Assembly (NCBI GenBank): GCA_002255925.1 | Contig: NKIH01000005.1 | Span: 310,001-374,000 of the forward strand | From: Burkholderiales bacterium PBB6 | Lineage (GTDB): Bacteria; Pseudomonadota; Gammaproteobacteria; Burkholderiales; Burkholderiaceae_C | Direction of reading: 5' to 3' | Length of the DNA: 64,000 bases | Shown here: in pieces, positions 1-64,000 of the stretch | Numbering within the stretch: position 1 is the first letter of the stretch | How the letters are laid out: every line of letters starts with the position of its first letter | Notes under the pieces: model-generated | What the model was told of the DNA's origin: nothing | What the model saw: the letters and a program-made list of their open reading frames with translations, nothing else | Database searches by the model: none | Position numbers and translations under genes: made by a program

Positions 1-216
1 ACCACCCAGGTCTTCCAGCACCGACACGTTCAGGCGGCTGGTCGAGTTCGAGCCACTGACCACGGCGTTGGCCGAGCCCACACCGTCATTGCTGACGCGG
101 CGCACGGCCACGTCGAGGATGCCCGAGATCGTGACCGAGCTCTGGGCGGCGGCTGGCACTGCCAGGGCACTGCCGAACACCAGGGCGCAGGCCCCGGAAA
201 TAGACGCCAACTTCAT
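1..216 (-). CDS. Gram-negative porin (Burkholderiales type), N-terminal part only
   Basis: The gene starts at the ATG complementary to 214-216 and runs off the left edge of the window, so only 72 residues are visible. They begin with a Sec signal peptide (MKLASISGACALVFGSALAV, then PAAAQ) followed by SSVTISGILDVAVRRVSNDG, the first beta strand typical of trimeric outer-membrane porins of the OmpC-like Porin_4 family in Burkholderiales. The continuation SGSNSTSRLNVSVLEDLGG also matches that family. A GGAG ribosome binding site lies seven bases before the start. The protein should form a general diffusion channel in the outer membrane. Identity is fairly secure from the N-terminus, but pore specificity cannot be told. 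Confidence 0.85.
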   Translation of the reverse strand, partial: MKLASISGACALVFGSALAVPAAAQSSVTISGILDVAVRRVSNDGVGSANAVVSGSNSTSRLNVSVLEDLGG

Positions 217-357
217 TGTTTGTCTCCATGCATCGCGTGGTGTTCACCCCCGCCACAAAGCGCGACGGCGGCGCACCAACTGCAACGGCACGGTGTCGAT
301 TCAAGGACTGAAAGGGAATTGCGCTTTCGGAAATGATTAATGCACAGCACGGATCAA

Positions 358-1314
358 TCAAGCCTTCTTGGTCGATTTGCGAATGAGCTCGGCTGCGGTG
401 GGCAGCCGGCTGGTTGAGCGCCGACCCTTCACGCCCAGGAACAGGTCATAGAGCTGCTGCGCCGTTGGCGACAGCGGACGGCCCCGGCGACGGATCAAGC
501 CCACACGGCGCGTGACCACCGGATCCACCAGCGGCACGCTCACAAGCAAAGGGTGATCCGGGCCCGGCATGGCCATCGACGGCACGGCCGCCACACCCAG
601 GCCGGCCTCGACCAGACCGAGCATCGTAGTGACGTGCTGGGTCTCGTAAATGCTCTGCGGCCGACCGGGCACACCGGCCAGCGCCTGGTCCAGCAGCAGG
701 CGGTTGCCGGACGCGCGGTTGACAGAGATGAAGTCGTAGTCGGCCAGCTGCGCCCAGGTCACGCGCCGCATGCCGGCGATCGGATGGTCGCGCCGGCAGG
801 CCGCCACGAAGCGCTCTTCGGCCAGTGGCTTGAACTCCAGTTCTCCCTCTTGAGAACCCATGAAATTCACGCCGAAATCCGCCTCGCCACGGGCCACGGC
901 GGCCAGCACTTCGTTCGCCCCGGCGTCATAGACGCGCACGCGCACCTTGGGGCTCATCTCGTGATAACGGCTGATCACCTGGGACAGGTAGTAGTAGACG
1001 GTAGAGGGCACGCAGGCCACCGTCACCTCGCCCATGCGCGTGGCCGCCACGCCGCGAATGCTCAGCAGGGTCGTGTCGAGATCGTCGAGCAACTCACGCA
1101 CCTTGCGCTCGAAATCACGCCCGACGGTGGTGAGCGTGACACGCCGCGTGGTGCGCTCCAGCAGCCGCACGCCGAGGGCCTGTTCGAGCTTGTCGATGCG
1201 GCGACTGAACGCGGGCTGAGAAAGGTGCACCGACTCCGCCGCCTTGCGAAAACTGCTCAGCTCCGCGACCGCGCGAAACGCGAGCAGGTCGTTCAGATCG
1301 AAATTGATGGCCAC
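358..1314 (-). CDS. LysR-type transcriptional regulator
   Basis: A 318-residue protein with the usual LysR architecture: a winged helix-turn-helix at about residues 6-65 (LNDLLAFRAVAELSSFRKAA, then LSQPAFSRRIDKLEQALG) and a periplasmic-binding-protein-like effector domain from about residue 95 to 300. It is transcribed away from the PrpF-like gene, with 91 bp between the two starts, the normal arrangement for a LysR activator and its target. It probably controls the prpF-like and Bug-protein genes in response to a carboxylic acid. The effector is unknown. The next gene on its strand, the porin, is 141 bp downstream and probably has its own promoter. Confidence 0.9.
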   Translation of the reverse strand: MAINFDLNDLLAFRAVAELSSFRKAAESVHLSQPAFSRRIDKLEQALGVRLLERTTRRVTLTTVGRDFERKVRELLDDLDTTLLSIRGVAATRMGEVTVACVPSTVYYYLSQVISRYHEMSPKVRVRVYDAGANEVLAAVARGEADFGVNFMGSQEGELEFKPLAEERFVAACRRDHPIAGMRRVTWAQLADYDFISVNRASGNRLLLDQALAGVPGRPQSIYETQHVTTMLGLVEAGLGVAAVPSMAMPGPDHPLLVSVPLVDPVVTRRVGLIRRRGRPLSPTAQQLYDLFLGVKGRRSTSRLPTAAELIRKSTKKA

Positions 1315-1327
1315 GTGGCTGCTCCTG

Positions 1328-1342
1328 TTGATTGATGTTCAA
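1328..1342. promoter_or_regulatory. Candidate LysR-box (T-N11-A dyad)
   Basis: TTGATTGATGTTCAA lies between the divergent LysR and prpF-like starts. Its arms TTGA and TCAA form a dyad, and it contains T-N11-A, the core of LysR-family binding sites. It is 14-28 bp upstream of the regulator's own start, a usual place for autoregulation. The assignment rests on pattern and position only. Confidence 0.35.
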
Positions 1343-1405
1343 AGCGGATTAGTCATTCTCAAACATGCAATTCACAAGTCAATAGGCTCTGCAGATCATG
1401 GCGGC

Positions 1406-2470
1406 ATGACACACATCATTCCTTGCGTCCTGATGCGGGCCGGCACCTCACGCGGTCCGTTTTTCATGCGGGACTGGCTGCCCGAAGACAGCACCGAGCG
1501 TGACCGCATGCTGGTCAAGGCCATCGGCGCGGCCGACCAGCTGCAGCTCGACGGCGTCGGCGGCGGCAGCACCCTGACCAGCAAGGCCGCCATCGTGTCG
1601 CGCTCCCTGCGTGACGACTGTGATGTCGACTATCTGTTCGCCCAGGTCGGCGTGGGCCAGCCCACGGTAGACACCCGGCCGAACTGCGGGAACATGCTCT
1701 CGGGCGTCGGCCCGTTCGCCATCGAGCAGGGGCTGGTGGCCGCCGCCGAGGGCGAGACCACGGTGCGCGTGTTCAACGTGAACACCGGCGCGCGCATCGA
1801 CGTGACGGTGCTGACACCCGAGGGCCGCGTCACCTACGAGGGCAACACCCGCATTGACGGCGTGCACGGGGCCGCCGCACCGATCCGCCTGAGCTTTCTG
1901 GATGCCTGGGGCGCGGTCACGGGGGCGATCTTCCCCACCGGGCAGCGCACCGACGTGATCGACGGCCTGCGCGTGAGCTGCATTGATGCAGCCATGCCCA
2001 TCGTCATCCTGCAGGCCCGCGACCTGGGCCTGAACGGCCGGGAAATGCCAGCCGAGCTCGACAGCCACCCCGGCCTGTTGCCGCGGCTGGAGCTGCTGCG
2101 CCTGGAAGCCGGGCGGCGCATGGGCCTGGGTGATGTGAGCCGCAGCGTGGTGCCCAAGCTGGTGATCGCCAGCGAGGGCGATGACGACCACAGCATCACC
2201 TCGCGCTACTTCACGCCCTGGCGTTGCCATGCCTCGCATGCAGTGACCGGCGCCATCGCCGTGGCCTCGGCCTTTGCACTGCCCGGGACGGTCATCAGCA
2301 GCCGCGTGCTGCACAGCGGCCCCCGACTGATCAACGTGCTTCACCCGCAAGGGCGCATCGCCGTCGATGTGCACACCGAGGGTGAAGGCCCGGAAGCACA
2401 GATCACCCGCGCCGCACTGGTGCGCACCGCTCGAAAGATTCTGCAGGGCGAACTTCACCTTGCCGATTGA
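1406..2470 (+). CDS. PrpF-family isomerase (4-oxalomesaconate tautomerase / methylaconitate isomerase-like)
   Basis: A 354-residue protein starting MTHIIPCVLMRAGTSRGPFF, the signature N-terminus of the PrpF family, which has a diaminopimelate-epimerase fold. DGVGGGSTLTSKAAIV and RPNCGNMLSGVGPFAIEQG follow at the two active-site regions; the cysteine in the NCGNM segment is the likely catalytic residue. Members move a double bond or tautomerise tricarboxylic acids: 2-methylaconitate in propionate breakdown, or 4-oxalomesaconate in gallate and protocatechuate breakdown. I chose the ATG at 1406 because the frame upstream overlaps the LysR promoter and matches nothing. A Bug binding protein follows 48 bp later, so the likely substrate is an imported tri- or dicarboxylate. 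The exact reaction is open. Confidence 0.82.
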   Translation: MTHIIPCVLMRAGTSRGPFFMRDWLPEDSTERDRMLVKAIGAADQLQLDGVGGGSTLTSKAAIVSRSLRDDCDVDYLFAQVGVGQPTVDTRPNCGNMLSGVGPFAIEQGLVAAAEGETTVRVFNVNTGARIDVTVLTPEGRVTYEGNTRIDGVHGAAAPIRLSFLDAWGAVTGAIFPTGQRTDVIDGLRVSCIDAAMPIVILQARDLGLNGREMPAELDSHPGLLPRLELLRLEAGRRMGLGDVSRSVVPKLVIASEGDDDHSITSRYFTPWRCHASHAVTGAIAVASAFALPGTVISSRVLHSGPRLINVLHPQGRIAVDVHTEGEGPEAQITRAALVRTARKILQGELHLAD

Positions 2471-2518
2471 GACGGCGCTCGACGCCGTCCATCACTTCCC
2501 CCAAAAAACGGAGACACC

Positions 2519-3499
2519 ATGAAGAACACCTTGCTGGCGCATGCTGCGCGCCTGGGCTCTGCCCTGCTCGCCGCCACCACCCTGAGCACGGCCGCACTCG
2601 CCGCCTTCCCCACCAAGACGGTGACCATCGTCGTGCCCACCGCGGCCGGCGGCGGCAATGACGCCATGGCCCGCGCACTGGCGCAGAAGCTCGGGCCGCT
2701 GCTGGGCCAGACCATCATCATCGACAACCGGGCTGGCGCCAACGGCGCACTGGCCAGCGAATACGTGGCCCGCGCCACGCCCGACGGCCACACCATCCTG
2801 TTCGGCTACATCGCCACCCATGCGATGAACCCGGCGCTTCAGAAGCTGCGCTACGACCCAATCGCCGATTTCGAGCCCGTGGGCCTGGTGGGCTATTCAC
2901 CGACGTTGATGGTCTCCACCTCGGCCGTGCCGATCAGGGACGTGCGTGACCTGCTGGGCCAGCTCAAGGCCAAGCCTGATCTGTATGCCTACGCCTCGGC
3001 CGGCAATGGCACGGCGCCGCACTTCGCGGCCGAGCTGTTCCAGCTGAACGCCGGTGTGCGCATGGTGGGTGTGCCCTACAAGGGCTCGGCCCCAGCCATC
3101 AGCGACACCATCGGCGGCCAGACCCAGGTGATGTTCCCGAGCCTCTTCACCGCGCTGCCGCATGTGAAGTCCGGCAAGCTGAAGGCGCTGGCGGTGGCGG
3201 GCAGCAAGCGCTCCACCCTGATGCCGGACGTGCCCACGTTGAAAGAGCTGGGGGTGGACGGTGTGGATGTGCAGCAGTGGTACGGCCTGTTCGTGCCGGC
3301 CAAGACACCCAAGCCGGTGATCGATCAGATCAACAAGGCGATGAACCAGGTGCTCAACGACAAGGACATGATCAAGCGCATCGAGGACCACGGCACCGAC
3401 GTGGAAACCAGCACGCCTGAGGAATTTGGCAAGCTCGTCCGCGGTGAGCTGACGAAGTGGAAGAGCGTGGTCGCCCGCGCCAAGTTGACGGCCGACTGA
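2519..3499 (+). CDS. Bug-family tripartite tricarboxylate transporter substrate-binding protein
   Basis: A 326-residue periplasmic protein with a Sec signal peptide (cleavage near residues 28-29, after ALAA). The mature part starts FPTKTVTIVVPTAAGGGNDA and contains IIIDNRAGANGALASEYVA, both hallmarks of the Bug/TctC family, which binds carboxylates for tripartite tricarboxylate transporters. No TctA or TctB membrane gene is present here, which is common for the many orphan Bug proteins of Burkholderiales. Position directly after the PrpF-like gene suggests that the two act on the same tri- or dicarboxylic acid and share the LysR regulator. The ligand cannot be deduced. Confidence 0.9.
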   Translation: MKNTLLAHAARLGSALLAATTLSTAALAAFPTKTVTIVVPTAAGGGNDAMARALAQKLGPLLGQTIIIDNRAGANGALASEYVARATPDGHTILFGYIATHAMNPALQKLRYDPIADFEPVGLVGYSPTLMVSTSAVPIRDVRDLLGQLKAKPDLYAYASAGNGTAPHFAAELFQLNAGVRMVGVPYKGSAPAISDTIGGQTQVMFPSLFTALPHVKSGKLKALAVAGSKRSTLMPDVPTLKELGVDGVDVQQWYGLFVPAKTPKPVIDQINKAMNQVLNDKDMIKRIEDHGTDVETSTPEEFGKLVRGELTKWKSVVARAKLTAD

Positions 3500-3508
3500 C
3501 TTGCGGCC

Positions 3509-3575
3509 GCCCGGGCCTGCCGGCTTGTCTCCCATACGTCGGGGGCGGGGTCTGCTGGCAGGCACGGGCTTTTTC
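3509..3575 (+). terminator. Rho-independent terminator after the Bug gene
   Basis: A 16-base arm GCCCGGGCCTGCCGGC (3509-3524) pairs with GCTGGCAGGCACGGGC (3554-3569) with two mismatches, and TTTTTC follows at once. It lies 10 bp after the stop codon and closes the prpF-like/Bug transcript. The 29-base loop is longer than usual. Confidence 0.65.
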
Positions 3576-3676
3576 TTGTTGCCGCCGACTGGAGGGAAGA
3601 ACAAGCCCTTCAACCCCGGCAGCCTGAGGCGGGCTTTCTACAATGGGCGCCTTCCCCTGCTGCCTCCGGCTTGCCC

Positions 3677-5596
3677 ATGTCTTCACCGTTCCGCGTGCTG
3701 AGCGTCATTCCGCCCATGACGCAGCTCAACACGCCCTACCCGTCCACCGCCTACCTGACTGGCTTCCTGCGTTCGCGCGGAGTAGATGCCGTGCAGGAAG
3801 ACCTCGCGCTGGCGCTGGTGCTGGAACTGCTGTCGCCGGAAGGGCTGGACCAGGTTCGCGAGGTGGCCGAGCGGTTGCCACCGGCCAGACACACCGCGCA
3901 GGTCATCCAGTTCCTGAGCGAGTTTCCGCGCTACCGCCACAGCATCGCCGCCGTCATCCGCTTCCTGCAAGGGGCTGACGCCACGCTGGCGCACCGCATC
4001 AACACCCGGCAGTTCCTGCCCGAAGGTGCGCGCTTTCGCAGCCTTGATGCGTATGGTGACGCCGACGGCGGCGACCCGCTCGCCTGGGCCTTTGGCGCTC
4101 TGGGCCTGCAAGACCGCGCCAGGCACCTGGCCACGCTGTACCTGAACGACCTGGCCGATGTGCTGCGCGACGCGATCGATCCGCGCTTCGAGTTCGTGCG
4201 CTACGCGGAGCAGCTGGCCACCAGCCAGCCCCACTTTGACCCGCTGGCCGCCGCGCTGGCCGCACCGCACAACCTGGTCGACAGCACGCTGGCGCGCCTG
4301 ACGGCAGACATGCTGGCGCGCCACCAGCCCCAGCTGCTGCTGCTCTCGGTGCCCTTCCCCGGCGCCATGTATGCGGCACTGCGCATTGCCCAGGCAGCCA
4401 AGGCCCTGCGCCCTGACCTGCCGATCGCGCTGGGCGGTGGCTTCGTGAACACCGAACTGCGCGACCTGGCCGAGCCGCGCCTGTTCGACTTCGTGGATTT
4501 CGTGACGCTGGATGCCGGTGAGCGCCCGCTGCTGGCCTTGATGGAGCATGTGCAGGGCCAGCGCTCGCAACAGCGCCTGGTGCGCACCTTCGTGCGCGAC
4601 GCGCAGACCCACGCGGTGCGCTACGTGAACATGATGGAAGCCGACGTGGCTTTCGCCGAGGTAGGCACGCCCACCTGGGACGGGCTGCCGCTGCACAAGT
4701 ACCTGTCGCTGCTCGACATGCTCAACCCGATGAACCGGCTGTGGAGCGACGGGCGCTGGAACAAGCTCACCGTGGCGCACGGCTGCTACTGGAAGAAGTG
4801 CAGCTTCTGCGACGTGAGCCTGGACTACATCTCACGCTACGAGGGCGCCTCGGCCACCGTGCTGGTCGATCGCATCGAAGCCATCGTGAAAGAAACCGGC
4901 CAGACGGGCTTCCACTTCGTTGATGAAGCCGCGCCGCCGAAGGCACTGAAAGCCCTGGCCGAAGAGCTCATCCGCCGGCAGGTGCACATCTCGTGGTGGG
5001 GCAACATCCGCTTCGAGAAGACCTTCACGCCGGCCCTGTGCCAGCTGCTGGCCGACAGCGGCTGCGTGGCCATTTCGGGCGGGCTGGAAGTGGCCTCTGA
5101 CCGCTTGCTGGCGCTGATGAAAAAGGGCGTGTCGGTGGACCAGGTGGCGCGTGTCACCAAGGGCTTTGCCGATGCCGGCGTGCTGGTACATGCCTACCTG
5201 ATGTACGGCTTCCCGACCCAGACGCTGCAAGACACGGTGGACGCGCTGGAATACGTGCGCCAGCTGTTCGACAACGGCTGCATCCACAGCGGCTTCTTCC
5301 ACCGTTTTGCCTGCACGGTGCACTCCCCCGTGGGCCAGTCACCGGCCGACTACGGCATCGAGCTGCTGCCCTTGCCGGACGGAAAGTTCGCGAAGAACGA
5401 CGTGGGCTTTGTCGACCCCACCGGCACCGACCACAGCGCGCTCGGCATCGGCCTGAAGAAGGCCATCTACAACTTCATGCACGGCGTGATGGTGGAAGAG
5501 GACGTGCGCAGCTGGTTCAGCCACCTGCCGGTGAAGGTGCCCCGCCCGACCGTGGGCCGGCAACGCATTGCCAAGGCACTGACGCAGGCGGCTTGA
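3677..5596 (+). CDS. B12-binding-domain radical SAM protein with CX4CX2C cluster motif
   Basis: A 639-residue enzyme. The first part and the stretch around residues 215-260 (LLLLSVPFPGAMYAALRIAQ, then LGGGFVNTELRDL) look like the cobalamin-binding-type N-terminal half of B12 radical SAM enzymes, but no DxHxxG motif is visible. Around residue 370, HGCYWKKCSFCD carries the three [4Fe-4S] ligands spaced CX4CX2C, not the common CX3CX2C. WGNIRFEKTF, ISGGLEVASDRLLALMKKGV and HAYLMYGFPTQT are typical radical SAM barrel segments. I chose the ATG at 3677 over an in-frame TTG six bases earlier. The substrate is unknown, and neighbours give no clue: a terminator precedes it and an opposed amidotransferase follows. 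Confidence 0.85.
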   Translation: MSSPFRVLSVIPPMTQLNTPYPSTAYLTGFLRSRGVDAVQEDLALALVLELLSPEGLDQVREVAERLPPARHTAQVIQFLSEFPRYRHSIAAVIRFLQGADATLAHRINTRQFLPEGARFRSLDAYGDADGGDPLAWAFGALGLQDRARHLATLYLNDLADVLRDAIDPRFEFVRYAEQLATSQPHFDPLAAALAAPHNLVDSTLARLTADMLARHQPQLLLLSVPFPGAMYAALRIAQAAKALRPDLPIALGGGFVNTELRDLAEPRLFDFVDFVTLDAGERPLLALMEHVQGQRSQQRLVRTFVRDAQTHAVRYVNMMEADVAFAEVGTPTWDGLPLHKYLSLLDMLNPMNRLWSDGRWNKLTVAHGCYWKKCSFCDVSLDYISRYEGASATVLVDRIEAIVKETGQTGFHFVDEAAPPKALKALAEELIRRQVHISWWGNIRFEKTFTPALCQLLADSGCVAISGGLEVASDRLLALMKKGVSVDQVARVTKGFADAGVLVHAYLMYGFPTQTLQDTVDALEYVRQLFDNGCIHSGFFHRFACTVHSPVGQSPADYGIELLPLPDGKFAKNDVGFVDPTGTDHSALGIGLKKAIYNFMHGVMVEEDVRSWFSHLPVKVPRPTVGRQRIAKALTQAA

Positions 5597-5626
5597 AGGC
5601 CGTTCGTCGGCGACGCCGCGGGCCGA

Positions 5627-6235
5627 TCAGGCCGCCTGTGCCGCATCGCGCAGCCAGGTGCGCGTGTTCGAGACTTCAATGCCCGCCATGCCGGCGTGCC
5701 ACTGGTCGTTCTGCACTGCCAGCCATTCGCGCCCCAGTCGGCGCGCACCGCGGTGGTCAAACAACACCACCATCGAGCCCTGCAGCAGCGGCGCAGTCAG
5801 GCGGGCAAAGCCCTCGCTGCGCACCAGCGCGGCACCTTGATCGGCGCTCAGGCCGCTGAGCATGTCGCGCAGCAGCCGGGCCAGCATGGCGGTGTCGCTC
5901 AGGCTGGGGTCTTCGGGGGCGAGGTGGTCGATGCTGCCGTTGTGCATCAGCAGCATCCGGCGGCCGTCGCCCCAGTCGTTCACCAGGTAAGGGTGGGCCA
6001 TGTCTTGCGTGACGTGGCCATAGGTGGCCTTGCGCAGGTGCAGAAACACCTCGCCCGACTCGGGCAGCGCGTCGTTGTGGCGCAGCAGATCAACCAGCCG
6101 CATGCCCTTCGCCCACATAGGTTGGCCCGCCTCCAGGAAAAACGAGCCCCAGCCGTCGCAGTTGTGCTGCCAGGCGTTGGTCAGGAATGCATTGCAGATG
6201 CGGCGACCGGCGGGCTTCTTGATGATCAGGCACAT
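5627..6235 (-). CDS. Class II glutamine amidotransferase
   Basis: A 202-residue protein beginning MCLIIKKPAGRRICNAFLTN. After Met removal, Cys2 is the N-terminal nucleophile expected of Ntn-type (GATase_2) glutaminases. That fixes the start at 6235, although the open frame extends 74 codons further upstream. NCDGWGSFF, HLRKATYGHV and MHNGSIDHL correspond to the glutamine-binding and oxyanion segments of the family. It resembles small YafJ-like proteins with a lone glutaminase domain, and the ammonia acceptor is unknown. It is convergent with the radical SAM gene and divergent from gshA, which may hint at glutamyl chemistry, but that is inference. Confidence 0.85.
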   Translation of the reverse strand: MCLIIKKPAGRRICNAFLTNAWQHNCDGWGSFFLEAGQPMWAKGMRLVDLLRHNDALPESGEVFLHLRKATYGHVTQDMAHPYLVNDWGDGRRMLLMHNGSIDHLAPEDPSLSDTAMLARLLRDMLSGLSADQGAALVRSEGFARLTAPLLQGSMVVLFDHRGARRLGREWLAVQNDQWHAGMAGIEVSNTRTWLRDAAQAA

Positions 6236-6384
6236 GTGGAAGGAGCAACAGTGGCGAGATTGAGGGCAGGGCAAGCAATATGCGGGCCCGGCTTGTTCAG
6301 TGTGAGTCGCAAAGCCCGCCGGAATTCGACGGAACAGCGGGTGAGTTGGGCGGCAAATCCACATGTCATGCAGACACAGCAAAA

Positions 6385-8031
6385 ATGCCGTCCAATCACG
6401 CCTCTGACGCTGAACAACCCTACAACGCGGCAACCGGCCAGCCCGCTGACCGGCCAAGACAACGCATCACCTGGGAGACGGGCTTGACCCTCTTGAACCA
6501 ACGCCTGACAGCCATTTCCGACCAACGCCTGCGCGAGATGCGCCGGGGCGTGGAGAAAGAAAGCCTGCGCAGCCGAGCCGACGGGCGCCTGGCGTTCACG
6601 CCTCACCCGCGTGCGTTGGGATCGGCCCTGACGCACCCGCACATCACGACCGACTTCTGCGAATCGCAGGTCGAGCTCGTCACCGGCGCCCACACCACTG
6701 TTGCGGCCTGCATGGCCGAGCTGACCGAGCTGCACCAGGCCACTGCCCGCGCCATCGGCGGTGAACAGCTGTGGGTGTCGAGCATGCCGTGTGCCCTGCC
6801 CGCTGATGGCGACATCCCGCTGGGCCAGTACGGCAACGCCCACATCGGCCAGACCAAGACCGTGTACCGCCGTGGCCTGGGCCACCGATACGGCCGGCGC
6901 ATGCAGACCATCTCGGGCATCCACTACAACTGGTCGCTGCCGGGTCTGAACAACGACGACTACTTCAACCTGATCCGCAACTTCCGCCGGCACTCGTTCC
7001 TGCTGCTGCTGTTGTTCGGAGCCTCGCCCGCTGTCGGCAAGTGTTTCGTGGACGGCCTGCCGCATGAGCTGACGCCGCTGGGCGCCGACACGCTGCACCG
7101 CCCGCACGGCACCTCGCTGCGCATGGGCCGACTCGGTTACCAGAGCGATGCACAAGCCTCGCTGGCCGTGAGCTACAACGGCCTGGAAGGCTACGGCCAC
7201 TCACTCGAAGACGCCCTGACCCGCCCCTGGCCGGCCTACGAGGCCATCGGCCTGCAGAACGCCAGCGGCGAGTACCAGCAGCTCTCGACCAGCCTGTTGC
7301 AGATCGAGAACGAGTTCTACGGCACGATCCGGCCGAAGCGCACCATCCGCTCGGGTGAGCGCCCGCTGCACGCGCTGCGTGAGCGCGGCGTGGAGTACGT
7401 GGAAGTGCGCTGCATGGACCTGAACCCGTTCATCGACACCGGCATCGATGCGGCCACGGCCCGGTTCATCGACGTCTTCCTGATGCACTGCCTGCTTTCA
7501 GACAGCCCGCCCGATTCGCCTGCTGAAATTGCAGCACTGGGCCGCAACCAGCACCGCACCGCCGAACATGGCCGACAGCCGGGGTTGATGCTGGAGCGCC
7601 ATGGCCAGCAGGTGTCGATCACCGACTGGGCGCTGGAGTTGATCGACGCCTGCGCGCCGATTGCCCAGCGGCTCGATGCGCTGGAAGACGGGCACGGCCA
7701 TGCAGACACGCTGGCCGCGGCACGTGCAGCGGTGCTGGCGCCGCACACCCTGCCCTCGGCCCGCGTGCTGGACGACCTGGCCGCGCATGGCGGCAGCTTC
7801 GTTGGCGCCGTGCGTGCCCGCTCGGCCGGTGTGCAGGCCGCCTTGCTGGGTCTGCCCGTGTCGGTTGACCAGGAAGCGCAATGGGCCGCAGAAGCGGCCC
7901 AATCACTGGCGGAACAAGCCCGGCTGGAAGCAGCTCAAGCCGCAGGCGGCCAGAGCTTCACCGAGTTCCTGAATGACTACCTGGCCACAGAAGGCCTGAG
8001 CCCCCGCAGCCAGGATCACGTGCCGGCCTGA
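6385..8031 (+). CDS. gshA: Glutamate-cysteine ligase
   Basis: A 548-residue enzyme making gamma-glutamylcysteine, the first step of glutathione synthesis. It is of the proteobacterial GshA type (E. coli 518 residues): RRGVEKESLRSRADGRLAFT, PRALGSALTHPHITTDFCES and GNAHIGQTKTVYRRGLGHRYG align with the substrate and ATP-binding regions, and ISGIHYNWSLP is also conserved. The ATG at 6385 is the first in-frame ATG. It gives a roughly 30-residue variable leader, so a later start is possible. No gshB is nearby. The stop codon lies inside the loop of a hairpin shared with the opposing chemoreceptor gene. Confidence 0.93.
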   Translation: MPSNHASDAEQPYNAATGQPADRPRQRITWETGLTLLNQRLTAISDQRLREMRRGVEKESLRSRADGRLAFTPHPRALGSALTHPHITTDFCESQVELVTGAHTTVAACMAELTELHQATARAIGGEQLWVSSMPCALPADGDIPLGQYGNAHIGQTKTVYRRGLGHRYGRRMQTISGIHYNWSLPGLNNDDYFNLIRNFRRHSFLLLLLFGASPAVGKCFVDGLPHELTPLGADTLHRPHGTSLRMGRLGYQSDAQASLAVSYNGLEGYGHSLEDALTRPWPAYEAIGLQNASGEYQQLSTSLLQIENEFYGTIRPKRTIRSGERPLHALRERGVEYVEVRCMDLNPFIDTGIDAATARFIDVFLMHCLLSDSPPDSPAEIAALGRNQHRTAEHGRQPGLMLERHGQQVSITDWALELIDACAPIAQRLDALEDGHGHADTLAAARAAVLAPHTLPSARVLDDLAAHGGSFVGAVRARSAGVQAALLGLPVSVDQEAQWAAEAAQSLAEQARLEAAQAAGGQSFTEFLNDYLATEGLSPRSQDHVPA

Positions 8032-8053
8032 GCCGGCACCGGCTCACAGCCGG
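8020..8053. terminator. Paired hairpins between convergent gshA and MCP genes
   Basis: GTGCCGGC (8020-8027) pairs perfectly with GCCGGCAC (8032-8039), with the gshA stop in the loop. A second hairpin, CCGGCT / AGCCGG, follows at 8039-8053 and covers the MCP stop. There is no T-tract on either strand, so termination may be weak or Rho-assisted. Confidence 0.4.
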
Positions 8054-9618
8054 AATACCGAGACGGCATGCACCAGGTCGGTGGCCTGGTGCTTCAGGCT
8101 CTCAGCCGCGGCAGCGCTCTGCTCCACCAATGCGGCGTTCTGCTGCGTCGCCTGGTCCATCTGGGTCACGGCCTCACCCACCTGGCGCACGCCGGAGCTC
8201 TGCTCCACGCTGGCGGCGCTGATCTGGTTGACGATCTCCGACACACGCTGGATCGAGGTCACCACCTCGGACATCGTTTCGCCGGCTTCGTCGACCTGGC
8301 GGGTGCCCGCCTCGACCTTCTCCACGCTGGCGGCGATCAACTGCTTGATCTCGCGAGCAGCTTCGGCCGAGCGCTGCGCGAGGGTGCGCACCTCACCGGC
8401 CACCACGGCAAAACCACGGCCCTGCTCACCGGCACGAGCGGCTTCCACCGCTGCGTTCAGCGCCAGGATATTGGTCTGGAAGGCGATGCCGTCGATCACG
8501 CCCGTGATGTCGGCGATGCGCTTGGAGCTGTTGTTGATCTCGCGCATGGTGCCCACCACCTGGGCCACCACCTCGCCACCACGCTGCGCGACATCGCTGG
8601 CGCTGCGGGCCAGGGTATCGGCCTGGCGCGCGTTGTCGGCGTTCTGGGTCACGGTGCTGCCCAGCTCTTCCATCGACGCGGCGGTTTGCTCCAGCGCGCT
8701 GGCTTGCTGCTCGGTGCGAGCCGAGAGGTCGCTGTTGCCGCTGGCGATTTCCGCACTGGCTGTGGCCACCTGCTCGGAGCCTTCACGCACCTGGCGAACC
8801 ACCTGGCCCAGGCTGGACTGCATGTTGGCCAGCGCGGCCATCAGGCTGTTCTTGTCGCCAGTGCGCAGCGTGATGGGGGTGCTCAAATCACCGCCCGACA
8901 CGGCACGGGCCAGCACCACAGCCTGGCGGGGTTCACCACCCAGCTGGCGCAGCAGGCTGCGGGTGATCAGCACGGCCAGCAGCACGCCAATCGTCAGGCT
9001 GGCTGCCACGAGGCCCAGCAGCACCAGACGTGATTTTGCAAACACCGCCGCGGCTTGCTCGGCCGTGGCATCAGCACCGGCAAAGGCGAACGCGGTTACC
9101 TTGTCCAGCGCATGAATGGCGTCGTCGGCGCCCATCTGGCCGGCACCGTCGCCAATGTCCTTGGCGTCGTCCATCTTGCCTTCGCGGGCCAGCGCAGCGA
9201 CCTTGGCGTGGACCGTCATGTAGGCCGCCCAGGCCTTCTCCATCTTGGCGAGCAACTCGGCTTCTTCATCGCCACGCGGCAAGGCCTTGTAGCTGGCCAG
9301 ATGCTTGGCGACGTCGGCCGCAGAGGCCTTGATCTTGTCTTCGTACTCGGCCACGTAGGACGCATCGGCCGCACTGGCGAGCTTCACATCGTAGGCGCGG
9401 GTATCCAGCATCGCCGCCCGCGTGTTCGCCAGGTGGCCCGCTGCCGGCAGCCATTTGCCAGCCAGTTCGTGCGACGCCGAATTGACCTGGCCCAACGCCA
9501 AGGTGGCCACGCCGCCGAGCACGGCGGTCAACAGCAGCACGATGGCGAAGGCGAGGGTCAGCTGGCTGCCAACTCGCAGGCCGGACCAGAAGCTTGAAAT
9601 CTTTTGTATTGCAGTCAT
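8044..9618 (-). CDS. Methyl-accepting chemotaxis protein
   Basis: A 524-residue transmembrane chemoreceptor. TM1 spans about residues 18-42, followed by a roughly 150-residue periplasmic helical region of the four-helix-bundle type, then TM2 near 193-216 and a HAMP domain ending near 268. The cytoplasmic signalling domain has the hairpin tip [20 protein letters not shown] and the segments [20 protein letters not shown] and [20 protein letters not shown]. No C-terminal NWETF-like CheR tether is present; it ends VSVFRL. It lies downstream of a free periplasmic Cache protein on the same strand, which could be its ligand-binding partner. No other che genes are in the window. Confidence 0.93.
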
Positions 9619-9657
9619 GGCAGATGCCCCTCGGGGACATTCCAGTTCAAGGAGCGC

Positions 9658-9678
9658 CAGCAGCCGGTGCGGCTGCTG
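9658..9678. other. Perfect hairpin between the Cache and MCP genes
   Basis: CAGCAGCCG (9658-9666) and CGGCTGCTG (9670-9678) form a 9-bp stem with a 3-base loop in the 97-bp gap. No T-tract follows on the minus strand. It could stabilise the upstream mRNA or lower read-through into the MCP gene. Confidence 0.35.
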
Positions 9679-9715
9679 CAGCGCAAGCAGGCGACCGGGT
9701 AGGTCGCCGCCAACA

Positions 9716-10204
9716 TCACTTCTTGAAGCCGACGTACGTCACGCCGATGACCTTGCCGCCTGCATCCTTGATGGGGCTGTAGCAGGCAGCAAACGGGGTA
9801 CCCAGCACATCCACGTCGCCGCAGAAATCAGTGCCCTTGCTCACGGCCTCATAGGCCTTGGCCTTGGCCAGCGGGGTGCCCACACCGCGCTTGCCTTCCG
9901 GCGTCAGCACGTTGGTGCTGACGCGGATGAAATCATCACCGTCCTTCACGAACACGGTGGCGGTGGCGCCCGACGACTTCTTGATCTCGTCGACGACGTC
10001 GTAGTTGTTGTTGATCTTGCGGGCGCCGAAGAAGATGGCCGGCACTTGCTTGTCGCCGGCCTTGTCGGTGCCTTCCACCTTGGCTGCACCAAGCTTGGCC
10101 AGACGCTCGTTCAGGGCGGCGATGGTGGCCTTGGGATCATCTGCGGCATGGGCGGCGCCGAACAAGGCGAGCGTCAGGGCGGCGGCGGTGAACAGTGGCT
10201 TCAT
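9716..10204 (-). CDS. Secreted single-Cache-domain protein
   Basis: A 162-residue protein with a clear signal peptide ([20 protein letters not shown], then ADD) and one sensor domain similar to the Cache_3/Cache_2 fusion domains of chemoreceptors and kinases. The family-like segments are [20 protein letters not shown], then [29 protein letters not shown] and [14 protein letters not shown]. There is no transmembrane anchor or output domain, so the product should be free in the periplasm. It is the upstream gene of a pair with an MCP whose own periplasmic part is only a helical bundle. A diffusible ligand sensor that docks on the receptor is a reasonable but unproven reading. The two cysteines could form a disulfide. 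Confidence 0.85.
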
Positions 10205-10569
10205 GGTGGGTCCTTGGATTCAGATTGAAGGATCGGTGAGTGACGTTGAGGTCAACGACAAGACGCTGCGAACTACCAGGCAGCCTTCTTGATATATCGA
10301 CATGCTCGGTCAAACATCGACCTATCAATTCGTGAAATAACTGGCATTTCAGGCCGCAGACAACCTGACACAGATCAAGGTTGGCCCTCAAAGCACCCGA
10401 ATGCAGCAAGGTCTGCCGACTCCGTCACAGACCCGTCACGGCCAGACGCGTACACTCTGTTTTGCGGGTTAACCCTAATCCGACAAACAGACCGGGCCAC
10501 CACCTACCGTGGATGAGCACCGGCGAGATTCAGCCGCTGAACCGGCGGCCTCCGCACCGTAAGAACACC
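10205..10569. other. 365-bp divergent intergenic region
   Basis: This region separates the minus-strand Cache gene from the plus-strand DUF3563 gene and should hold both promoters. It contains an FNR-like dyad (10365-10378), a perfect palindrome GGGTTAACCC (10466-10475) and a TACACT -10-like hexamer at 10451 without a convincing -35. I see no coding sequence. Confidence 0.5.
10365..10378. promoter_or_regulatory. Weak FNR/ANR-like site
   Basis: CTGACACAGATCAA matches the dyad TTGAT-N4-ATCAA at eight of ten arm positions, with one perfect half-site. It sits about 160 bp upstream of the Cache start and 190 bp upstream of the DUF3563 start. This is a weak call from pattern alone. Confidence 0.2.
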
Positions 10570-10770
10570 ATGAACATCATCTCCGCCACCCTGGGTGCCC
10601 TGCGCACCGCCCTTGTCAACGCCCCGAGCACCGACGAACGCTACCTGGCCGATGCCCGCGATGTGGGCGACCTCGAGCGCCGCATGCGCGAGCTCGACGA
10701 CCGCCACCGCCTGGACGCCGCCGGCAACCTGTATCCGCTGTGGATCTACCCGGCCGGCAGCGGCCGCTGA
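10570..10770 (+). CDS. DUF3563 family miniprotein
   Basis: A 66-residue protein whose core DERYLADARDVGDLERRMRE matches the short DUF3563 proteins that Burkholderiales carry in many copies (the usual pattern is YLA-(S/D)-A-D-DLERRMRxL). The part after it, LDDRHRLDAAGNLYPLWIYP, is less conserved. There is no signal peptide or membrane segment, and the function is unknown. The start is the ATG at 10570; the open frame continues upstream but no other start fits the family. It converges on paaZ with a small hairpin between them. Confidence 0.75.
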   Translation: MNIISATLGALRTALVNAPSTDERYLADARDVGDLERRMRELDDRHRLDAAGNLYPLWIYPAGSGR

Positions 10771-10790
10771 CCTGAAGAGGCCGCTTCAGG
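10771..10790. terminator. Hairpin between DUF3563 gene and paaZ
   Basis: CCTGAAG (10771-10777) pairs with CTTCAGG (10784-10790), overlapping the paaZ stop. It could serve both converging genes. No T-tract is present. Confidence 0.4.
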
Positions 10791-12858
10791 CCCGCTTCAT
10801 CACCAGCGTGAGGATGTCGTAGCTGGCCACCAGCTCGTCATGCTGGTTGCTCACCTCCACGTCCCAAGCCACCACGCCCTGGCCACGGCCCTGCTCATCG
10901 ACGCGCAAGCGGTCGATCTTGCGCTTGGCCGTGAGGCGTGCACGGATGGTGTCGCCAATCGCCACCGGCTTCACGAAGCGCAGGGTGTCAAGGCCGTAGT
11001 TGGCCAGCACCGGCCCGGGCGCCGGGCTGACGAACAAGCCCGCCGCCGCCGACAGCACGAAGTAGCCGTGGGCAATGCGCTGGCCAAACTGCGTGTCCTT
11101 CGCCGCGATGGCGTCGAAGTGCATGTAGAAGTAGTCGCCCGATATACCGCCGAAGTTGACGATGTCCGCCTCACTCACGGTGCGGCGATGCGTCAGCAGG
11201 CTTTCGCCGATCTGCAGGTCTTCAAAATGCCGGCGGAAGGGGTGCACCTCGGTTTCGATGCGGGCACCACCGCGCACGTATTCACCGGTGACCGCCGCCA
11301 CCATGGTCGGTGAGCCCTGCACCGCCGTGCGCTGCAGGTAATGCTTGACGGCCCGCGTGCCGCCCAGCTCCTCGCCCCCGCCGGCGCGGCCGGGCCCGCC
11401 GTGCTTCAGCTGCGGCAGCGGGCTGCCATGGCCGGTTGATTCCACGGCTGCGTCGCGGTCGAGCACCAGCACGCGACCATGCAGGGCGGCCACCTCTGGC
11501 ACCACGCGCGCCGCGATGGCGGGCGTCTTGGTGATGAGTGAGCCGACCAGGCTGCCCTCGCCCCGGCCCGCCAGCGCGATGGCTTCGTCCAGGTCGTCAT
11601 AGGCCATCAGCGTGCTGACCGGACCAAACGCCTCGATGTGATGCACCAGGCTGCCCGCCGATCCCGGCTGGCGGGCCAGCAGCAGCGTGGGCGCAAAAAA
11701 CGCGCCGTGCTCGGTGCCAACACCGACCAGCGGCAAATCCGCGCTACCGCCGAGCAGCAGCTCGGCATGTTCACGCAGCTGCGCCACACGCTCAGCCACG
11801 TCGGCCTGCTGGGCGTGCGAGGCCAGCGCACCCATGGTCACGCCGTCCACGCCCGGGTCACCGGCCACCACCTTGGCCAGGCGGGCCTTCAGCTGCGTCA
11901 CCACGGCATCGACCTGCTGGCGCGGCACGATGGCGCGCCGGATGGCCGTGCACTTCTGGCCGGCCTTGGCCGTCATTTCACGGGCCACTTCGCGCACGAA
12001 CAGCGCGAACTCGGGATCGTCGGGCGTCACGTCGGGGGCCAGGATGGCGCAGTTCAGCGAATCGGCCTCGGCATTGAACGGCACCGAGCGCGCCACCAGG
12101 TTCGGATGCACCCGCAGCCGGGCTGCGGTGTCGGCCGAGCCCGTGAAAGTGACCACATCCGAGCCGGTCAGGCGGTCCAGCAAATCACCCGTGCCGCCGA
12201 TGACCAGCTGCAGCGCGCCCGCCGGCAGCAGGCCACTCTGTTCAATCAGGCGCACCAGCGCTTCGGTGACATAGCTGGTGGCGCTGGCAGGCTTGCCGAT
12301 GCACGGCATGCCGGCGAGGAACGACGGTGCGAACTTCTCGAGCAGGCCCCAGATGGGGAAGTTGAAGGCGTTGATGTGCACCGCCACACCGCGGCGCGGC
12401 ACCAGCACGTGCGTGCCCACAAAGCCGCCCTGCTTGCCGAGTTGCAGCACCGGGCCTTCATGCACCACGTTGCTGCTGGGCAGCTCGCCCGAGCCCATGC
12501 TGGCGTAGGCGAACAGGGTGCCTGCGCCGCCCTCGATGTCGATCCAGCTGTCAGCCCGCGTGGCGCCGGTGTGGGCCGAGATGGCGTAGAGCGCTTCCTT
12601 GTGCGCCAGCAGGTACTTGCCCAGTGCCTTGAGGATCTGCGCGCGTTGCTGGAAGTTCAGTGCCAGCAGCGCAGGCAAGCCCACCGTGCGGGCGTGGTGC
12701 AGGCTGGCTTCGAAGTCAGGCGATTCGACGTGCGTGTGGGCCACCACCCGGCCATTCACGGCGCTGCGCAGCCCCTGGGCGGCCTGGCTGCCCACCCACT
12801 GTCCGGCGATGAAGCTCTGCAGTTGCAGCGGGGCGGAGTGGACGATGGCGTCGCTCAT
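10786..12858 (-). CDS. paaZ: Oxepin-CoA hydrolase / 3-oxo-5,6-dehydrosuberyl-CoA semialdehyde dehydrogenase
   Basis: A 690-residue bifunctional ring-opening enzyme of phenylacetate catabolism (E. coli PaaZ is 681). Residues 1-520 are an aldehyde dehydrogenase with Glu264 ([10 protein letters not shown]) and nucleophile Cys303 ([10 protein letters not shown]). Residues about 535-680 are a MaoC-type hot-dog hydratase with the Asp575/His580 pair in GDYFYMHFD. The hydratase domain opens the oxepin ring and the dehydrogenase oxidises the resulting aldehyde. I set the start at the ATG at 12858, since the 25 codons upstream match nothing. It is the last gene of the paa operon, 31 bp after paaJ. Confidence 0.95.
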
Positions 12859-12889
12859 GATGGAGTTCCTGCAGGGGTGTTCAAAGGGG

Positions 12890-14092
12890 TCAGACGCGCT
12901 CGATGGCCAGCGCAATGCCTTGGCCCACGCCAATGCACATCGTCACCAGCGCACGGCGCCCGCCGCTGCGCTCCAGCTGCCGCAGCGCTGTCAGCGCCAG
13001 TCGGGCACCGGATGCGCCCAGCGGGTGGCCAATGGCAATGGCGCCGCCGTTGGGGTTGACGCGGTGGTCGTCGTCCGCCAGGCCGAGCTGGCGCGTCACG
13101 GCCAGGCCCTGCGCGGCGAAGGCCTCGTTCAGCTCGATCACGTCGAGCGACGACAGCTCCCAGCCGATGCGGGCCAGCAGCTTGCGCGTGGCCGGTGCGG
13201 GCCCGATGCCCATGATGCGCGGCGGCACGCCCACCACCGCGGCGCCCACCACCCGGCCGCGCGGGGCCAGCTGGTAGCGCTTCACCGCCGCATCGGATGC
13301 CAGCAGCAGCGCCACGGCGCCGTCGTTCACGCCGCTGGCATTGCCGGCCGTCACGCTGCCGTCGGACCGCACCACGCCCTTGAGGCGGGTCAGTTGCTCC
13401 AGCGTGGTGTCGGGCCGGGGGTGTTCGTCCTGGCGCACCACCACCGGCTCGCCCTTGGCGCGGGGCAGCGTGACGGGCGTGATCTCGCCATCAAAGAAAC
13501 CCGCCGCATGCGCGGCTGCCCAGCGTTGCTGCGAGCGCAGCGCAAAGGCGTCCTGGTCGGCCCGGCCGATGCCAAATTCCTGCGCCACGTTTTCGGCCGT
13601 CTCAGGCATCGAATCAATGCCGTGGGCGGCCTTCATCAGCGGGTTCACGAAGCGCCAGCCGATGGTGGTGTCTTCAACCTTGGCCTCACGCGAAAACGCG
13701 CTGGTGGCCTTGGCCATGACAAAAGGCGCGCGGCTCATGCTCTCCACACCGCCGGCGATCATCAGGTCGGCCTCACCGGCATTGATCTGGCGGGCGGCCA
13801 TGGCCACGGCGTCCAGGCCCGAGCCGCACAGGCGGTTCACGGTGCCGCCGGGCACGTCCACCGACAGGCCCGCCAGCAGCGCGGCCATGCGGGCCACGTT
13901 GCGGTTGTCTTCGCCGGCCTGGTTGGCGCAGCCGTACAGCACATCGTCGATGGCTGACCAATCGAGCGCGGCGTGGCGCTCTTTCAGGGCACGCAAGGGC
14001 ATGGCGGCCAGGTCATCGGTGCGCACGCCGGAGAGCGCGCCACCGTAGCGACCAAAGGGGGTGCGGGTGCCGTCAATGATCCAGGCGGTCAT
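12890..14092 (-). CDS. paaJ: 3-oxoadipyl-CoA / 3-oxo-5,6-dehydrosuberyl-CoA thiolase
   Basis: A 400-residue thiolase with nucleophile Cys89 in GTVNRLCGSGLDAVAMAARQ, the His in GGAIAIGHPLGASGARL, and the second Cys in TMCIGVGQG. The N-terminus WIIDGTRTPFGRYGG and the segment RDQDAFA-like ADQDAFALRSQQR are typical of the PcaF/PaaJ subfamily. In this operon it should cleave 3-oxo-5,6-dehydrosuberyl-CoA and 3-oxoadipyl-CoA to acetyl-CoA and shorter acyl-CoAs. It lies 27 bp after paaE and 31 bp before paaZ. A role in beta-ketoadipate degradation is also possible in principle, but the context favours phenylacetate. Confidence 0.93.
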   Translation of the reverse strand: MTAWIIDGTRTPFGRYGGALSGVRTDDLAAMPLRALKERHAALDWSAIDDVLYGCANQAGEDNRNVARMAALLAGLSVDVPGGTVNRLCGSGLDAVAMAARQINAGEADLMIAGGVESMSRAPFVMAKATSAFSREAKVEDTTIGWRFVNPLMKAAHGIDSMPETAENVAQEFGIGRADQDAFALRSQQRWAAAHAAGFFDGEITPVTLPRAKGEPVVVRQDEHPRPDTTLEQLTRLKGVVRSDGSVTAGNASGVNDGAVALLLASDAAVKRYQLAPRGRVVGAAVVGVPPRIMGIGPAPATRKLLARIGWELSSLDVIELNEAFAAQGLAVTRQLGLADDDHRVNPNGGAIAIGHPLGASGARLALTALRQLERSGGRRALVTMCIGVGQGIALAIERV

Positions 14093-14119
14093 GGCAGGTC
14101 TTTCAATCGGTGAACGGGG

Positions 14120-15217
14120 TCAGCGGGCATCAAAGCTCAACACCACGCGGGCGCTGAGCGGATGGGCCTGGCAAGTGAGCACAAAGCCGGCAGCCACTTC
14201 GGCGGCATCGAGCGCGAAGTTGCGCTCCATGCGCACCTCGCCCTCCAGCACCTTGGCGCGGCAGGTGCCGCACACGCCGGAGGTGCAGGAGAACGGCAAT
14301 TCAAGACCCGCCGCACTGGCGCAATCCAGCACGCTGGGCTGGTCCTTGCTGAACACGACTTCGCGGGTCAGGCCGTCGCGGATCAGCGTGATGCGTGACT
14401 CGGTGGCATCACCGGGCAGCGCCTGGTGCATCACGGCACCGGGCGCGCGTGCGGCGCCTCCGCCCTGCCCCGGCGCCACGCCAAAGCGCTCGATGTGCAC
14501 GCGCTCAGGCGCCACACCGGCGGACAGCAAGGCGGCTTCGGCTTCGTCGTTCATCTGGAACGGGCCGCAGATGAAGGCATGGTCGATGTGCGCGGCAGGC
14601 GCCACCGAACCCAGGAACTCGGCGAGCTTGTCGCGGTTCATCAGGCCGTGGTTGAGTGGCGCGTCGGTGGGCTCGTCACTGAAGACGTGGTGCAGCGACA
14701 AGCGTGTGAGGTAGCGGTTCTTCAGGTCCTCCAGCTCTTCCTTGAACATCGTCGACTGCAACATGCGGTTGCCGTAGATGAGCGTGAAGCGGCTGTGTGG
14801 TTCGCGGGCCAGCACCGTCTTCATGATCGACAGGATGGGCGTGATGCCGCTGCCACCCGCCACCCCGAGGAAGTGTCGGCGGGCCTGGGGCTCGATCGGC
14901 ACGAAGAAGCGGCCTTGCGGCGCCATCACCTGGAGGCTGTCGCCGGGTTGCAGGTGCTCATGGATCCAGTTCGAGAACAGGCCGCCGCGCACCTTGCGCA
15001 CACCCACGCGCAGCTCACCGTCATCCACGCCGGCGCAGATGGAGTACGAGCGGCGCAGGTCCTGCCCGTCAATCGTGTGGCGCAGGGTCAGGTACTGGCC
15101 CTGGGTGAAGCCGAAGGTGTCGCGCAGCGCTTCGGGCACGGCAAAGCTGACGATGCGGCCTTCGGTGGTGTCGGCGCTGACGGACTTGACCGTCAGGGCA
15201 TGGAACAAGGGACTCAT
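14120..15217 (-). CDS. paaE: Phenylacetyl-CoA epoxidase, reductase subunit
   Basis: A 365-residue electron-transfer subunit of the epoxidase. Order of domains: FAD-binding ferredoxin reductase domain (RRSYSICAG near residue 65), NAD(P)H-binding domain (LGVAGGSGITPILSIMKTVL) and a C-terminal plant-type [2Fe-2S] ferredoxin with LPFSCTSGVCGTCRAKV and a fourth Cys in VLTCQAHP. It moves electrons from NADPH to the di-iron subunit PaaA. The open frame runs upstream across paaD, but the ATG at 15217 starts the recognisable protein (MSPLFHALTVKSVSADTTEG) and lies 16 bp after the paaD stop. The same gene is called paaK in some pseudomonads. Confidence 0.95.
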   Translation of the reverse strand: MSPLFHALTVKSVSADTTEGRIVSFAVPEALRDTFGFTQGQYLTLRHTIDGQDLRRSYSICAGVDDGELRVGVRKVRGGLFSNWIHEHLQPGDSLQVMAPQGRFFVPIEPQARRHFLGVAGGSGITPILSIMKTVLAREPHSRFTLIYGNRMLQSTMFKEELEDLKNRYLTRLSLHHVFSDEPTDAPLNHGLMNRDKLAEFLGSVAPAAHIDHAFICGPFQMNDEAEAALLSAGVAPERVHIERFGVAPGQGGGAARAPGAVMHQALPGDATESRITLIRDGLTREVVFSKDQPSVLDCASAAGLELPFSCTSGVCGTCRAKVLEGEVRMERNFALDAAEVAAGFVLTCQAHPLSARVVLSFDAR

Positions 15218-15233
15218 GGCGTGGGGGCTCCGC

Positions 15234-15809
15234 TCAAATCGGTTTGAAGTGCTCGAAGGGCTCGCGGCAGGCAAGGCAGCGGTACAGGGCCTTGCAGGCG
15301 GTGGAGCCGAAGGCGGACAAGCGTTCGGTGTTGGTGCTGTCGCAGCGCGGGCAGGCCAGCGCTGAGGCGGGCGCTGCGCCAAGGCTGCCGAGGCGCAGGT
15401 CAACCGACCTCGCCGCTGACTGCGCCAAGCCGCCCACCAGGTGCATCGGCACACGCACCTCGCCGCCCACCGGGCCGGGGGGCGCAATGCCGTAGGCGCG
15501 CAGCTTGTCGCGGCCGGCGGGGCTGATCCAGTCGGTGGTCCAGGCGGGGGCGCGCTGCATGCGCACCAGCGCCGGGCCGAGGCCGGCGGCGTCGAGCGCG
15601 GCCAGCACGCTCTCGGTGATGACTTCGGTGGCGGGGCAGCCGCTGTAGGTAGGCGTGAGCACCACGGTGAGCTGGCCGTCGTGGGCCATCTCCACGTCAC
15701 GCACGATGCCGAGGTCACACACGGAGATCGCGGGCACCTCGGGGTCGGGCACCTCGGCCAGCACCGCCCAGGCGGCCTGCGTGCGCGTGTGCAGCTCGGC
15801 GCCGCACAT
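15234..15809 (-). CDS. paaD: Phenylacetyl-CoA epoxidase accessory subunit PaaD
   Basis: A 191-residue protein. Its N-terminal half is a MIP18/SufT-like domain (VPDPEVPAISVCDLGIVRDV), thought to help assemble the metal centre of the epoxidase. Its C-terminal part is a zinc ribbon with two CxxC pairs, CPRC and CLAC. The ATG at 15809 shares its A with the paaC stop codon (TGATG), implying coupled translation; a GTG one codon earlier is the alternative. It follows paaC and precedes paaE, the standard order. Confidence 0.93.
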   Translation of the reverse strand: MCGAELHTRTQAAWAVLAEVPDPEVPAISVCDLGIVRDVEMAHDGQLTVVLTPTYSGCPATEVITESVLAALDAAGLGPALVRMQRAPAWTTDWISPAGRDKLRAYGIAPPGPVGGEVRVPMHLVGGLAQSAARSVDLRLGSLGAAPASALACPRCDSTNTERLSAFGSTACKALYRCLACREPFEHFKPI

Positions 15810-16654
15810 CACCAGGCGCCTCCGGGGAAGCTGCGCGGCAGGTGCTGCATCTCGGCCAGCAGGAAACCCATGTGCTCACTGTGCACACCGCGGCGGCCGG
15901 TGCTGCGGAAAGTGGACGGTGCAGGCACGGTCAACTGCGCCTCGGCCAGCACCGCAAGCAGCGCCGCTTCGCACGCCGCCTTCAACTGCGACGACGCCGG
16001 GCCGAGACCGGATTCGACCGCGGCGTCGTCCACTGCGTCGTCTTCGAACAGCTCGGGCACATAGCGCCACAGCCGGTCCAGGGCCTGCTGCGTGCGGCGG
16101 GCCGATTCGGCCGTGCCATCACCCAGGCGCACCACCCAGTCGGCCGCATGCTGCTGGTGATAGCGCGCTTCCTTCACGGCCTTGCCAGCGATGCCGGCGA
16201 GCTCTTCGTTGCTGCTGTCCGCCAGGTGTTGCCACATCGCCAGCAGCCAGGTTGAGACCACCAGGTTGCGCAGCACGGTGAAGGCGAAATCAGGGCGGCC
16301 AGCCAGGCCGTTTGGCAACTCCACCAGCGTCGGGTTGCGGTAATCGCGCTCGTCGCGCAGGAAGGCCAGCTGGTCTTCGTCGAGCACCGCCCCACCGGTG
16401 ACGTCCGCCACGCGCTGACCTGCCAGCGTCAGCACGGCACGCGCCTGGCCAATCAGATCAAGCGCCATGTTGGTCAGCGCGATGTCTTCTTCCAGCACCG
16501 GCGCATGGCCGCACCATTCAGACAGGCGCTGGGTGAGGATCAACATCGTGTCGGCCAGACGCAGCAGGTACTGCACCGAAGCATCCGCCGGCACGCCGAT
16601 GGAGGGCACCTGGGCGCCTGCAACCACGGCGGAGGTCAAGGTCGTGGTGTTCAT
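15809..16654 (-). CDS. paaC: Phenylacetyl-CoA epoxidase structural subunit PaaC
   Basis: A 281-residue ferritin-like helical protein that partners PaaA. YLLRLADTMLILTQRLSEWC, then DIALTNMALDLIGQARAVL and EARYHQQHAADWVVRLGDGT match the family, whose di-iron ligands are lost relative to PaaA. The N-terminus is about 25 residues longer than in E. coli PaaC (248). Its ATG at 16654 overlaps the paaB stop by one base (TGATG), and its own stop overlaps paaD the same way, so paaB-C-D are probably translated as a coupled set. Confidence 0.94.
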   Translation of the reverse strand: MNTTTLTSAVVAGAQVPSIGVPADASVQYLLRLADTMLILTQRLSEWCGHAPVLEEDIALTNMALDLIGQARAVLTLAGQRVADVTGGAVLDEDQLAFLRDERDYRNPTLVELPNGLAGRPDFAFTVLRNLVVSTWLLAMWQHLADSSNEELAGIAGKAVKEARYHQQHAADWVVRLGDGTAESARRTQQALDRLWRYVPELFEDDAVDDAAVESGLGPASSQLKAACEAALLAVLAEAQLTVPAPSTFRSTGRRGVHSEHMGFLLAEMQHLPRSFPGGAW

Positions 16655-17013
16655 CACATATGGTCCACGGAAGCCGGCAGCTTGTAGAAGGTGGGGTGGC
16701 GGTACACCTTGTCTTCGGCCGGGTCGAAGTACATGTCCTTGTCGCCCGGGTCGCTGGCGACGATGTGCTCGGAGCGCACTACCCACACGCTCGTGCCTTC
16801 CTGGCGGCGCGTGTAGACGTCGCGGGCCATCTGCACGGCCATCTGCGGGTCGGGCGCATGCAGGCTGCCGCAATGCTTGTGGTCGAGACCGGCCTTGGAG
16901 CGCACGAAGACTTCCCAGAGCGGCCATTCCTGGCTGGCCGAGTTGGTGGCTGACGTGGTGGCCGACGGGGCGGCGGCAACGGCGGTGTCGCCGGGCTTGG
17001 AGGATGAGGACAT
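16654..17013 (-). CDS. paaB: Phenylacetyl-CoA epoxidase subunit PaaB
   Basis: A 119-residue small subunit that bridges PaaAC heterodimers. The conserved core WPLWEVFVRSKAGLDHKHCG, then LHAPDPQMAVQMARDVYTRR and SVWVVRSEHIVASDP is unmistakable. An Ala/Ser/Thr-rich stretch of about 28 residues precedes the core and is longer than the usual N-terminus (E. coli PaaB 95 residues). An internal start is possible, but the ATG at 17013 is the only clear one, 44 bp after paaA. Confidence 0.94.
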   Translation of the reverse strand: MSSSSKPGDTAVAAAPSATTSATNSASQEWPLWEVFVRSKAGLDHKHCGSLHAPDPQMAVQMARDVYTRRQEGTSVWVVRSEHIVASDPGDKDMYFDPAEDKVYRHPTFYKLPASVDHM

Positions 17014-17057
17014 GGTGGTGCTCGCGTTTCAGCGGACGAATGGTGTGGGGAAGCGCG

Positions 17058-18089
17058 TCAGGCCGCCTGGGCCGTGGCAGTGAGCGCTGCTTGTCGGGCG
17101 GCCCGTTTGGCAGCGTGGGCCAGCGCAGCCTCACGCACCCAGGCGCCGTCGTCCCACGCGGTCACGCGCTCGGCCAGGCGTTCCTGGTTGCAGGGGCCGT
17201 CGCCGGCGATCACGCGCCAGAACTCGTCCCAGTCGATGGTGCCGAAGTCCCAGTGGCCGCGCGCTTCGTTCCAGCGCAGGTCGGGGTCGGGCAGGCGCAC
17301 ACCGAGCACGGCGGCCTGGTCCACCGCTGCGTCGATGAACTTCTGGCGCAGGGTGTCGTTGCTCACGCGCTTGATGCCCCAGCGCATGCTCTGCGCGCTG
17401 TTGGGCGACTGGTCATCCGGCGGGCCGAACATCATGATCGACGGCCACCACCAGCGGTTCACCGCGTCCTGCACCATGGCCTTCTGCGCCTCGGTGCCCT
17501 GCTGCATCATCACCATCAGGCTGTCGTAGCCCTGGCGCTGGTGGAAGCTTTCCTCGCGGCAGATGCGCACCATGGCGCGCGCATAGGGCGCGTAGCTGCA
17601 TCGGCAGATCGGCACCTGGTTCATGATGGCTGCACCGTCCACCAGCCAGCCGATCACGCCCACATCGGCCCAGGTGAGCGTGGGGTAGTTGAAGATCGAG
17701 CTGTACTTGGCCTTGCCGGTGTGCAGCGCGTCGAGCATCTGGTCGCGGCTCTGGCCCAGGGTTTCAGCGGCGGCGTACAGGTACAGGCCGTGCCCACCTT
17801 CGTCCTGCACCTTGGCCAGCAGGATGGCCTTGCGCTTGAGCGAAGGCGCGCGCGTCACCCAATTGCCTTCGGGCAGCATGCCGACGATCTCGCTGTGCGC
17901 GTGCTGGCTGATCTGGCGCAGCAGCGTCTTGCGGTAGTGATCGGGCATCCAGTCCTTGGCCTCGATGAACTCGCCGGCGTCGATGCGCGCATCAAACGCC
18001 GCCTGCCGTCCGAGGTCATCGGCGGAGCGCACGGCTGCGGGGTTGTCGCCGGGCTCTTTGCCGAGCGTGTCCATCGCCTGGGTGTACAT
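17058..18089 (-). CDS. paaA: Phenylacetyl-CoA epoxidase catalytic subunit PaaA
   Basis: A 343-residue di-iron oxygenase subunit that epoxidises the aromatic ring of phenylacetyl-CoA (E. coli PaaA 309). Conserved metal-ligand helices are visible: [20 protein letters not shown] (ExxH) and [20 protein letters not shown] (ExxH). The N-terminal acidic ligand lies in the helix around [18 protein letters not shown]. The C-terminal extension is Ala-rich. It lies 40 bp downstream of paaH and is the first of the five epoxidase genes. Confidence 0.96.
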
Positions 18090-18129
18090 GGTGTGTCCTT
18101 GTCAGCGTTTGAACGAGATGGGCCGGCCG

Positions 18130-19719
18130 TCAGGCGGCCACTGGATGAAGCGCCTGCCCGGTCAGGGCGGCACGGGTCAGGCGGGGTGCGCGGCGGTAAC
18201 GCGCGTCGCCGTAATGCTGGTGCAGGTGGGTGAGCACCTGCACGATGCGGATGGCGCCGAGGCTGTCGGCCCAGGCCAGCGGGCCGCGCGGGTAGGCGGT
18301 GCCCAGGCGCATGCCGGTGTCGATGTCGGCGGCGGTGGTGCCGGTCCAGGTCATCACGTCGGCAGCCTCATTGGCCAGGCAGGCCACGGTGCGCATCACG
18401 CCCAGGCCGGCCACGTCGACCAGGCCCAGCAGTGCGATGTTGGCCAGCGCCAGCAGGCCGGCCAGCGCGTCCAGCCCGGCGCCGTCTGGCTGCGAGCTGG
18501 TGGCGCCCAGCGTGGTGGTGCTGGCGTAATCCAGGGCCAGGTCGAGCAGCAGCACGGGCCGCTGGTGTTGCAGGGCACAGTCGGTAGCCGTGCGGCCATC
18601 CGTCAGGCCCACCAGCGCCTCGCCCAGCGTGAACATGCCCGCAGGCACTTCGGCGTCTGGCACCAGCACCGCACCGGTGGCCTGCAGGCGCAGCAGCAGT
18701 GCGGCCAGTGGATGCGCCAGGCCCGCGCCCGATGCAGCGGCCAGCAAGTCGGGTGCGCAAGCCAGGGTGTGGTTGGCCGCCAAGTGCAAAGGCGGCATCA
18801 CCACGTTCGCCGCAGCAGCCACCGCCTCTGGCCGGTAATCATGGAAGCCCTGACCCGACTTGCGGCCGAGCAAGCCAGCCCGCACCCGCTCCTGCTGCAG
18901 CAGGCTCGGTGCATAGCGGCTGTCAAACGCCGTGGCCTGGAACACCGATTCGGTGACCGCCAGATTGACGTCGTTGCCGATCAGGTCCATCAGCTCGAAC
19001 GGCCCGAGCGCAAAGCCGCCGGCTTCACGCATCAGCCGGTCCAGCGTGGCGAAGCTGGCGAGGCCTTCCGAGGCCAGGCGCAAGGCTTCGGCGTAATACG
19101 GCCGGGCCACGCGGTTGACGATGAAGCCGGGCGCATTCGGCGCGGCCACCGGCACCTTGCCCCAGGCCTTGGACAGCGCCCTCAGCGGCGCCAGCAAGGC
19201 CGGGTTGGTGCGCAGGCCGGGAATGATCTCCACCAGCTTCATGCGGGTGGCCGGGTTGAAGAAGTGCCAGCCCACCACGCGCTCCGGATGCTGCAGCGCC
19301 TGGGCCACGGCGGTGATGGAAATCGAAGAGGTGTTGGTGGCCAGCACGGCGTGCGGTGCCACCAGCGCCTCCAGATCCTTGAACAGGGCCTGCTTGGGCT
19401 CCAGCCGCTCGACGATGGCCTCCACCAGCAAGCCGCAAGCCGACAGATCCGACAGCGCGGCCGCGGGTGCAAGGCGGGCAAGCACCGCGTCGCGCTCGGC
19501 GTCGGTGAGCTTGCCGCGGCGCACGGCGCCGGCCAGGTCATCGCCGATGCGCGCCACGGCGCGTTCCGCCGCCCCGGCCTGCATGTCGAACAGCCACACG
19601 GGATGGCCGGCCTGCGCGGCCAACTGGGCGATGCCCGCCCCCATGGCGCCAGCGCCAATCACGCCAACGGGCGTGCCGGGATGCAGTGCGGGGCTGTCAG
19701 GTGAGTGTTCTGTGGGCAT
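18130..19719 (-). CDS. paaH: 3-hydroxyadipyl-CoA dehydrogenase, first gene of the paa operon
   Basis: A 529-residue NAD-dependent 3-hydroxyacyl-CoA dehydrogenase. The Rossmann fold starts VGVIGAGAMGAGIAQLAAQA near residue 18. NTSSISITAVAQAL, HFFNPATRMKLVEIIPGL and PGFIVNRVARPYYAEALRLA carry the catalytic Ser, His and Asn of the family. A second dehydrogenase C-terminal region follows residue 290, so the protein is longer than E. coli PaaH (475). It oxidises 3-hydroxyadipyl-CoA late in phenylacetate breakdown. No good Shine-Dalgarno is visible: the bases before the ATG are part of the palindromic operator, so the transcript may have a very short or absent leader. Confidence 0.93.
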   Translation of the reverse strand: MPTEHSPDSPALHPGTPVGVIGAGAMGAGIAQLAAQAGHPVWLFDMQAGAAERAVARIGDDLAGAVRRGKLTDAERDAVLARLAPAAALSDLSACGLLVEAIVERLEPKQALFKDLEALVAPHAVLATNTSSISITAVAQALQHPERVVGWHFFNPATRMKLVEIIPGLRTNPALLAPLRALSKAWGKVPVAAPNAPGFIVNRVARPYYAEALRLASEGLASFATLDRLMREAGGFALGPFELMDLIGNDVNLAVTESVFQATAFDSRYAPSLLQQERVRAGLLGRKSGQGFHDYRPEAVAAAANVVMPPLHLAANHTLACAPDLLAAASGAGLAHPLAALLLRLQATGAVLVPDAEVPAGMFTLGEALVGLTDGRTATDCALQHQRPVLLLDLALDYASTTTLGATSSQPDGAGLDALAGLLALANIALLGLVDVAGLGVMRTVACLANEAADVMTWTGTTAADIDTGMRLGTAYPRGPLAWADSLGAIRIVQVLTHLHQHYGDARYRRAPRLTRAALTGQALHPVAA

Positions 19720-19727
19720 GACAATTA

Positions 19728-19749
19728 ATTAACCGACCGGTCGGTTAAT
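19728..19749. promoter_or_regulatory. PaaR-type palindromic operator
   Basis: A perfect 22-bp palindrome made of the half-site ATTAACCGACC and its complement, centred between 19738 and 19739. It starts 8 bp upstream of the paaH ATG. The ACCGACC/GGTCGGT core resembles operators of TetR-family PaaR, the phenylacetyl-CoA-responsive repressor of betaproteobacterial paa operons (recalled, not searched). Its position over the leader fits repression by blocking transcription of the whole paa operon. No paaR gene is in the window. Confidence 0.75.
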
Positions 19750-19799
19750 GTAAAACTGGCACGGCCCCCTGCGCAAGCACCGCCGGGCGGTGAAAACCC

Positions 19800-22352
19800 T
19801 CAGTCTCGAAGCGCGTGCCCGGCCACCTGCCGCTGCTGCAGCAGCGCGGTGCCGGCCAAAGCCTGGTCAACCTCCCGGAGCATCACCACCAGCTCGAAGG
19901 GCTTGGTGATGTAGGCATTGAAGCCCGCCCGCAGCGCATCAGCGATGAACTCGGGCATGGCATTGGCAGACACGGCCAGCGCCGTCAGCCCCGCTTGCCC
20001 CGGCAAGGCCCGCAGCCGGCCCAGCAGCGTGGCACCGTCGCCGTCCGGCAGCATCATGTCGATCAGGGCCAGCCGCGGCGGATGCCGGCGCGCCAGCATC
20101 ATGGCCTCCGCCATCGACCCGGCAAATTGCAGCACCAGCCCGGGCCGTCGCGACAGGCAGGCGCGCACCAGCTCCCGGTTCACCGGCTCGTCCTCAACCA
20201 CCAGCACCACGCCCTGCGCAGCGCTGTCGACCGCGAGCACGCACTGCAGGGACGCGTCGAAGCCCGCCATCGAGATGGCCGCAGACACGGTGGGCGCCGG
20301 CGCCTGCGCACCCGGCAACACCAGCGTGAAGGTGCTGCCCACATTCACCACGCTGTGCACCCGCAGGTCCCCCTGCATCAGCCGCACCAGCCGCTGGCAA
20401 ATGGCCAGGCCGATGCCGGTGCCGGCAATGCCGCCGTTTTCACGGCCCAGGCGGTTGAAGGGCTGGAACAGCTGCGCCTGCTGCGCAGCCGTCATGCCCA
20501 GCCCGGTGTCGATGACGGCCAGCTCCACGCGGTCGTCGACCAGACGAGTGGCCAGCGTCACTTGCCCCCCGGGCCGGTTGTACTTGATGGCGTTGGACAG
20601 CAAGTTGATCAGCACCTGGCGCAAGCGCACGGCATCGGCCTGCACCCAGGGCGCCGGGCTCAGGGCGCCACCCGGGTCATCCTCGATCACCAGAGACACC
20701 CGATTCGCCAAGGCTTCGGCCTGCAGGGTTGTCTGCACTTCCTGCAGCAAAGGCCGCAAGGGCAAAGCCTCCGGGCGCAGGTGGATGACATCGGCATCGA
20801 GCCGGGACAAGTCGAGCAGGTCGTCGATCAAGGCCAGCAGGTGCCGGCCAGCGCCGAGCACGCGGTCGACATGCTCCTGCTGGGGCCGCGCCAGCGGCGC
20901 CTGCCGGTCGCTCAGCAGCAGCTGCGAGAAACCCAGGATGGCGTTCAGCGGTGTGCGCAATTCATGGCTCATGCGAGACATGAAGGCGCTCTTGGCCTGG
21001 TTCGCACGTTCCGCCAGCACACGGCCCCGCTCCGCTTCCTCGGCGGCCTTGCGGCTGCTGATGTCGCGCATCACCACATTGGCCAGCCCGTCACCCTGCG
21101 CCTGCTGCCGGTCCAGCGATGCCGACAGCTCGGCCTCGAAGGCCTGGCCGCCTCGCCGGCGCAGTTGCACCGCCACCAGCCCTTGCCCGTCTGACGGCAG
21201 TTCGGCGAACCAGCTGCGGGCGTCGTCGCCCCCCGTTTCACATTGCTCGAACAGCGAGGTACCCAACAGCTCGTTCGCCGACAGCCCCAGCAACTTGCCC
21301 GCCGCAGGATTGGCCGCGCGAATGACCCCCGTCAGATCGACCCCCAGCACACCATCCAGGTTCTGGTCGAACAGTTGCCGGTAGCGGGCCTCGCTCTGGG
21401 CCAGCCGGCTCATGGCCGTGCGCTGGCGTTGCCGGTTGCGCATCAACACGGCGGCCAGAACGACGATCAGCACCGACCACGCCGTTGCGCCCGCCACATG
21501 CACCAGCGCGCGCTGGTGCACCGGCTCCATCACCACCGACACCGACGACGCCACCTCCGCCACCAGCGGAAAGCGCTCCAGTTGCCGGTAGCTGACCAGC
21601 AGCCGACCCCCGTCTGCATCGGGCCGGCCCTCGTAGTTGCCGAAAGGCGCACGCCGAAGCTCGCTGAACAGCTGCGACTGCGACACGCGCTGGCCAAAGC
21701 TCACGCTCTCGCCGCGGCGCTGCACGCGGGTGACGCCGTCGAGTCCGATCAAGGCTATCGACGCGTCGGCATCCAGGTTGGCGCGCAGCAGGCCGCCGCT
21801 GAACATCTCGGGCCGCACCGACACCAGCACCACGCCGCCAAATTCACCATTCGCCAGCGTGATGCGGCGGGTCAGCGTCAGCACCCAGACACCCGTCTGC
21901 TTGCCCTGCAAGGGCACGCCCATGAAGGGCACGTCGCGCGGCTCACCCTTGTGCCAGATGAAGTATTCGCGCTCAACCACCGATGTGGGCACCCCCGCGC
22001 GCAGCGACAGTTGAACCTGGCCAGTCGCGTCCACCACGCCGATGTTGGTGATGCTGCCTTCGTCGACCTGCAGCTCAGCCAGCCAGGCCGCCACGTCGCG
22101 CGGCGGGTTCGCGCCGGTGAAATCGCGGCGGGCGACGCGCAGCAACTGGTCGAGCGCGTCGAGTGACTGCTCAACCTGCAGTTGCTGGGCCAGCACCAGG
22201 TTGTCGTTGCGTTGCACCTCGGCGAGCAGGCTTTGGTGCCGATCCAGCGCGATGAGACCCGCTGCAATGCTCCAGACCAGCAAACACGCCGCCAACGCAC
22301 CCTTGACGAGCGAATTGCTGAAGAGACGCGCCGGGAGACTGGATACCGCCAT
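19800..22352 (-). CDS. Hybrid sensor histidine kinase (double Cache-like, PAS, HisKA, HATPase, receiver)
   Basis: An 850-residue membrane kinase. TM1 lies near residues 16-36, an extracytoplasmic Cache-like sensor at about 40-285 (ITNIGVVDATGQVQLSLRAG and GGVVLVSVRPEMFSG are typical strands), and TM2 near 287-305. A PAS domain follows (about 320-435), then HisKA with phosphoacceptor His463 in MSHELRTPLNAILGFSQLLL. The HATPase has its N box at LLSNAIKYNR and the G boxes DTGLGM and GTGIGLAICQ. A receiver domain spans about 715-835 with Asp765 in ALIDMMLPDGDG. There is no Hpt domain or cognate regulator gene nearby, so the output partner is elsewhere. It is divergent from the RlmN-like gene. Confidence 0.92.
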   Translation of the reverse strand: MAVSSLPARLFSNSLVKGALAACLLVWSIAAGLIALDRHQSLLAEVQRNDNLVLAQQLQVEQSLDALDQLLRVARRDFTGANPPRDVAAWLAELQVDEGSITNIGVVDATGQVQLSLRAGVPTSVVEREYFIWHKGEPRDVPFMGVPLQGKQTGVWVLTLTRRITLANGEFGGVVLVSVRPEMFSGGLLRANLDADASIALIGLDGVTRVQRRGESVSFGQRVSQSQLFSELRRAPFGNYEGRPDADGGRLLVSYRQLERFPLVAEVASSVSVVMEPVHQRALVHVAGATAWSVLIVVLAAVLMRNRQRQRTAMSRLAQSEARYRQLFDQNLDGVLGVDLTGVIRAANPAAGKLLGLSANELLGTSLFEQCETGGDDARSWFAELPSDGQGLVAVQLRRRGGQAFEAELSASLDRQQAQGDGLANVVMRDISSRKAAEEAERGRVLAERANQAKSAFMSRMSHELRTPLNAILGFSQLLLSDRQAPLARPQQEHVDRVLGAGRHLLALIDDLLDLSRLDADVIHLRPEALPLRPLLQEVQTTLQAEALANRVSLVIEDDPGGALSPAPWVQADAVRLRQVLINLLSNAIKYNRPGGQVTLATRLVDDRVELAVIDTGLGMTAAQQAQLFQPFNRLGRENGGIAGTGIGLAICQRLVRLMQGDLRVHSVVNVGSTFTLVLPGAQAPAPTVSAAISMAGFDASLQCVLAVDSAAQGVVLVVEDEPVNRELVRACLSRRPGLVLQFAGSMAEAMMLARRHPPRLALIDMMLPDGDGATLLGRLRALPGQAGLTALAVSANAMPEFIADALRAGFNAYITKPFELVVMLREVDQALAGTALLQQRQVAGHALRD

Positions 22353-22551
22353 GCACTACCGCCTTGACAGAGGAAACCTCCGCGAAATCGACTGGGTCAT
22401 GTGACGAGAGCTCGCAATTTACGCCTCCCCTATGAAATTGCACACTGTCCTGTCGGGGGAGTCAGACGATTCCCGGCACCCTGAATTGCCTACACTGTGT
22501 GCCCGGCCCGGTGGCCACACACCGTGGTTCCTGCCGACGGCTCTCCATTCC

Positions 22552-23583
22552 ATGCGCATTTCCGATTTCAAAACCCGTCTCCAGGACCTGGGTGCCCTGC
22601 CCGCCCACACCCAGCGCATCCTGCGGCATTGGGTGCAGGCCCGCCCGCTGGACGGCGGGCGCAGCAAGAACGAGCACTTCCTGCCGGCCGAGGTGCGCGC
22701 CGAGCTGCCCGCGCTGTGGGCCGAGCTGCATGGGCTGGTGCAGGAAAAGTCGATGCACCCGGCCGAAGACGGCTCTGCCCGCTTGCTGGTGGGCCTGAAC
22801 GACGGCCAGACCGTGGAAACCGTGCTGCTGCCGCGCGACGGGCTGTGCGTGTCGAGCCAGGTGGGCTGCGCCGTGGGTTGCCAGTTCTGCATGACGGGCA
22901 CCGAGGGCCTGATCCGCCAGGTGGGCAGCGCAGAAATCGTGGCTCAGGTGGCCCTGGCCCGCAAACATCGTCCGGTGAAGAAGGTCGTGTTCATGGGCAT
23001 GGGCGAGCCCGCTCACAACCTGGACAACGTGATGGAGGCGATCGAGTTGCTCGGCACGCTGGGCAACATCGGCCACAAGCAGCTGGTGTTCTCGACCGTG
23101 GGTGATGAGCGGGTGTTCGAGGTGCTCGACGCCGGCCCGGTGAAGCCGGCGCTGGCACTGTCGCTGCACACCACCCGCGCCGATTTGCGGGCCAGCCTGC
23201 TGCCGCGCGCACCCCGCCTGACGCCGGACGAGCTGGTTGAATTGAGCGAAGACTACGCACGCCGCACCGGCTACCCGGTGCAGGTGCAATGGACGCTGCT
23301 GGACGGGGTGAACGACACGCCGGAGGAGATCGACGGCATCGTGCGCTTGCTCACCGGCAAGTACGCCATCCTCAACATGATTCCGTACAACGCCGTGCCC
23401 GAGATGCCCTGGCAGCGGCCAAGCTGGGAGAAAGCCGCGGCCATTGCCCGCACGCTGCACCAGCGCGGCATCCTGACCAAGCTGCGCAACTCGGCCGGGC
23501 AGGACGTGGAAGGTGGCTGCGGCCAGCTGCGCGCCCGCGAAGCCGTGGGCCGGCCCCGCAGCATCCGCATCCTGCCGGCATGA
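22552..23583 (+). CDS. RlmN/Cfr-family radical SAM RNA methyltransferase (RlmN-like paralogue)
   Basis: A 343-residue protein with the whole catalytic set of RlmN-type dual-specificity methylases: Cys99 in LCVSSQVGC, cluster ligands Cys106, Cys110 and Cys113 (GCAVGCQFC), and Cys323 in DVEGGCGQLRA, which matches the C-terminal methyl-carrying cysteine. VVFMGMGEPAHNLDNVMEAI, FSTVGDERVF and LALSLHTTRADLRASLLPRA are family blocks. The N-terminal 95 residues lack the usual RlmN opening and read as a shorter variant. It may be a paralogue rather than the main 23S rRNA A2503 enzyme. The ATG at 22552 starts the recognisable sequence. A bidirectional terminator follows. Confidence 0.85.
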   Translation: MRISDFKTRLQDLGALPAHTQRILRHWVQARPLDGGRSKNEHFLPAEVRAELPALWAELHGLVQEKSMHPAEDGSARLLVGLNDGQTVETVLLPRDGLCVSSQVGCAVGCQFCMTGTEGLIRQVGSAEIVAQVALARKHRPVKKVVFMGMGEPAHNLDNVMEAIELLGTLGNIGHKQLVFSTVGDERVFEVLDAGPVKPALALSLHTTRADLRASLLPRAPRLTPDELVELSEDYARRTGYPVQVQWTLLDGVNDTPEEIDGIVRLLTGKYAILNMIPYNAVPEMPWQRPSWEKAAAIARTLHQRGILTKLRNSAGQDVEGGCGQLRAREAVGRPRSIRILPA

Positions 23584-23585
23584 AG

Positions 23586-23609
23586 AAACCGGCCTCAGGG
23601 GCCGGTTTT
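23586..23609. terminator. Bidirectional terminator between rlmN-like gene and eda
   Basis: AAACCGGCC (23586-23594) pairs perfectly with GGCCGGTTT (23600-23608) around a TCAGG loop. The T-run TTTT ends the plus-strand arm and the A-run gives a T-run on the minus strand, so it can stop both convergent transcripts. Confidence 0.8.
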
Positions 23610-23617
23610 GCAATCGA

Positions 23618-24241
23618 TCAGCGACGCAGCGCGCCAGCTTCCTTGGCCAGCTGCGTGATGCGGGCCCAATCGCCCGCCTTCACCGCATCCGCCGGGGTCA
23701 GCCAGGAACCACCGCACACCTTGACGTTCGGCAGGCCGAGGAAGTCAGGCGCCGTCGCCGGCGTGATGCCGCCGGTCGGGCAGAACACCACGTCCGGGAA
23801 CGGGCCAGCCAGGGCCTTCAACATGGGAATGCCGCCGGCGGCCGTGGCCGGGAAGAACTTCAGGAAGTTCAGTCCGTCCGCCTGCGCTGCCATCACTTCG
23901 CTGGCCGTGGCCACGCCCGGCAGCAAAGGCAAACCCATTTCGCGGCAGGCCGCGCCCACCTCGGCGGTGTAACCCGGGCTGACACCGAACACGGCACCCG
24001 CCGCCTTGGCCGCACGCGCATCCGCCGCACTGCGGATGGTGCCCGCGCCGACGATGGCACCCGGCACCGCGCACATCGCACGAATGGCCTCCAGCGCCAC
24101 CGGCGTGCGCAGCGTCACCTCCAGCACACGCACACCACCCGCCACCAGCGCCTCCGCCAAAGGCACCGCGTCCTCCAGACGATCAATCACGATCACCGGA
24201 ATCACCGGGCCATGCGTCACCAAATCAAGCGTGTTCATCAT
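23618..24241 (-). CDS. eda: KDPG aldolase
   Basis: A 207-residue class I aldolase splitting 2-keto-3-deoxy-6-phosphogluconate into pyruvate and glyceraldehyde-3-phosphate, the last Entner-Doudoroff step. The catalytic residues are visible: Glu in VLEVTLRTPVALEAIR, the Schiff-base Lys in LNFLKFFPA, and the phosphate-binding FCPTGGITPATA. Two ATGs in tandem (24241, 24238) can start it. It lies 37 bp after edd and is almost certainly co-transcribed with it. Confidence 0.95.
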   Translation of the reverse strand: MMNTLDLVTHGPVIPVIVIDRLEDAVPLAEALVAGGVRVLEVTLRTPVALEAIRAMCAVPGAIVGAGTIRSAADARAAKAAGAVFGVSPGYTAEVGAACREMGLPLLPGVATASEVMAAQADGLNFLKFFPATAAGGIPMLKALAGPFPDVVFCPTGGITPATAPDFLGLPNVKVCGGSWLTPADAVKAGDWARITQLAKEAGALRR

Positions 24242-24278
24242 CAAAATTGGGGTCAGAGTCAGTTAAATGAGGGGCAGC

Positions 24279-26102
24279 TCAAAGCCAAGAGCAAGCACCT
24301 TCTTCGGCGGCATTGACGTTGCGGCGCAGGCCGGCGAACAGCTCCCGGCCCAGGCCGTGGCCATGCGCATCGGCCAGCGCGTCGTCGCGCACGGCCGGCA
24401 CACGGGCGGCCCATTCGGCCTCGGAGACCACCGCTTCCAGCGTGCCGGCAACGGCGTCCAGACGGATCAGATCACCCGTGCGGACCTTGCCGAGCGGACC
24501 GCCCGACAGCGCTTCCGGGCTGACGTGGATGGCGGCGGGCACCTTGCCTGACGCGCCGCTCATGCGGCCATCAGTGACCAGCGCCACCTTGAAGCCACGG
24601 CCCTGCAGCACGGCCAGCGGCGGGGTGAGCTTGTGCAGCTCAGGCATGCCGTTGGCCTGCGGGCCCTGGAAGCGGACAACGGCGATGAAGTCGCGGTCCA
24701 GCTCGCCGGCCTTGAAGGCGTTCTGCAGGGATTCCTGGGTCTCGAACACGATGGCCGGGGCTTCCACCACATGGCGGTCTTCCGGCACCGCCGACACCTT
24801 GATGACCGAGCGGCCCAGGTTGCCCGACAGCAGCTTCAAGCCGCCCGTGGCCGAGAACGGCGCAGCCACACCGCGCAGCACCGTGTCGTCGCCGCTGGCT
24901 TCGGGCAGGTCTTTCCAGGCCAAGCCGGCCGCCTGCAGCACCGGCTGCTGGGCCTGGGCGCGCAAGCCGCCCGCGGCCACGGCGCCGGCATCGGCATGCA
25001 TCAGGCCGCCGTCCATCAGCTCACGCAGCACGAAGCTGGTGCCACCCGCTGCCTGGAACTGGTTCACGTCAGCAGAGCCGTTAGGATAGACACGCGCCAG
25101 CAGCGGCACCACGGCCGACAGATCGGAGAAGTCGGTCCAGTCGATCAGGATGCCCGCGGCACGCGCCACCGCCACCCAGTGGATCAGGTGGTTGGTGGAG
25201 CCGCCAGTGGCCAGCAGCGCGACCATTGCGTTGACGATGCAGCGCTCGTCGACCAGGTGGCCGATGGGCATGTCGCGGCGCGACGGCAGCAGGTCGAGCA
25301 CCGTGCCCACGGCTTCGCGGGTCAGGGCCTCGCGCAGCGGCGTGCCCGGGTGAATGAACGCGGCGCCGGGCAGGTGCAGGCCCATGGCTTCCAGCAGCAT
25401 CTGGTTCGAGTTGGCGGTGCCGTAGAACGTGCAGGTGCCGGGGCTGTGATACGCGGCCTGCTCGGCCTTCAGCAACTCGTCGCGGCCGACCAGGCCTTGC
25501 GCCGCCTGCTCACGCACCTTGGCCTTGTCGCCATTCGACAAGCCCGACGCCATCGGGCCGGCCGGAATGAACACGCAAGGCAGATGGCCAAATTGCAGGG
25601 CGCCGATCAGCAGGCCCGGCACGATCTTGTCGCAGATGCCCAGCAGCAGCGCGGCGTCGAACACGTCGTGCGACAGGGCGATGGCCGTGCTCATCGCGAT
25701 GGTGTCGCGCGAGAACAGGCTGAGCTCCATGCCGGCGTAACCCTGGGTGACGCCGTCGCACATCGCGGGCACGCCGCCAGCCACCTGCACCGTGGCACCG
25801 AGTTTCAGCGCGGTTTCACGAATGATTGCGGGATAACCCTCGTAGGGCTGGTGCGCCGACAGCATGTCGTTGTATGCCGTGACGATGCCGATGTTGGGAG
25901 CCTTCTCGGCCACCACACGGAATTTGTCAGAGCCCGGCATGCCGGCGAACGCGTGGGCCACATTGGCGCAGCCCATGCGGTCTACCCCGCGAGGGCGACG
26001 GCGCATGGCGTCCACACGTTGCAGGTAGGCGCCGCGCAAAGTGGCGCTGCGCTCACGGATGCGCGCGGTGACCGCAGCGACAACAGGGTTCAGAGTGCTC
26101 AT
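24279..26102 (-). CDS. edd: 6-phosphogluconate dehydratase
   Basis: A 607-residue iron-sulfur dehydratase (E. coli Edd 603), converting 6-phosphogluconate to KDPG. It belongs to the IlvD/Edd family: [20 protein letters not shown], then cluster cysteines in [20 protein letters not shown] and [11 protein letters not shown], and [20 protein letters not shown] near the C-terminus. I chose the ATG at 26102, since the 12 codons upstream are not family-like. It is the first gene of edd-eda. Dyad elements upstream may be the operator of a sugar-phosphate-responsive repressor such as HexR. Confidence 0.95.
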
Positions 26103-26122
26103 GGACCGATGGGGTTGGGGTC

Positions 26123-26158
26123 GTAACCGATTCGGCAATTATCACGTAACTCGGTTAC
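26123..26158. promoter_or_regulatory. Candidate HexR-like operator in front of edd
   Basis: GTAACCGA (26123-26130) is repeated in inverted form as TCGGTTAC (26151-26158). The second copy also forms the tight dyad GTAAC-TCG-GTTAC (26146-26158), read on the minus strand as part of TGTAACCGAGTTACG. This resembles the TGTA(A/G)T...TACA pattern of HexR sites. It lies 21-56 bp upstream of edd. The regulator is inferred and no hexR is in the window. Confidence 0.4.
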
Positions 26159-26193
26159 ATGGTCAAACCAAGAACACCCCCAGGCCCGAGGGT

Positions 26194-26811
26194 TCAAAAG
26201 GTCGACAAAGGGCTGCCGTCGTCAGCAGCAGCCAGCATGCGCGCCATGTCATCAACCGTGTCGAGGTCTTCCAGCACACCCGGGTCGTCGAGCTCCAGCG
26301 CATGCGCCGGGTAACGCGCCAGCACGCGGCGGGCGCCGTCGGGGCCGCTCAGCCGCACGAGGTCAGAGTACAGCTCGGTGCTGAAACCCACAGGGTGACC
26401 GCGCCGCCCATGGAACTGCGCAAAACACACCGGATGCTGGCCCAGCTGTGCTGCCACCGCGTTCAGGCTGTCGGGACGCACGAGCGGCATGTCACCCGGG
26501 AGAATCAGCCAGCCACCGGCGCCGGCCCGTGCAGAGACGCCCGCGGCGATGGAGTCGCCCATGCCGCCTGCGCCCGGCCCCTGCGGGCCCGTCAGTACGA
26601 CGATGTCGCGTCGCGCCACCCAGTGCTTGGCGTCGTCCACCAGCGCGGGCGTGGTGACGACCACCACCGGCAAGCCGCTGGCAATCGCCCGACCCACGGT
26701 ATGCCCCAGCACGGTGGACGTGCCGAAGGGCTCTGCAAGTTTGTGCCGCGGACCGGCATAGCGTGACCCGAGACCGGCGGCCAGAACGATCACGACGGGG
26801 GAAGAACTCAT
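26194..26811 (-). CDS. MocA/MobA-like nucleotidyltransferase
   Basis: A 205-residue protein of the MobA-like NTP-transferase fold. It opens VVIVLAAGLGSRYAGPRHKL (the LAAG-x-S-R nucleotide loop, with Gly in place of one usual small residue), then has VVVVTTPA, and GGWLILPGDMPLVRPDSLNA, where the Asp of GDMP binds metal. CFAQFHGRRGHPVGFSTELY matches the G-x-GHP segment of MocA/CoxC-type molybdenum cofactor cytidylyltransferases. It probably activates molybdopterin with CTP or acts on a related acceptor, but no molybdoenzyme is nearby. The start at 26811 (MSSSPVVIVL) fits the family; the frame extends 28 codons upstream. Confidence 0.75.
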   Translation of the reverse strand: MSSSPVVIVLAAGLGSRYAGPRHKLAEPFGTSTVLGHTVGRAIASGLPVVVVTTPALVDDAKHWVARRDIVVLTGPQGPGAGGMGDSIAAGVSARAGAGGWLILPGDMPLVRPDSLNAVAAQLGQHPVCFAQFHGRRGHPVGFSTELYSDLVRLSGPDGARRVLARYPAHALELDDPGVLEDLDTVDDMARMLAAADDGSPLSTF

Positions 26812-26927
26812 GCAGAAAGCCAAAGTGAAGCGTGAGGTTGTAACTAGTTTCGGAGAATGGGTGCGAACCTGCGGCAAACACAGTCGGACGATCACCTAAG
26901 GCATTTCCCTCGACCTACACTGCCCCC

Positions 26928-27566
26928 ATGGAAGACCTTGCCCACCTGCGGAAAAGCTATGAGCGTGATGCGCTCGAGGAAGACGCTGCGGCCGACCAGC
27001 CGATGCGCCAATTTGAACAATGGTTGCATGAGGCGCTGACGGCCAACATCCCTGAACCGAATGCGATGACGCTGGCCACGGTCGGGCCGGACGGTCGCCC
27101 GTCGACCCGCATCGTGCTGATCAAGGGCTCTGATGCGCGCGGCATCGTCTGGTACACCAACTACGACAGCCGCAAGGGCCGCGAGCTGGCGGTCCATCCG
27201 TTTGCCGCGCTGCAGTTCCACTGGGTGGAGCAGGAGCGCGTGGTTCGCATCGAAGGCCGCGTCGAGCGCGTGAGTGACGAGGAATCCGATGCGTATTTCC
27301 AGTCGCGGCCGCTGGATTCGCGCCTCGGAGCCTGGGCCTCGCCGCAAAGCCAGGTGATCAGCTCGCGCGCGGTGCTGGTGGCGAATGCCGCCAAGGCCGC
27401 CGCGCAGCACGGCCTGCACCCGCCACGCCCGCCCCACTGGGGTGGCTTCCGGCTGGTGCCAGACACCTGGGAGTTCTGGCAGGGCCGCAAGTCGCGGCTG
27501 CATGACCGTCTGCGCTACACACTGGCACAGAACGGCCAGTGGCAGCGAGACCGGCTGGCCCCCTGA
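26928..27566 (+). CDS. pdxH: Pyridoxamine/pyridoxine 5'-phosphate oxidase
   Basis: A 212-residue FMN enzyme that makes pyridoxal 5'-phosphate from PNP or PMP. Family blocks: [12 protein letters not shown], then [60 protein letters not shown], and the C-terminal [16 protein letters not shown] and WQRDRLAP, the latter being the conserved PdxH tail. Length is as expected. It is divergent from the MocA-like gene and stands alone, with a hairpin after the stop. Confidence 0.96.
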
Positions 27567-27571
27567 ACGAA

Positions 27572-27592
27572 GCGCCCCGCCCTTCGGGGCGC
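27572..27592. terminator. Hairpin between pdxH and the TonB receptor gene
   Basis: GCGCCCCG (27572-27579) pairs perfectly with CGGGGCGC (27585-27592) around CCCTT. It lies between two converging genes. No strong T-tract is present on either side. Confidence 0.55.
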
Positions 27593-27601
27593 CTAGTCAG
27601 A

Positions 27602-29638
27602 TCAGAAGCGCACCCGCACGCCGGCCGTCGCAGCGCGACCCGGCATGGGCGAGAGGTCTCGCACCGTGCGGATGGCGCTGGCGTTGTAGGCCAGCTCATT
27701 GCCCAGGTTGTCCAGCTTCAGGAACCAAAGGGCGTCGGCCTGCGCCCAGCGCGTCTGCGTGCTCACGCCCAGATTGAACAGGTGGGCCGAGGCCGTGGCC
27801 ACATCGGTCGACGGCACCCGCCCCTGGCGAGCCAGGTGCTTGAAGCCGAGGTCGAACTGCCAGCCGCTGTGGCGCAGGGCCAGGCCCAGTTGCACACGCA
27901 TCGGTGCGATGCGCGGCAGGGCTTCTCCGGTGTCGCGCTCAGTGCCGCGGGTGAGGTCGATGCCGGCGGTGCCGTCGAGCTGCCAGGCGCCTGACAACAA
28001 GCGGTGGCGGGCTTCCACTTCCAGGCCGTGCAGGCGCGCCGGCACACCCTTGAAGACGTACTCGGGCGAGCCATCGATCTCTGCGCCGCTGGCCGACAGC
28101 GCCAGGTAGTTGGCGAACTGCATGTGCCAGAAGTTCACCCGGAAGCTGTCGTCAGGGCCTGCAGCGAACTGCGCCCCCACCTCCGCATGGGTGCTGCGTT
28201 CCAGGCCCAGGGTCGTGTCGCCCCGCTCATAGGCGGCCGTGGCCACGTGCTGGCCGTTGGCAAACAGCTCGTAATAGGCGGGGGCACGCTGGGTGCTGCC
28301 CACGGCAGCCGTGAGCGCCCAGCGCGGCGACAGCGCCCAGCGCGCCGAGGCTGATCCGCTCATCGGCGTGAACCGGCGGCTGTCAGCGGCGCCGAAGCGG
28401 GGCTCGGCCGCATCGGCGGCATCACCGTCAGAGCGCACCGTCACACGCTCGGCACGCAGGCCGAAGCTCAAGGTCAGATCGCCCTGGCGCCACTCCTCCA
28501 GCCCGAACACGGCGAGTGACCGGGTGCGGGTGGCGGGCACAAACGCCTCTTCGCCCAGGGCGGAGAAATCCATGCTCTCCGCCTGCAGGCCGATCACGCC
28601 CTGCAGCCCGGGCGCCAGCGGCACATGGCGGGCTTCGACGCGCAAAGCATCGCCCGTGCTGCGGAACGTGGTGCCCACCTCGCCGGTGCCTTCCACTTCC
28701 TGGTGCTGGTACTTGCTGTGGTCATACCGGACGCTTACCTGCGTGAACGGGCCCGACAACTGACGACGCTCACCCGCCAGGCTGAACCGGTCCCGCTTCA
28801 TCTGGATGCCGACGTCGGGCTCGACCGTGACGCCGTAGTCCTGCCGGAAGCTGTCGACCGAGGCGCCGACATAACCTTGGGCATCGGCCCAGGACGCACC
28901 GACCGCACCACCGTGCGAATCAGAGGCCGAGTTGCGGACGCGACGGGCGGGATCGCCTGCCGCACCGTCCTCGATGGGCGTGAACAGCGGCACGCGCTGG
29001 TCAGACGTCTGCCGGCGGAAGCCGTCCACATGCCAGTTCAAACCGTTGCCACCGCCTTCGACCAGGGCGGACGTGGCGCGCTCGGCACTGGCACCACCCA
29101 GCCGGACCTCGGCACGGCCACCCAGGCCGTCGAGCGCACTGACGGGAATGCGGTTGTCCATGGAATTGACGGCACCGCCAGTGGCATTGCCGCCATACAG
29201 CAGCGCAGCCGGCCCGCGCAGCACTTCAATGCGCTCAAGCACCAGCGGGTCCACCGGCACCGCATGGTCGAAGCTGAGGTTGGAAGCGTCGATGGACGCG
29301 CCACCGTTGTCCATCAAACGGACGCGATCACCGTCCAGGCCCCGGATCACGGGGCGATTGGCATTGGGGCCAAAACCGGTGGACGCCACGCCGGGCAAGC
29401 CGTCCAGCGTTTCGCCCAGCGTGCCGGCGCGGCGCAGCGTCAGCGCGTCGCCGGTCAGGGCGGTGCTGGCCTGCACAGGGTCACTGCCCAGGGGATTGCC
29501 GGTGACCACCACCTGGGCGGCCGGGCTGGCGGCGGGGGTTGATGGCTTCGCGGGAGTGGTCTCGGCGGCCAGGGCAGCCGGTGCGGAAAACGCGCACGCG
29601 ATGGCAGCGGCGAGCGCCAGGGAATGAGGAGCAAACAT
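27602..29638 (-). CDS. TonB-dependent outer-membrane receptor, ZnuD-like (metal uptake)
   Basis: A 678-residue receptor with a signal peptide (MFAPHSLALAAAIACAFSAP, cleavage after about residue 24) and a plug domain at about 45-160: QVVVTGNPLGSD, GFGPNANRPVIRGLDGDRVR, DHAVPVDPLVLERIEVLRGP and ALLYGGNATGGAVN. The rest is a 22-strand-type barrel ending in TAGVRVRF with a terminal Phe. The plug is closer to ZnuD-type zinc/heme receptors than to siderophore receptors, and no siderophore genes are near. The DUF2946 gene just upstream often accompanies metal-related receptors, so a zinc or copper substrate is likely but unproven. I chose the ATG at 29638 because it begins the signal peptide. Confidence 0.88.
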   Translation of the reverse strand: MFAPHSLALAAAIACAFSAPAALAAETTPAKPSTPAASPAAQVVVTGNPLGSDPVQASTALTGDALTLRRAGTLGETLDGLPGVASTGFGPNANRPVIRGLDGDRVRLMDNGGASIDASNLSFDHAVPVDPLVLERIEVLRGPAALLYGGNATGGAVNSMDNRIPVSALDGLGGRAEVRLGGASAERATSALVEGGGNGLNWHVDGFRRQTSDQRVPLFTPIEDGAAGDPARRVRNSASDSHGGAVGASWADAQGYVGASVDSFRQDYGVTVEPDVGIQMKRDRFSLAGERRQLSGPFTQVSVRYDHSKYQHQEVEGTGEVGTTFRSTGDALRVEARHVPLAPGLQGVIGLQAESMDFSALGEEAFVPATRTRSLAVFGLEEWRQGDLTLSFGLRAERVTVRSDGDAADAAEPRFGAADSRRFTPMSGSASARWALSPRWALTAAVGSTQRAPAYYELFANGQHVATAAYERGDTTLGLERSTHAEVGAQFAAGPDDSFRVNFWHMQFANYLALSASGAEIDGSPEYVFKGVPARLHGLEVEARHRLLSGAWQLDGTAGIDLTRGTERDTGEALPRIAPMRVQLGLALRHSGWQFDLGFKHLARQGRVPSTDVATASAHLFNLGVSTQTRWAQADALWFLKLDNLGNELAYNASAIRTVRDLSPMPGRAATAGVRVRF

Positions 29639-29785
29639 GTAGGGAACCGATTCAAAAGGGGTGTGCCGATGTGCGGCGCGCAGCAAGCAACGCAACACGA
29701 CGCGGCAGAACGCTTGGCGCCGAGAGCCTGGAGTGGCAGCAAGGGCAAGCAATCCGGCTGTCAGAAGCCGGGTGACAACGGGGAA

Positions 29786-30184
29786 TCAGGCCGTTGTCGG
29801 GGGGCCCCGGGCGAGGTAGCCCGCAATGAACCGCGAAGGCAGCGCCGCCAGTGTTGCGGGCGCCGGCGCGAGGTGGGCGAAGGCGAACACCGCCAACGCA
29901 GGTGCGGGCCCGCCGAGGGCGTCGGCCCACAGCAGTTGATCCAGCAGTCGGCAGTCCGCGCTGGCGGCCTGGTGCTGCCAGCGGTCAGACGCACTGGCGG
30001 CGTCGGTCTCAGCCGCCGGCGCGCCCGCAGTGGCTGAAGCAACTGCAGCAGGCAAGGCCAGCCCACGGGCATGCACCAGGTGGTGGATGCTGCCCAGCCC
30101 CTGCGCCAGCAGCAGCACGGCCACCAGCCAGCCTGCACACCGCAGGCTGAGTGGTTGTCCGGAGCGCCAGCGCGAAAGGCTCAT
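29786..30184 (-). CDS. DUF2946 family protein
   Basis: A 132-residue protein with one N-terminal hydrophobic segment (residues 17-33, AGWLVAVLLLAQGLGSIHHL). It has a His cluster IHHLVHARG, a single Cys in ADCRLLDQLLWADALG, and a C-terminal FIAGYLARGPP, which matches the Arg/Ala-rich tail of DUF2946 proteins. Such proteins are often found beside metal transport or copper-handling genes, and their role is unsettled. It starts 4 bp after the msrA stop and lies 147 bp before the TonB receptor, so all three may share a transcript. Confidence 0.75.
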   Translation of the reverse strand: MSLSRWRSGQPLSLRCAGWLVAVLLLAQGLGSIHHLVHARGLALPAAVASATAGAPAAETDAASASDRWQHQAASADCRLLDQLLWADALGGPAPALAVFAFAHLAPAPATLAALPSRFIAGYLARGPPTTA

Positions 30185-30188
30185 GGCT

Positions 30189-30725
30189 TCAATCGGATGC
30201 GCGGGCGAGGCGCGCGAAGGTGTGACGGAACTTGGCCACCTTCGGGGCCACCACGAACGCGCAATACCCTTGGCCGGGGTGATTGGCGAAGTAGTGCTGG
30301 TGGTAGTCCTCGGCCTTGCTGTAGTTGGCCAGCGGCAGCACCTCGGTCACCACTCGGCCGCCGGCAGCGGCATCGGCCTCGGCCAGCACCTCGCGGATCA
30401 CGGCTTCGTCAGCCGGGTCGTCAAAGTAGATGCCGGAGCGGTACTGGGTGCCCACGTCATTGCCCTGGCGGTTCAGGCTGGTCGCGTCGTGCACCACGAA
30501 AAAGATCTCCAGCACGTCACGCAGGCTGATATCGGCCGTGTCGAAGGTCACCCGCACGACTTCGTTGTGGCCGGTCTGGCCGGTGCACACCTGCTCGTAA
30601 CTGGGCTTGTTCACGTGACCGTTCGAATAACCCGACTCCACGGCCACCACGCCGCGAACCTGCTCGTAAACAGCTTCGGTGCACCAGAAGCAGCCGCCGC
30701 CGAGGGTGATGGTGTGTGTCTGCAT
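30189..30725 (-). CDS. msrA: Peptide methionine (S)-S-oxide reductase
   Basis: A 178-residue MsrA with the catalytic motif GGGCFWCTEAVYEQVRGVVA near the N-terminus (first Cys nucleophile). ESGYSNGHVNKPSYEQVCTG, GHNEVVRVTFD and AEDYHQHYFANHPGQGYCAF are family blocks. It repairs oxidised methionine. There is no signal peptide, so it is cytosolic. It is followed after 4 bp by the DUF2946 gene, an uncommon pairing that may tie protein repair to metal stress. Confidence 0.96.
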   Translation of the reverse strand: MQTHTITLGGGCFWCTEAVYEQVRGVVAVESGYSNGHVNKPSYEQVCTGQTGHNEVVRVTFDTADISLRDVLEIFFVVHDATSLNRQGNDVGTQYRSGIYFDDPADEAVIREVLAEADAAAGGRVVTEVLPLANYSKAEDYHQHYFANHPGQGYCAFVVAPKVAKFRHTFARLARASD

Positions 30726-30770
30726 GTGTGTGGCCTTGGTGATTGCTCAATATCAAGAGTGTGCCTGAGC

Positions 30771-33700
30771 TTACTGGGTTCCCAGACCAAGCTGGGCGCG
30801 GGGCGTCCAGCCGGGTTCGGTGTCACCGGCCGGGCGCAGGCGCGGCGCGGCCAGGAACACCCGCTCGTTCGGCAAGCCCAGCGCAATTACTGCGTCGCGC
30901 ACGGCAATGCCGCGTTGCAGCGCGAGCTCACGGGCCACATCGGAGTTGACCACATGACTGGCTTTCAGGCGCGCCGTCATGTCTTCCAAGGGCAGGTCCT
31001 TCAGCAAGCCGACCACGTTGCGCGGCTTGTCGGGCATGGGCGTGTCTGCATAAAGGCGCTTGACCAAGGTGAGGCGTTGCGCGGTGCTCAGCGCCGGCAA
31101 GGGGGCACCTGCGGCCTGGCCCGCACCCGCGGCTTCTTTGCGCTGCAGCGCCAGCAGGCGGTCTTCCAGCCAGGCTTCCTGGATGGCTTGTCGCTCTTGG
31201 TCCGCGTCAACCGCGCCGGTGATGGTGAGCTTGAGCGCCGGACGATCGGCGAGCGCCTCGCCGACGCGGCCGATGACGGCCTTGGCCGAATCCGACAGGC
31301 GCACAGCCCCCGGCTCGAAGGCCACCACGCTCAGGTCTTCCCCCTGCCCGCCCGACAAAAGGGCGAAGGGCGAGGTGATTGCCTTGCCCAGCAGGTTGAC
31401 CAGCACCTTCACCACCAGGCTGCCGACGCTGAACTGCGGGTCGTTCACCGATCCGCCAATCGGCAGGTTCAGGTCAATCACGCCGTTGCGGTCCTTCAGC
31501 AGCGCCACAGCCAGTTGCACCGGCAGACGCGTCGCATCAGGGCTGTCGATGCGCTCACCGAAGGTCAGCTGGTTCAGGATGATCTGGTTGGAAGCGGTGA
31601 GCTGGCCGTCGGGCTGGATCCGGTAAGCCAGCGCCATGGTCAGCTTGCCGCGTTCGATGGCGTAACCGGCGTACTTGCCGGCGTAGGGCGACAGCGGCGC
31701 CAGCTCCAGATCAGTCGCCTTGGCCTTCACGTCCAGCGCCAAGGGCCGGGCCGTGGGGTTCAAGGTGCCTTGAATGTCCAGGCCCCCGGTGCCGGCGACC
31801 TTGCCCTTCAAGGCCAGGTTTGCGAGCTCACCAGAGCCACTGAGAAACGCACCCAGCGTGCCCGACAACGCACGGATGTCGGCGCTGTAGTTCGGGCGGA
31901 TGAAGCGGTCGGTGAAATCGATGCGGCTGTCGATCAGGCGCACGCCGGCGATGTCGATCTCGACGGGCAGGTCGTTGGAGGGCGCGATTGCGGTGGTGGA
32001 TGCCGCGCTGGCCGCCGGGCTCGTCACCGGAATCGCCACAGCCACAGCCGAGGCCGATGCATCGGCCGATGCGGCGGCTGGGGGCGCAGCGGGCGCCGCC
32101 AGATCACGCAGATTCAGCTGCCCCTGCTCCGTGACCAGCAAGCTGGCGTACAGATGGTCGAGAACCACCTCGCCCAGCTTGATGCTGGGCCGGCTGCCCG
32201 GGGTCATCACCACCGACAGGCCAGGCAAAGCCAGTGAATTCCAGCTCAGCAAAGGCTCTGAATGAACCACCTTGCCCTGACGGCCGTGCACGTCCAGGTC
32301 CGCCAGGCGGGCATCACCCTGGACAGTCAGCCGCATGCCATCGGCAGCCTGCTGCCAGCGCACATCGCCCTGCCAACCCAGCGCACCACGCAGCAAGGCC
32401 ACCGGCATCGCATCACCGGCATAAACAGCCAGCGGCGCAAGCGGCAGGCGGTCCAGGCGGGTCTTGCCCTGGAAAGACAGGGGCAACAAGCCAGCGCGTC
32501 CCTTGACCGACACCGCGCCCCAACCGCTACGCGGCTGGCCCGACTGGCCGAGCTTCGCATCCAGGCTGAGGCCGACCAGCGACTGCGGCGCGGCGGGCCA
32601 TTGCACGCCGTCGAGAGATAGTTGCAGCGCCTCCAGCTCCAGGGCCACCGGGGCATCAGCGCCCGGCAAGGTGTCTTGCCAGGCGAGTTTGCCGCCCGCG
32701 ACGCGCGCCTGGTTGAGGCGAACTTGCCACGCCGGCCCGCCAGACGGGGCTTGAGCGGCCGGCGGGCTTGGCGAGGCGTCGGCCGTCGCAGCCTTGTCCG
32801 GCGCAGGCAACACCCACTGCGTCAGATTGAGCTGCCCCGCAGCATCGCGCACAAGCCTGAGCGCCGGTTGCTGCCAGTTCACTTCCTGCAGGCTCACGAC
32901 GCGGCGCGCCAGATCAATACGCGCATCCTTCACCGACAGGCTGCGCCAGGTCACCTCCGGCGGCGTTGGTGCCGTGGCGGCAGGCCAGCTGCCCGCACGC
33001 AACTGGTCAACCGAGACCGTGCGCGCCAGCACCTCGGGCAATTCGGCACCCGGCAAGCCCTTCCAGTTGGCTTGAACGTCCAGCGAGACATCGCCATCCA
33101 AGCGCGCCTGCACCACTTGCTGCAGGTAAGGACGGAAGAGCGACAGCGCCCAGCGCTCAGCCTGCAGTTGTGCTTCGCCGCCATCAACACTGGCCTTGGC
33201 TGAGAGCTGGAAGGTGGCCGAAGTGGCCGGCGCTGGCGCAGCCTTCTCCGTGGTCAGGGCAGTCGCGGCGGTGATTTTCACAGGAGGCTTCGCCGGCGGC
33301 TTCACCTGCGTCGTCGCGAGAGCGTTCTTCACCTTGCCATCCAGCGCCGACAACTGCCCGGCCAGCGCCAACGTGGCCGCGGCCGAATCCGGCTTCAATG
33401 GCCAGCTCAGGTTCGCCACATCCAGGCTCAGGCCACTCGACAGCAAGGCCGCGCCCGGACGGGTGGTGGCATCACGCCAGGCCACCTCGCCGTCACGCAG
33501 CTGGAACTCGCGCAGGCTGAGCTTCCAGGCAGCTTCATCAGGGGCGGCAGGCGCATCCTTGAGCGCGCGCGGCGAGGCGGCTGGTTTGCTTTCGCTGCTG
33601 GCCACGGGCAGCCCTGCGAAGCGGCCATTGGCCAAGCGATCCAGCGTCAGGCGCGGGCCGTCGAGCGATACCCGGCCCAGCGCCAGCTCGCGGCGAAACA

Positions 33701-34655
33701 CCTGCAAGTCATCCAGGTGCACCTGCAACAAGCGCCAGTCGGCCAGTGGCTGCCCACCGGCGCCCACCAGGGCGGGCTGAGCGACAGACACGTCGCCCTT
33801 CAGGCCCGCGCGCGGCGCGCCACCGGGCGGCAAGGCGAAGCCGAGCGTCAGGTCCACCGCCAGCTGACCAGCCGTCGGGCGCACGGGCAAGCCGGCAGGC
33901 AGGTACGGCAGCCACTGCGCCAGGTCGATCTGGCCGGTCTTCAGGCGCAGCTCGCCAGGCTCACCGGGCGCAAACGGGGCCGCCGAGGCGGAGGTGTTCA
34001 CGGCGGTGCCGTCCAGCACGAAGTTCAGCTGCGGCTGCACCTTCACCTTCACGTCCGCGTCATCCAGATTGGCCATGAATGGCAGGCCGACGCGAATGTC
34101 CGAGACCACATGCGTGCGCTTCACCGGCTCATCGACGAACTCGATGTTCGCGTTGTCGACTTCGACGTTGTAGAGCGCAAAACGCGGCGGCGGGGTCTTG
34201 GGGTCCGACTTGGTCGAGGCGGACGCGTCCTGCACGCGCTTGATCACATCGTCGATGTCGTAATGGCCATCGGCGGTGCGCACCAGCCTCAGCTTCAGGC
34301 CCGCCAGCTGCACCGCATCCATGATCGGCGCCGCGCGAACGATCGACCGCCAGTTGGCGCTGACGCTGAGCGACGCCCACTGCAGCGTCGGGGGCTGCCC
34401 CGCCGTGGCTGCGGCCACCTCGACGTCGTTGAGTTGCGCCGTCAGGCTCCAGGGGTGGATATTGACCGACCCCACGGTGACGGTGCGGCCGCTGAAGGCG
34501 GACAGCTCCGACGACAGCGCCTTGCGCACCAGCGGCGGCGCCACCAGCCAGAGCAGACCCACGATCAGGGCCAGGGTGCCCAGCAACCACTTGGCAGCAC
34601 GACGGCCACGCGAGGGAGAGACACGGACGGGTTCGGCAGCAACAGACTCGGACAT
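30771..34655 (-). CDS. DUF748/AsmA-like large envelope protein
   Basis: A 1294-residue protein with an N-terminal membrane anchor (about residues 20-42, AAKWLLGTLALIVGLLWLVA) and a very long repetitive periplasmic part rich in beta strands. The N-terminal block LSAFSGRTVTVGSVNIHPWS and the C-terminal stretch DLNLPIGGSVNDPQFSVGSL, then FEPGAVRLSDSAKAVIGRVG, are typical of DUF748 proteins. These belong to the AsmA/YhdP/TamB group thought to bridge inner and outer membranes and move phospholipids. Ala/Pro-rich linkers are lineage-specific. Start at the ATG at 34655; an in-frame GTG lies 12 bases upstream. A structured candidate leader or small RNA lies in front. Confidence 0.85.
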   Translation of the reverse strand: MSESVAAEPVRVSPSRGRRAAKWLLGTLALIVGLLWLVAPPLVRKALSSELSAFSGRTVTVGSVNIHPWSLTAQLNDVEVAAATAGQPPTLQWASLSVSANWRSIVRAAPIMDAVQLAGLKLRLVRTADGHYDIDDVIKRVQDASASTKSDPKTPPPRFALYNVEVDNANIEFVDEPVKRTHVVSDIRVGLPFMANLDDADVKVKVQPQLNFVLDGTAVNTSASAAPFAPGEPGELRLKTGQIDLAQWLPYLPAGLPVRPTAGQLAVDLTLGFALPPGGAPRAGLKGDVSVAQPALVGAGGQPLADWRLLQVHLDDLQVFRRELALGRVSLDGPRLTLDRLANGRFAGLPVASSESKPAASPRALKDAPAAPDEAAWKLSLREFQLRDGEVAWRDATTRPGAALLSSGLSLDVANLSWPLKPDSAAATLALAGQLSALDGKVKNALATTQVKPPAKPPVKITAATALTTEKAAPAPATSATFQLSAKASVDGGEAQLQAERWALSLFRPYLQQVVQARLDGDVSLDVQANWKGLPGAELPEVLARTVSVDQLRAGSWPAATAPTPPEVTWRSLSVKDARIDLARRVVSLQEVNWQQPALRLVRDAAGQLNLTQWVLPAPDKAATADASPSPPAAQAPSGGPAWQVRLNQARVAGGKLAWQDTLPGADAPVALELEALQLSLDGVQWPAAPQSLVGLSLDAKLGQSGQPRSGWGAVSVKGRAGLLPLSFQGKTRLDRLPLAPLAVYAGDAMPVALLRGALGWQGDVRWQQAADGMRLTVQGDARLADLDVHGRQGKVVHSEPLLSWNSLALPGLSVVMTPGSRPSIKLGEVVLDHLYASLLVTEQGQLNLRDLAAPAAPPAAASADASASAVAVAIPVTSPAASAASTTAIAPSNDLPVEIDIAGVRLIDSRIDFTDRFIRPNYSADIRALSGTLGAFLSGSGELANLALKGKVAGTGGLDIQGTLNPTARPLALDVKAKATDLELAPLSPYAGKYAGYAIERGKLTMALAYRIQPDGQLTASNQIILNQLTFGERIDSPDATRLPVQLAVALLKDRNGVIDLNLPIGGSVNDPQFSVGSLVVKVLVNLLGKAITSPFALLSGGQGEDLSVVAFEPGAVRLSDSAKAVIGRVGEALADRPALKLTITGAVDADQERQAIQEAWLEDRLLALQRKEAAGAGQAAGAPLPALSTAQRLTLVKRLYADTPMPDKPRNVVGLLKDLPLEDMTARLKASHVVNSDVARELALQRGIAVRDAVIALGLPNERVFLAAPRLRPAGDTEPGWTPRAQLGLGTQ

Positions 34656-34714
34656 CGACAAACGCACTCAGACAGATATCAACAAACAACGATCAACGGC
34701 TCGTCATGAACGAC

Positions 34715-34850
34715 GAAGCCCCTCGACGCCGTTGCCGACGCGAGGGGCCTGTGGGTGGCATGACGCCGCCCTGCGGAGATCCGGAGAATGAAGTCCGGGG
34801 CTCCAAAGGCGCTGGTATGGCGCCTGGTGGGTTGCCTTGCAGTGAAGGCA
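34715..34850 (-). ncRNA. Candidate structured small RNA or mRNA leader
   Basis: Read on the minus strand from about 34850, the sequence folds into consecutive hairpins. The first is TGCCTT/AAGGCA (34850-34833), the second GGCGC/GCGCC (34824-34808). The third is GGAG..CCGG / CCGG..CTCC (34804-34775). The fourth is a terminator-like stem GCCCCTCG/CGAGGGGC (34748-34718) followed by TTCGTCGTT. A promoter-like sequence ends just before the first hairpin. The run ends about 60 bp before the DUF748 start, so it may be an independent RNA of about 136 nt or an attenuator leader. It matches no RNA family I recognise. Confidence 0.3.
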
Positions 34851-34855
34851 TCTCG

Positions 34856-34884
34856 AAGATAGACCTCTGGCGCCGCCACCGCAA
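34856..34884 (-). promoter_or_regulatory. Promoter-like sequence for the candidate small RNA
   Basis: On the minus strand, TTGCGG (34884-34879), a 17-bp spacer, and TATCTT (34861-34856) resemble a sigma-70 promoter. Transcription would start near 34849, at the first hairpin. Both hexamers are imperfect. Confidence 0.3.
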
Positions 34885-34987
34885 GCATTTCCCGACAGAA
34901 ACCGTGACGTGTTCATGGTTTGCGTGTCAGCAATGGCACGCACTGCAATAGCGCAGCCCCTGCTCGCGCCCCAGCCGCCCCGAGCGC

Positions 34988-36541
34988 TCAACCCGCCATT
35001 AGCTTGTCGAACAGGGTGTGCATGCGCGCATCCACATCGGCATCCATCTTGATCGTGCGACCCCACTCGCGGCTGGTTTCACCCGGCCACTTGTTGGTGG
35101 CATCCAGGCCCATCTTGCCGCCCAGCCCGCTCACAGGGGACGCGAAATCGAGGTAGTCGATGGGGGTCGAATCAACCAGCGTGGTGTCACGCACCGGGTC
35201 CATCCGGGTGGTGATGGCCCAGATCACTTCCTTCCAGTCGCGGATGTTCACGTCGTCGTCCACCACCACGATGAACTTCGTGTACATGAACTGCCGCAGG
35301 AAGCTCCAGAGACCGAACATCAGCCGCTTGGCATGGCCGGGGTAGCTCTTGCGGATGGAGATGACCGCCATCCGGTAGCTGCAACCTTCCGGCGGCAGGT
35401 AGAAGTCGACGATCTCCGGAAACTGCTTTTGCAGGATGGGCACGAACACTTCATTGAGTGCAACGCCCAGCACGGCCGGCTCGTCCGGCGGCTTGCCGGT
35501 GTAAGTAGAGTGGTAGATCGGATCACGGCGGTGCGTCAGGCGGCTGACTTCAAACACCGGGAACCAGTCCTGCTCGTTGTAATAGCCGGTGTGGTCGCCA
35601 TACGGCCCTTCCAGGGCATGCAGGTAGCCGCCCACCTCTTTCAACGGCACGCCGTGCTCGCTGACGCCGGTGTAGCCGGCCGGCGCGGGCGGAATGTGCC
35701 CTTCCAGCACCATCTCCGAGCGGGCAGGCACCTGCAGCTTTAAGTCGCCCTCCCCCACGCTGGCCTCGGCCAGTTCGGTGCGGCCACCACGCAGCAGGCC
35801 GGCAAACTGGTATTCGCTGAGCGTGTCCGGCACCGGGGTGACGGCGCCCAAGGTGGTTGCCGGGTCCGCCCCCAAGGCCACGGCGATCGGGAACGGCTGC
35901 CCCGGGTTCACGCGCCCGAAGTCGCGGAAATCCAGCGCGCCGCCCCGGTGCGCCAGCCAGCGCATGATCAACTGGCGCGGCCCGATGACCTGCTGGCGGT
36001 AAATGCCCAGGTTCTGGCGCAGGCGCGGCTGCGGCACTTTCCTCGGCCCGCGCGTGATGACCAGGCCCCAGGTCAACAGCGGTGCCGCGTCACCGGGCCA
36101 GCAGAACTGGATCGGCCATTTGGCGAGGTCGATGTCACGCCCTTCCAGCACCACTTCCTGGCAAGGCGCATTGCTGACGAGGGCGGGCTTCATGTCCCAC
36201 ACCGCCTTGGCCATGTCCCACAGCTTGCCGGCCTCGCGCAGCGACTTCGGCGGCTCAGGCTCCTTCAAGGCTGCCAACAAGCGACCTACTTCACGCAATT
36301 CAGAGACTTCTGAAGCGCCCATGCCCAACGCCACGCGGCGCGGCGTGCCGAACAGATTCGCCAGCACGGGCACGGTGTGCCCGGTCGGACGCTCGAACAG
36401 CAAGGCCGGCCCGCCTGCCTGCAGCACCCTGTCAGACAGGGCGGTCATTTCCAAGCGCGGCGACACCGAATCAGTCACTCGACGCAGCTCGCCCATGCGC
36501 TCCAGCCCCTGGATGAACTCGCGAAGATCCCGATATTTCAT
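34988..36541 (-). CDS. ubiD: UbiD-family prenylated-FMN-dependent decarboxylase
   Basis: A 517-residue decarboxylase of the UbiD family, of the length of 4-hydroxy-3-polyprenylbenzoate decarboxylase in ubiquinone synthesis. [20 protein letters not shown] is the classical N-terminus. Further blocks are [25 protein letters not shown]-like [35 protein letters not shown] (prFMN/active-site region) and [20 protein letters not shown]. It needs prenylated FMN from UbiX, which is not in the window. It is monocistronic by position: the DUF748 gene downstream is 332 bp away. Confidence 0.95.
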
Positions 36542-36574
36542 ATCAAAAAGTAGTTAAGAGGCAAAGCCTTATGC

Positions 36575-36604
36575 TTGACCGGTTATTTCGAGCCTACCTA
36601 CAAT
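36575..36604 (+). promoter_or_regulatory. Sigma-70 promoter for the lytic transglycosylase gene
   Basis: TTGACC (36575-36580), an 18-bp spacer and TACAAT (36599-36604) are close to consensus. The start of transcription would be near 36612, leaving a leader of about 195 nt before the ATG at 36806. Confidence 0.55.
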
Positions 36605-36805
36605 CCGGCTCAACGTTCTAGATACGGGTTTACCCGCGCCACGTAGTTCGGCGCAGTGACAGGGAAACCATCCCGCTTCTGCCGTGCTTTCCGAGTGCCT
36701 TGCACCGATTCACACCACGGCAGCCGATTATCACCACCCCAGGTTTGTACGCAGGCGACTCGCCAGCAAGACCGCACCGGGTGGTGGCCCGAAGAAAGGA
36801 AACGC

Positions 36806-37711
36806 ATGTCCGAGTCCACTTGGTGGCAGCGCATGACCGCAGCCACTCGCCAATCCGCCGGGATCTTCCTGCGCGACGTCGGCCACGGTCTGCTGGATGT
36901 CAGCCACAACATGCTCGCACTGCTGGGTTTGCTGGTGGTGGCCACGGTGCTGTTCACCGCCGGCCGCGCAGACCTGCGCCAGTCGATGGAGCGGCAAGCC
37001 CTGGGCTGGCTGCAAGAGCGGCACGCCGAAACGCAGGAGCCCGCAGATTACGTGGCGATGCCGGATGATCCGGACGCTACCAACCTGGCCAAGGCCTTGG
37101 CCACCGACCCAGCCACATTGAGCCGCCAACAGTCAGCCGTCGCCACCTGGCTGTCGCGCCGCTATCACGTGGCCGCCGAGCCCGTGGCCCGTCTGGTGCA
37201 GGAAGCCTGGCATGTCGGTCAGCGCGCCGGGCTCGATCCGACCCTGATCCTGGCCATCGTCGCCATCGAATCCAGCTTCAACCCGTTTGCGCAGAGCCCG
37301 GTGGGCGCCCAGGGCCTGATGCAGGTGATGACCCGGGTGCACAACGACAAGTACGAAGCCTTTGGCGGCAAGCTCACCGCGTTTGACCCAGTGACCAACC
37401 TGCGCGTGGGTGTGCAGGTGCTGCGTGAGTGCATCACCCGCGCCGGTGGCCTGGAAGCCGGCCTGCGTTTCTATGTGGGCGCAGCCAACATGGACAACGA
37501 CGGCGGTTATGCCTCCAAGGTACTGGCTGAGCAGCAATTTCTGGTGCGTGTGGCCGCTGGACACAGCGTGCCTGTGACCGTCTCCACCCCGGCCTACACC
37601 GCGCCGGCAGCCGCAGTGGCACCGACGCCCAACCCGGGCGCTGCGTCGCAAGTGCCCCCGACCGAAGCTGCACCGACTGTCCAGCGCGAGCAGGTGGCAC
37701 TGGCGCACTGA
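36806..37711 (+). CDS. Membrane-anchored lytic transglycosylase (SLT domain)
   Basis: A 301-residue protein with a cytoplasmic start, one membrane segment at about residues 32-52 (HNMLALLGLLVVATVLFTAG), and a periplasmic SLT domain from about 125 to 240. The catalytic Glu is in LILAIVAIESSFNPFAQSPV, followed by GAQGLMQVMTRVH. Later sequence is Pro/Thr/Ala-rich. It should cleave the glycan strand of peptidoglycan with formation of an anhydro end. The ATG at 36806 has a good GAAAGGA site 7 bp upstream. A 28-bp hairpin follows the gene, then the glyA leader. Confidence 0.9.
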   Translation: MSESTWWQRMTAATRQSAGIFLRDVGHGLLDVSHNMLALLGLLVVATVLFTAGRADLRQSMERQALGWLQERHAETQEPADYVAMPDDPDATNLAKALATDPATLSRQQSAVATWLSRRYHVAAEPVARLVQEAWHVGQRAGLDPTLILAIVAIESSFNPFAQSPVGAQGLMQVMTRVHNDKYEAFGGKLTAFDPVTNLRVGVQVLRECITRAGGLEAGLRFYVGAANMDNDGGYASKVLAEQQFLVRVAAGHSVPVTVSTPAYTAPAAAVAPTPNPGAASQVPPTEAAPTVQREQVALAH

Positions 37712-37742
37712 GCCCGGCTGTGCGGTCTGACCGCCTTGGCAG

Positions 37743-37770
37743 CGCTGACAGGCCGTTGCGGCCCTCAGCG
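37743..37770. terminator. Hairpin after the lytic transglycosylase gene
   Basis: CGCTGA (37743-37748) pairs with TCAGCG (37765-37770), with GGCC/GGCC pairing inside. It lies 31 bp after the stop and before the glyA promoter region. No T-tract is present. Confidence 0.4.
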
Positions 37771-37809
37771 TTGACCATCAACCGGCCACAAACCGGTACA
37801 CTTGAGCCC

Positions 37810-37930
37810 ACGCGCGACTGGCGATAACGCGGCGGCCCGAACAAGGGCTGTCGTCGAGGTGGATCACCACCGGGAAGCGCGGGGCTGCTGAACAAGCAGC
37901 CTTATCAAAGCCGTTCGCCTGGGCACCCTG
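37810..37930 (+). ncRNA. ZTP (pfl) riboswitch upstream of glyA
   Basis: The leader carries the conserved blocks of the ZMP/ZTP riboswitch in the right order: GCGCGACTGGCGATAACGC (37812-37830), the hairpin GGTGGATCACCACC running into ACCGGGAAGCGCGGG (37858-37884), a variable hairpin GGCTGCT/AGCAGCC (37883-37901), and the 3' block CCGTTCGCCTGGGCA (37911-37925), which contains the hallmark GCCTGGGC. These motifs precede one-carbon and purine genes such as glyA and switch them on when ZTP/ZMP (AICAR phosphates) signal a shortage of formyl-tetrahydrofolate. The distance to the glyA ATG is about 65 bp. Confidence 0.88.
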
Positions 37931-37992
37931 TCCCCGTCATGGTCTGCATGCCGGGCGCACAGGCCCATCCGCCCCGACCAGAAGGAAATTCC

Positions 37993-39243
37993 ATGTTTGA
38001 CCGTTCCCAATCGACGATCGCCAACGTCGACCCCGAGCTGTTCGCCGCCATCCAGGCTGAAAACCAGCGCCAGGAAGAGCACATCGAACTGATTGCCTCG
38101 GAAAACTACACCTCGCCAGCCGTGATGGCCGTGCAGGGCAGCCAGCTGACGAACAAGTACGCAGAAGGCTACCCGGGCAAGCGTTACTACGGCGGCTGCG
38201 AGAACGTCGACGTGGTTGAGCAACTCGCCATCGACCGCGTGAAGCAACTGTTTGGCGCCAATTTCGCCAACGTGCAGCCGAACTCCGGCTCGCAAGCCAA
38301 CCAAGCCGTGTTCTTCGGCCTGCTGCAGCCCGGCGACACCATCATGGGCATGAGCCTGGCCGAAGGCGGCCACCTGACCCACGGCATGCCGCTGAACATG
38401 AGCGGCAAGTGGTTCAACGTGGTGAGCTACGGCCTGGACGCCAATGAAGCCATCGACTACGACGCCATGGAAGCCCTGGCCCGTGAACGTCGCCCCAAGC
38501 TGATCATCGCTGGCGCTTCGGCCTACGCCCTGCGCATCGACTTCGAGCGCTTCTCGAAGATCGCCAAGGAAATCGGCGCCTACTTCATGGTCGACATGGC
38601 GCACTATGCCGGCTTGATCGCTGCAGGCGTCTACCCGAACCCGGTGCCTTTCGCTGACGTGGTCACCTCGACCACTCACAAGAGCCTGCGCGGCCCGCGT
38701 GGCGGCATCATCCTGATGAATGACGAGGCGATCGCCAAGAAGATCAACTCGGCGATCTTCCCCGGCATCCAGGGTGGCCCGCTGATGCACGTCATTGGTG
38801 GCAAGGCCGTGGCCTTCAAGGAAGCCCTGAGCCCCGAGTTCAAGGCCTATCAGGAACAGGTCGTGAAGAACGCCGTGGTGCTGGCCGAGACCCTGATCGC
38901 GCGCGGTCTGCGCATCGTATCGGGCCGCACCGAAAGCCACGTCATGCTGGTGGACCTGCGTCCCAAGGGCCTGACCGGCAAGGAAGCCGAGGCCATCCTG
39001 GGCGCCGCCCACATGACCTGCAACAAGAATGGCATCCCGAACGACCCGCAGAAGCCGATGGTCACCAGCGGCATCCGCCTGGGCACCCCAGCCATGACGA
39101 CCCGCGGCTTCAAGGAAGAACAGGTCCGCGCCACGGCGCACCTGATCGCCGACGTGCTGGACAACCCGCACGACGAAGCCAACCTGGCCACCGTGCGTGC
39201 CAAGGTGTCGGCCCTGACGCGTGACTTCCCGGTTTACCGTTGA
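37993..39243 (+). CDS. glyA: Serine hydroxymethyltransferase
   Basis: A 416-residue PLP enzyme interconverting serine and glycine with transfer of the C1 unit to tetrahydrofolate. The PLP lysine is in [40 protein letters not shown] and [20 protein letters not shown] are hallmark blocks. The ATG at 37993 has AAGGA eight bases upstream; the frame extends back to 37939 without family sequence. Expression is probably under the ZTP riboswitch in the leader. A 15-bp hairpin follows, then nrdR. Confidence 0.97.
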
Positions 39244-39279
39244 ACCAGCAGCCGGCTTGACCGCCGGCCGTTGAGCCCA

Positions 39280-39316
39280 CCACAGGCCCGCAGGTACATT
39301 GCCTGCGGGCCTGTGG
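39280..39316. terminator. Strong 15-bp hairpin between glyA and nrdR
   Basis: A perfect inverted repeat, CCACAGGCCCGCAGG (39280-39294) and its complement (39302-39316), with a 7-base loop. It lacks a T-tract. It probably ends or weakens the glyA transcript before nrdR 40 bp later. Confidence 0.55.
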
Positions 39317-39355
39317 CGCATTGAACGCCCTTCCCCACATTGATCGGTACCCGCC

Positions 39356-39799
39356 ATGCGCTGCCCCTACTGCAGTCACGATGAAACCCAGGTTGTCGAG
39401 ACCCGCGAGTCCGACGAAGGCGATGTGGTTCGGCGTCGGCGCCGATGCAGCAAATGCGAGAAGCGCTTCACCACGTATGAGCGCGCGGAAATCGCCTTGC
39501 CGGCTGTGGTGAAGCGCGGCGGCGCCCGGGTGGAGTTTGACCCCGCCAAGCTGCGCGCCTCGATGACCCTGGCCTTGCGGAAACGCCAGGTCAGCATCGA
39601 GCAGATCGATGCTGCGATCGAACGCATCCAGGAGAAGCTGCTGGCCAGTGGCCTGCGCGAGGTGCCCTCCACCCGCGTGGGCGAATTGGTGATGCGTGAG
39701 CTCAAGCGCCTCGACAAGGTGGCCTATGTGCGCTTTGCCTCGGTGTACCGAAGCTTCGAAGACGTTGACGAATTCAGCCGACTGATCAAGGAAATCTGA
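39356..39799 (+). CDS. nrdR: Transcriptional repressor NrdR
   Basis: A 147-residue repressor of ribonucleotide reductase genes. An N-terminal zinc ribbon has [15 protein letters not shown] and [13 protein letters not shown] (four Cys), and the ATP-cone runs from about residue 50 ([20 protein letters not shown]) to 140 ([19 protein letters not shown]). Length and sequence are standard. In betaproteobacteria it commonly follows glyA, as here. Confidence 0.97.
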
Positions 39800-39813
39800 G
39801 CCTGGGTCGTCCC

Positions 39814-39837
39814 GGCCGGCGGAACACCTCGCCGGCC
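39814..39837. terminator. Hairpin between convergent nrdR and pilE-like genes
   Basis: GGCCGGCG (39814-39821) pairs perfectly with CGCCGGCC (39830-39837). It lies between the nrdR stop and the pilin stop. T-tracts are short or absent. Confidence 0.5.
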
Positions 39838-39838
39838 T

Positions 39839-40300
39839 TCAACGCCAGCAGTCTTTCACGGCCCACCGCGCGGTGGCGCCGACGCCCTTTTCACCCAGGT
39901 CTGACAGGGTGAGCGTGCCGCAATTTGCATCGGCGACCACGGGCTCGGCCAGTATCAAGAAGGTGTGCGGATCATCGGCCGGGATCACAACGCTCAACCG
40001 GTGATGAGCGACGCTGCCCGGTGATCCGGCCGGCGCCGTCATTAGGCCCGAGGCCGGCAGGTAGGCAGCGTCATTGGCGCCGGCATAACTGTTCTTTGCA
40101 GCGTGGAAGCGCTGCAGGTAATGCACCACCTGCATCATCACAGCCTGAGCATCACTGCGGCGGGCTCTGGCCACATGGTCGAGGTACGCGGGCAGCGCCA
40201 GACTGCCAAGCACACCGATGATGGCCAGCACAGCCAGCAGTTCCAGCAGGCTGAAGCCGCGAACCAACCGCTGGGTGGGTCTGCAGGACAGGCATGCCAT
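39839..40300 (-). CDS. pilE: Type IV pilin-like protein (PilE-type minor pilin)
   Basis: A 153-residue prepilin. A 15-residue leader ends in Gly before FSLLELLAVLAIIGVLGSLA, with Glu at mature position 5, the standard PilD processing site. The rest (LPAYLDHVARARRSDAQAVM, NSYAGANDAAYLPASGLMTA) matches the PilE-type minor pilins at the end of betaproteobacterial fimT-pilVWXY1-E operons. A Cys pair (ANCG and KDCW) can form the C-terminal disulfide loop. The start at 40300 begins the leader. It follows pilY1 by 26 bp. Confidence 0.88.
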   Translation of the reverse strand: MACLSCRPTQRLVRGFSLLELLAVLAIIGVLGSLALPAYLDHVARARRSDAQAVMMQVVHYLQRFHAAKNSYAGANDAAYLPASGLMTAPAGSPGSVAHHRLSVVIPADDPHTFLILAEPVVADANCGTLTLSDLGEKGVGATARWAVKDCWR

Positions 40301-40326
40301 GTGTGGGCCGCGTCGAAGGGATTGGA

Positions 40327-43300
40327 TCAACGTGGCTGCGGCGGCTGCAGCAAGGGGCGCCACACCCGGTCCACGATGCGGCGCACTTCACCACCACACT
40401 GACCCTCACACGGAATGCAGAGCGGCGCGACGGCACCACCGGGGCTGACGCGGCGCACCAGATGAAAACCTGGCGCACACACCCCGCCCGAGTCAGGTGG
40501 ACGGCGTTCAGCCGTGCGTGCATCACCCTCCCCCACCCGCACCGACTCCGACTGCAGCAAGCCCCAGCCGTCCACGCTGCTGGCCACTGCGGCCACGCCG
40601 GAAGCGTCAGCGGCATTCACCAAGCCGTCGCCGTTGGTATCGAGGGCTGGCGCCTGTGGCGCCCCGCCGGTGGAGGCCGACAGCAACAAGGCCATGCCTT
40701 CAGCAGGCGTGCTCTCACAGGGCAAGGCCACTTGCCCCGGGCGCACGACGTTCAACAGCACCTTCGATAGCACCCGTTGGGGCGTGTGCAACAAGCGCCA
40801 GCCCGGCAGGCCTTCGAGGTCCAGCACCCAGCCTGCCTGACGCGCCCAGTCCACAGCCTGCGCACTCACGCGGCGATACACCTGGCCGGATATCAACTCA
40901 GGCCCGCCCAGTTGCTGCGCTTGAAGGTTGCTGCGCGTGCGGGGCTGAAATGGCCCGGAGCTGCCCGGTGAGGCCGGCGGCTCCGTCAGCGCCTGGTCGA
41001 GTGTCGGGTCCCAGACGCCGTACAGGCTTTGCAGCGAAGTATCGAGCGCATCGGTCGCGGTGATCAATCGGCCTGAGCCAAACACCACCATCCGGCCACC
41101 GCCCGTGTGCGGCACAAGCACCGGTGCTGCGGTGATCGACTGGCTGACGCCTGCCGATTGAAACAACGGCCGGCCATCCAGGCCCACGCGCCAACTGGTT
41201 GGCCCGCCCGCGGCCAGATCGAAGCGCCAGAGTTGCCCCTCCAGATCGCCTGCATAGATGGCAATCACCTCCCCCGCGGCGTCACGCAGCAACTGCACGG
41301 CCATCAGGCCATTGCCCTGCCCACCCGGTACAACCAGGCGATGGACCTCGGCCGGCCGCTCCAGGTTGACCGCCAGCAAGGCGGCCCGCCCACCAGGGCT
41401 GGCGGCGCCGTTGCCAAAGAAGGCAAACCAGCCTGCACCTTGAACATGCCCAACCCTGACTGGCGTGGTGACATGCCCGAGATCGGCGTCGTTGCTGAGG
41501 TCGAACACCACCTGATTCGCGGTCGGCGGGCTGTCGTTTGACGGGAGCTTCAGACCAAACACCGACCGACCACCGCCGCCCATGCTGCCCAGCACCAGCG
41601 TTTCCCAGCGCCCGGACAACCAGGCCTGCGCCTCGGTCAATGGGCCATCGACACCCAGGTGATGCGGCTGGGCCTCGGTGCCATACGCGGTATTGAGCCA
41701 ACCCGGCAACCAGGGCCACGCGCCGGCCGGCACATAGGCCATCACCTCGTCGCCGGTCGCACCGCTCACCAGATGGAACATGCCGTCATTGCTGCCGAAA
41801 CCCACACTGCCGCTCGCCGACGACGCCGCTCGTTCGGCCAGGTAAACGGGATAGGCTGCCGCTGCAGCGCGGTCGCTCAGGGCTTGGTAGCCCATGTCCA
41901 CCGCTTGGTTGATCACCAGTGGCGGCGCATTGACGACGCCACCGATGGGCTGCGCTTGCAGGCTGCGCCAGCTGGCCGGCAGCCCTGGCGGCACGCTGCC
42001 GCCACGGACCAGGCTCACCACGCTGGCAGAGCCCAGGTATGCACGGGCAAGGTCGTCGAGTTCATCCCAGTTGAAGGCCACGCCAGTGCCCCGCCCTGTG
42101 TGCCAGGTGAATACGCGGCGCTGCGCTTCGCCTGTCGCCTGCAATGAGCGGCGCAACTGATCCGACACTGACCACTTGGGCGGCACGTCAAGCGCGTTGC
42201 CCTGCAGTGCCGCCGCATCCACCAGGCGCACGTCGCCTGACCATCGGCCTGGCTCGAACATCGCCTGAACCCAGGAGAGCTCAGCGCCTGCCCCCGCGGC
42301 GTAAGCCACTTGCGAAGACATCACCTGCGCCGGCGTGCTAGCCCGCAACAAGACGCTGTCGAGCTCCGCCGACAGGCCCTCGGCGGTGGTGGCCGGATGA
42401 AAGTCACCGGCGGTATTGACCGCGGCATGCCAGAGATCATCAATGCGCGCCGCCGTGTTCTGACGCGGGTCGGGCCAATTCAGCACACCTTGTGCCAGAC
42501 GACGCAGGGTGTCGCGACGCTGCTCATCGGTCGCGGCGGGCAAGGTGCCTTGCACCCCGAGCCCGATGGCAAAGGTGTTCAGGTGCTGCCAGAAGGCAAT
42601 GTCGCTGCCGCCGGGGCGGAGCAGGTTGGGCAGCCCAGGCTGCAGGTCTTCCACGAAGTCCCGCATGACCACGTCGGCCAGGGTGTCAGCAAGCGCCGGC
42701 GTGCCGTCAAGGTGGGGTCGGCGGGCGAGGTAACGCGTCTGCCGCCAGCCGCCAGGGTTGGACAGGGCATGGTCCGGCCCATCCTTGCCGTCGACATCGC
42801 CGGCGCCCACATAAAAGTCGTTGTAGTACCCGTCCGTCAAGATGACGTTGGCTGAGCGCCGGCAACCGGCGGCCGGTGCTGACGCATCACCATCGTCATT
42901 CAACCAGGCGCTGTTCGTGCCTGTCTGGCGGAAGTACTGCCCGACGGCCTCCACGGCGCTGCGCATCGGAGTGGTGGGCCACGACTGCACCGCCTGCAGC
43001 CCGGCCAGCACACGCCCCAGATGCTCGCTGCTCAAAGAAAGCACCGGCTGCTGCACCACCGCCCCGGGCCGCAACAAGCCTTGGCTGCCGTTCATCTGGC
43101 TCCAGCCGAGCCGCAGGCGCCCTTGGTACTGCACAAGCGTGTCCGACAGGGCAGCCTTGGTGAGGGCCTCGCGGGTGCGGTGGTAGGTGAACCAGTTGGC
43201 AAAGTTCTGCCGCTCTTCAGCTTGCGTACAGCGGCTGGCAAGGCAGTCTGTTCGGCCGGGGGCTTTGACGACCGGCGCATGCTCACCGTCGACATTCACA

Positions 43301-44049
43301 TCGAACCGACGGTAGGCGTTGGCCGAGGTCGGGTCGGCGCCGGCCTGCAGGCGATAGACCAGACCGGGGCTGAAGAGCTGTGTGCCGGGGCTGCAGAGGT
43401 GGCTCGCCGCACACCAGGTCGCATCGACGACCAAGGTGCCGGTGAGGTTGAAGACGGCGCTGGCGTTCGCCACATCCCAGGGCGCCTTGTCGGCGGGAAA
43501 GGTCGGACGTCGCACGCCGCCGCTGCCGGTCACCCACGGCAGGTAACGGCGATCAGGGCTGTAGAACAGCGCATTCACGTCCGGCGAGCGGAACTGCATC
43601 TGGAAAATGGCGTCATCGCCGGCCGTGACGTGTTTGGCAGCACTCACCACCCCGTCCAGATAACCCGTCGGGCCACGGCCGAGCTTGCGCGGATCGGCCG
43701 GAAAGGCCGCCAGCCAGTAGCGGGTGCACGAAGGCCCGCAAGGCGCCGTGCCGTTGAGCGTCACCGCCGCCCCATTGACCGGAAAGGGTCCCTCCGGCAT
43801 GAAGTCCGCGAGCATCGAACCGGAGTCGTCCAGTGTGAACATGACATTCGGGCTTGGTGCGGGTGGCGCCGGCTGAAGCAGCGGCTGCTGGGCGGGTAAC
43901 AAGTCGGCCGCTGCAGCCATGGGCGCGAATGACAAACCAAGGCAAAAACCAAGGGCCAGACGCCAATACAAACGCAGAACTTGGTCGCCAAGCGCCACCA
44001 CCGGGTCAGCAAACAGGCACGAGCGGGATTCGGCAGAGAACAGAGGCAT
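40327..44049 (-). CDS. pilY1: Type IV pilus tip adhesin / assembly factor PilY1
   Basis: A 1240-residue secreted protein. An N-terminal hydrophobic stretch near residues 28-48 (LALGFCLGLSFAPMAAAADL) acts as a signal sequence. VMFTLDDSGSM begins a von Willebrand A-like region with a DxSGS metal site. The second half is a PilC/PilY1 beta-propeller (VGFGSNDGMFHLVSGATGDE, ETLVLGSMGGGGRSVFGL, IYAGDLEGQLWRFDLA). Near the C-terminus LDTNGDGLVNAADA is a dockerin-like calcium-binding loop. I prefer the ATG at 44049, with AAGGAG seven bases upstream; an ATG at 44079 overlaps the pilX stop (TGATG) and would add ten residues. Confidence 0.9.
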   Translation of the reverse strand: MPLFSAESRSCLFADPVVALGDQVLRLYWRLALGFCLGLSFAPMAAAADLLPAQQPLLQPAPPAPSPNVMFTLDDSGSMLADFMPEGPFPVNGAAVTLNGTAPCGPSCTRYWLAAFPADPRKLGRGPTGYLDGVVSAAKHVTAGDDAIFQMQFRSPDVNALFYSPDRRYLPWVTGSGGVRRPTFPADKAPWDVANASAVFNLTGTLVVDATWCAASHLCSPGTQLFSPGLVYRLQAGADPTSANAYRRFDVNVDGEHAPVVKAPGRTDCLASRCTQAEERQNFANWFTYHRTREALTKAALSDTLVQYQGRLRLGWSQMNGSQGLLRPGAVVQQPVLSLSSEHLGRVLAGLQAVQSWPTTPMRSAVEAVGQYFRQTGTNSAWLNDDGDASAPAAGCRRSANVILTDGYYNDFYVGAGDVDGKDGPDHALSNPGGWRQTRYLARRPHLDGTPALADTLADVVMRDFVEDLQPGLPNLLRPGGSDIAFWQHLNTFAIGLGVQGTLPAATDEQRRDTLRRLAQGVLNWPDPRQNTAARIDDLWHAAVNTAGDFHPATTAEGLSAELDSVLLRASTPAQVMSSQVAYAAGAGAELSWVQAMFEPGRWSGDVRLVDAAALQGNALDVPPKWSVSDQLRRSLQATGEAQRRVFTWHTGRGTGVAFNWDELDDLARAYLGSASVVSLVRGGSVPPGLPASWRSLQAQPIGGVVNAPPLVINQAVDMGYQALSDRAAAAAYPVYLAERAASSASGSVGFGSNDGMFHLVSGATGDEVMAYVPAGAWPWLPGWLNTAYGTEAQPHHLGVDGPLTEAQAWLSGRWETLVLGSMGGGGRSVFGLKLPSNDSPPTANQVVFDLSNDADLGHVTTPVRVGHVQGAGWFAFFGNGAASPGGRAALLAVNLERPAEVHRLVVPGGQGNGLMAVQLLRDAAGEVIAIYAGDLEGQLWRFDLAAGGPTSWRVGLDGRPLFQSAGVSQSITAAPVLVPHTGGGRMVVFGSGRLITATDALDTSLQSLYGVWDPTLDQALTEPPASPGSSGPFQPRTRSNLQAQQLGGPELISGQVYRRVSAQAVDWARQAGWVLDLEGLPGWRLLHTPQRVLSKVLLNVVRPGQVALPCESTPAEGMALLLSASTGGAPQAPALDTNGDGLVNAADASGVAAVASSVDGWGLLQSESVRVGEGDARTAERRPPDSGGVCAPGFHLVRRVSPGGAVAPLCIPCEGQCGGEVRRIVDRVWRPLLQPPQPR

Positions 44050-44078
44050 TCGTGTGCTCCTTGGCAGTGGCAGGAACA

Positions 44079-44603
44079 TCAGGGCTCAATCGGCGCCAGC
44101 AGCACGGTCGACTGCGACCACGCGGCTGCCCCGAGGCGGGTACGCCCAAGCCCGTCGGGTTGATAGTTCTGACTGAACCCACGCGCCGTGACATCGACCA
44201 CCTCACCGCCCCCGGGCAATACTCGCCGCTCGGCCAGGCACTGAGGTAGGTAGGCGGGCAATGCGGCGCCCGACAGGAGCTCGACGGGTACGGTTGCTGC
44301 CAGCACCATCGAGCCGGACCAGGCATCAAATCGCTCCCAGATCGCGCCGGTATCAGGTGGCTCGTGCACGGTGACAGCGGGGTTGGGTTGAAGCAACTGG
44401 CGCTCGCACCAGCGCAATGCCAGCTCGGCAGCCTGCTGTGCCTGCAACTGGATGCGCATGCCCGACGCGACGCTGTCGACGCCCTGCGCCGCGCGCATCA
44501 CGGCCATGGCCGTCAAGCTGATCAAGGCCAGCATCACCAGTGACACGATCAGGGCTACTCCCTGCTGGGAGGCCGGATACCTGCGCGACAGGCGCGGGCT
44601 CAC
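44079..44603 (-). CDS. pilX: Minor pilin / assembly protein PilX
   Basis: A 174-residue protein with the PilX N-terminus: SQQGVALIVSLVMLALISLT, a class III-like signal helix in which Gly15 precedes VALIV and there is no Glu5. A Cys pair (RWCER and PQCLAE) lies in the body. It primes pilus assembly with PilV, PilW and PilY1. It starts at a GTG (44603) that overlaps the pilW stop by four bases (GTGA). Confidence 0.87.
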   Translation of the reverse strand: MSPRLSRRYPASQQGVALIVSLVMLALISLTAMAVMRAAQGVDSVASGMRIQLQAQQAAELALRWCERQLLQPNPAVTVHEPPDTGAIWERFDAWSGSMVLAATVPVELLSGAALPAYLPQCLAERRVLPGGGEVVDVTARGFSQNYQPDGLGRTRLGAAAWSQSTVLLAPIEP

Positions 44604-45484
44604 AAGCTGCTCCCAACCCGGTTGTGGAGCAGCACCGTGGTGGTGAAGGCCCGGTAGATGCGCCGATCAGTCGGCTGCACGGCGGCGCCGAAGGGGTCGC
44701 AGCCGCTGTAGGACTGCGGCACACCGGCCAGCACGTCGTCCTCACTGCGAATGACCAGACAGGCGCGAACGGCCAGCACCCGGCCCCAAGCGCCATCAGC
44801 GTTCACCTGCGCTGCAGAGGCGTAATACAGCACTCGGCCGAGCGTCAGTTCGCCAGACCCGGACGATGACCCGTCCCCAGGCGAAGGCGCTGCGTCAACA
44901 TCTGGCCCGACGCCATACAGCAGCCGCAAATCGCTCACGTGCTCCACCAGCATCTGCGCACCGGTATTGCCCGGGCCCAGGCATTTCAAGCCACCGTCCT
45001 CAACGTACAAGCGGCTGTAGGACAGGTACAGCGGATTGCCGCTGCCGTCTGAATCAGGCAAGCGATTGCCCAGGCAATCCAGCGGCCGGCCGTCAGAGGC
45101 CAGGCTGTTGCGAAGATCCGCCTGGAAAACGATCGCCAAAGCATCAGGCCCGCTGCCGCTGCGGCAACTGAGCTGGTCGATGCTGTCAGCCGGCCGGACA
45201 AACAGGTTGTCGCAGCCCTTGATGGCGAGCCCGGCACGGCGGCGAGCCAATCGGCCGTCCGGGCCCACCGACCAAGGCACGCTGTACCCGGCAGGGGCCA
45301 GCTGGGCCCGCAGGATGCCGAATGCCACCGAAGCGTCTTCGGTCATCTGCATCGTCGCGCGGGCTACGCGCCCGGTGGAGGCCGCAGCCAGCGTGACGCC
45401 GTACAGCGCACCCAGCAACACCAGGCTGACCACCAAGGACACCAGCATGTCGACCAGGGTGAAACCGCCGCAGTCTCGTTTCAC
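44600..45484 (-). CDS. pilW: Minor pilin PilW
   Basis: A 294-residue minor pilin. The short leader VKRDCGG ends in Gly before FTLVDMLVSLVVSLVLLGAL, so mature position 5 is Asp instead of the usual Glu. The body contains the PilW-type blocks VFQADLRNSL and EHVSDLRLLYGVGPDVDAA, with many Cys. The start is the GTG at 45484, overlapping the pilV stop by four bases; the frame continues upstream through pilV without pilin sequence. It is part of the fimT-pilV-W-X-Y1-E operon. Confidence 0.87.
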   Translation of the reverse strand: MKRDCGGFTLVDMLVSLVVSLVLLGALYGVTLAAASTGRVARATMQMTEDASVAFGILRAQLAPAGYSVPWSVGPDGRLARRRAGLAIKGCDNLFVRPADSIDQLSCRSGSGPDALAIVFQADLRNSLASDGRPLDCLGNRLPDSDGSGNPLYLSYSRLYVEDGGLKCLGPGNTGAQMLVEHVSDLRLLYGVGPDVDAAPSPGDGSSSGSGELTLGRVLYYASAAQVNADGAWGRVLAVRACLVIRSEDDVLAGVPQSYSGCDPFGAAVQPTDRRIYRAFTTTVLLHNRVGSSL

Positions 45485-46062
45485 AGGGCCACCCGAAAGC
45501 TCAGGCACCGCACCTGCGGTTCGGCATGCACAAGATCTGGCGGGCACTCCAACTGACCCGCAACAGCCAAACCCCGTTGCGCGGTACCGGCCAGCGTCGA
45601 CGGAACACGCCACATCACCCAGATGTCGGCGGCCTGCCCGGAGGCCACCACGCGGATGGCGCCTGCGCCTTGCGGCAAGGCATCAAACAACGCCTTCCGC
45701 CACTGCGCCAGATCCTGCGCAGACAACTCGTTGGCGGTGCACGCCCTGGCCGCATGACAAGCAGGCGGCGCATCGGGTGTGTCGCGCTGCAAGCTGTTCG
45801 CCTTCAGTTGATAGTTGCCGAGGTGCGCCGCGCCGGCATTGGCGCGCATGCGATCAGCGATGTCCGCAGCCAGCAGCGCTGCCAGCGCTCGGTACTCGCT
45901 CGCCTTGGCCTGCCCCGATGCGGACGCCAGCAAGCCGGCCAGAGACATCACGCCCAGCGATGTCACCAGCAGGGCCGCAAGGGTTTCGATCAAGGAAAAA
46001 CCGCCGGATGAGCACCGTGGCCCACCGGGGAGCGAGAGCGCATGCCCGTAACCCGGCTTCAT
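45481..46062 (-). CDS. pilV: Minor pilin PilV
   Basis: A 193-residue minor pilin. A leader of about 20 residues ends in GG before FSLIETLAALLVTSLGVMSL, with Glu at mature position 5. LASASGQAKASEYRALAALL and ADIADRMRANAGA are typical PilV. The ATG at 46062 overlaps the fimT stop by one base (TGATG), matching the coupling used elsewhere in this operon; an in-frame ATG at 46074 would add four residues. Confidence 0.88.
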   Translation of the reverse strand: MKPGYGHALSLPGGPRCSSGGFSLIETLAALLVTSLGVMSLAGLLASASGQAKASEYRALAALLAADIADRMRANAGAAHLGNYQLKANSLQRDTPDAPPACHAARACTANELSAQDLAQWRKALFDALPQGAGAIRVVASGQAADIWVMWRVPSTLAGTAQRGLAVAGQLECPPDLVHAEPQVRCLSFRVAL

Positions 46063-46640
46063 CAACTCGCGCATTCAGCCTCCGCCGTCACGCGTGCCCG
46101 CCCGGGCTTGTTGATGCACACCGTCTGGCTGCCGTCGATCGCGGCATCGACACGCGCGGCACCCAGCGGCAGAAAGCGCAAACGGGACGCAGCGGTGAGT
46201 GAAATGCCCGAAGCCTCGAACGACAAGGACCGCACCGTGCCCAGCACCGGCCCGTCTTGAGGCCCGGCCTGGTGCACCTTGATCAACAGGTCATTCGCGC
46301 TCATGTCGCCGCGGCTGTCGCGGTCCACGAACATCAGCCAGCCGCCGCTCCAGTCGCGGCCGCTGCGCATGCAGCGTGCCGGGGTGGCGCCAAGCGCAGG
46401 ATCACGCGCGCACAAGGAGACAACTTCGCCGCGCTGCAATGCCTCGCGCCGAGCCTGCTGTATCGCAGAGCGGAACTCGGCCACCTGGCTTTCCACAGCC
46501 CGGCGAGAGAGCTGCCTTTGCCACGATGGCCACGCCGCGCCTGCCAGAATCGACAGCACCAGCAGGGTGATCAACAGCTCGATGAGGGTATAGCCCCGGT
46601 TGCCAACCGGGGAGACAAGGCAACGCGGTGTTTGGTACAT
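46062..46640 (-). CDS. fimT: Minor pilin FimT/FimU (GspH-type)
   Basis: A 192-residue pseudopilin and first gene of the minor pilin operon. The 16-residue leader ends in Gly before YTLIELLITLLVLSILAGAA, with Glu5. The GspH/FimT domain follows: FRSAIQQARREALQRGEVVS, SGGWLMFVDRDSRGD and SGISLTAASRLRFLPLGAAR. The start is at 46640 (MYQTPRCLVSPVGNRG); the long upstream frame overlaps the opposing ribD gene. The 130-bp gap to ribD should hold both divergent promoters. Confidence 0.88.
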   Translation of the reverse strand: MYQTPRCLVSPVGNRGYTLIELLITLLVLSILAGAAWPSWQRQLSRRAVESQVAEFRSAIQQARREALQRGEVVSLCARDPALGATPARCMRSGRDWSGGWLMFVDRDSRGDMSANDLLIKVHQAGPQDGPVLGTVRSLSFEASGISLTAASRLRFLPLGAARVDAAIDGSQTVCINKPGRARVTAEAECAS

Positions 46641-46770
46641 GGTCCAGCCTGTGAGACGCCACGACGAGAACTGCTTCGCTACTGCCAGCGCCCGATTCTT
46701 CGTACCCACCCCCTGCAGAACATCCCTCATGCGGGGGAAAATCGACAACGTTGCGCCCAACGAAACCACG

Positions 46771-47898
46771 ATGACCCACACCCCTGCGAACGATGCGAAC
46801 TGGCTGACGGCCGCCCTGGCGCTGGCCACCCGTGCAGTCGGCCTGACCGACCCCAACCCGCGGGTGGGCTGCGTGCTGATCGCCGCGGATGGCCACACCG
46901 TGCTGGGCGAAGGCCACACCCAGGCCGCCGGTGAGGCCCATGCCGAGGTAATGGCCCTGCGGGACGCCGCCAGCCGGGGCAACAGCGTGGCAGGCGCCAC
47001 CGCCTACGTCACGCTGGAGCCTTGCGCCCACCATGGCCGCACCGGCCCCTGCTGCGACGCCCTGATTCGGGCGGGTATTGCCCGCGTGGTGCAGGCCGTG
47101 GGTGACCCCAACCCGGCCGTGAACGGACAAGGCGCCGCGCGCCTTCGTGCAGCCGGTGTCCAGGTCGAAGACGGCCCGGCGCACCTGGCGATCGAGGCCA
47201 GAGAGCTCAACATCGGCTTCTTCTCACGCATGGAGCGGCAGCGCCCGTGGCTGCGGATGAAGATGGCGGCCTCGCTGGACGGGCGCAGCGCACTCGACAA
47301 CGGCGTCAGCCAATGGATCACCAGCCCGCAGGCGCGCACTGACGGCCATGCCTGGCGGCGGCGTGCCGGCGTGGTGCTCAGCGGCGCCGGCACGGTGCTC
47401 GAAGACAACCCGCGGCTCGACGTGCGGCTGGTGGAAACCGCGCGCCAGCCCCTGCGCGCCGTCATTGATTCCCGGCTCGACACACCGCTGGATGCCCGCC
47501 TGTTCGAGGTTGACAGCCCTGTGCTGCTGTTCGCCGCCCATCCGTCCCCCGAGCGCATCGACGCCCTGCGCGCACGCGGCGCCGAGGTCATCTGCCTGCC
47601 AGACGCCCAAGGCAAGGTCGACCTGGCCGCCGCGCTGGCCGAGCTGGGCGCCCGCCAGATCAACGAGGTTCACCTCGAAGCCGGCGAGCGCCTGAATGCC
47701 TCATGGCTGCGCACCGGGCTGGTGGATGAGCTGCTGATTTACCTGGCCCCGATGCTCATCGGCGCGGGCCGGGGCATGGCCGCACTCGGCCCGCTGCAGG
47801 CGCTGGAGCAGGCCGCCCGCTTCAATTTTCACGATGTGTGCCGGATCGGCCCTGATGTTCGAGTGCTTGCTCGACAAACGACGAACCCGCCCGACTGA
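46771..47898 (+). CDS. ribD: Bifunctional riboflavin deaminase/reductase
   Basis: A 375-residue enzyme for steps two and three of riboflavin synthesis. The N-terminal deaminase has the zinc site HAEVMALRDAA (HAE) and PCAHHGRTGPCCDALI (PC-x8-C). The C-terminal reductase from about residue 150 has LRMKMAASLDGRSALDNGVS and HLEAGERLNASWLRTGLVDE. The ATG at 46771 fits family length. It is followed after 21 bp by ribBX, then ribH and nusB, a common order. Confidence 0.95.
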   Translation: MTHTPANDANWLTAALALATRAVGLTDPNPRVGCVLIAADGHTVLGEGHTQAAGEAHAEVMALRDAASRGNSVAGATAYVTLEPCAHHGRTGPCCDALIRAGIARVVQAVGDPNPAVNGQGAARLRAAGVQVEDGPAHLAIEARELNIGFFSRMERQRPWLRMKMAASLDGRSALDNGVSQWITSPQARTDGHAWRRRAGVVLSGAGTVLEDNPRLDVRLVETARQPLRAVIDSRLDTPLDARLFEVDSPVLLFAAHPSPERIDALRARGAEVICLPDAQGKVDLAAALAELGARQINEVHLEAGERLNASWLRTGLVDELLIYLAPMLIGAGRGMAALGPLQALEQAARFNFHDVCRIGPDVRVLARQTTNPPD

Positions 47899-47919
47899 CT
47901 CCCCGCCTACAATCGGGGG

Positions 47920-49023
47920 ATGCCCATTTCTCCTGTTCCCGAGCTGGTTGCCGAGCTGGCAGCCGGCCGCATGGTCATTCTGGTTGACGAAGAAGATCGC
48001 GAAAACGAGGGCGATCTCGTGCTCGCCTCCGATCACGTCACGCCAGAAGCGATCAATTTCATGGCCAAGTACGGCCGCGGCCTGATTTGCCTGACGCTCA
48101 CGCGTGAGCGCTGCGAGCGCCTGCAGCTGCCCCCGATGGCGGCCCGCAACGGCACCGCGCATGGCACCGCGTTCACCGTGTCGATCGAGTCCCGCGAAGG
48201 CGTGACCACCGGCATCTCGGCCGCCGACCGTGCCCGCACGGTGCAAGCCGCCGTGGCCCGTGACGCCCATCCGCGCGACCTGGTGCAGCCTGGCCACATC
48301 TTCCCGCTGCAGGCCCAGGACGGCGGCGTGCTGATGCGCGCTGGTCATACCGAAGCGGGCTGCGACCTCGCTGGCATGGCCGGCCTGACGCCCTCGTCGG
48401 TGATCTGCGAGATCATGAATGACGACGGCACGATGGCCCGCCTGCCCGATCTGCAGATCTTCGCCCGCGAACACGGCCTGAAGATCGGCACCATCGCCGA
48501 CCTGATCACCTACCGCAGCCGCAACGAATCGCTGATCACCCGAGCCGGACAACGCCAGCTGACGACGGCGCAGGGCGAATTCACCGCCCATGTGTTCCGC
48601 GACCGCTCCGGCGGCGTGCACCTGGCCCTGGCCACCGGCCAGTGGGCCCCGACCGACGAAGTGCTGGTGCGTGTGCACGAGCCGCTGTCGGTGCTCGACC
48701 TGCTGGATGCCGGCAGCAGCAACAGCCACTCGTGGTCGCTGCCCAAGGCCCTGTCGGCCCTGAAGGCCAGCCCGGCCGGCGTGGCCGTGCTGCTGAACTG
48801 CGGCGCCGAAGCCGCCAGCGCCCTGCTCGGACAACTGCTGCCTGCCGCTGACGCCACCGTGGTGCGGCCGTCGGTCGACCTGCGCACCTACGGCGTGGGC
48901 GCACAGATCCTTCGCGAGTTGGGTGTCAGCCGGATGAAGCTGCTGGGCAGCCCGCGCCGCATGCCGAGCATGACCGGTTACGGGCTCGAGGTGACCGGCT
49001 TTCTGGCCGCCGACCCGGCTTGA
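47920..49023 (+). CDS. ribBX: DHBP synthase with degenerate GTP cyclohydrolase II domain (RibBX type)
   Basis: A 367-residue protein. Residues 1-205 are a full 3,4-dihydroxy-2-butanone 4-phosphate synthase: VDEEDRENEGDLVLASDHVT has the metal-binding DxExREN motif, and GHIFPLQAQDGGVLMRAGHT and EAGCDLAGMAGL are active-site blocks. The C-terminal half has the RibA fold pattern (VRVHEPLSVLDLLDAGSS, TYGVGAQILRELGVSRMKLL). It lacks the zinc site GSLRCDC and the preceding Cys, reading AGSSNSHSWSLPK at that place. The cyclohydrolase activity is therefore probably lost, and a separate RibA is needed elsewhere. It is often annotated ribBA. Confidence 0.9.
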   Translation: MPISPVPELVAELAAGRMVILVDEEDRENEGDLVLASDHVTPEAINFMAKYGRGLICLTLTRERCERLQLPPMAARNGTAHGTAFTVSIESREGVTTGISAADRARTVQAAVARDAHPRDLVQPGHIFPLQAQDGGVLMRAGHTEAGCDLAGMAGLTPSSVICEIMNDDGTMARLPDLQIFAREHGLKIGTIADLITYRSRNESLITRAGQRQLTTAQGEFTAHVFRDRSGGVHLALATGQWAPTDEVLVRVHEPLSVLDLLDAGSSNSHSWSLPKALSALKASPAGVAVLLNCGAEAASALLGQLLPAADATVVRPSVDLRTYGVGAQILRELGVSRMKLLGSPRRMPSMTGYGLEVTGFLAADPA

Positions 49024-49056
49024 TGAATTTTCTGACTTTGACAAGGACACGCCACC

Positions 49057-49521
49057 ATGCTGGGTGCTGACAAGGGCCAAAGCGGCTCGCTGAAGGGTGA
49101 AGGCCTGGTGATCGGCATCGTGCGTGCGCGCTTCAACGACGCCATCACCAGCAAGCTCGCCGACAACTGTCTGGCTGAACTGGCTGCCATGGGCGTGCTG
49201 GACAAGCACATCACCCAGGTGACCGTGCCCGGTGCGCTGGAAGTGCCCGTGGCGCTGAAGGCCATGGCCGACAGCGACGACTACGACGCGCTGATCGCCC
49301 TGGGCTGCATCATCCGCGGCGAGACCTACCACTTTGAACTGGTGGCCAACGAAAGCGGCGCGGGCGTGACCCGCATTTCGCTCGACCACCAGATCCCGAT
49401 CGCCAATGCGATCCTTACTGTCGAGAACGAAGCGCAGGCGTGGGCCCGCACCGAAGAAAAAGGCCGAGACGCTGCCCGTGTGGCCGTTGAAATGGCCAAC
49501 CTGATGGACGAATTGCTGTGA
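49057..49521 (+). CDS. ribH: 6,7-dimethyl-8-ribityllumazine synthase
   Basis: A 154-residue subunit of the icosahedral or pentameric lumazine synthase. [40 protein letters not shown], and [20 protein letters not shown] with the catalytic His are family signatures. It condenses the RibD and RibB products. The 3' end overlaps nusB by four bases (GTGA). Confidence 0.96.
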
Positions 49522-49988
49522 CCACTCCCACCTCCCCTGCCAAGAAGCGCACTGCGCCAAAATCGGCCCGCCGCCGCTCGCGCGAAATCGCCCTCCAGGG
49601 CCTGTACCAGTGGCTGGTGTCGGGTGAAGACGCCGGCGTGATCGACGCCCACATGCGCGAGCAGGAAGGCTTCGACAAGGTCGACCGCGCGCACTATGAC
49701 GCCCTGCTGCACGGCTGCATCACCGAGGCCGCTGACCTTGACGTGGTGCTGGGTCGCCATGTCGACCGCCGCACCAGCGAGCTGTCGCCGGTGGAACATG
49801 CCGTGCTGCTGATCGGCACCTACGAGCTGAAGCACTGCATCGACGTGCCGTACCGCGTCGCCATCAACGAAGCGGTCGAGCTCGCCAAGAGCTTCGGCGG
49901 CACCGATGGCCACAAGTACGTGAACGGCGTGCTCGACAAGGCCGCTGGCGACCTGCGCGCCACGGAAGTCCAGGCTCGGTCACGCTGA
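49518..49988 (+). CDS. nusB: Transcription antitermination factor NusB
   Basis: A 156-residue Nus[21 protein letters not shown] at the N-terminus, [20 protein letters not shown] and [20 protein letters not shown], then [11 protein letters not shown]. It binds boxA in rRNA leaders with NusE. The GTG at 49518 overlaps the ribH stop (GTGA), a coupling of ribH and nusB found in many proteobacteria. A terminator follows. Confidence 0.96.
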
Positions 49989-50033
49989 CCGGCTTGTTGC
50001 CTGTGCCCCAACGCGCACCCCTGCGCACCACTG

Positions 50034-50058
50034 ACAAGCGCCCTCGCCGGGCGCTTGT
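50034..50058 (+). terminator. Terminator after nusB
   Basis: ACAAGCGCCC (50034-50043) pairs perfectly with GGGCGCTTGT (50049-50058) around TCGCC, followed by TGCTTG. It sits 46 bp after the nusB stop and only 17 bp before the aminotransferase start, so it may lower read-through into that gene. Confidence 0.6.
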
Positions 50059-50074
50059 TGCTTGAAGTTCCAGC

Positions 50075-51295
50075 ATGAAGCTCGCCAGCCGCCTCGACCA
50101 CATCGATCCGTTCTACGTGATGGAGTGCGCCAAGGCGGCTTCCGCGCTGGCAGCCAGCCCGGCGTGTGACCCCGCCCAGGGCGGCTCGCCGATGATCTTC
50201 CTGAACATCGGTGAGCCCGACTTCACGGCGCCGCCGCTGGTGCAGGCCGCCGCGCAGGCAGCCCTGCAGGCCGGTCGCACGCAGTACACCGATGCCAACG
50301 GTCTGGCGCCGCTGCGCCAGGCGCTCTCGGACTGGTATGCCAGCCGTTTCGGCCTGACGATCGACGCCCGCCGCATCGTCATCACGGCCGGCGCATCGGC
50401 TGCCCTGCAACTCGCCTGCCTCGCCTTGTTCGAGACCGGCGACGAGGTGCTGATGCCCGACCCGTCCTACCCCTGCAACCGCCATTTCGTGGCGGCCACC
50501 GGGGCAACGGCCAGGTTGCTGCCCGCCGGCCCGGAGCACCGTTTCCAGCCTGACGCCGCCACCGTGGCCGCGGCCTGGACACCCGCCACGCGCGGCGTGG
50601 TGCTGGCATCGCCTTCGAACCCGACGGGCACCTCCATCACGGCGGAGGCGCTGGAAGCCATTGCCCGCACCGTGCGCGCGAACGGCGGCGTGACCATCGT
50701 CGACGAGATCTACCTCGGCCTCAGCTACGACGACCGCTTCAGCCAAAGCGCCCTGGCCCTGCCGGACGGACTGGGCGAGCAGGTCATCTCGGTCAACAGC
50801 TTCTCCAAGTACTTCAGCATGACGGGCTGGCGCCTGGGCTGGCTGGTGCTGCCCGAGCCGCTCGTGGGTGCAGTCGAGAAGTTGCAGCAGAACCTCTACA
50901 TCTGCGCGTCCACCGTGGCCCAGCACGCCGCGCTGGCCTGTTTCGCGCCCGAAAGCCTGGCTGAATACGAACGCCGCCGTGCCGCCTTCCGTGAACGACG
51001 CGATGTGGTGGTGCCCGCCCTCAATGCCATGGGCCTGACCGTGCCCGTGATGCCCGACGGCGCGTTCTACGCCTGGGCCGACTGCAGCGCCTTCAGCGAC
51101 GACAGCTGGCAGTTCTGCCTCGACGTCATGAACGAGGCCCATGTGGCCCTGACGCCCGGCAAGGACTTCGGCCCGGCTGCCGCCAGCCGCTATGTGCGCC
51201 TGTCCTTCGCCAACAGCCTGCCGCAGCTGGAAGAAGCCATGAACCGTCTGGCGCTGTTTTTGCGCCGCCGGGAATCCCAGGCCAGCCGGGCTTGA
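50075..51295 (+). CDS. Pyridoxal phosphate-dependent aminotransferase (class I/II)
   Basis: A 406-residue fold-type I aminotransferase. INIGEPDFTAPP-like FLNIGEPDFTAPPLVQAAAQ, then YTDANGLAPLRQALSDWYAS, VLASPSNPTGTSITAEALEA, the PLP Lys in SVNSFSKYFSMTGWRLGWLV, and the substrate Arg in SRYVRLSFANS. The sequence is in the alanine/aspartate-type group, and the amino donor cannot be specified. It has its own start after a terminator and is followed 11 bp later by a kinase gene, which may be co-transcribed. Confidence 0.9.
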   Translation: MKLASRLDHIDPFYVMECAKAASALAASPACDPAQGGSPMIFLNIGEPDFTAPPLVQAAAQAALQAGRTQYTDANGLAPLRQALSDWYASRFGLTIDARRIVITAGASAALQLACLALFETGDEVLMPDPSYPCNRHFVAATGATARLLPAGPEHRFQPDAATVAAAWTPATRGVVLASPSNPTGTSITAEALEAIARTVRANGGVTIVDEIYLGLSYDDRFSQSALALPDGLGEQVISVNSFSKYFSMTGWRLGWLVLPEPLVGAVEKLQQNLYICASTVAQHAALACFAPESLAEYERRRAAFRERRDVVVPALNAMGLTVPVMPDGAFYAWADCSAFSDDSWQFCLDVMNEAHVALTPGKDFGPAAASRYVRLSFANSLPQLEEAMNRLALFLRRRESQASRA

Positions 51296-51306
51296 GGAAG
51301 ATGGCC

Positions 51307-53016
51307 ATGTCTGCGTCAAGTTTGCGTATGCTCCAGTCCATGCGCTGGAAGCTGTTCGGTCGCAAGGTTGAGCAGAGCCCGCCGGAGGCGTCCGACTCGA
51401 CCTTCGAAGCCACCACTGTCGAAGACTTGCCGCCCGGCCTCGCAGAAGCCTTGGCGGCACATGGCGCTGCGCCCGTAGCCGGCCCGGGCGATGCCGGTGA
51501 CGCCGGCATCCACGCCAACAACATCATCGGCCACGTTGGCCGCTACGCACTCAAATCGGTGCTTGGCGAAGGTGGTCTCGGCACGGTGTACGCCGCCTGG
51601 GACCCGCTGCTGTCGCGCCCGGTGGCCGTCAAGACCCTGCACCTGCATCTGCACCTCGAGGCCGGCAAGACCGAAGCCCTCGACAGCATGATCCTGAACG
51701 AGGCGCGCGCCGCCGCGCGGCTGTCGCACCCCCACATCGTCACGGTGTTTGATGCCGGCCCGTCCGAGCAGGGCATCTACATCGCGATGGAACCCCTGCG
51801 GGGCCGCGATCTGCGTCACCTGCTGCAGGAAGGCTGGCGTCCGACGCCGGTCGAGGTCGCCCACCTGGTGCGTCGGGTGGCTGACGCCCTGGCCTATGCC
51901 CACGGCAAGGGCGTGGTGCACTGTGACATCAAGCCCGCCAACATCTTCATGGTCGGCCGCAAGCAGCCCAAGGTGCTGGACTTCGGCATTGCGCGGGTCA
52001 CCCAGCGTGATGGCTCGACCGTGGAAGGGCCGGTTGCCGGCTCACCGTATTACCTGGCACCGGAACAGGTGGTTGGTGGCCCGATCGACCGGCGTGTCGA
52101 CGTGTATTCGCTGGGCGTGGTGATGTACGAGTTGCTCACCGGACAGCGCGCGTTCACCGGCGCCACGGTCGACGACATCACCCGGGCCGTGCTGCAAGAC
52201 CCGACACCCGTGGCGCGCAAGGCCAATCCGAAGGTGCCTGCAGGTCTGTCGGCGATTGCCCGCCGCGCCATGGCTCGTGCACCGGAAGAGCGGCTGGCCT
52301 CTGCCCGACACCTCGCGTCCGAGCTGCGCCACTGGCTTGATTCCCAGGAAGCGCAGGCCTTGGGTGAGCCACCCAGCCAGCGTCGCGGCCGTTGGGCGGC
52401 ACTGTTGGGCGTAGCGTTGACGGCCGGGGCCGTGACCGCCGTGTGGATGAACGCCAGGTCGCGCACCGCCACCGACACCCCCCTGCAAGCTGCAGCCCCG
52501 GCCGCCAGTTCAGCATTGCTTGAGGCGTCGGCCCCGCTCGCCACGGCGAATGCCGGTGGCTTGGCCACCGACGAGCGCTGGGCCGACACGCCGGCCACGT
52601 CTGCCTCCGGCCCAGCCACTCTGAAGACCGACGCCGAACCACCTGCCTCGAGTGAGAAGCAGGCGGCCAAGGACAAAGACAAGGACAAGGCGCGTGATGC
52701 CGCCGCGACCGCGCGCACCGACAAGGAGCGCCGCAAGGCCGAGGCCAAGGACAAAAAAACGCGCGACGACGCCACAGCGGCCGACCGCCCTGCCGTGCCG
52801 GTGGCCACTGGCACGGTACAGTTGGCGATCAGCCCGTGGGGCGAGGTTGAGGTTGACGGCAAGCCCGCCGGCACCGCGCCACCCCTGACGCGTCTGACCC
52901 TGCCGGCCGGCCGTCACACCATCACCGTGCGCAATGGCGATTTCCCCGCCTATGTCCGCAACGTCGAGGTGGACCCCGACCACCCACTGCAAGTCAAACA
53001 CAGATTCGGTCCGTGA
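51307..53016 (+). CDS. Serine/threonine protein kinase with C-terminal PEGA domain (non-RD type)
   Basis: A 569-residue Hanks-type kinase. The kinase domain spans about residues 80-335: glycine loop LGEGGLGTVYAAWDP, Lys109 (VAVKTL), catalytic loop VVHCDIKPANIF with Cys206 in place of the usual Arg of HRD, DFG at 225, and AGSPYYLAPEQVVG. One membrane segment lies near 370-388. A Lys/Asp/Ala-rich linker (KDKDKDKARDAAATARTDK) follows, then a PEGA-like domain at about 495-565 (AISPWGEVEVDGKPAG). The PEGA part is likely periplasmic. I preferred the ATG at 51307, 8 bp after GAGGA, over one at 51301. The next gene, a lipoprotein, overlaps by four bases. Confidence 0.88.
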   Translation: MSASSLRMLQSMRWKLFGRKVEQSPPEASDSTFEATTVEDLPPGLAEALAAHGAAPVAGPGDAGDAGIHANNIIGHVGRYALKSVLGEGGLGTVYAAWDPLLSRPVAVKTLHLHLHLEAGKTEALDSMILNEARAAARLSHPHIVTVFDAGPSEQGIYIAMEPLRGRDLRHLLQEGWRPTPVEVAHLVRRVADALAYAHGKGVVHCDIKPANIFMVGRKQPKVLDFGIARVTQRDGSTVEGPVAGSPYYLAPEQVVGGPIDRRVDVYSLGVVMYELLTGQRAFTGATVDDITRAVLQDPTPVARKANPKVPAGLSAIARRAMARAPEERLASARHLASELRHWLDSQEAQALGEPPSQRRGRWAALLGVALTAGAVTAVWMNARSRTATDTPLQAAAPAASSALLEASAPLATANAGGLATDERWADTPATSASGPATLKTDAEPPASSEKQAAKDKDKDKARDAAATARTDKERRKAEAKDKKTRDDATAADRPAVPVATGTVQLAISPWGEVEVDGKPAGTAPPLTRLTLPAGRHTITVRNGDFPAYVRNVEVDPDHPLQVKHRFGP

Positions 53017-53453
53017 CGCTGCCTGCCACCTCCCGCCCTGCCCTGCGCCTGCCTCACTTCAGCGCTGTCGCGCTCTCGCTGGCCCTGCCCTTGCTGCTGT
53101 CGGCCTGTGCCGGCCTGATGAACAAGCCTGCCGCGAATACGCCCAGCGTCACCGACGCGATGGCGAAGCCGGCCGAGCGCCAGCTGGTGGCGGCATTGCG
53201 CCTGTATGACGACGCCATGTACCGCGAAGCCGAAAAGGCCCTCGACGAAGCGCTGCGTCTGAAGTTGTCGAACCCGCGAGACCAGGCCACCGCCTGGAAG
53301 ACGCTGGCTTTCATCTACTGCACCAGCGGCCGCAAGCCCGAGTGCGAAAAGGCCTTCCGCAGCGCCCGCAGCGCCGACCCCGAATTTGCCCTGAGCAAGG
53401 CCGAGGCCGGTCACCCCGTCTGGGGCCCGGTGTACGCGGCTTCACGCCGCTGA
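53013..53453 (+). CDS. Small TPR-like lipoprotein (possibly TssQ-like)
   Basis: A 146-residue protein with a lipoprotein signal: a hydrophobic stretch ending LPLLLSAC, the lipobox Cys near residue 32. The mature part is helical and TPR-like (LVAALRLYDDAMYREAEKAL, DEALRLKLSNPRDQATAWKT, then LAFIYCTSGRKPECEKAFRS). It resembles the TssQ-type lipoproteins often annotated in Burkholderiales, but no type VI secretion genes are nearby. It is translationally coupled to the kinase (GTGA at 53013-53016) and to ybgC (TGATG), which suggests that kinase and lipoprotein work together in the envelope. Confidence 0.75.
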   Translation: MTLPATSRPALRLPHFSAVALSLALPLLLSACAGLMNKPAANTPSVTDAMAKPAERQLVAALRLYDDAMYREAEKALDEALRLKLSNPRDQATAWKTLAFIYCTSGRKPECEKAFRSARSADPEFALSKAEAGHPVWGPVYAASRR

Positions 53454-53860
53454 TGCAGCCCGCCCACGCCCACGAACACCCGGTCCGGGTGTACTGGGAA
53501 GACACCGACGCCGGTGGCGTTGTCTTCTACGCCAACTACCTGAAGTTTTTCGAGCGTGCGCGCACCGAATGGCTGCGGGCCTTGGGTGTTGGCCAGCAGG
53601 CGCTGGCTGATGAGACCGGCGCCATCTTCGTGGTGGCGCATACCGAGTTGCGCTACCTGGCCCCGGCAAGGTTGGATGACGCCCTGCGCATCACCGTGGA
53701 TCTGCGCGAACTGGGGCGCGCCGCGATGGTGGTGCACCAGCAGGCCTGGCGCGGCGAGCAATTGCTGTGCGAAGGCCAGATCCAGATTGCCTGTGTGGAC
53801 CGGGGAACCTTCCGGCCACGACGAATTCCGACATCGATCACCCAACTGATCTCACCATGA
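53453..53860 (+). CDS. ybgC: Tol-Pal-associated acyl-CoA thioesterase
   Basis: A 135-residue 4HBT hot-dog thioesterase. VRVYWEDTDAGGVVFYANYL carries the active-site Asp, followed by KFFERARTEWLRALGV and VAHTELRYLAPARLDDALRI. YbgC precedes tolQ in most proteobacteria and acts on acyl-CoA or acyl-ACP linked to the envelope. The ATG at 53453 shares a base with the lipoprotein stop, and its own stop overlaps tolQ by four bases (ATGA). Confidence 0.94.
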   Translation: MQPAHAHEHPVRVYWEDTDAGGVVFYANYLKFFERARTEWLRALGVGQQALADETGAIFVVAHTELRYLAPARLDDALRITVDLRELGRAAMVVHQQAWRGEQLLCEGQIQIACVDRGTFRPRRIPTSITQLISP

Positions 53861-54534
53861 ACCAGGATCTCTCCATCGTTTCTCTGATCATGCACGCCAG
53901 CCTGGTCGTGCAGCTGGTCGTGGCCGGCCTGCTGGCCATTTCGCTGGCCAGCTGGACGGTGATCTTCTCCAAGGGCGTGGGGTTGTCGCGCGTGAAGGCG
54001 GCCCATGAAGAGTTCGAGCAGACCTTCTGGTCTGGCCAGAACCTGCAAGACATCTACAAGGCCGTCAGCACCAAGCCCGATGCCTCGCCGATGGAGCGGT
54101 TGTTTGCCAGCGGCATGCGCGAATTTCTCAAGCTGCGTGAACGCCAGCTGGACGCCGCCACCCAGCTCGACGGCGCCCGCCGCGCCATGCGCGCCAGCCT
54201 GCAGCGTGAGCTCGACACGCTGGAAGGCAACATCGGCTTCCTCGCCTCGGTCGGATCGGTCAGCCCGTATGTCGGCCTGTTCGGCACGGTCTGGGGGATC
54301 ATGCACGCCTTCGTCGGCTTGTCGAACCTGCAGCAGGTGACGCTGGCCACCGTGGCGCCGGGCATTGCCGAAGCGCTGGTCGCCACCGCGATCGGCCTGT
54401 TCTCGGCCATCCCGGCGGTGATTGCCTACAACCGCTTCGCGCGCCAGATCGACCGCATCGCGACGCAGCTCGACAGCTTCACCGACGAGTTCTCCAACAT
54501 CCTGCAGCGCAATGTCGGCGCCGCCGGCCGCTGA
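53857..54534 (+). CDS. tolQ: Tol-Pal system proton-channel protein TolQ
   Basis: A 225-residue inner-membrane protein with three membrane segments, at about residues 15-38, 125-150 and 160-185. RELDTLEGNIGFLASVGSVS, PYVGLFGTVWGIMHAFVGLS and EALVATAIGLFSAIPAVIAY are the MotA/TolQ/ExbB blocks. With TolR it forms the proton-driven motor that pulls on TolA during outer-membrane constriction. Start at 53857, overlapping the ybgC stop. Confidence 0.96.
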   Translation: MNQDLSIVSLIMHASLVVQLVVAGLLAISLASWTVIFSKGVGLSRVKAAHEEFEQTFWSGQNLQDIYKAVSTKPDASPMERLFASGMREFLKLRERQLDAATQLDGARRAMRASLQRELDTLEGNIGFLASVGSVSPYVGLFGTVWGIMHAFVGLSNLQQVTLATVAPGIAEALVATAIGLFSAIPAVIAYNRFARQIDRIATQLDSFTDEFSNILQRNVGAAGR

Positions 54535-54549
54535 GCGTCGGAGCCGCAG

Positions 54550-54978
54550 ATGCCCGGTGTAGCTCCTCGCGGCAGTGGCCGCCAGCGTCGCTCGATGAAC
54601 GAGATCAACATGGTTCCGTTCATCGACGTGATGCTCGTCCTGCTGATCATTTTCATGGTCAGCGCTCCGCTCATCACCACCGGCGTGGTCGATCTTCCCA
54701 GCGTGGGCAAGGCCAAGACACGGCCGCAATCGGTCATCGAGATCACGGTTGCGAGTGACGACAAGCTCAAGCTCAAGGTCGACAAGGGTGAGGCTGTGAC
54801 CATCACCTTGGCGCAAGTTGCTGCGCGGGTTCGCGACGCCCAGGGCGGCAGCGCCGAGGTGCCTGTGGTGATCAGCGCCGACAAGCAGGTGCGCTACGAA
54901 ACCGTGGTGAAAGTGATGGATACGCTGCAGCGCGCCGGTGTTCAGCGCGTCGGCCTGTCTGTCAAACAAGGCGGCTGA
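54550..54978 (+). CDS. tolR: Tol-Pal system protein TolR
   Basis: A 142-residue ExbD/TolR protein with one membrane segment at about residues 22-42. The essential Asp lies in INMVPFIDVMLVLLIIFMVS, followed by APLITTGVVDLPSVGKAK and the periplasmic domain ending VQRVGLSVKQGG. It lies 15 bp after tolQ and 4 bp before the tolA start. Confidence 0.96.
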   Translation: MPGVAPRGSGRQRRSMNEINMVPFIDVMLVLLIIFMVSAPLITTGVVDLPSVGKAKTRPQSVIEITVASDDKLKLKVDKGEAVTITLAQVAARVRDAQGGSAEVPVVISADKQVRYETVVKVMDTLQRAGVQRVGLSVKQGG

Positions 54979-54982
54979 ACCC

Positions 54983-55939
54983 TTGAGCACGGTCCTTGAC
55001 ACCCTCAGCGTGCCGCGCGAAAGCCTGCGGCCGCCCAGCGCTGACCAGCCCCGCTTCGGCCTGCTGATGTCGCTGATGGCGCATGCCGGCCTGGTGACGG
55101 CGCTGACGCTGGGCGTGCAATGGCGAACCGAAGAGCCCGCTGGCGTGGTGGCCGAACTCTGGGCCGCCACGCCAGAGCTGGCCGCGCCGCGCACCGAGGC
55201 GCCGCCTGTTGAGCAGCCCGCGGTAGAGCCACCCCCGCCCCCGCCGCCAGTAGCCGAACGCAAACCGACGCCGCCACCGCCGCCGCCCGCAGTGGAGGAG
55301 CGCGAAGCCCAGATCGCCATCGAGAAGGCTGAAAAGGCCAAGCTCGAGAAGCAGCGGCTGGACGAAGAGCGCCAGGCCGCCGAGAAGAAGAAGGCGCTGG
55401 ACGACGCGCGCAAGAAGAAGGAAGAGGCACAAAAGCGGGAGCACGAACGCGAACGCGACGAGCAGGACCGCAAGTTGAAGGCCGAGAAAGCCGAGAAGGC
55501 AGACAAGGCCCAAAAGGCCGACAAGGAGCGCCGCGACAAGCTGGCCGCCGAGAAGGCCGACCAAGCCGCCAAGGCGGCGCGGGAAGACCAGATCCGCCGC
55601 ATGAACGCCCAGTTGGGTGGTGGCACCGGTGCGCCAGGCAGCACCGGCACCGCAGCGCGCGACGCTGGCCCGTCCGCCGGTTATGCCGGCCGCATCAAGG
55701 CCCGCATCAAGCCGAACATCGTGCTGACCGACGATATCGTCGGCAACCCGATCGCCGAAGTGGAAGTGCGGCTGGCCGCCGACGGCACCATCATCGGCCG
55801 CAAGATCTCCAAGACCAGCGGCTCGAAGGCCTGGGACGACACGGTGCTGCGCGCCATTGACCGCACCGCCATGCTGCCGCGTGACACCAACGGCAAGGTC
55901 GAGCCGGTGATGCTGATCAGCTTCAAGCCCGTCGAGTGA
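54983..55939 (+). CDS. tolA: Tol-Pal system protein TolA
   Basis: A 318-residue protein starting at a TTG (54983) with AAGGCGG upstream. One membrane segment lies near residues 25-45 (FGLLMSLMAHAGLVTALTLG). A Pro-rich stretch and a long Lys/Glu/Ala coiled coil follow (about 105-210, EKAEKAKLEKQRLDEERQAA). The C-terminal TolA/TonB-like domain ends at 318 (YAGRIKARIKPNIVLTDDIV, EVEVRLAADGTIIGRKISKT). Its last 17 bp overlap the convergent DoxX gene. The usual tolB and pal do not follow. The start is less certain than the rest. Confidence 0.9.
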   Translation: MSTVLDTLSVPRESLRPPSADQPRFGLLMSLMAHAGLVTALTLGVQWRTEEPAGVVAELWAATPELAAPRTEAPPVEQPAVEPPPPPPPVAERKPTPPPPPPAVEEREAQIAIEKAEKAKLEKQRLDEERQAAEKKKALDDARKKKEEAQKREHERERDEQDRKLKAEKAEKADKAQKADKERRDKLAAEKADQAAKAAREDQIRRMNAQLGGGTGAPGSTGTAARDAGPSAGYAGRIKARIKPNIVLTDDIVGNPIAEVEVRLAADGTIIGRKISKTSGSKAWDDTVLRAIDRTAMLPRDTNGKVEPVMLISFKPVE

Positions 55940-56396
55940 CGCCGCGGGCTGCCAGCCAGGCGTCCACCGACCACTGGCCCGGCCCCCACAGCAGCAGCGC
56001 CAGCAGCAGGCTGCCCCAGAACTGGTGCTGCTGCAGCGCGGCCGGGGCGATATCAGCCAGGCTGAGCACGGCGACGATGTTCAGCACACTCAGGCCCAAG
56101 GCACCAAAGCGCCCAAACAAGCCGAGCACCAGCAACACCGGCAACACCAGTTCACCGGCGGTGCCGGCCCAGGCGGCCAGCTCGGGCGGCAGCAGCGGCA
56201 CCTGATATTCGGACTCGAACAGCGCCAGCGTGGTGTCCCAATCGCGCAGCTTGGTCAGGCCGGAGGCAAAAAATACCTGCGCCACATACAGGCGGGCTGC
56301 CAGTTGCGCCAATGGCTGCAGGGCATCCAGGCGCGTGTGGCAACCGTGCACCAACGCATCAAAGCGGCTGCGTGTCCTCGTGATCAAAGCCATCAT
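55923..56396 (-). CDS. DoxX-family membrane protein (last gene of the bufferin operon)
   Basis: A 157-residue protein with four predicted membrane helices. AARLYVAQVFFASGLTKLRD is the DoxX start, then AWAGTAGELVLPVLLVLGLF, FGALGLSVLNIVAVLSLADI and QFWGSLLLALLLWGPGQWSV. DoxX proteins close DUF2282-DUF692-DUF2063 operons, where they are called BufD or HvfD-like, and may pass electrons or metal. I chose the ATG at 56396, which has GGAG six bases upstream; an ATG at 56402 abuts that site. It follows bufC by 22 bp and converges on tolA with a 17-bp overlap. Confidence 0.88.
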   Translation of the reverse strand: MMALITRTRSRFDALVHGCHTRLDALQPLAQLAARLYVAQVFFASGLTKLRDWDTTLALFESEYQVPLLPPELAAWAGTAGELVLPVLLVLGLFGRFGALGLSVLNIVAVLSLADIAPAALQQHQFWGSLLLALLLWGPGQWSVDAWLAARGVTRRA

Positions 56397-56418
56397 GGCC
56401 ATCTCCAGATTTGTATTT

Positions 56419-57282
56419 TCAGAGGGTCTCGGGCGCATTGCCGAGGCTGACCCGAACCAGCCAACCCGATTGCACGGCACGCACCAACCAGCCTTCGAAT
56501 GACAACGGTGGAGATTCGGCGACCGCGGATTCCAGGGCCAGCCCCAAGGCCCGGCCCTGCAGCAGCGATTGGGTGAAGGTGGCCTCTGGTGGCGTCAAAC
56601 GTTCAACAGCCACCTGCCAGCCGTCGCGCACCACCAGCACCGGCTCGGTGCGGACTTGCTGCAGCGCCTCACGCAGGGCCGCAAACGCCGGTGCGCGCTC
56701 GGCATGGCCCTCCGGCCATTGGTGGGCGGTCCAGATCAGGTGCAAAGGCCAGGGGCTGATCAGCACAGCACTGCCGGGTTGCAGATGCAGCAGCGCCTGC
56801 CCGGCCTCCGGGCTGGCGAGCAGCGCCAGGGTGTCGGGTTGAGGGGACGCATCCACCGCACGGCAGGCCTGGTGCACCAGCCATTCCAGCTCGGCCGTGC
56901 TGGCCAGCCACGGGGCGGCCTCCACCACCTCAGTTTGCTGGCTCAACCACGCGGGCAGCGCTTCGCCCCAACAGGCCAGGTCACCACGCACCGGCGGCGC
57001 GTCGCGCCAGAACTGCCGGGCGAGTGCGGCAAAGTCAGCTTCACCCAGCATTTGCTGCACCACCGGAAAGGCGCTGGCCAAGGCGCGCGGCGCCAGCGCC
57101 AGCGCATTGCGCCGGTAGGCCTTCAAACCCTCGTCGGGGGCCGCATCACCGCGCTGGCCCGGCCATGGGTCTATCTGGGCCAGCAACCACTGCGGCTCCG
57201 CTTCAGCGCGAATGGCCAGCAGCAAGGTCTGCTGCCGATGGGCTTCGGCGCGCAGCGCGTCGTCCGCAAGTGGGGGTGTCAA
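56419..57282 (-). CDS. bufC: DUF2063 partner protein (BufC/HvfC-like)
   Basis: A 287-residue protein of the DUF2063 family, the recognition partner of DUF692 oxidases. DEGLKAYRRNALALAPRALA near residue 50, then LASAFPVVQQMLGEADFAAL and ARQFWRDAPPVRGDLACWG are the signature N-terminal block, with a weaker C-terminal half. In related systems the DUF692/DUF2063 pair binds the leader of a DUF2282 peptide and oxidises its cysteines. The start is a TTG (57282) that overlaps the bufB stop by four bases (TTGA); the open frame extends upstream through bufB without family sequence. Confidence 0.85.
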   Translation of the reverse strand: MTPPLADDALRAEAHRQQTLLLAIRAEAEPQWLLAQIDPWPGQRGDAAPDEGLKAYRRNALALAPRALASAFPVVQQMLGEADFAALARQFWRDAPPVRGDLACWGEALPAWLSQQTEVVEAAPWLASTAELEWLVHQACRAVDASPQPDTLALLASPEAGQALLHLQPGSAVLISPWPLHLIWTAHQWPEGHAERAPAFAALREALQQVRTEPVLVVRDGWQVAVERLTPPEATFTQSLLQGRALGLALESAVAESPPLSFEGWLVRAVQSGWLVRVSLGNAPETL

Positions 57283-58226
57283 GCCAACACCCCTTGTGAC
57301 AGCAGGCGCTGCTGGATACGAGCGGCCTGGGCGGCCTCCCCCAGCAACACGTCGAACGACGGGATGTCGGTGTCCCATTCCACCAGCGTGGGCACGGGCC
57401 GACCCAGGCGGCGAACCGCATGCTCGTACACCTGCCACACCTCGTCGCGCACCAGCGAGCCGTGGTCATCAATCACCAGCGGTCCTTCGTCATTGAAGCC
57501 CGCCAGGTGCACCTCGCCAACGGTCGACAAATCCAGCTCGTCGATCCAGCCGCAAGCGGTGCGCACCGGGTCGCTCACGCCGCTGTTCAGGGCGTTCACC
57601 ACCAGGTTGTTCACGTCGAGCAGCACGCCACAACCGGCCTGCCGGCACAGGGCGTTGAAGAAGGCCGGCTCGGACATGTCCTGCTCTGCCCAGCGCACAC
57701 ACGCAGACAGATGCTCGATCAACAAAGGGCGCTTGAGGCGCTCCTGCACCTGCTGCACATGGCGCACCATCAGCCCGAGCGAGGCCTGGGTGAAGGCCAC
57801 CGGCAGCAAGTCACTGCCATGCACTGGCACCGTGTGCCCGGGCAGCTCTGCCCGCGCAAAACAGGCGTGGTCAGACACCCGCACCGGGCCGACCCGACCC
57901 ACCAGCGCCGCCAGCTGATCGAGATGCCAGGCATCCAGCCCGCAGGCGCTGCCCAGGGCCAAACCGACGCCGTGCAGGCTGATCGGATAGCGCTCGGCAG
58001 CCAGCTCCAGCGCGGCCAGGGCCGCACCGCCGGGCGCAAAGAAGTTCTCGCTGTGCACTTCGATGAAACCCAGCGCCGGCCGCTGCGCCAGCAAGGCCCG
58101 CTCATGCGGTTGGCGCCAGCCCACGCCCACTGAAGCCATGGCAGCCGCGTCAGGCAGCGCATGCACGGGCACGGCGGCGGGCGACGTGGTTGATGACAAC
58201 ATGGGCGTGGCGCTGGTCAGGGGCAA
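57279..58226 (-). CDS. bufB: DUF692 multinuclear iron oxidase (BufB/HvfB/MbnB-like)
   Basis: A 315-residue TIM-barrel-like protein of the DUF692 family, the same as methanobactin MbnB. Candidate metal ligands sit in FIEVHSENFFAPGG, LHGVGLALGS, RVSDHACFARAELPGHTVPV, LLIEHLSACV, GVLLDVNNLVVNALNSGVSD and EVHLAGFNDEGPLVIDDHG. Such enzymes oxidise peptide cysteines to heterocycles using iron and oxygen. It starts 16 bp after bufA and is coupled to bufC (TTGA). The ATG at 58226 is used; an in-frame ATG at 58202 is also possible. Confidence 0.9.
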   Translation of the reverse strand: MPLTSATPMLSSTTSPAAVPVHALPDAAAMASVGVGWRQPHERALLAQRPALGFIEVHSENFFAPGGAALAALELAAERYPISLHGVGLALGSACGLDAWHLDQLAALVGRVGPVRVSDHACFARAELPGHTVPVHGSDLLPVAFTQASLGLMVRHVQQVQERLKRPLLIEHLSACVRWAEQDMSEPAFFNALCRQAGCGVLLDVNNLVVNALNSGVSDPVRTACGWIDELDLSTVGEVHLAGFNDEGPLVIDDHGSLVRDEVWQVYEHAVRRLGRPVPTLVEWDTDIPSFDVLLGEAAQAARIQQRLLSQGVLA

Positions 58227-58242
58227 GGGCAGGGTCAGCCAG

Positions 58243-58518
58243 TCACTTCTTCATGGCCATCTTGGCTTCATCAGCCGTCATGCCCTTCATGTCCTTGCAG
58301 GTGCCCTTCGGGACGAACTTCCATTCGCCAGGTTCGTTGTCGCCCTTGGCCTGGCCGGCGCACGAGTGGCTGCCGCTCAGATTGGCACAGTCGTTCTGGC
58401 CGGCCTTGGCGATGCCGAAGCACTTCTCCTTGGCCTTGTCCTGCGCGCTGGCGCCTGAGGCCACGCCGAGTGCCAGAACGGCGGCCAGAGCGGAAGAGAT
58501 CATGAGTTGCTGAGACAT
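58243..58518 (-). CDS. bufA: DUF2282 bufferin-type precursor peptide (four cysteines)
   Basis: A 91-residue precursor. A signal peptide ([20 protein letters not shown], then SGASA) is followed by a core with four cysteines at positions 33, 44, 53 and 74: [26 protein letters not shown] and [10 protein letters not shown]. This [14 protein letters not shown] pattern is the DUF2282 family, whose members include copper-sequestering bufferins modified by DUF692/DUF2063 partners. A good AAGGAG site precedes the ATG. It is the first gene of the four-gene operon and divergent from the ECF sigma gene. Confidence 0.92.
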
Positions 58519-58677
58519 GGTGTGCTCCTTGAAGCGGTTTCAAACAGGTGGGATCAGCAGCGCGGCTGCCGGTTGGCTGCCACATCAGTTGGCCACATCG
58601 GGCGGCCACGAAGAGTCAGTCGACCGGCGATTGAATTCCTTACACTGCCACCCAATTCCATCACTTTCCGCCCATTC
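58519..58677. promoter_or_regulatory. Divergent promoter region of bufA and the ECF sigma gene
   Basis: A 159-bp gap that should hold both promoters. TTGAATTCCTTACACTGCC (58631-58649) is the most promoter-like stretch on the plus strand, with TACACT at 58640 as a possible -10. I could not identify a matching ECF-type -35/-10 pair shared by the two directions. Confidence 0.35.
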
Positions 58678-59244
58678 ATGAGCAACTTTCACCGCGATGT
58701 GGAGCAGCTGAGGCCGCAACTGATGCGCTACGCGCGCAGCCAGTTGCGCAACGATGCCTGGGCGGAAGACGCCGTATCGGAAACCCTGCTGGCCGCCATC
58801 GAGAAGCCGCAGACCTTCTCTGGCGGCTCACAGCTGAAGACCTGGCTCATCGGGATCCTCAAGCACAAGCTGGTGGATCAGCTGCGCCGCCACCGCCGTG
58901 AAGCCACCGTGCTGAGCGCCGATGACGACTGTGACCTCGACGGCCTGCTGTTTGATGACACCGGCCATTGGCGTGAAAGCCCGGTGGAGTGGGACGAGCA
59001 GCCCGAGCGCCGGCTTGGCCAGCAGCAATTCATGGCGGTGCTTGATGCCTGCGTCGAGCAACTGCCCGCCACGCAAGGTCGCGTCTTCATGATGCGTGAG
59101 TGGCTGGAGCTGGACACCGACGAAATCTGCAAGGAATTGGCCATCAGCTCGACCAACCTCTGGGTGCTGCTGCACCGTGCCCGACTGCGGCTGCGTGATT
59201 GCTTGCAGACCCACTGGTTCGGCACCGAGGGAGTCCGTCCATGA
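58678..59244 (+). CDS. ECF-type RNA polymerase sigma factor
   Basis: A 188-residue sigma-70 family ECF factor. Region 2 lies at about residues 10-75 (LMRYARSQLRNDAWAEDAVS, then FSGGSQLKTWLIGILKHKLV, the -10 binding helix). Region 4 lies at about 120-175 (LPATQGRVFMMREWLELDTD, then EICKELAISSTNLWVLLHRA, the -35 binding helix-turn-helix). Its ATG lies 159 bp from bufA in the opposite direction. It is coupled to a small zinc-type anti-sigma (ATGA overlap). Position suggests that it controls the bufferin operon, probably in response to metal or redox stress. Confidence 0.92.
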   Translation: MSNFHRDVEQLRPQLMRYARSQLRNDAWAEDAVSETLLAAIEKPQTFSGGSQLKTWLIGILKHKLVDQLRRHRREATVLSADDDCDLDGLLFDDTGHWRESPVEWDEQPERRLGQQQFMAVLDACVEQLPATQGRVFMMREWLELDTDEICKELAISSTNLWVLLHRARLRLRDCLQTHWFGTEGVRP

Positions 59245-59462
59245 GCTTGAAATTGATGTTGAACTGCCGCCAAGCCACCGCCCTGGTACTGCAAGCCGAA
59301 GACCGCAGCCTGGAATGGCCGGAGCGCCTGCGCCTGCGTCTTCACTTGATGATGTGCACGCCCTGCCCGCGTTTTGTACGCCAGGTGAAGCTGATGCGCG
59401 GCGCCGTTGGCCAGTGGCGCCAGTACGTGGACGAAGACCGGCCTGACGATCTGGGCCGCTAA
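59241..59462 (+). CDS. Small zinc-binding anti-sigma factor (ZAS-like, no membrane segment)
   Basis: A 73-residue protein. LNCRQATALVLQAEDRSLEW begins like zf-HC2 anti-sigma factors, and HLMMCTPC (His35, Cys39, Cys42) is the HX3CX2C zinc motif of ZAS proteins. No membrane segment is present, so it should be cytosolic and sense redox or zinc/copper directly. The ATG at 59241 overlaps the sigma-factor stop by four bases, the usual arrangement for a sigma and its antagonist. Confidence 0.85.
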   Translation: MSLKLMLNCRQATALVLQAEDRSLEWPERLRLRLHLMMCTPCPRFVRQVKLMRGAVGQWRQYVDEDRPDDLGR

Positions 59463-59560
59463 AGCGCGGCTTTTCCCGCCGCTGCGCTCAAAACCCGCCA
59501 CTACGATCGGCCCCACGTCCATGCCCGCCTTGTTGGTGGGCAGACGCTCAGTTGCCGATC

Positions 59561-62092
59561 ATGACGGACCTCTCCCACCCCGCACTCAGCCTGGTTCCCA
59601 CCGACGCCGACGCCGCACGCCGCCAAGGCCCTGCAGCCACGCCGCCGTTCGCCTGGCCGACCCCGCCCTACGCGGGCTATGCGGCGGCGGAGCCCCAGAT
59701 GGACGCGGAAGCCTGCGACATCGTGGGCCAGAACGGCAAGACCATCCGCGGCCGGCTCACCTTCTTCGACCCCGGCCAGGGCGTGTTGCATGTGCAGGTG
59801 CCGCCGGCGCGCACCACCGTGCCGCTGCGCCTGTCGCAGTTCCGCTGCGTCACACTCACCCGGCCCATTGCTGCCATGCACGCGTCCAGGGCTGGCCCTG
59901 AAGACCCGCTGCTGGCGTTCCACCCCAGCGTCGACTACCGCGTCGTGCTGAAGGACGCCGGCGAGTTGACCGGCGAAACCATCGGCCATGTTGAAACCCA
60001 GCTTGGCCTGTTCCTGTTCCCACCCATGGACACCCGGGGCACGGTCGAGCGGCTGTTCGTGCCGCGCACCGCGTATGAGCGGGTCGAGATCGGCCCCAAG
60101 CTGGGCGACGTGCTCATCCAGGCCAACACCGCCACACCGGCCCAGATTGCTGCGGCGCTTGCCGAACAACGTGACATGCGGCAGCAACGCGTCGGTGATG
60201 TGCTGCTCAGCAGCAAGATCGTCAGCCCCGACCAGATGGCCTCGGCCCTGGCAGCCCAGGCGCGCATGCCCATGGTGCGCATCGGTGAAGCGCTGATCGC
60301 ACTGGGCTACATCAGTCAGCACCAGCTTGATGAGGCGCTGGTATCGCAGAAGGCCAATCGCAGCGTGCCGCTGGGTGAGTTGCTGGTGCGGAGCGGCCGC
60401 GTTCAACGCGAAGACCTGCGCACGGCGCTGGCCCGCAAGATGGGCTATCCGGTCGCCGACCTGGTGAACTACCCGATCGAGACCGAGGCGCTGAAGCGCC
60501 TGCCGGCGTCAGCCGCTCGCCGGCTGGGCGTGCTGCCCCTGCAGGTGCTGCAAGGCCGGCTGGTGATTGCAATGGACGACCCATCACGCCGCGACGTCAT
60601 CGACGAGGTCGAGTTCCTTGCCCAGGGCAAGGTACTGCCGGTGCTGCCGTCCAGCGACCAGCTACCGCAGGCCATCTCCGACGCCTACAAGAAAGCCGGC
60701 CTGGATGAGGCCCCCAACACCGGTTTCGCCGAGGCCTCGGGCCTGCAGCAGCTGGAAGAAGGCACGGGCAAGCTGCTGGCGGATCTGGAAGAACGCCACA
60801 CCGCCGAGCGCGACGCCGGGAGTGATGAAAAACCGATCGAGCAATCCGACAACGCCCTCGTCAAGCTCATCAACACGATGATCTTCGAGGGCCATGCGCA
60901 GGGCGTGTCCGACATCCACATCGAATGCCACCCCGGCAAGGAAAAGGTGCGCATCCGCTTCCGCCGCGACGGCATGCTGCGCCCCTACCTGGAATTGCCG
61001 CACACCTACCGCACCGCCCTGATCGCACGCCTGAAAATCATGTGCGACCTCGACATTTCCGAGAAGCGGCGGCCGCAGGACGGCAAGATCAACTTCGCCA
61101 AGTACGTGCCGTCATGCCCGATCGAGCTGCGCGTGGCCACCATCCCGACCAGCGCCGGCATGGAAGACGCCGTGATGCGGATCCTGGCCTCGGCCAAGCC
61201 GATTCCGCTGGACAGCCTGGGCATGTCGCCACGCAACCTGAAGGCACTGAAGGAGGCGGTGGAGCGCCCCTACGGCATGGTGCTGTGCGTGGGCCCGACC
61301 GGCTCGGGCAAGACCACCACGCTGCACTCGGCGCTCAGCCACATCAACGTGCCGGAGCGCAAGATCTGGACGGCCGAGGACCCGGTTGAAATCACCCAGC
61401 CCGGGCTGCGCCAGGTGCAGGTCAATCCGAAGATCGACTGGACCTTCGCCAAGGCCCTGCGCGCCTTCCTGCGGGCCGACCCGGACGTCATCATGGTGGG
61501 CGAAATCCGGGACGGTGAAACCGCCCGCATCGCCGTGGAATCGTCACTCACGGGCCACCTGGTGCTGTCGACCCTGCACACCAACAGCGCAGCAGAAACC
61601 GTGACCCGCCTGCTCGACATGGGCATGGACCCCTTCAACTTCGCCGACTCGCTGCTGGCCGTGCTGGCGCAGCGGCTGGTGCGCCGCATCTGCTCGAACT
61701 GCCGGCAACACAGCCCGGCCAGCGAAGAGCGCCTGAGCGAGCTGATGGACGACTGGATGCATGCCTGGGGCAAGCGCGAAGACATTCCGAGCCGCAAGAG
61801 CGTGCGCGCCGAATGGCAGGAACGCTTTGCCGTGGACGGCCAGCTGATGAGCTGGCACAACGTCGGCTGCGACAAATGCAGCCAGACCGGCGTGCGTGGC
61901 CGCGCGGGCATCCATGAGCTGCTGACCGTGTCGCGCACCCTGCGCCACATGATCCAGACCGGTGCCCGGGCCGACGACCTGCACCAGCAGGCCATGACCG
62001 AGGGCATGCGCACCCTGCGCCAGGACGGCATCGAGAAAGTGCTGCAAGGCATCACGACCATCGAGGAAGTGCGCGCCACCAGCAACGTCTAG
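59561..62092 (+). CDS. GspE/PilB-like secretion ATPase with extended N-terminus
   Basis: An 843-residue type II/IV secretion ATPase. Walker A is GPTGSGKTTT near residue 580, the Asp box/Walker B is DPDVIMVGEIRDGETARIAV near 640, and a His box lies in LVLSTLHTNSAAETVTR. Two zinc CxxC pairs are CSNC and CDKC near 710 and 770. Residues about 180-390 hold MshEN-like repeats (RVGDVLLSSKIVSPDQMASA, PLGELLVRSGRVQREDLRTA). The first 170 residues form an extra domain (DIVGQNGKTIRGRLTFFDPG). No pilus or type II genes are beside it, so its machine is elsewhere. I used the ATG at 59561. Confidence 0.9.
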   Translation: MTDLSHPALSLVPTDADAARRQGPAATPPFAWPTPPYAGYAAAEPQMDAEACDIVGQNGKTIRGRLTFFDPGQGVLHVQVPPARTTVPLRLSQFRCVTLTRPIAAMHASRAGPEDPLLAFHPSVDYRVVLKDAGELTGETIGHVETQLGLFLFPPMDTRGTVERLFVPRTAYERVEIGPKLGDVLIQANTATPAQIAAALAEQRDMRQQRVGDVLLSSKIVSPDQMASALAAQARMPMVRIGEALIALGYISQHQLDEALVSQKANRSVPLGELLVRSGRVQREDLRTALARKMGYPVADLVNYPIETEALKRLPASAARRLGVLPLQVLQGRLVIAMDDPSRRDVIDEVEFLAQGKVLPVLPSSDQLPQAISDAYKKAGLDEAPNTGFAEASGLQQLEEGTGKLLADLEERHTAERDAGSDEKPIEQSDNALVKLINTMIFEGHAQGVSDIHIECHPGKEKVRIRFRRDGMLRPYLELPHTYRTALIARLKIMCDLDISEKRRPQDGKINFAKYVPSCPIELRVATIPTSAGMEDAVMRILASAKPIPLDSLGMSPRNLKALKEAVERPYGMVLCVGPTGSGKTTTLHSALSHINVPERKIWTAEDPVEITQPGLRQVQVNPKIDWTFAKALRAFLRADPDVIMVGEIRDGETARIAVESSLTGHLVLSTLHTNSAAETVTRLLDMGMDPFNFADSLLAVLAQRLVRRICSNCRQHSPASEERLSELMDDWMHAWGKREDIPSRKSVRAEWQERFAVDGQLMSWHNVGCDKCSQTGVRGRAGIHELLTVSRTLRHMIQTGARADDLHQQAMTEGMRTLRQDGIEKVLQGITTIEEVRATSNV

Positions 62093-62145
62093 CGCTTCCC
62101 TTGTGCAGACACCTCCGCCCTGCCAGAAGGGCTGGAAAGCAGCGA

Positions 62146-62175
62146 TTGACCGCTGCCGCCGGGAACCCGTAAGGT
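62146..62175 (+). promoter_or_regulatory. Possible sigma-70 promoter for the AcoR-like gene
   Basis: TTGACC (62146-62151), an 18-bp spacer and TAAGGT (62170-62175) lie 72 bp before the ATG at 62248. The -10 is poor (three of six), so this is tentative. Confidence 0.3.
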
Positions 62176-62247
62176 CCGCCCTGTAGATTCCAGACCCATC
62201 TGGAGACAAGCAGTGCGGCCATGGCAGCCTGCATTTGGAGGTGGACC

Positions 62248-64000
62248 ATGACCGGACTGTTCCCGCCCACGCGCAGCGGGCGGCCCCGCCGCACGGCCAG
62301 CGCGGCACGCGGCCTGGTGGCCGGCCACGCGCTGGGCAACGTCAGCCCGGGCCATCAGACGGCGATTGCGCATTCGCATGAGCGCTGTGCGGCGCTGGGG
62401 CTGTCACGCATCGAACGCCCGGACCATGCCCTGATCGGCATGAGCGACCTGGCCGTCGCCCGCGACCGCAACTTCCGCCTCTATGCCCATGCCGCGCCGG
62501 TGATGGAAATGCTGCATGAGCAGATCACCAACACCGACAGCATGGTGGTGCTGACCGACGCCACCGGCACGATCCTGCACTCCATCGGCGACGCCGAATT
62601 CCTGGGCAAGGCCTCCAAGGTGGCCCTGCAACCGGGCGCGAACTGGTCGGAGGGCAACAAGGGCACGAATGCGGTGGGCACGGCGCTGGTCGATGAGGTG
62701 CCGACGCTGGTGCATGCGGAAGAGCACTTCATGCATGCCAACCACTTCCTCACCTGCTCGGCGGCTCCGATTCTTGACCCACGCGGCAATATCCTCGGCG
62801 TGCTGGATGTGTCTGGGGAGCAGCGCAGCTACCACCAGCACACCATGGCGCTGGTGAAGATGTCGGCGCGCATGATCGAGAACCATTGGCTGACCGACGA
62901 TTACCGGCATGTGATGCGCCTGCATTTCCATCACCGCGCGGACTACATCGGCACGCTGATGGAAGGCATCCTGGCGGTGGCGCCTGACGGCAAGATCGTT
63001 GGTGCCAACCGGGGCGCGCTGGACCAGCTGGGGCTGTCAGGCGCTGCGCTGCGCATGCATTCACTGGCGTCGCTGTTCGGCATTGCGGTGGGTGCGCTGG
63101 TGGACCGCTTCCGCTCGCCGCTGGCCGTGCCGATGCCGGTGCACCTGCCGAACGGGCGCCCGTTCTTCGTGTATGCCCGCTTCAACTGGCCGGTCTGGAC
63201 CAGCGTGGCCGAGGCCGCCGACCAGGCGCTGTCGAGCAGCACGGCCCCGGTGGAAGACGCCCGCCTGCGCAGCCCGCCGCCTGCCCCTGTCAGCCCACCC
63301 GAAGTGGGCGGGCTGGCCGCCCTGGAAACCGGCGACAGCCAGCTGGAGGCCGTGATCGGCAAGGTGCGGCGCGTGCTGGACCGCGACATTCCCGTGCTGA
63401 TCCTGGGCGACACCGGCACGGGCAAGGAGTTGCTGGCGCGGGCCATCCATGAAGCCTCTGCCCGGCGCCACCAGCCCTTCGTGGCCGTGAACTGCGCGGC
63501 TATTCCCGAGAACCTGATCGAGGCCGAGCTGTTTGGCCACGAGGAAGGTGCGTTCACGGGCGCGCGCCGCAAGGGTGCGGTCGGCAAGATCCTGCAGGCC
63601 AGTGGCGGCACCTTGTTCCTGGACGAGATCGGCGACATGCCGTTGGCCTTCCAGGCGCGGCTGCTGCGCGTCTTGCAGGAGCGACAGGTGACGCCGCTGG
63701 GCAGCAGCAAGGCGCTGGCCGTGGACGTCGCCCTGGTGTGCGCCACCCACCGCAACCTGCGCGACATGATGGACGCGAAGCAGTTTCGCGACGACCTGTA
63801 TTACCGGCTGAACGGCCTGGCCGTGCGCATGCCCAGCCTGAGTGAACGCAGCGACCTGCCGGTGCTGGTGGAGCGCATCTTGACCCAGCAGCAGGCCGGC
63901 CGGCGGCTCAGCCTCTCTGCCAGCGTGGCGGCGATGTTCCAGGCCTATCACTGGCCTGGCAACGTGCGGCAGTTGTTCAATGTGCTGCGCACGGCCGCAG
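62248..64000 (+). CDS. AcoR-type sigma-54-dependent regulator, C-terminus cut by window end
   Basis: The frame is open from 62248 to the window end (584 codons), with GGAGGT upstream. The N-terminus (RIERPDHALIGMSDLAVARD, then FRLYAHAAPVMEMLHEQITN) and the GAF domain at about 80-215 (VVLTDATGTILHSIGDAEFL, GTNAVGTALVDEVPTLVHAE, GVLDVSGEQRSYHQHTMALV) match AcoR-like activators. The AAA+ domain has Walker A GDTGTGKELLARAIH near 388, the sigma-54 contact motif GAFTGA near 434, and GGTLFLDEIGDMPLAFQARL. A HTH should follow beyond the window. It probably activates a nearby operon that is not visible here; such proteins often respond to alcohols, acetoin or related ketones. Confidence 0.88.
   Translation, partial: MTGLFPPTRSGRPRRTASAARGLVAGHALGNVSPGHQTAIAHSHERCAALGLSRIERPDHALIGMSDLAVARDRNFRLYAHAAPVMEMLHEQITNTDSMVVLTDATGTILHSIGDAEFLGKASKVALQPGANWSEGNKGTNAVGTALVDEVPTLVHAEEHFMHANHFLTCSAAPILDPRGNILGVLDVSGEQRSYHQHTMALVKMSARMIENHWLTDDYRHVMRLHFHHRADYIGTLMEGILAVAPDGKIVGANRGALDQLGLSGAALRMHSLASLFGIAVGALVDRFRSPLAVPMPVHLPNGRPFFVYARFNWPVWTSVAEAADQALSSSTAPVEDARLRSPPPAPVSPPEVGGLAALETGDSQLEAVIGKVRRVLDRDIPVLILGDTGTGKELLARAIHEASARRHQPFVAVNCAAIPENLIEAELFGHEEGAFTGARRKGAVGKILQASGGTLFLDEIGDMPLAFQARLLRVLQERQVTPLGSSKALAVDVALVCATHRNLRDMMDAKQFRDDLYYRLNGLAVRMPSLSERSDLPVLVERILTQQQAGRRLSLSASVAAMFQAYHWPGNVRQLFNVLRTAA

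Follow-up and report, generated by a model that had tools for sequence, protein, structure and literature searches.

A Buf1-type bufferin operon under a predicted ECF/ZAS switch, with candidate targets in a second bufferin operon and msrPQ, in Burkholderiales bacterium PBB6

Introduction

A four-gene operon on the minus strand, read divergently from a plus-strand pair encoding an ECF sigma factor and a small anti-sigma protein, raises the question of whether the pair controls the operon, which other genes it may reach and what signal it may answer to. All six genes lie at 55923-59462 of the window, the 64,000-nucleotide stretch of contig NKIH01000005.1 that was analysed here. Control of MNIO operons by an ECF factor and a ZAS anti-sigma is already known in Neisseria and Haemophilus; the parts are thus of known kinds, and what is new is the predicted shared switch. 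Based on sequence comparisons, we put at roughly 0.8 the probability that this Buf1 operon is governed by a dedicated ECF/ZAS switch which also drives an unlinked Buf2-type operon and msrPQ, and which brakes the ecf gene itself.

Results

The gene set, its tight order, the four cysteines and the TTGA coupling reported in a preliminary description of the locus were all borne out by profile matches and by reading of the sequence (Table 1). A DUF2282 precursor with four conserved cysteines is adjoined by MNIO and DUF2063 genes, all passing the Pfam cut-offs, which supports the assignment to the Buf1-type bufferin operons. Cysteines 33, 44, 53 and 74 of BufA1 are kept in 59/59 aligned sequences (the window and 58 loci), and similar Buf1 precursors recur among the relatives found; the signal peptide was assigned by eye only. 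For bufB, translation more probably starts from the ATG at 58202 than from the TTG of the displayed frame; its top NCBIfam model, MNIO_BufB, scores 288.8 bits, a narrow miss of that model's own cut-off of 310, and its closest solved structure is 3BWW (E 3.4e-38). The TTG of bufC (57282-57280) overlaps the TGA of bufB (57281-57279). BufC reaches 32.8 bits against NCBIfam HvfC, far under the cut-off of 142, and the DoxX protein 64.5 bits against HvfX, under the cut-off of 80. A structure-database search gave no matches among solved structures for BufC and the anti-sigma protein. The same description had associated DUF692/DUF2063 pairs with both bufferins and methanobactin-type peptides, which stands for the former and is loosely worded for the latter as regards the DUF2063 partner: methanobactin maturation uses MbnC.

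Table 1. Genes and predicted promoter elements of the locus (window coordinates)
Feature	Position	Strand	Evidence
doxX/hvfX-like membrane protein, final gene of the operon	55923..56402	-	PF07681, 69.4 bits
bufC, DUF2063 partner protein, TTG start	56419..57282	-	PF09836, 64 bits
bufB, MNIO (DUF692) maturase, TTG-to-stop frame	57279..58226	-	PF05114, 292.5 bits
bufA1, Buf1 (DUF2282) bufferin precursor, 91 aa	58243..58518	-	PF10048, 87.5 bits (cut-off 22.4)
-10 element CGAC, predicted bufA promoter	58619..58622	-	15 nt past TGTAAGG
-35 element TGTAAGG, predicted bufA promoter	58638..58644	-	AGTGTAA...CGAC conservation
TACACT, putative -10 in a housekeeping promoter of ecf	58641..58646	+	overlaps buf -35
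ECF sigma factor, 188 aa	58678..59244	+	TIGR02943, 235.5 bits (cut-off 162.2); PRK12520, 281.2 bits (cut-off 255)
Anti-sigma, zinc (ZAS), 73 aa	59241..59462	+	NF052368, 74.8 bits (cut-off 50); zf-HC2, 25 (cut-off 22.2)

The earlier figures for the divergent pair (188 and 73 residues, an HX3CX2C motif and a 159 bp gap between bufA and ecf) were likewise confirmed from the sequence. The anti-sigma start overlaps the ECF stop (ATGA), and the protein carries C9-X25-H35-X3-C39-X2-C42, with C9, H35, C39 and C42 present in 80/80 aligned sequences; it fits the ZAS motif C/H-X23-26-H-X3-C-X2-C given in PMC7907618. No membrane segment was seen in its 73 residues, in support of the cytosolic location proposed previously. 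Among the best 80 ECF relatives, bufA is divergent within 1 kb in 56 and a small ZAS anti-sigma adjoins in 79, so the linkage of the factor to both is beyond chance.

Within the divergent bufA-ecf regions, AGTGTAA is followed at a fixed spacing, across a spacer of variable sequence, by CGAC in 56/57 cases, as against 10/11,400 shuffles. The spacing is that of the Neisseria sigma-E consensus GTMAGBWTT-N12/13-CGTCTAAH (PMC2893595), and the pattern GTMAGB-N15/16-CG[TA]C is found at bufA, where the -10 is CGAC, with CGTC in Neisseria. This conserved ECF-type promoter supports the dedicated ECF/anti-sigma switch that had been suggested for the locus.

The 4.4-Mb genome holds 25 GTAAG-N16/17-CGA sites, 10 of them with GTAAGG, of which 3 end in CGAC. 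These three GTAAGG-N15/16-CGAC sites make up our list of candidate targets: one precedes bufA1, one an unlinked Buf2-type operon and one msrPQ, the genes for periplasmic methionine-sulfoxide repair, where GTAAGG follows a C. The list was drawn from the ten GTAAGG sites, out of the wider set of TGTAAGGA matches and GTAAG sites. The second operon and msrPQ, with their bufA-type promoters, were absent from the preliminary description; the name Buf2 is given on account of Cys-Lys motifs and setting, no Pfam family having matched the second precursor. A reversed-pattern control over the whole genome gave 213 matches against the 25, but it is a poor null because reversed patterns differ in base-step frequencies, and the genome sites are therefore judged by where they lie and by the region tests.

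The region tests covered 150 genomes of a single family, which are related and are treated by the tests as independent. From 141 MNIO matches, 128 were taken (13 partial or second-piece matches were excluded, and three regions ended early at contig ends), and the strict motif TGTAAG-N15-17-CGAC precedes MNIO in 66/128 regions, the reversed pattern in 0/128. With an ECF ortholog in the genome the motif is present in 52/82 regions, versus 14/46 without (p = 4.4e-4, relatedness ignored); four ECF matches below 100 bits were excluded, and G098, G101 and G103, for which such a match was the sole one, are hence counted as lacking the factor. A looser pattern gave 28 matches on the opposite strand, 27 of them inside the neighbouring ECF coding sequence. 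When Buf1 and Buf2 were typed by tblastn with both precursors of the window's genome, the motif was found before unlinked Buf2 operons in 17/20 cases in ECF genomes, 3/5 without ECF and 2/2 with a distant ECF, counts that for Buf2 alone do not bear on a link to ECF presence. For msrP, the best 110 of 134 matches were sampled (30 with loci plus the 80 ranking directly below them, the last 24 of the ranking lying outside): 42/48 ECF-bearing genomes have the motif versus 15/62 copies elsewhere (p = 1.5e-11, relatedness ignored), and it occurs in 0/110 of these regions on the opposite strand or reversed.

The buf -35 overlaps TACACT, a candidate -10 for ecf transcription in the other direction, for which a good -35 partner was not found. 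It could be supposed that the conserved AGTGTAAGGA, present in 51/57 loci with divergent bufA, is the ecf promoter only and that a housekeeping or copper-sensor promoter runs the buf operon; indeed, at ECF loci lacking a divergent bufA, TACACT is kept upstream of the ECF gene in 10/24 and TAnACT in 13/24, versus 1.6% of shuffles for TAnACT. However, the GGA portion is gone from these same loci (TCCTTACACT in 0/24), and the two-part motif also stands before the unlinked Buf2 and msrP genes of ECF genomes. We regard such an arrangement as highly improbable, and on these two observations reject the motif as an ecf promoter only.

Whether the adjoining factor is the one that reads the motif has also to be weighed. 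In ten genomes of the family, an MNIO operon is preceded by the motif and there is no ECF ortholog of at least 200 bits, no NrsF and no ZAS above cut-off; an eleventh, G110, likewise lacks the ortholog, the NrsF check having covered the other ten only. In 7/9 sampled of these eleven, msrP has the motif too, and another factor therefore probably reads it as well. That a different ECF sigma factor, and not the adjoining one, reads these promoters is improbable nonetheless: although the ten genomes speak for it, the motif is commoner where the ECF is present, both at msrP and at MNIO operons, and the Neisseria ECF, 37.5% identical to ours and in a like set-up, has the same promoter type. Conversely, among Buf1 operons beside an ECF ortholog, the looser motif is absent within 350 nt of bufA in 16/43; four of these have a GTAAG site 1.06-1.13 kb upstream, three have TGTAAT and nine are unexplained.

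A second promoter dialect accompanies a second type of anti-sigma. NrsF-type genomes have GTAACC in place of GTAAGG; the seven motif-negative genomes that were checked for NrsF had been picked for an ECF-like match beside bufA. No MNIO region carries both dialects; Buf1 and Buf2 agree in 19/20 cases, and buf and msrP in 45/46 genomes typed unambiguously at both. The window's bufA site reads GTAAGG-N15-CGAC and not GTAACC-N16-CGAA. No NrsF match was obtained in the window's genome, and the sigma-F/NrsF type is ruled out for this locus, given also the different -35 and the low identity of Cupriavidus RpoQ to this ECF (26%).

Discussion

Four known systems resemble parts of the one described here. 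In Neisseria (sigma-E/MseR, NMB2140-2145 / NGO1948-1943), an ECF factor and a small cytosolic ZAS protein control an MNIO/DoxX operon and the methionine-sulfoxide reductase msrAB in a very small regulon (PMC2893595). There, a single co-directional operon is autoregulated, whereas the window has divergent genes, a Buf1 precursor and, as predicted further targets, a Buf2-type operon and msrPQ; the gonococcal promoter site is GTCAGTTTT...CGTC, not GTAAGG, the gonococcal locus gave no DUF2282 match, and PMC13097082 places the operon's product in the EGKCG group. Haemophilus influenzae RpoE2-HrsE also has a small cytosolic ZAS anti-sigma (67 aa), with a distant MNIO (doxX/hvf) operon and msrAB dependent on the ECF factor, but msrAB is the neighbour and the precursor is an oxazolin (EGKCG), not Buf1/Buf2 (PMC7907618). 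The gigPABT-rpoQ-rsqA locus of Cupriavidus metallidurans shares the four-gene operon, the DUF2282 precursor and the divergent ECF/anti-sigma pair; according to PMC10304878 and PMC11022561, it has not been demonstrated that RpoQ controls gig. RpoQ is, however, the factor of only 26% identity noted above, RsqA is NrsF (PF06532) and the intergenic motif is TGTAACC-N16-CGA. Finally, a single ECF, Caulobacter sigma-F, with NrsF, uses one promoter type to serve a pair of MNIO operons together with a gene of the YedY/Oxidored_molyb family, to which MsrP belongs (CC3254-3257, CC2907-2905, CC2748); this resembles the predicted regulon of the window's genome, but the anti-sigma is a membrane protein (DUF1109/NrsF) and the promoter is GTAACC-N16-CGAA (PMC3511200).

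In the mechanism that we propose, the ZAS protein would hold the ECF factor at rest and set it free when the C-H-C-C zinc site of the ZAS protein is attacked, with thiol oxidation the likeliest cause and copper a possible one, by analogy with MseR and HrsE. The freed factor would transcribe bufABC-doxX from TGTAAGG-N15-CGAC and, in trans, the Buf2-type operon and msrPQ from promoters of the same kind. BufBC would oxidise the precursor cysteines, with 5-thiooxazoles as the probable product, and the peptide, once exported, would bind excess periplasmic copper, as established for relatives, while MsrPQ would mend oxidised methionines in the periplasm. Since the buf -35 overlaps the candidate ecf -10 on the other strand, ECF active at bufA would be expected to hinder ecf transcription, a brake and not positive autoregulation.

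A redox signal appears at least as likely as a metal, because msrPQ shares the promoter and because HOCl and H2O2 are tied to the Haemophilus relative. A metal sensor, in which the C-H-C-C site takes up or loses Cu(I) or Zn(II) instead of having its thiols oxidised, is the rather unlikely alternative: copper or gold induces bufferin-type (gig) operons (PMC5413113 and PMC10304878) and the relatives' product binds copper, but a similar Haemophilus anti-sigma is linked to HOCl and H2O2 (PMC7907618) and msrPQ falls within the predicted regulon. Neisseria MseR, however, did not respond to oxidants (PMC2893595).

On a wider view, towards which the balance leans slightly, one cytosolic ECF/ZAS switch would command three unlinked operons (Buf1, Buf2 and msrPQ) as a compact regulon for protection of the envelope, in one promoter dialect; in relatives the whole set would have been rewired to another ECF with a membrane anti-sigma, sigma-F/NrsF, as two bases of the -35 changed from GG to CC in all of the operons together, and in divergent loci the buf -35 lying over the ecf -10 would brake the switch. 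Buf2 operons and periplasmic methionine repair would thus be placed in one regulon with Buf1, the matching of two promoter dialects to two anti-sigma types would yield single-base predictions, and the question of whether the signal is an oxidant or copper would become directly testable.

A conserved predicted promoter at the bufferin locus

The preliminary description had placed an ECF sigma factor and a 73-aa anti-sigma 159 bp from a divergent bufferin operon; the same genes were read at the same coordinates (see table). The profile search of the window proteins passed the Pfam cut-offs for DUF2282, MNIO (the DUF692 maturase family), DUF2063, DoxX, the ECF regions and zf-HC2, with TIGR02943 and NF052368 also above cut-off; the narrower NCBIfam labels fell below theirs (BufB 288.8 of 310, HvfC 32.8 of 142, HvfX 64.5 of 80). 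The four BufA cysteines singled out earlier are unchanged in 59/59 sequences of the alignment; the anti-sigma, a zinc anti-sigma factor (ZAS), keeps C9, H35, C39 and C42 in 80/80, the window counted in both times. By eye, window positions 51292-53016 hold an open frame resembling a serine/threonine kinase, with a linker rich in lysine and alanine and a final part resembling PEGA.

Features of the predicted bufferin regulon and of the Cupriavidus comparison (L, fetched loci; C24, a contig of the same genome)
Feature	Position	Strand	Remark
bufA1-bufB-bufC-doxX	window 58518 to 55923	minus	
ECF sigma gene	window 58678-59244	plus	159 bp from buf operon
Anti-sigma gene, 73 aa	window 59241-59462	plus	start overlaps ECF stop
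Second bufferin locus	L128 2983-5005 = C24:557982-560004		Buf2-type Cys-Lys peptide, then 560-aa MNIO-DUF2063 fusion
msrPQ operon	L130 185-1790 = C24:863184-864789		msrP, then msrQ
TGTAACC-N16-CGA, C. metallidurans gig/rpoQ	L260 4170 and 4203	minus and plus, respectively	candidate sigma-F-type promoters

With the ECF as query, 84,980 species genomes yielded 253 relatives. The best 80, mostly from Burkholderiales, were used further; a small anti-sigma adjoins the ECF in 79 of these and bufA diverges from it within 1 kb in 56. One locus (L027) retains the window's neighbours (ybgC-like, TolA-like and pilus-type ATPase, by eye) and the ECF/ZAS pair, and no buf genes were found in its 9.7 kb, which may reflect either loss or a sigma pair older than buf there.

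Across the 57 ECF-bufA intergenic regions (the window and 56 loci), AGTGTAA is followed at constant distance by CGAC in 56, the lone exception (L073) having an extra gene in between. AGTGTAAGGA is present in 51 of them, the spacer is variable in sequence, and the looser AGTGTAA...CGAC pattern turned up 10 times in 11,400 composition shuffles. Written as GTAAGG-N15/16-CGAC, this predicted bufA1 promoter has the spacing of the Neisseria sigma-E consensus, GTMAGBWTT-N12/13-CGTCTAAH, whose authors quote the meningococcal sequence GTAAGGTT (PMC2893595); in the gonococcal locus we read GTCAGTTTT...CGTC. The ECF of that gonococcal locus is 37.5% identical to that of the window, and its anti-sigma 25% over an alignment of 51 residues. 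Among 24 loci with the ECF and no divergent bufA within 1 kb, 10 retain TACACT ahead of the ECF start and 13 retain TAnACT (1.6% in shuffles), but none has TCCTTACACT. TACACT (58641-58646) may be the −10 element of the ecf gene itself, with a poor −35 partner; in divergent loci it overlaps the predicted buf −35, and competition rather than positive autoregulation is thus predicted.

Unlinked Buf2 and msrPQ sites

The genome carries 25 GTAAG-N16/17-CGA sites, ten of them with GTAAGG, and only three of these ten end in CGAC: the bufA1 promoter, a site 91 nt upstream of a Buf2-type peptide gene, and CGTAAGG-N16-CGAC about 60 nt upstream of msrP. The peptide has no Pfam match; msrP scores 479 bits (NF003767, cut-off 207) and msrQ 162 bits (NF003831, cut-off 130). 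MNIO open frames about as long as the 560-aa fusion occur in several other family genomes. The landscape paper (PMC12452194) reports sigma genes in Buf1 clusters and not in Buf2 clusters, which fits control in trans.

Within a sample of 150 genomes of the family (141 genera), MNIO genes occur in 95, and about 1.5 kb upstream was taken for 128 of 141 matches. Strict TGTAAG-N15-17-CGAC occurs in 66/128 of these regions vs 0/128 reversed sequences, and in 52/82 with an ECF ortholog in the genome vs 14/46 without (Fisher p = 4.4e-4). Counted more loosely, as GTAAG-N16/17-CGA[CT] at most 350 nt from the precursor start, the motif precedes 27/43 Buf1 operons adjoining the ECF ortholog and, with the ECF elsewhere in the genome, 9/15 unlinked Buf1 and 17/20 unlinked Buf2 operons; genomes lacking the ECF gave 8/26 (Buf1) and 3/5 (Buf2), those with only a distant ECF 0/4 and 2/2, and untyped precursors 1/13.

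Its absence near bufA in 16 of the 43 ECF-adjacent Buf1 operons counts against the proposed ECF control. Of the 16, four (L188, L207, L209, L256) show a GTAAG site farther upstream, at 1.06-1.13 kb, the first three with a TlpA-like redoxin frame in between, three others have TGTAAT (L206, L240 and, 1.06 kb upstream, L222), and nine have neither. Such a frame (FWST[DG]CAVCR or close) stands upstream of bufA1 in L073, L188, L200, L203, L207 and L209, with a GTAAG-type site ahead of it in L188, L203, L207 and L209.

msrP is present in 132 of the same 150 genomes, and 400 nt upstream were examined for 110 of 134 matches. The looser motif occurs in 42/48 regions from ECF-bearing genomes (lacking in G009, G025, G031, G082, G099 and G130), in 7/9 from genomes that lack an ECF ortholog yet carry the motif before an MNIO operon, and in 8/53 of the remainder (42/48 vs 15/62 for all others, Fisher p = 1.5e-11); opposite strands and reversed sequences gave no match.

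Two promoter dialects

GTAACC-N15-17-CGA, the type of the Caulobacter sigma-F promoter (GTAACC-N16-CGAA; PMC3511200), occurs in 18/128 MNIO regions, never together with a GTAAG-type site (0/128). All seven GTAACC genomes checked encode the membrane anti-sigma NrsF no more than about 2 kb from their MNIO match, and GTAACC precedes msrP in 8/110 regions, including six of these seven. Within genomes, Buf1 and Buf2 agree in dialect in 19 of 20 typed cases (17 GTAAG, 2 GTAACC, 1 mixed; permutation p 0.013 over all 22 pairs), and buf and msrP in 45 of 46 unambiguously typed genomes (38 GTAAG, 7 GTAACC; G127 discordant), G027 being left out as mixed at its buf operons.

The GTAAG-type motif also marks bufferin operons of genomes with no good ortholog of the window ECF (G005, G046, G047, G074, G091, G098, G101, G103, G112, G116; also G110, outside the NrsF check). 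No NrsF was found in the window's genome or in the first ten of these, so that at least ten motif-bearing genomes have no window-type ECF, NrsF or above-cut-off ZAS. This likewise counts against the proposed ECF control; a second factor reading this motif thus probably exists.

Cupriavidus gig belongs to the GTAACC dialect: TGTAACC-N16-CGA sites point towards gigP and rpoQ alike, RsqA is NrsF, and RpoQ shares 26% identity with the window ECF. PMC10304878 and PMC11022561 report no promoter found for gig and describe RpoQ control as undemonstrated.

Discussion

Bufferins and the divergent gig-rpoQ arrangement were already known. It was also known that an ECF/ZAS pair governs MNIO operons and msrAB in Neisseria and Haemophilus, and that in Caulobacter two MNIO operons and a YedY gene are under sigma-F. 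Our literature search found no account of the ECF/ZAS type with Buf1, of its promoter, of Buf2 and msrPQ as unlinked targets, or of the two dialects; the original bufferin paper lay outside its coverage and may hold more.

Gene content, conserved residues, the promoter, the three sites and dialect agreement are read from sequence. By analogy with MseR of Neisseria and HrsE of Haemophilus (PMC2893595, PMC7907618), the ZAS would hold the ECF until attack on its zinc site released it. BufBC would make thiooxazoles, and the peptide would bind copper in the periplasm, as known from relatives (PMC12452194, PMC13097082). The inducing signal may be an oxidant or a metal: HrsE/RpoE2 goes with HOCl and H2O2 (PMC7907618), MseR showed no response to oxidants (PMC2893595), and operons of the gig type are induced by copper or gold. 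MsrPQ, which repairs periplasmic methionines, has been the subject of E. coli work on copper stress (PMC9302797), and its inclusion would fit a single envelope-protection programme.
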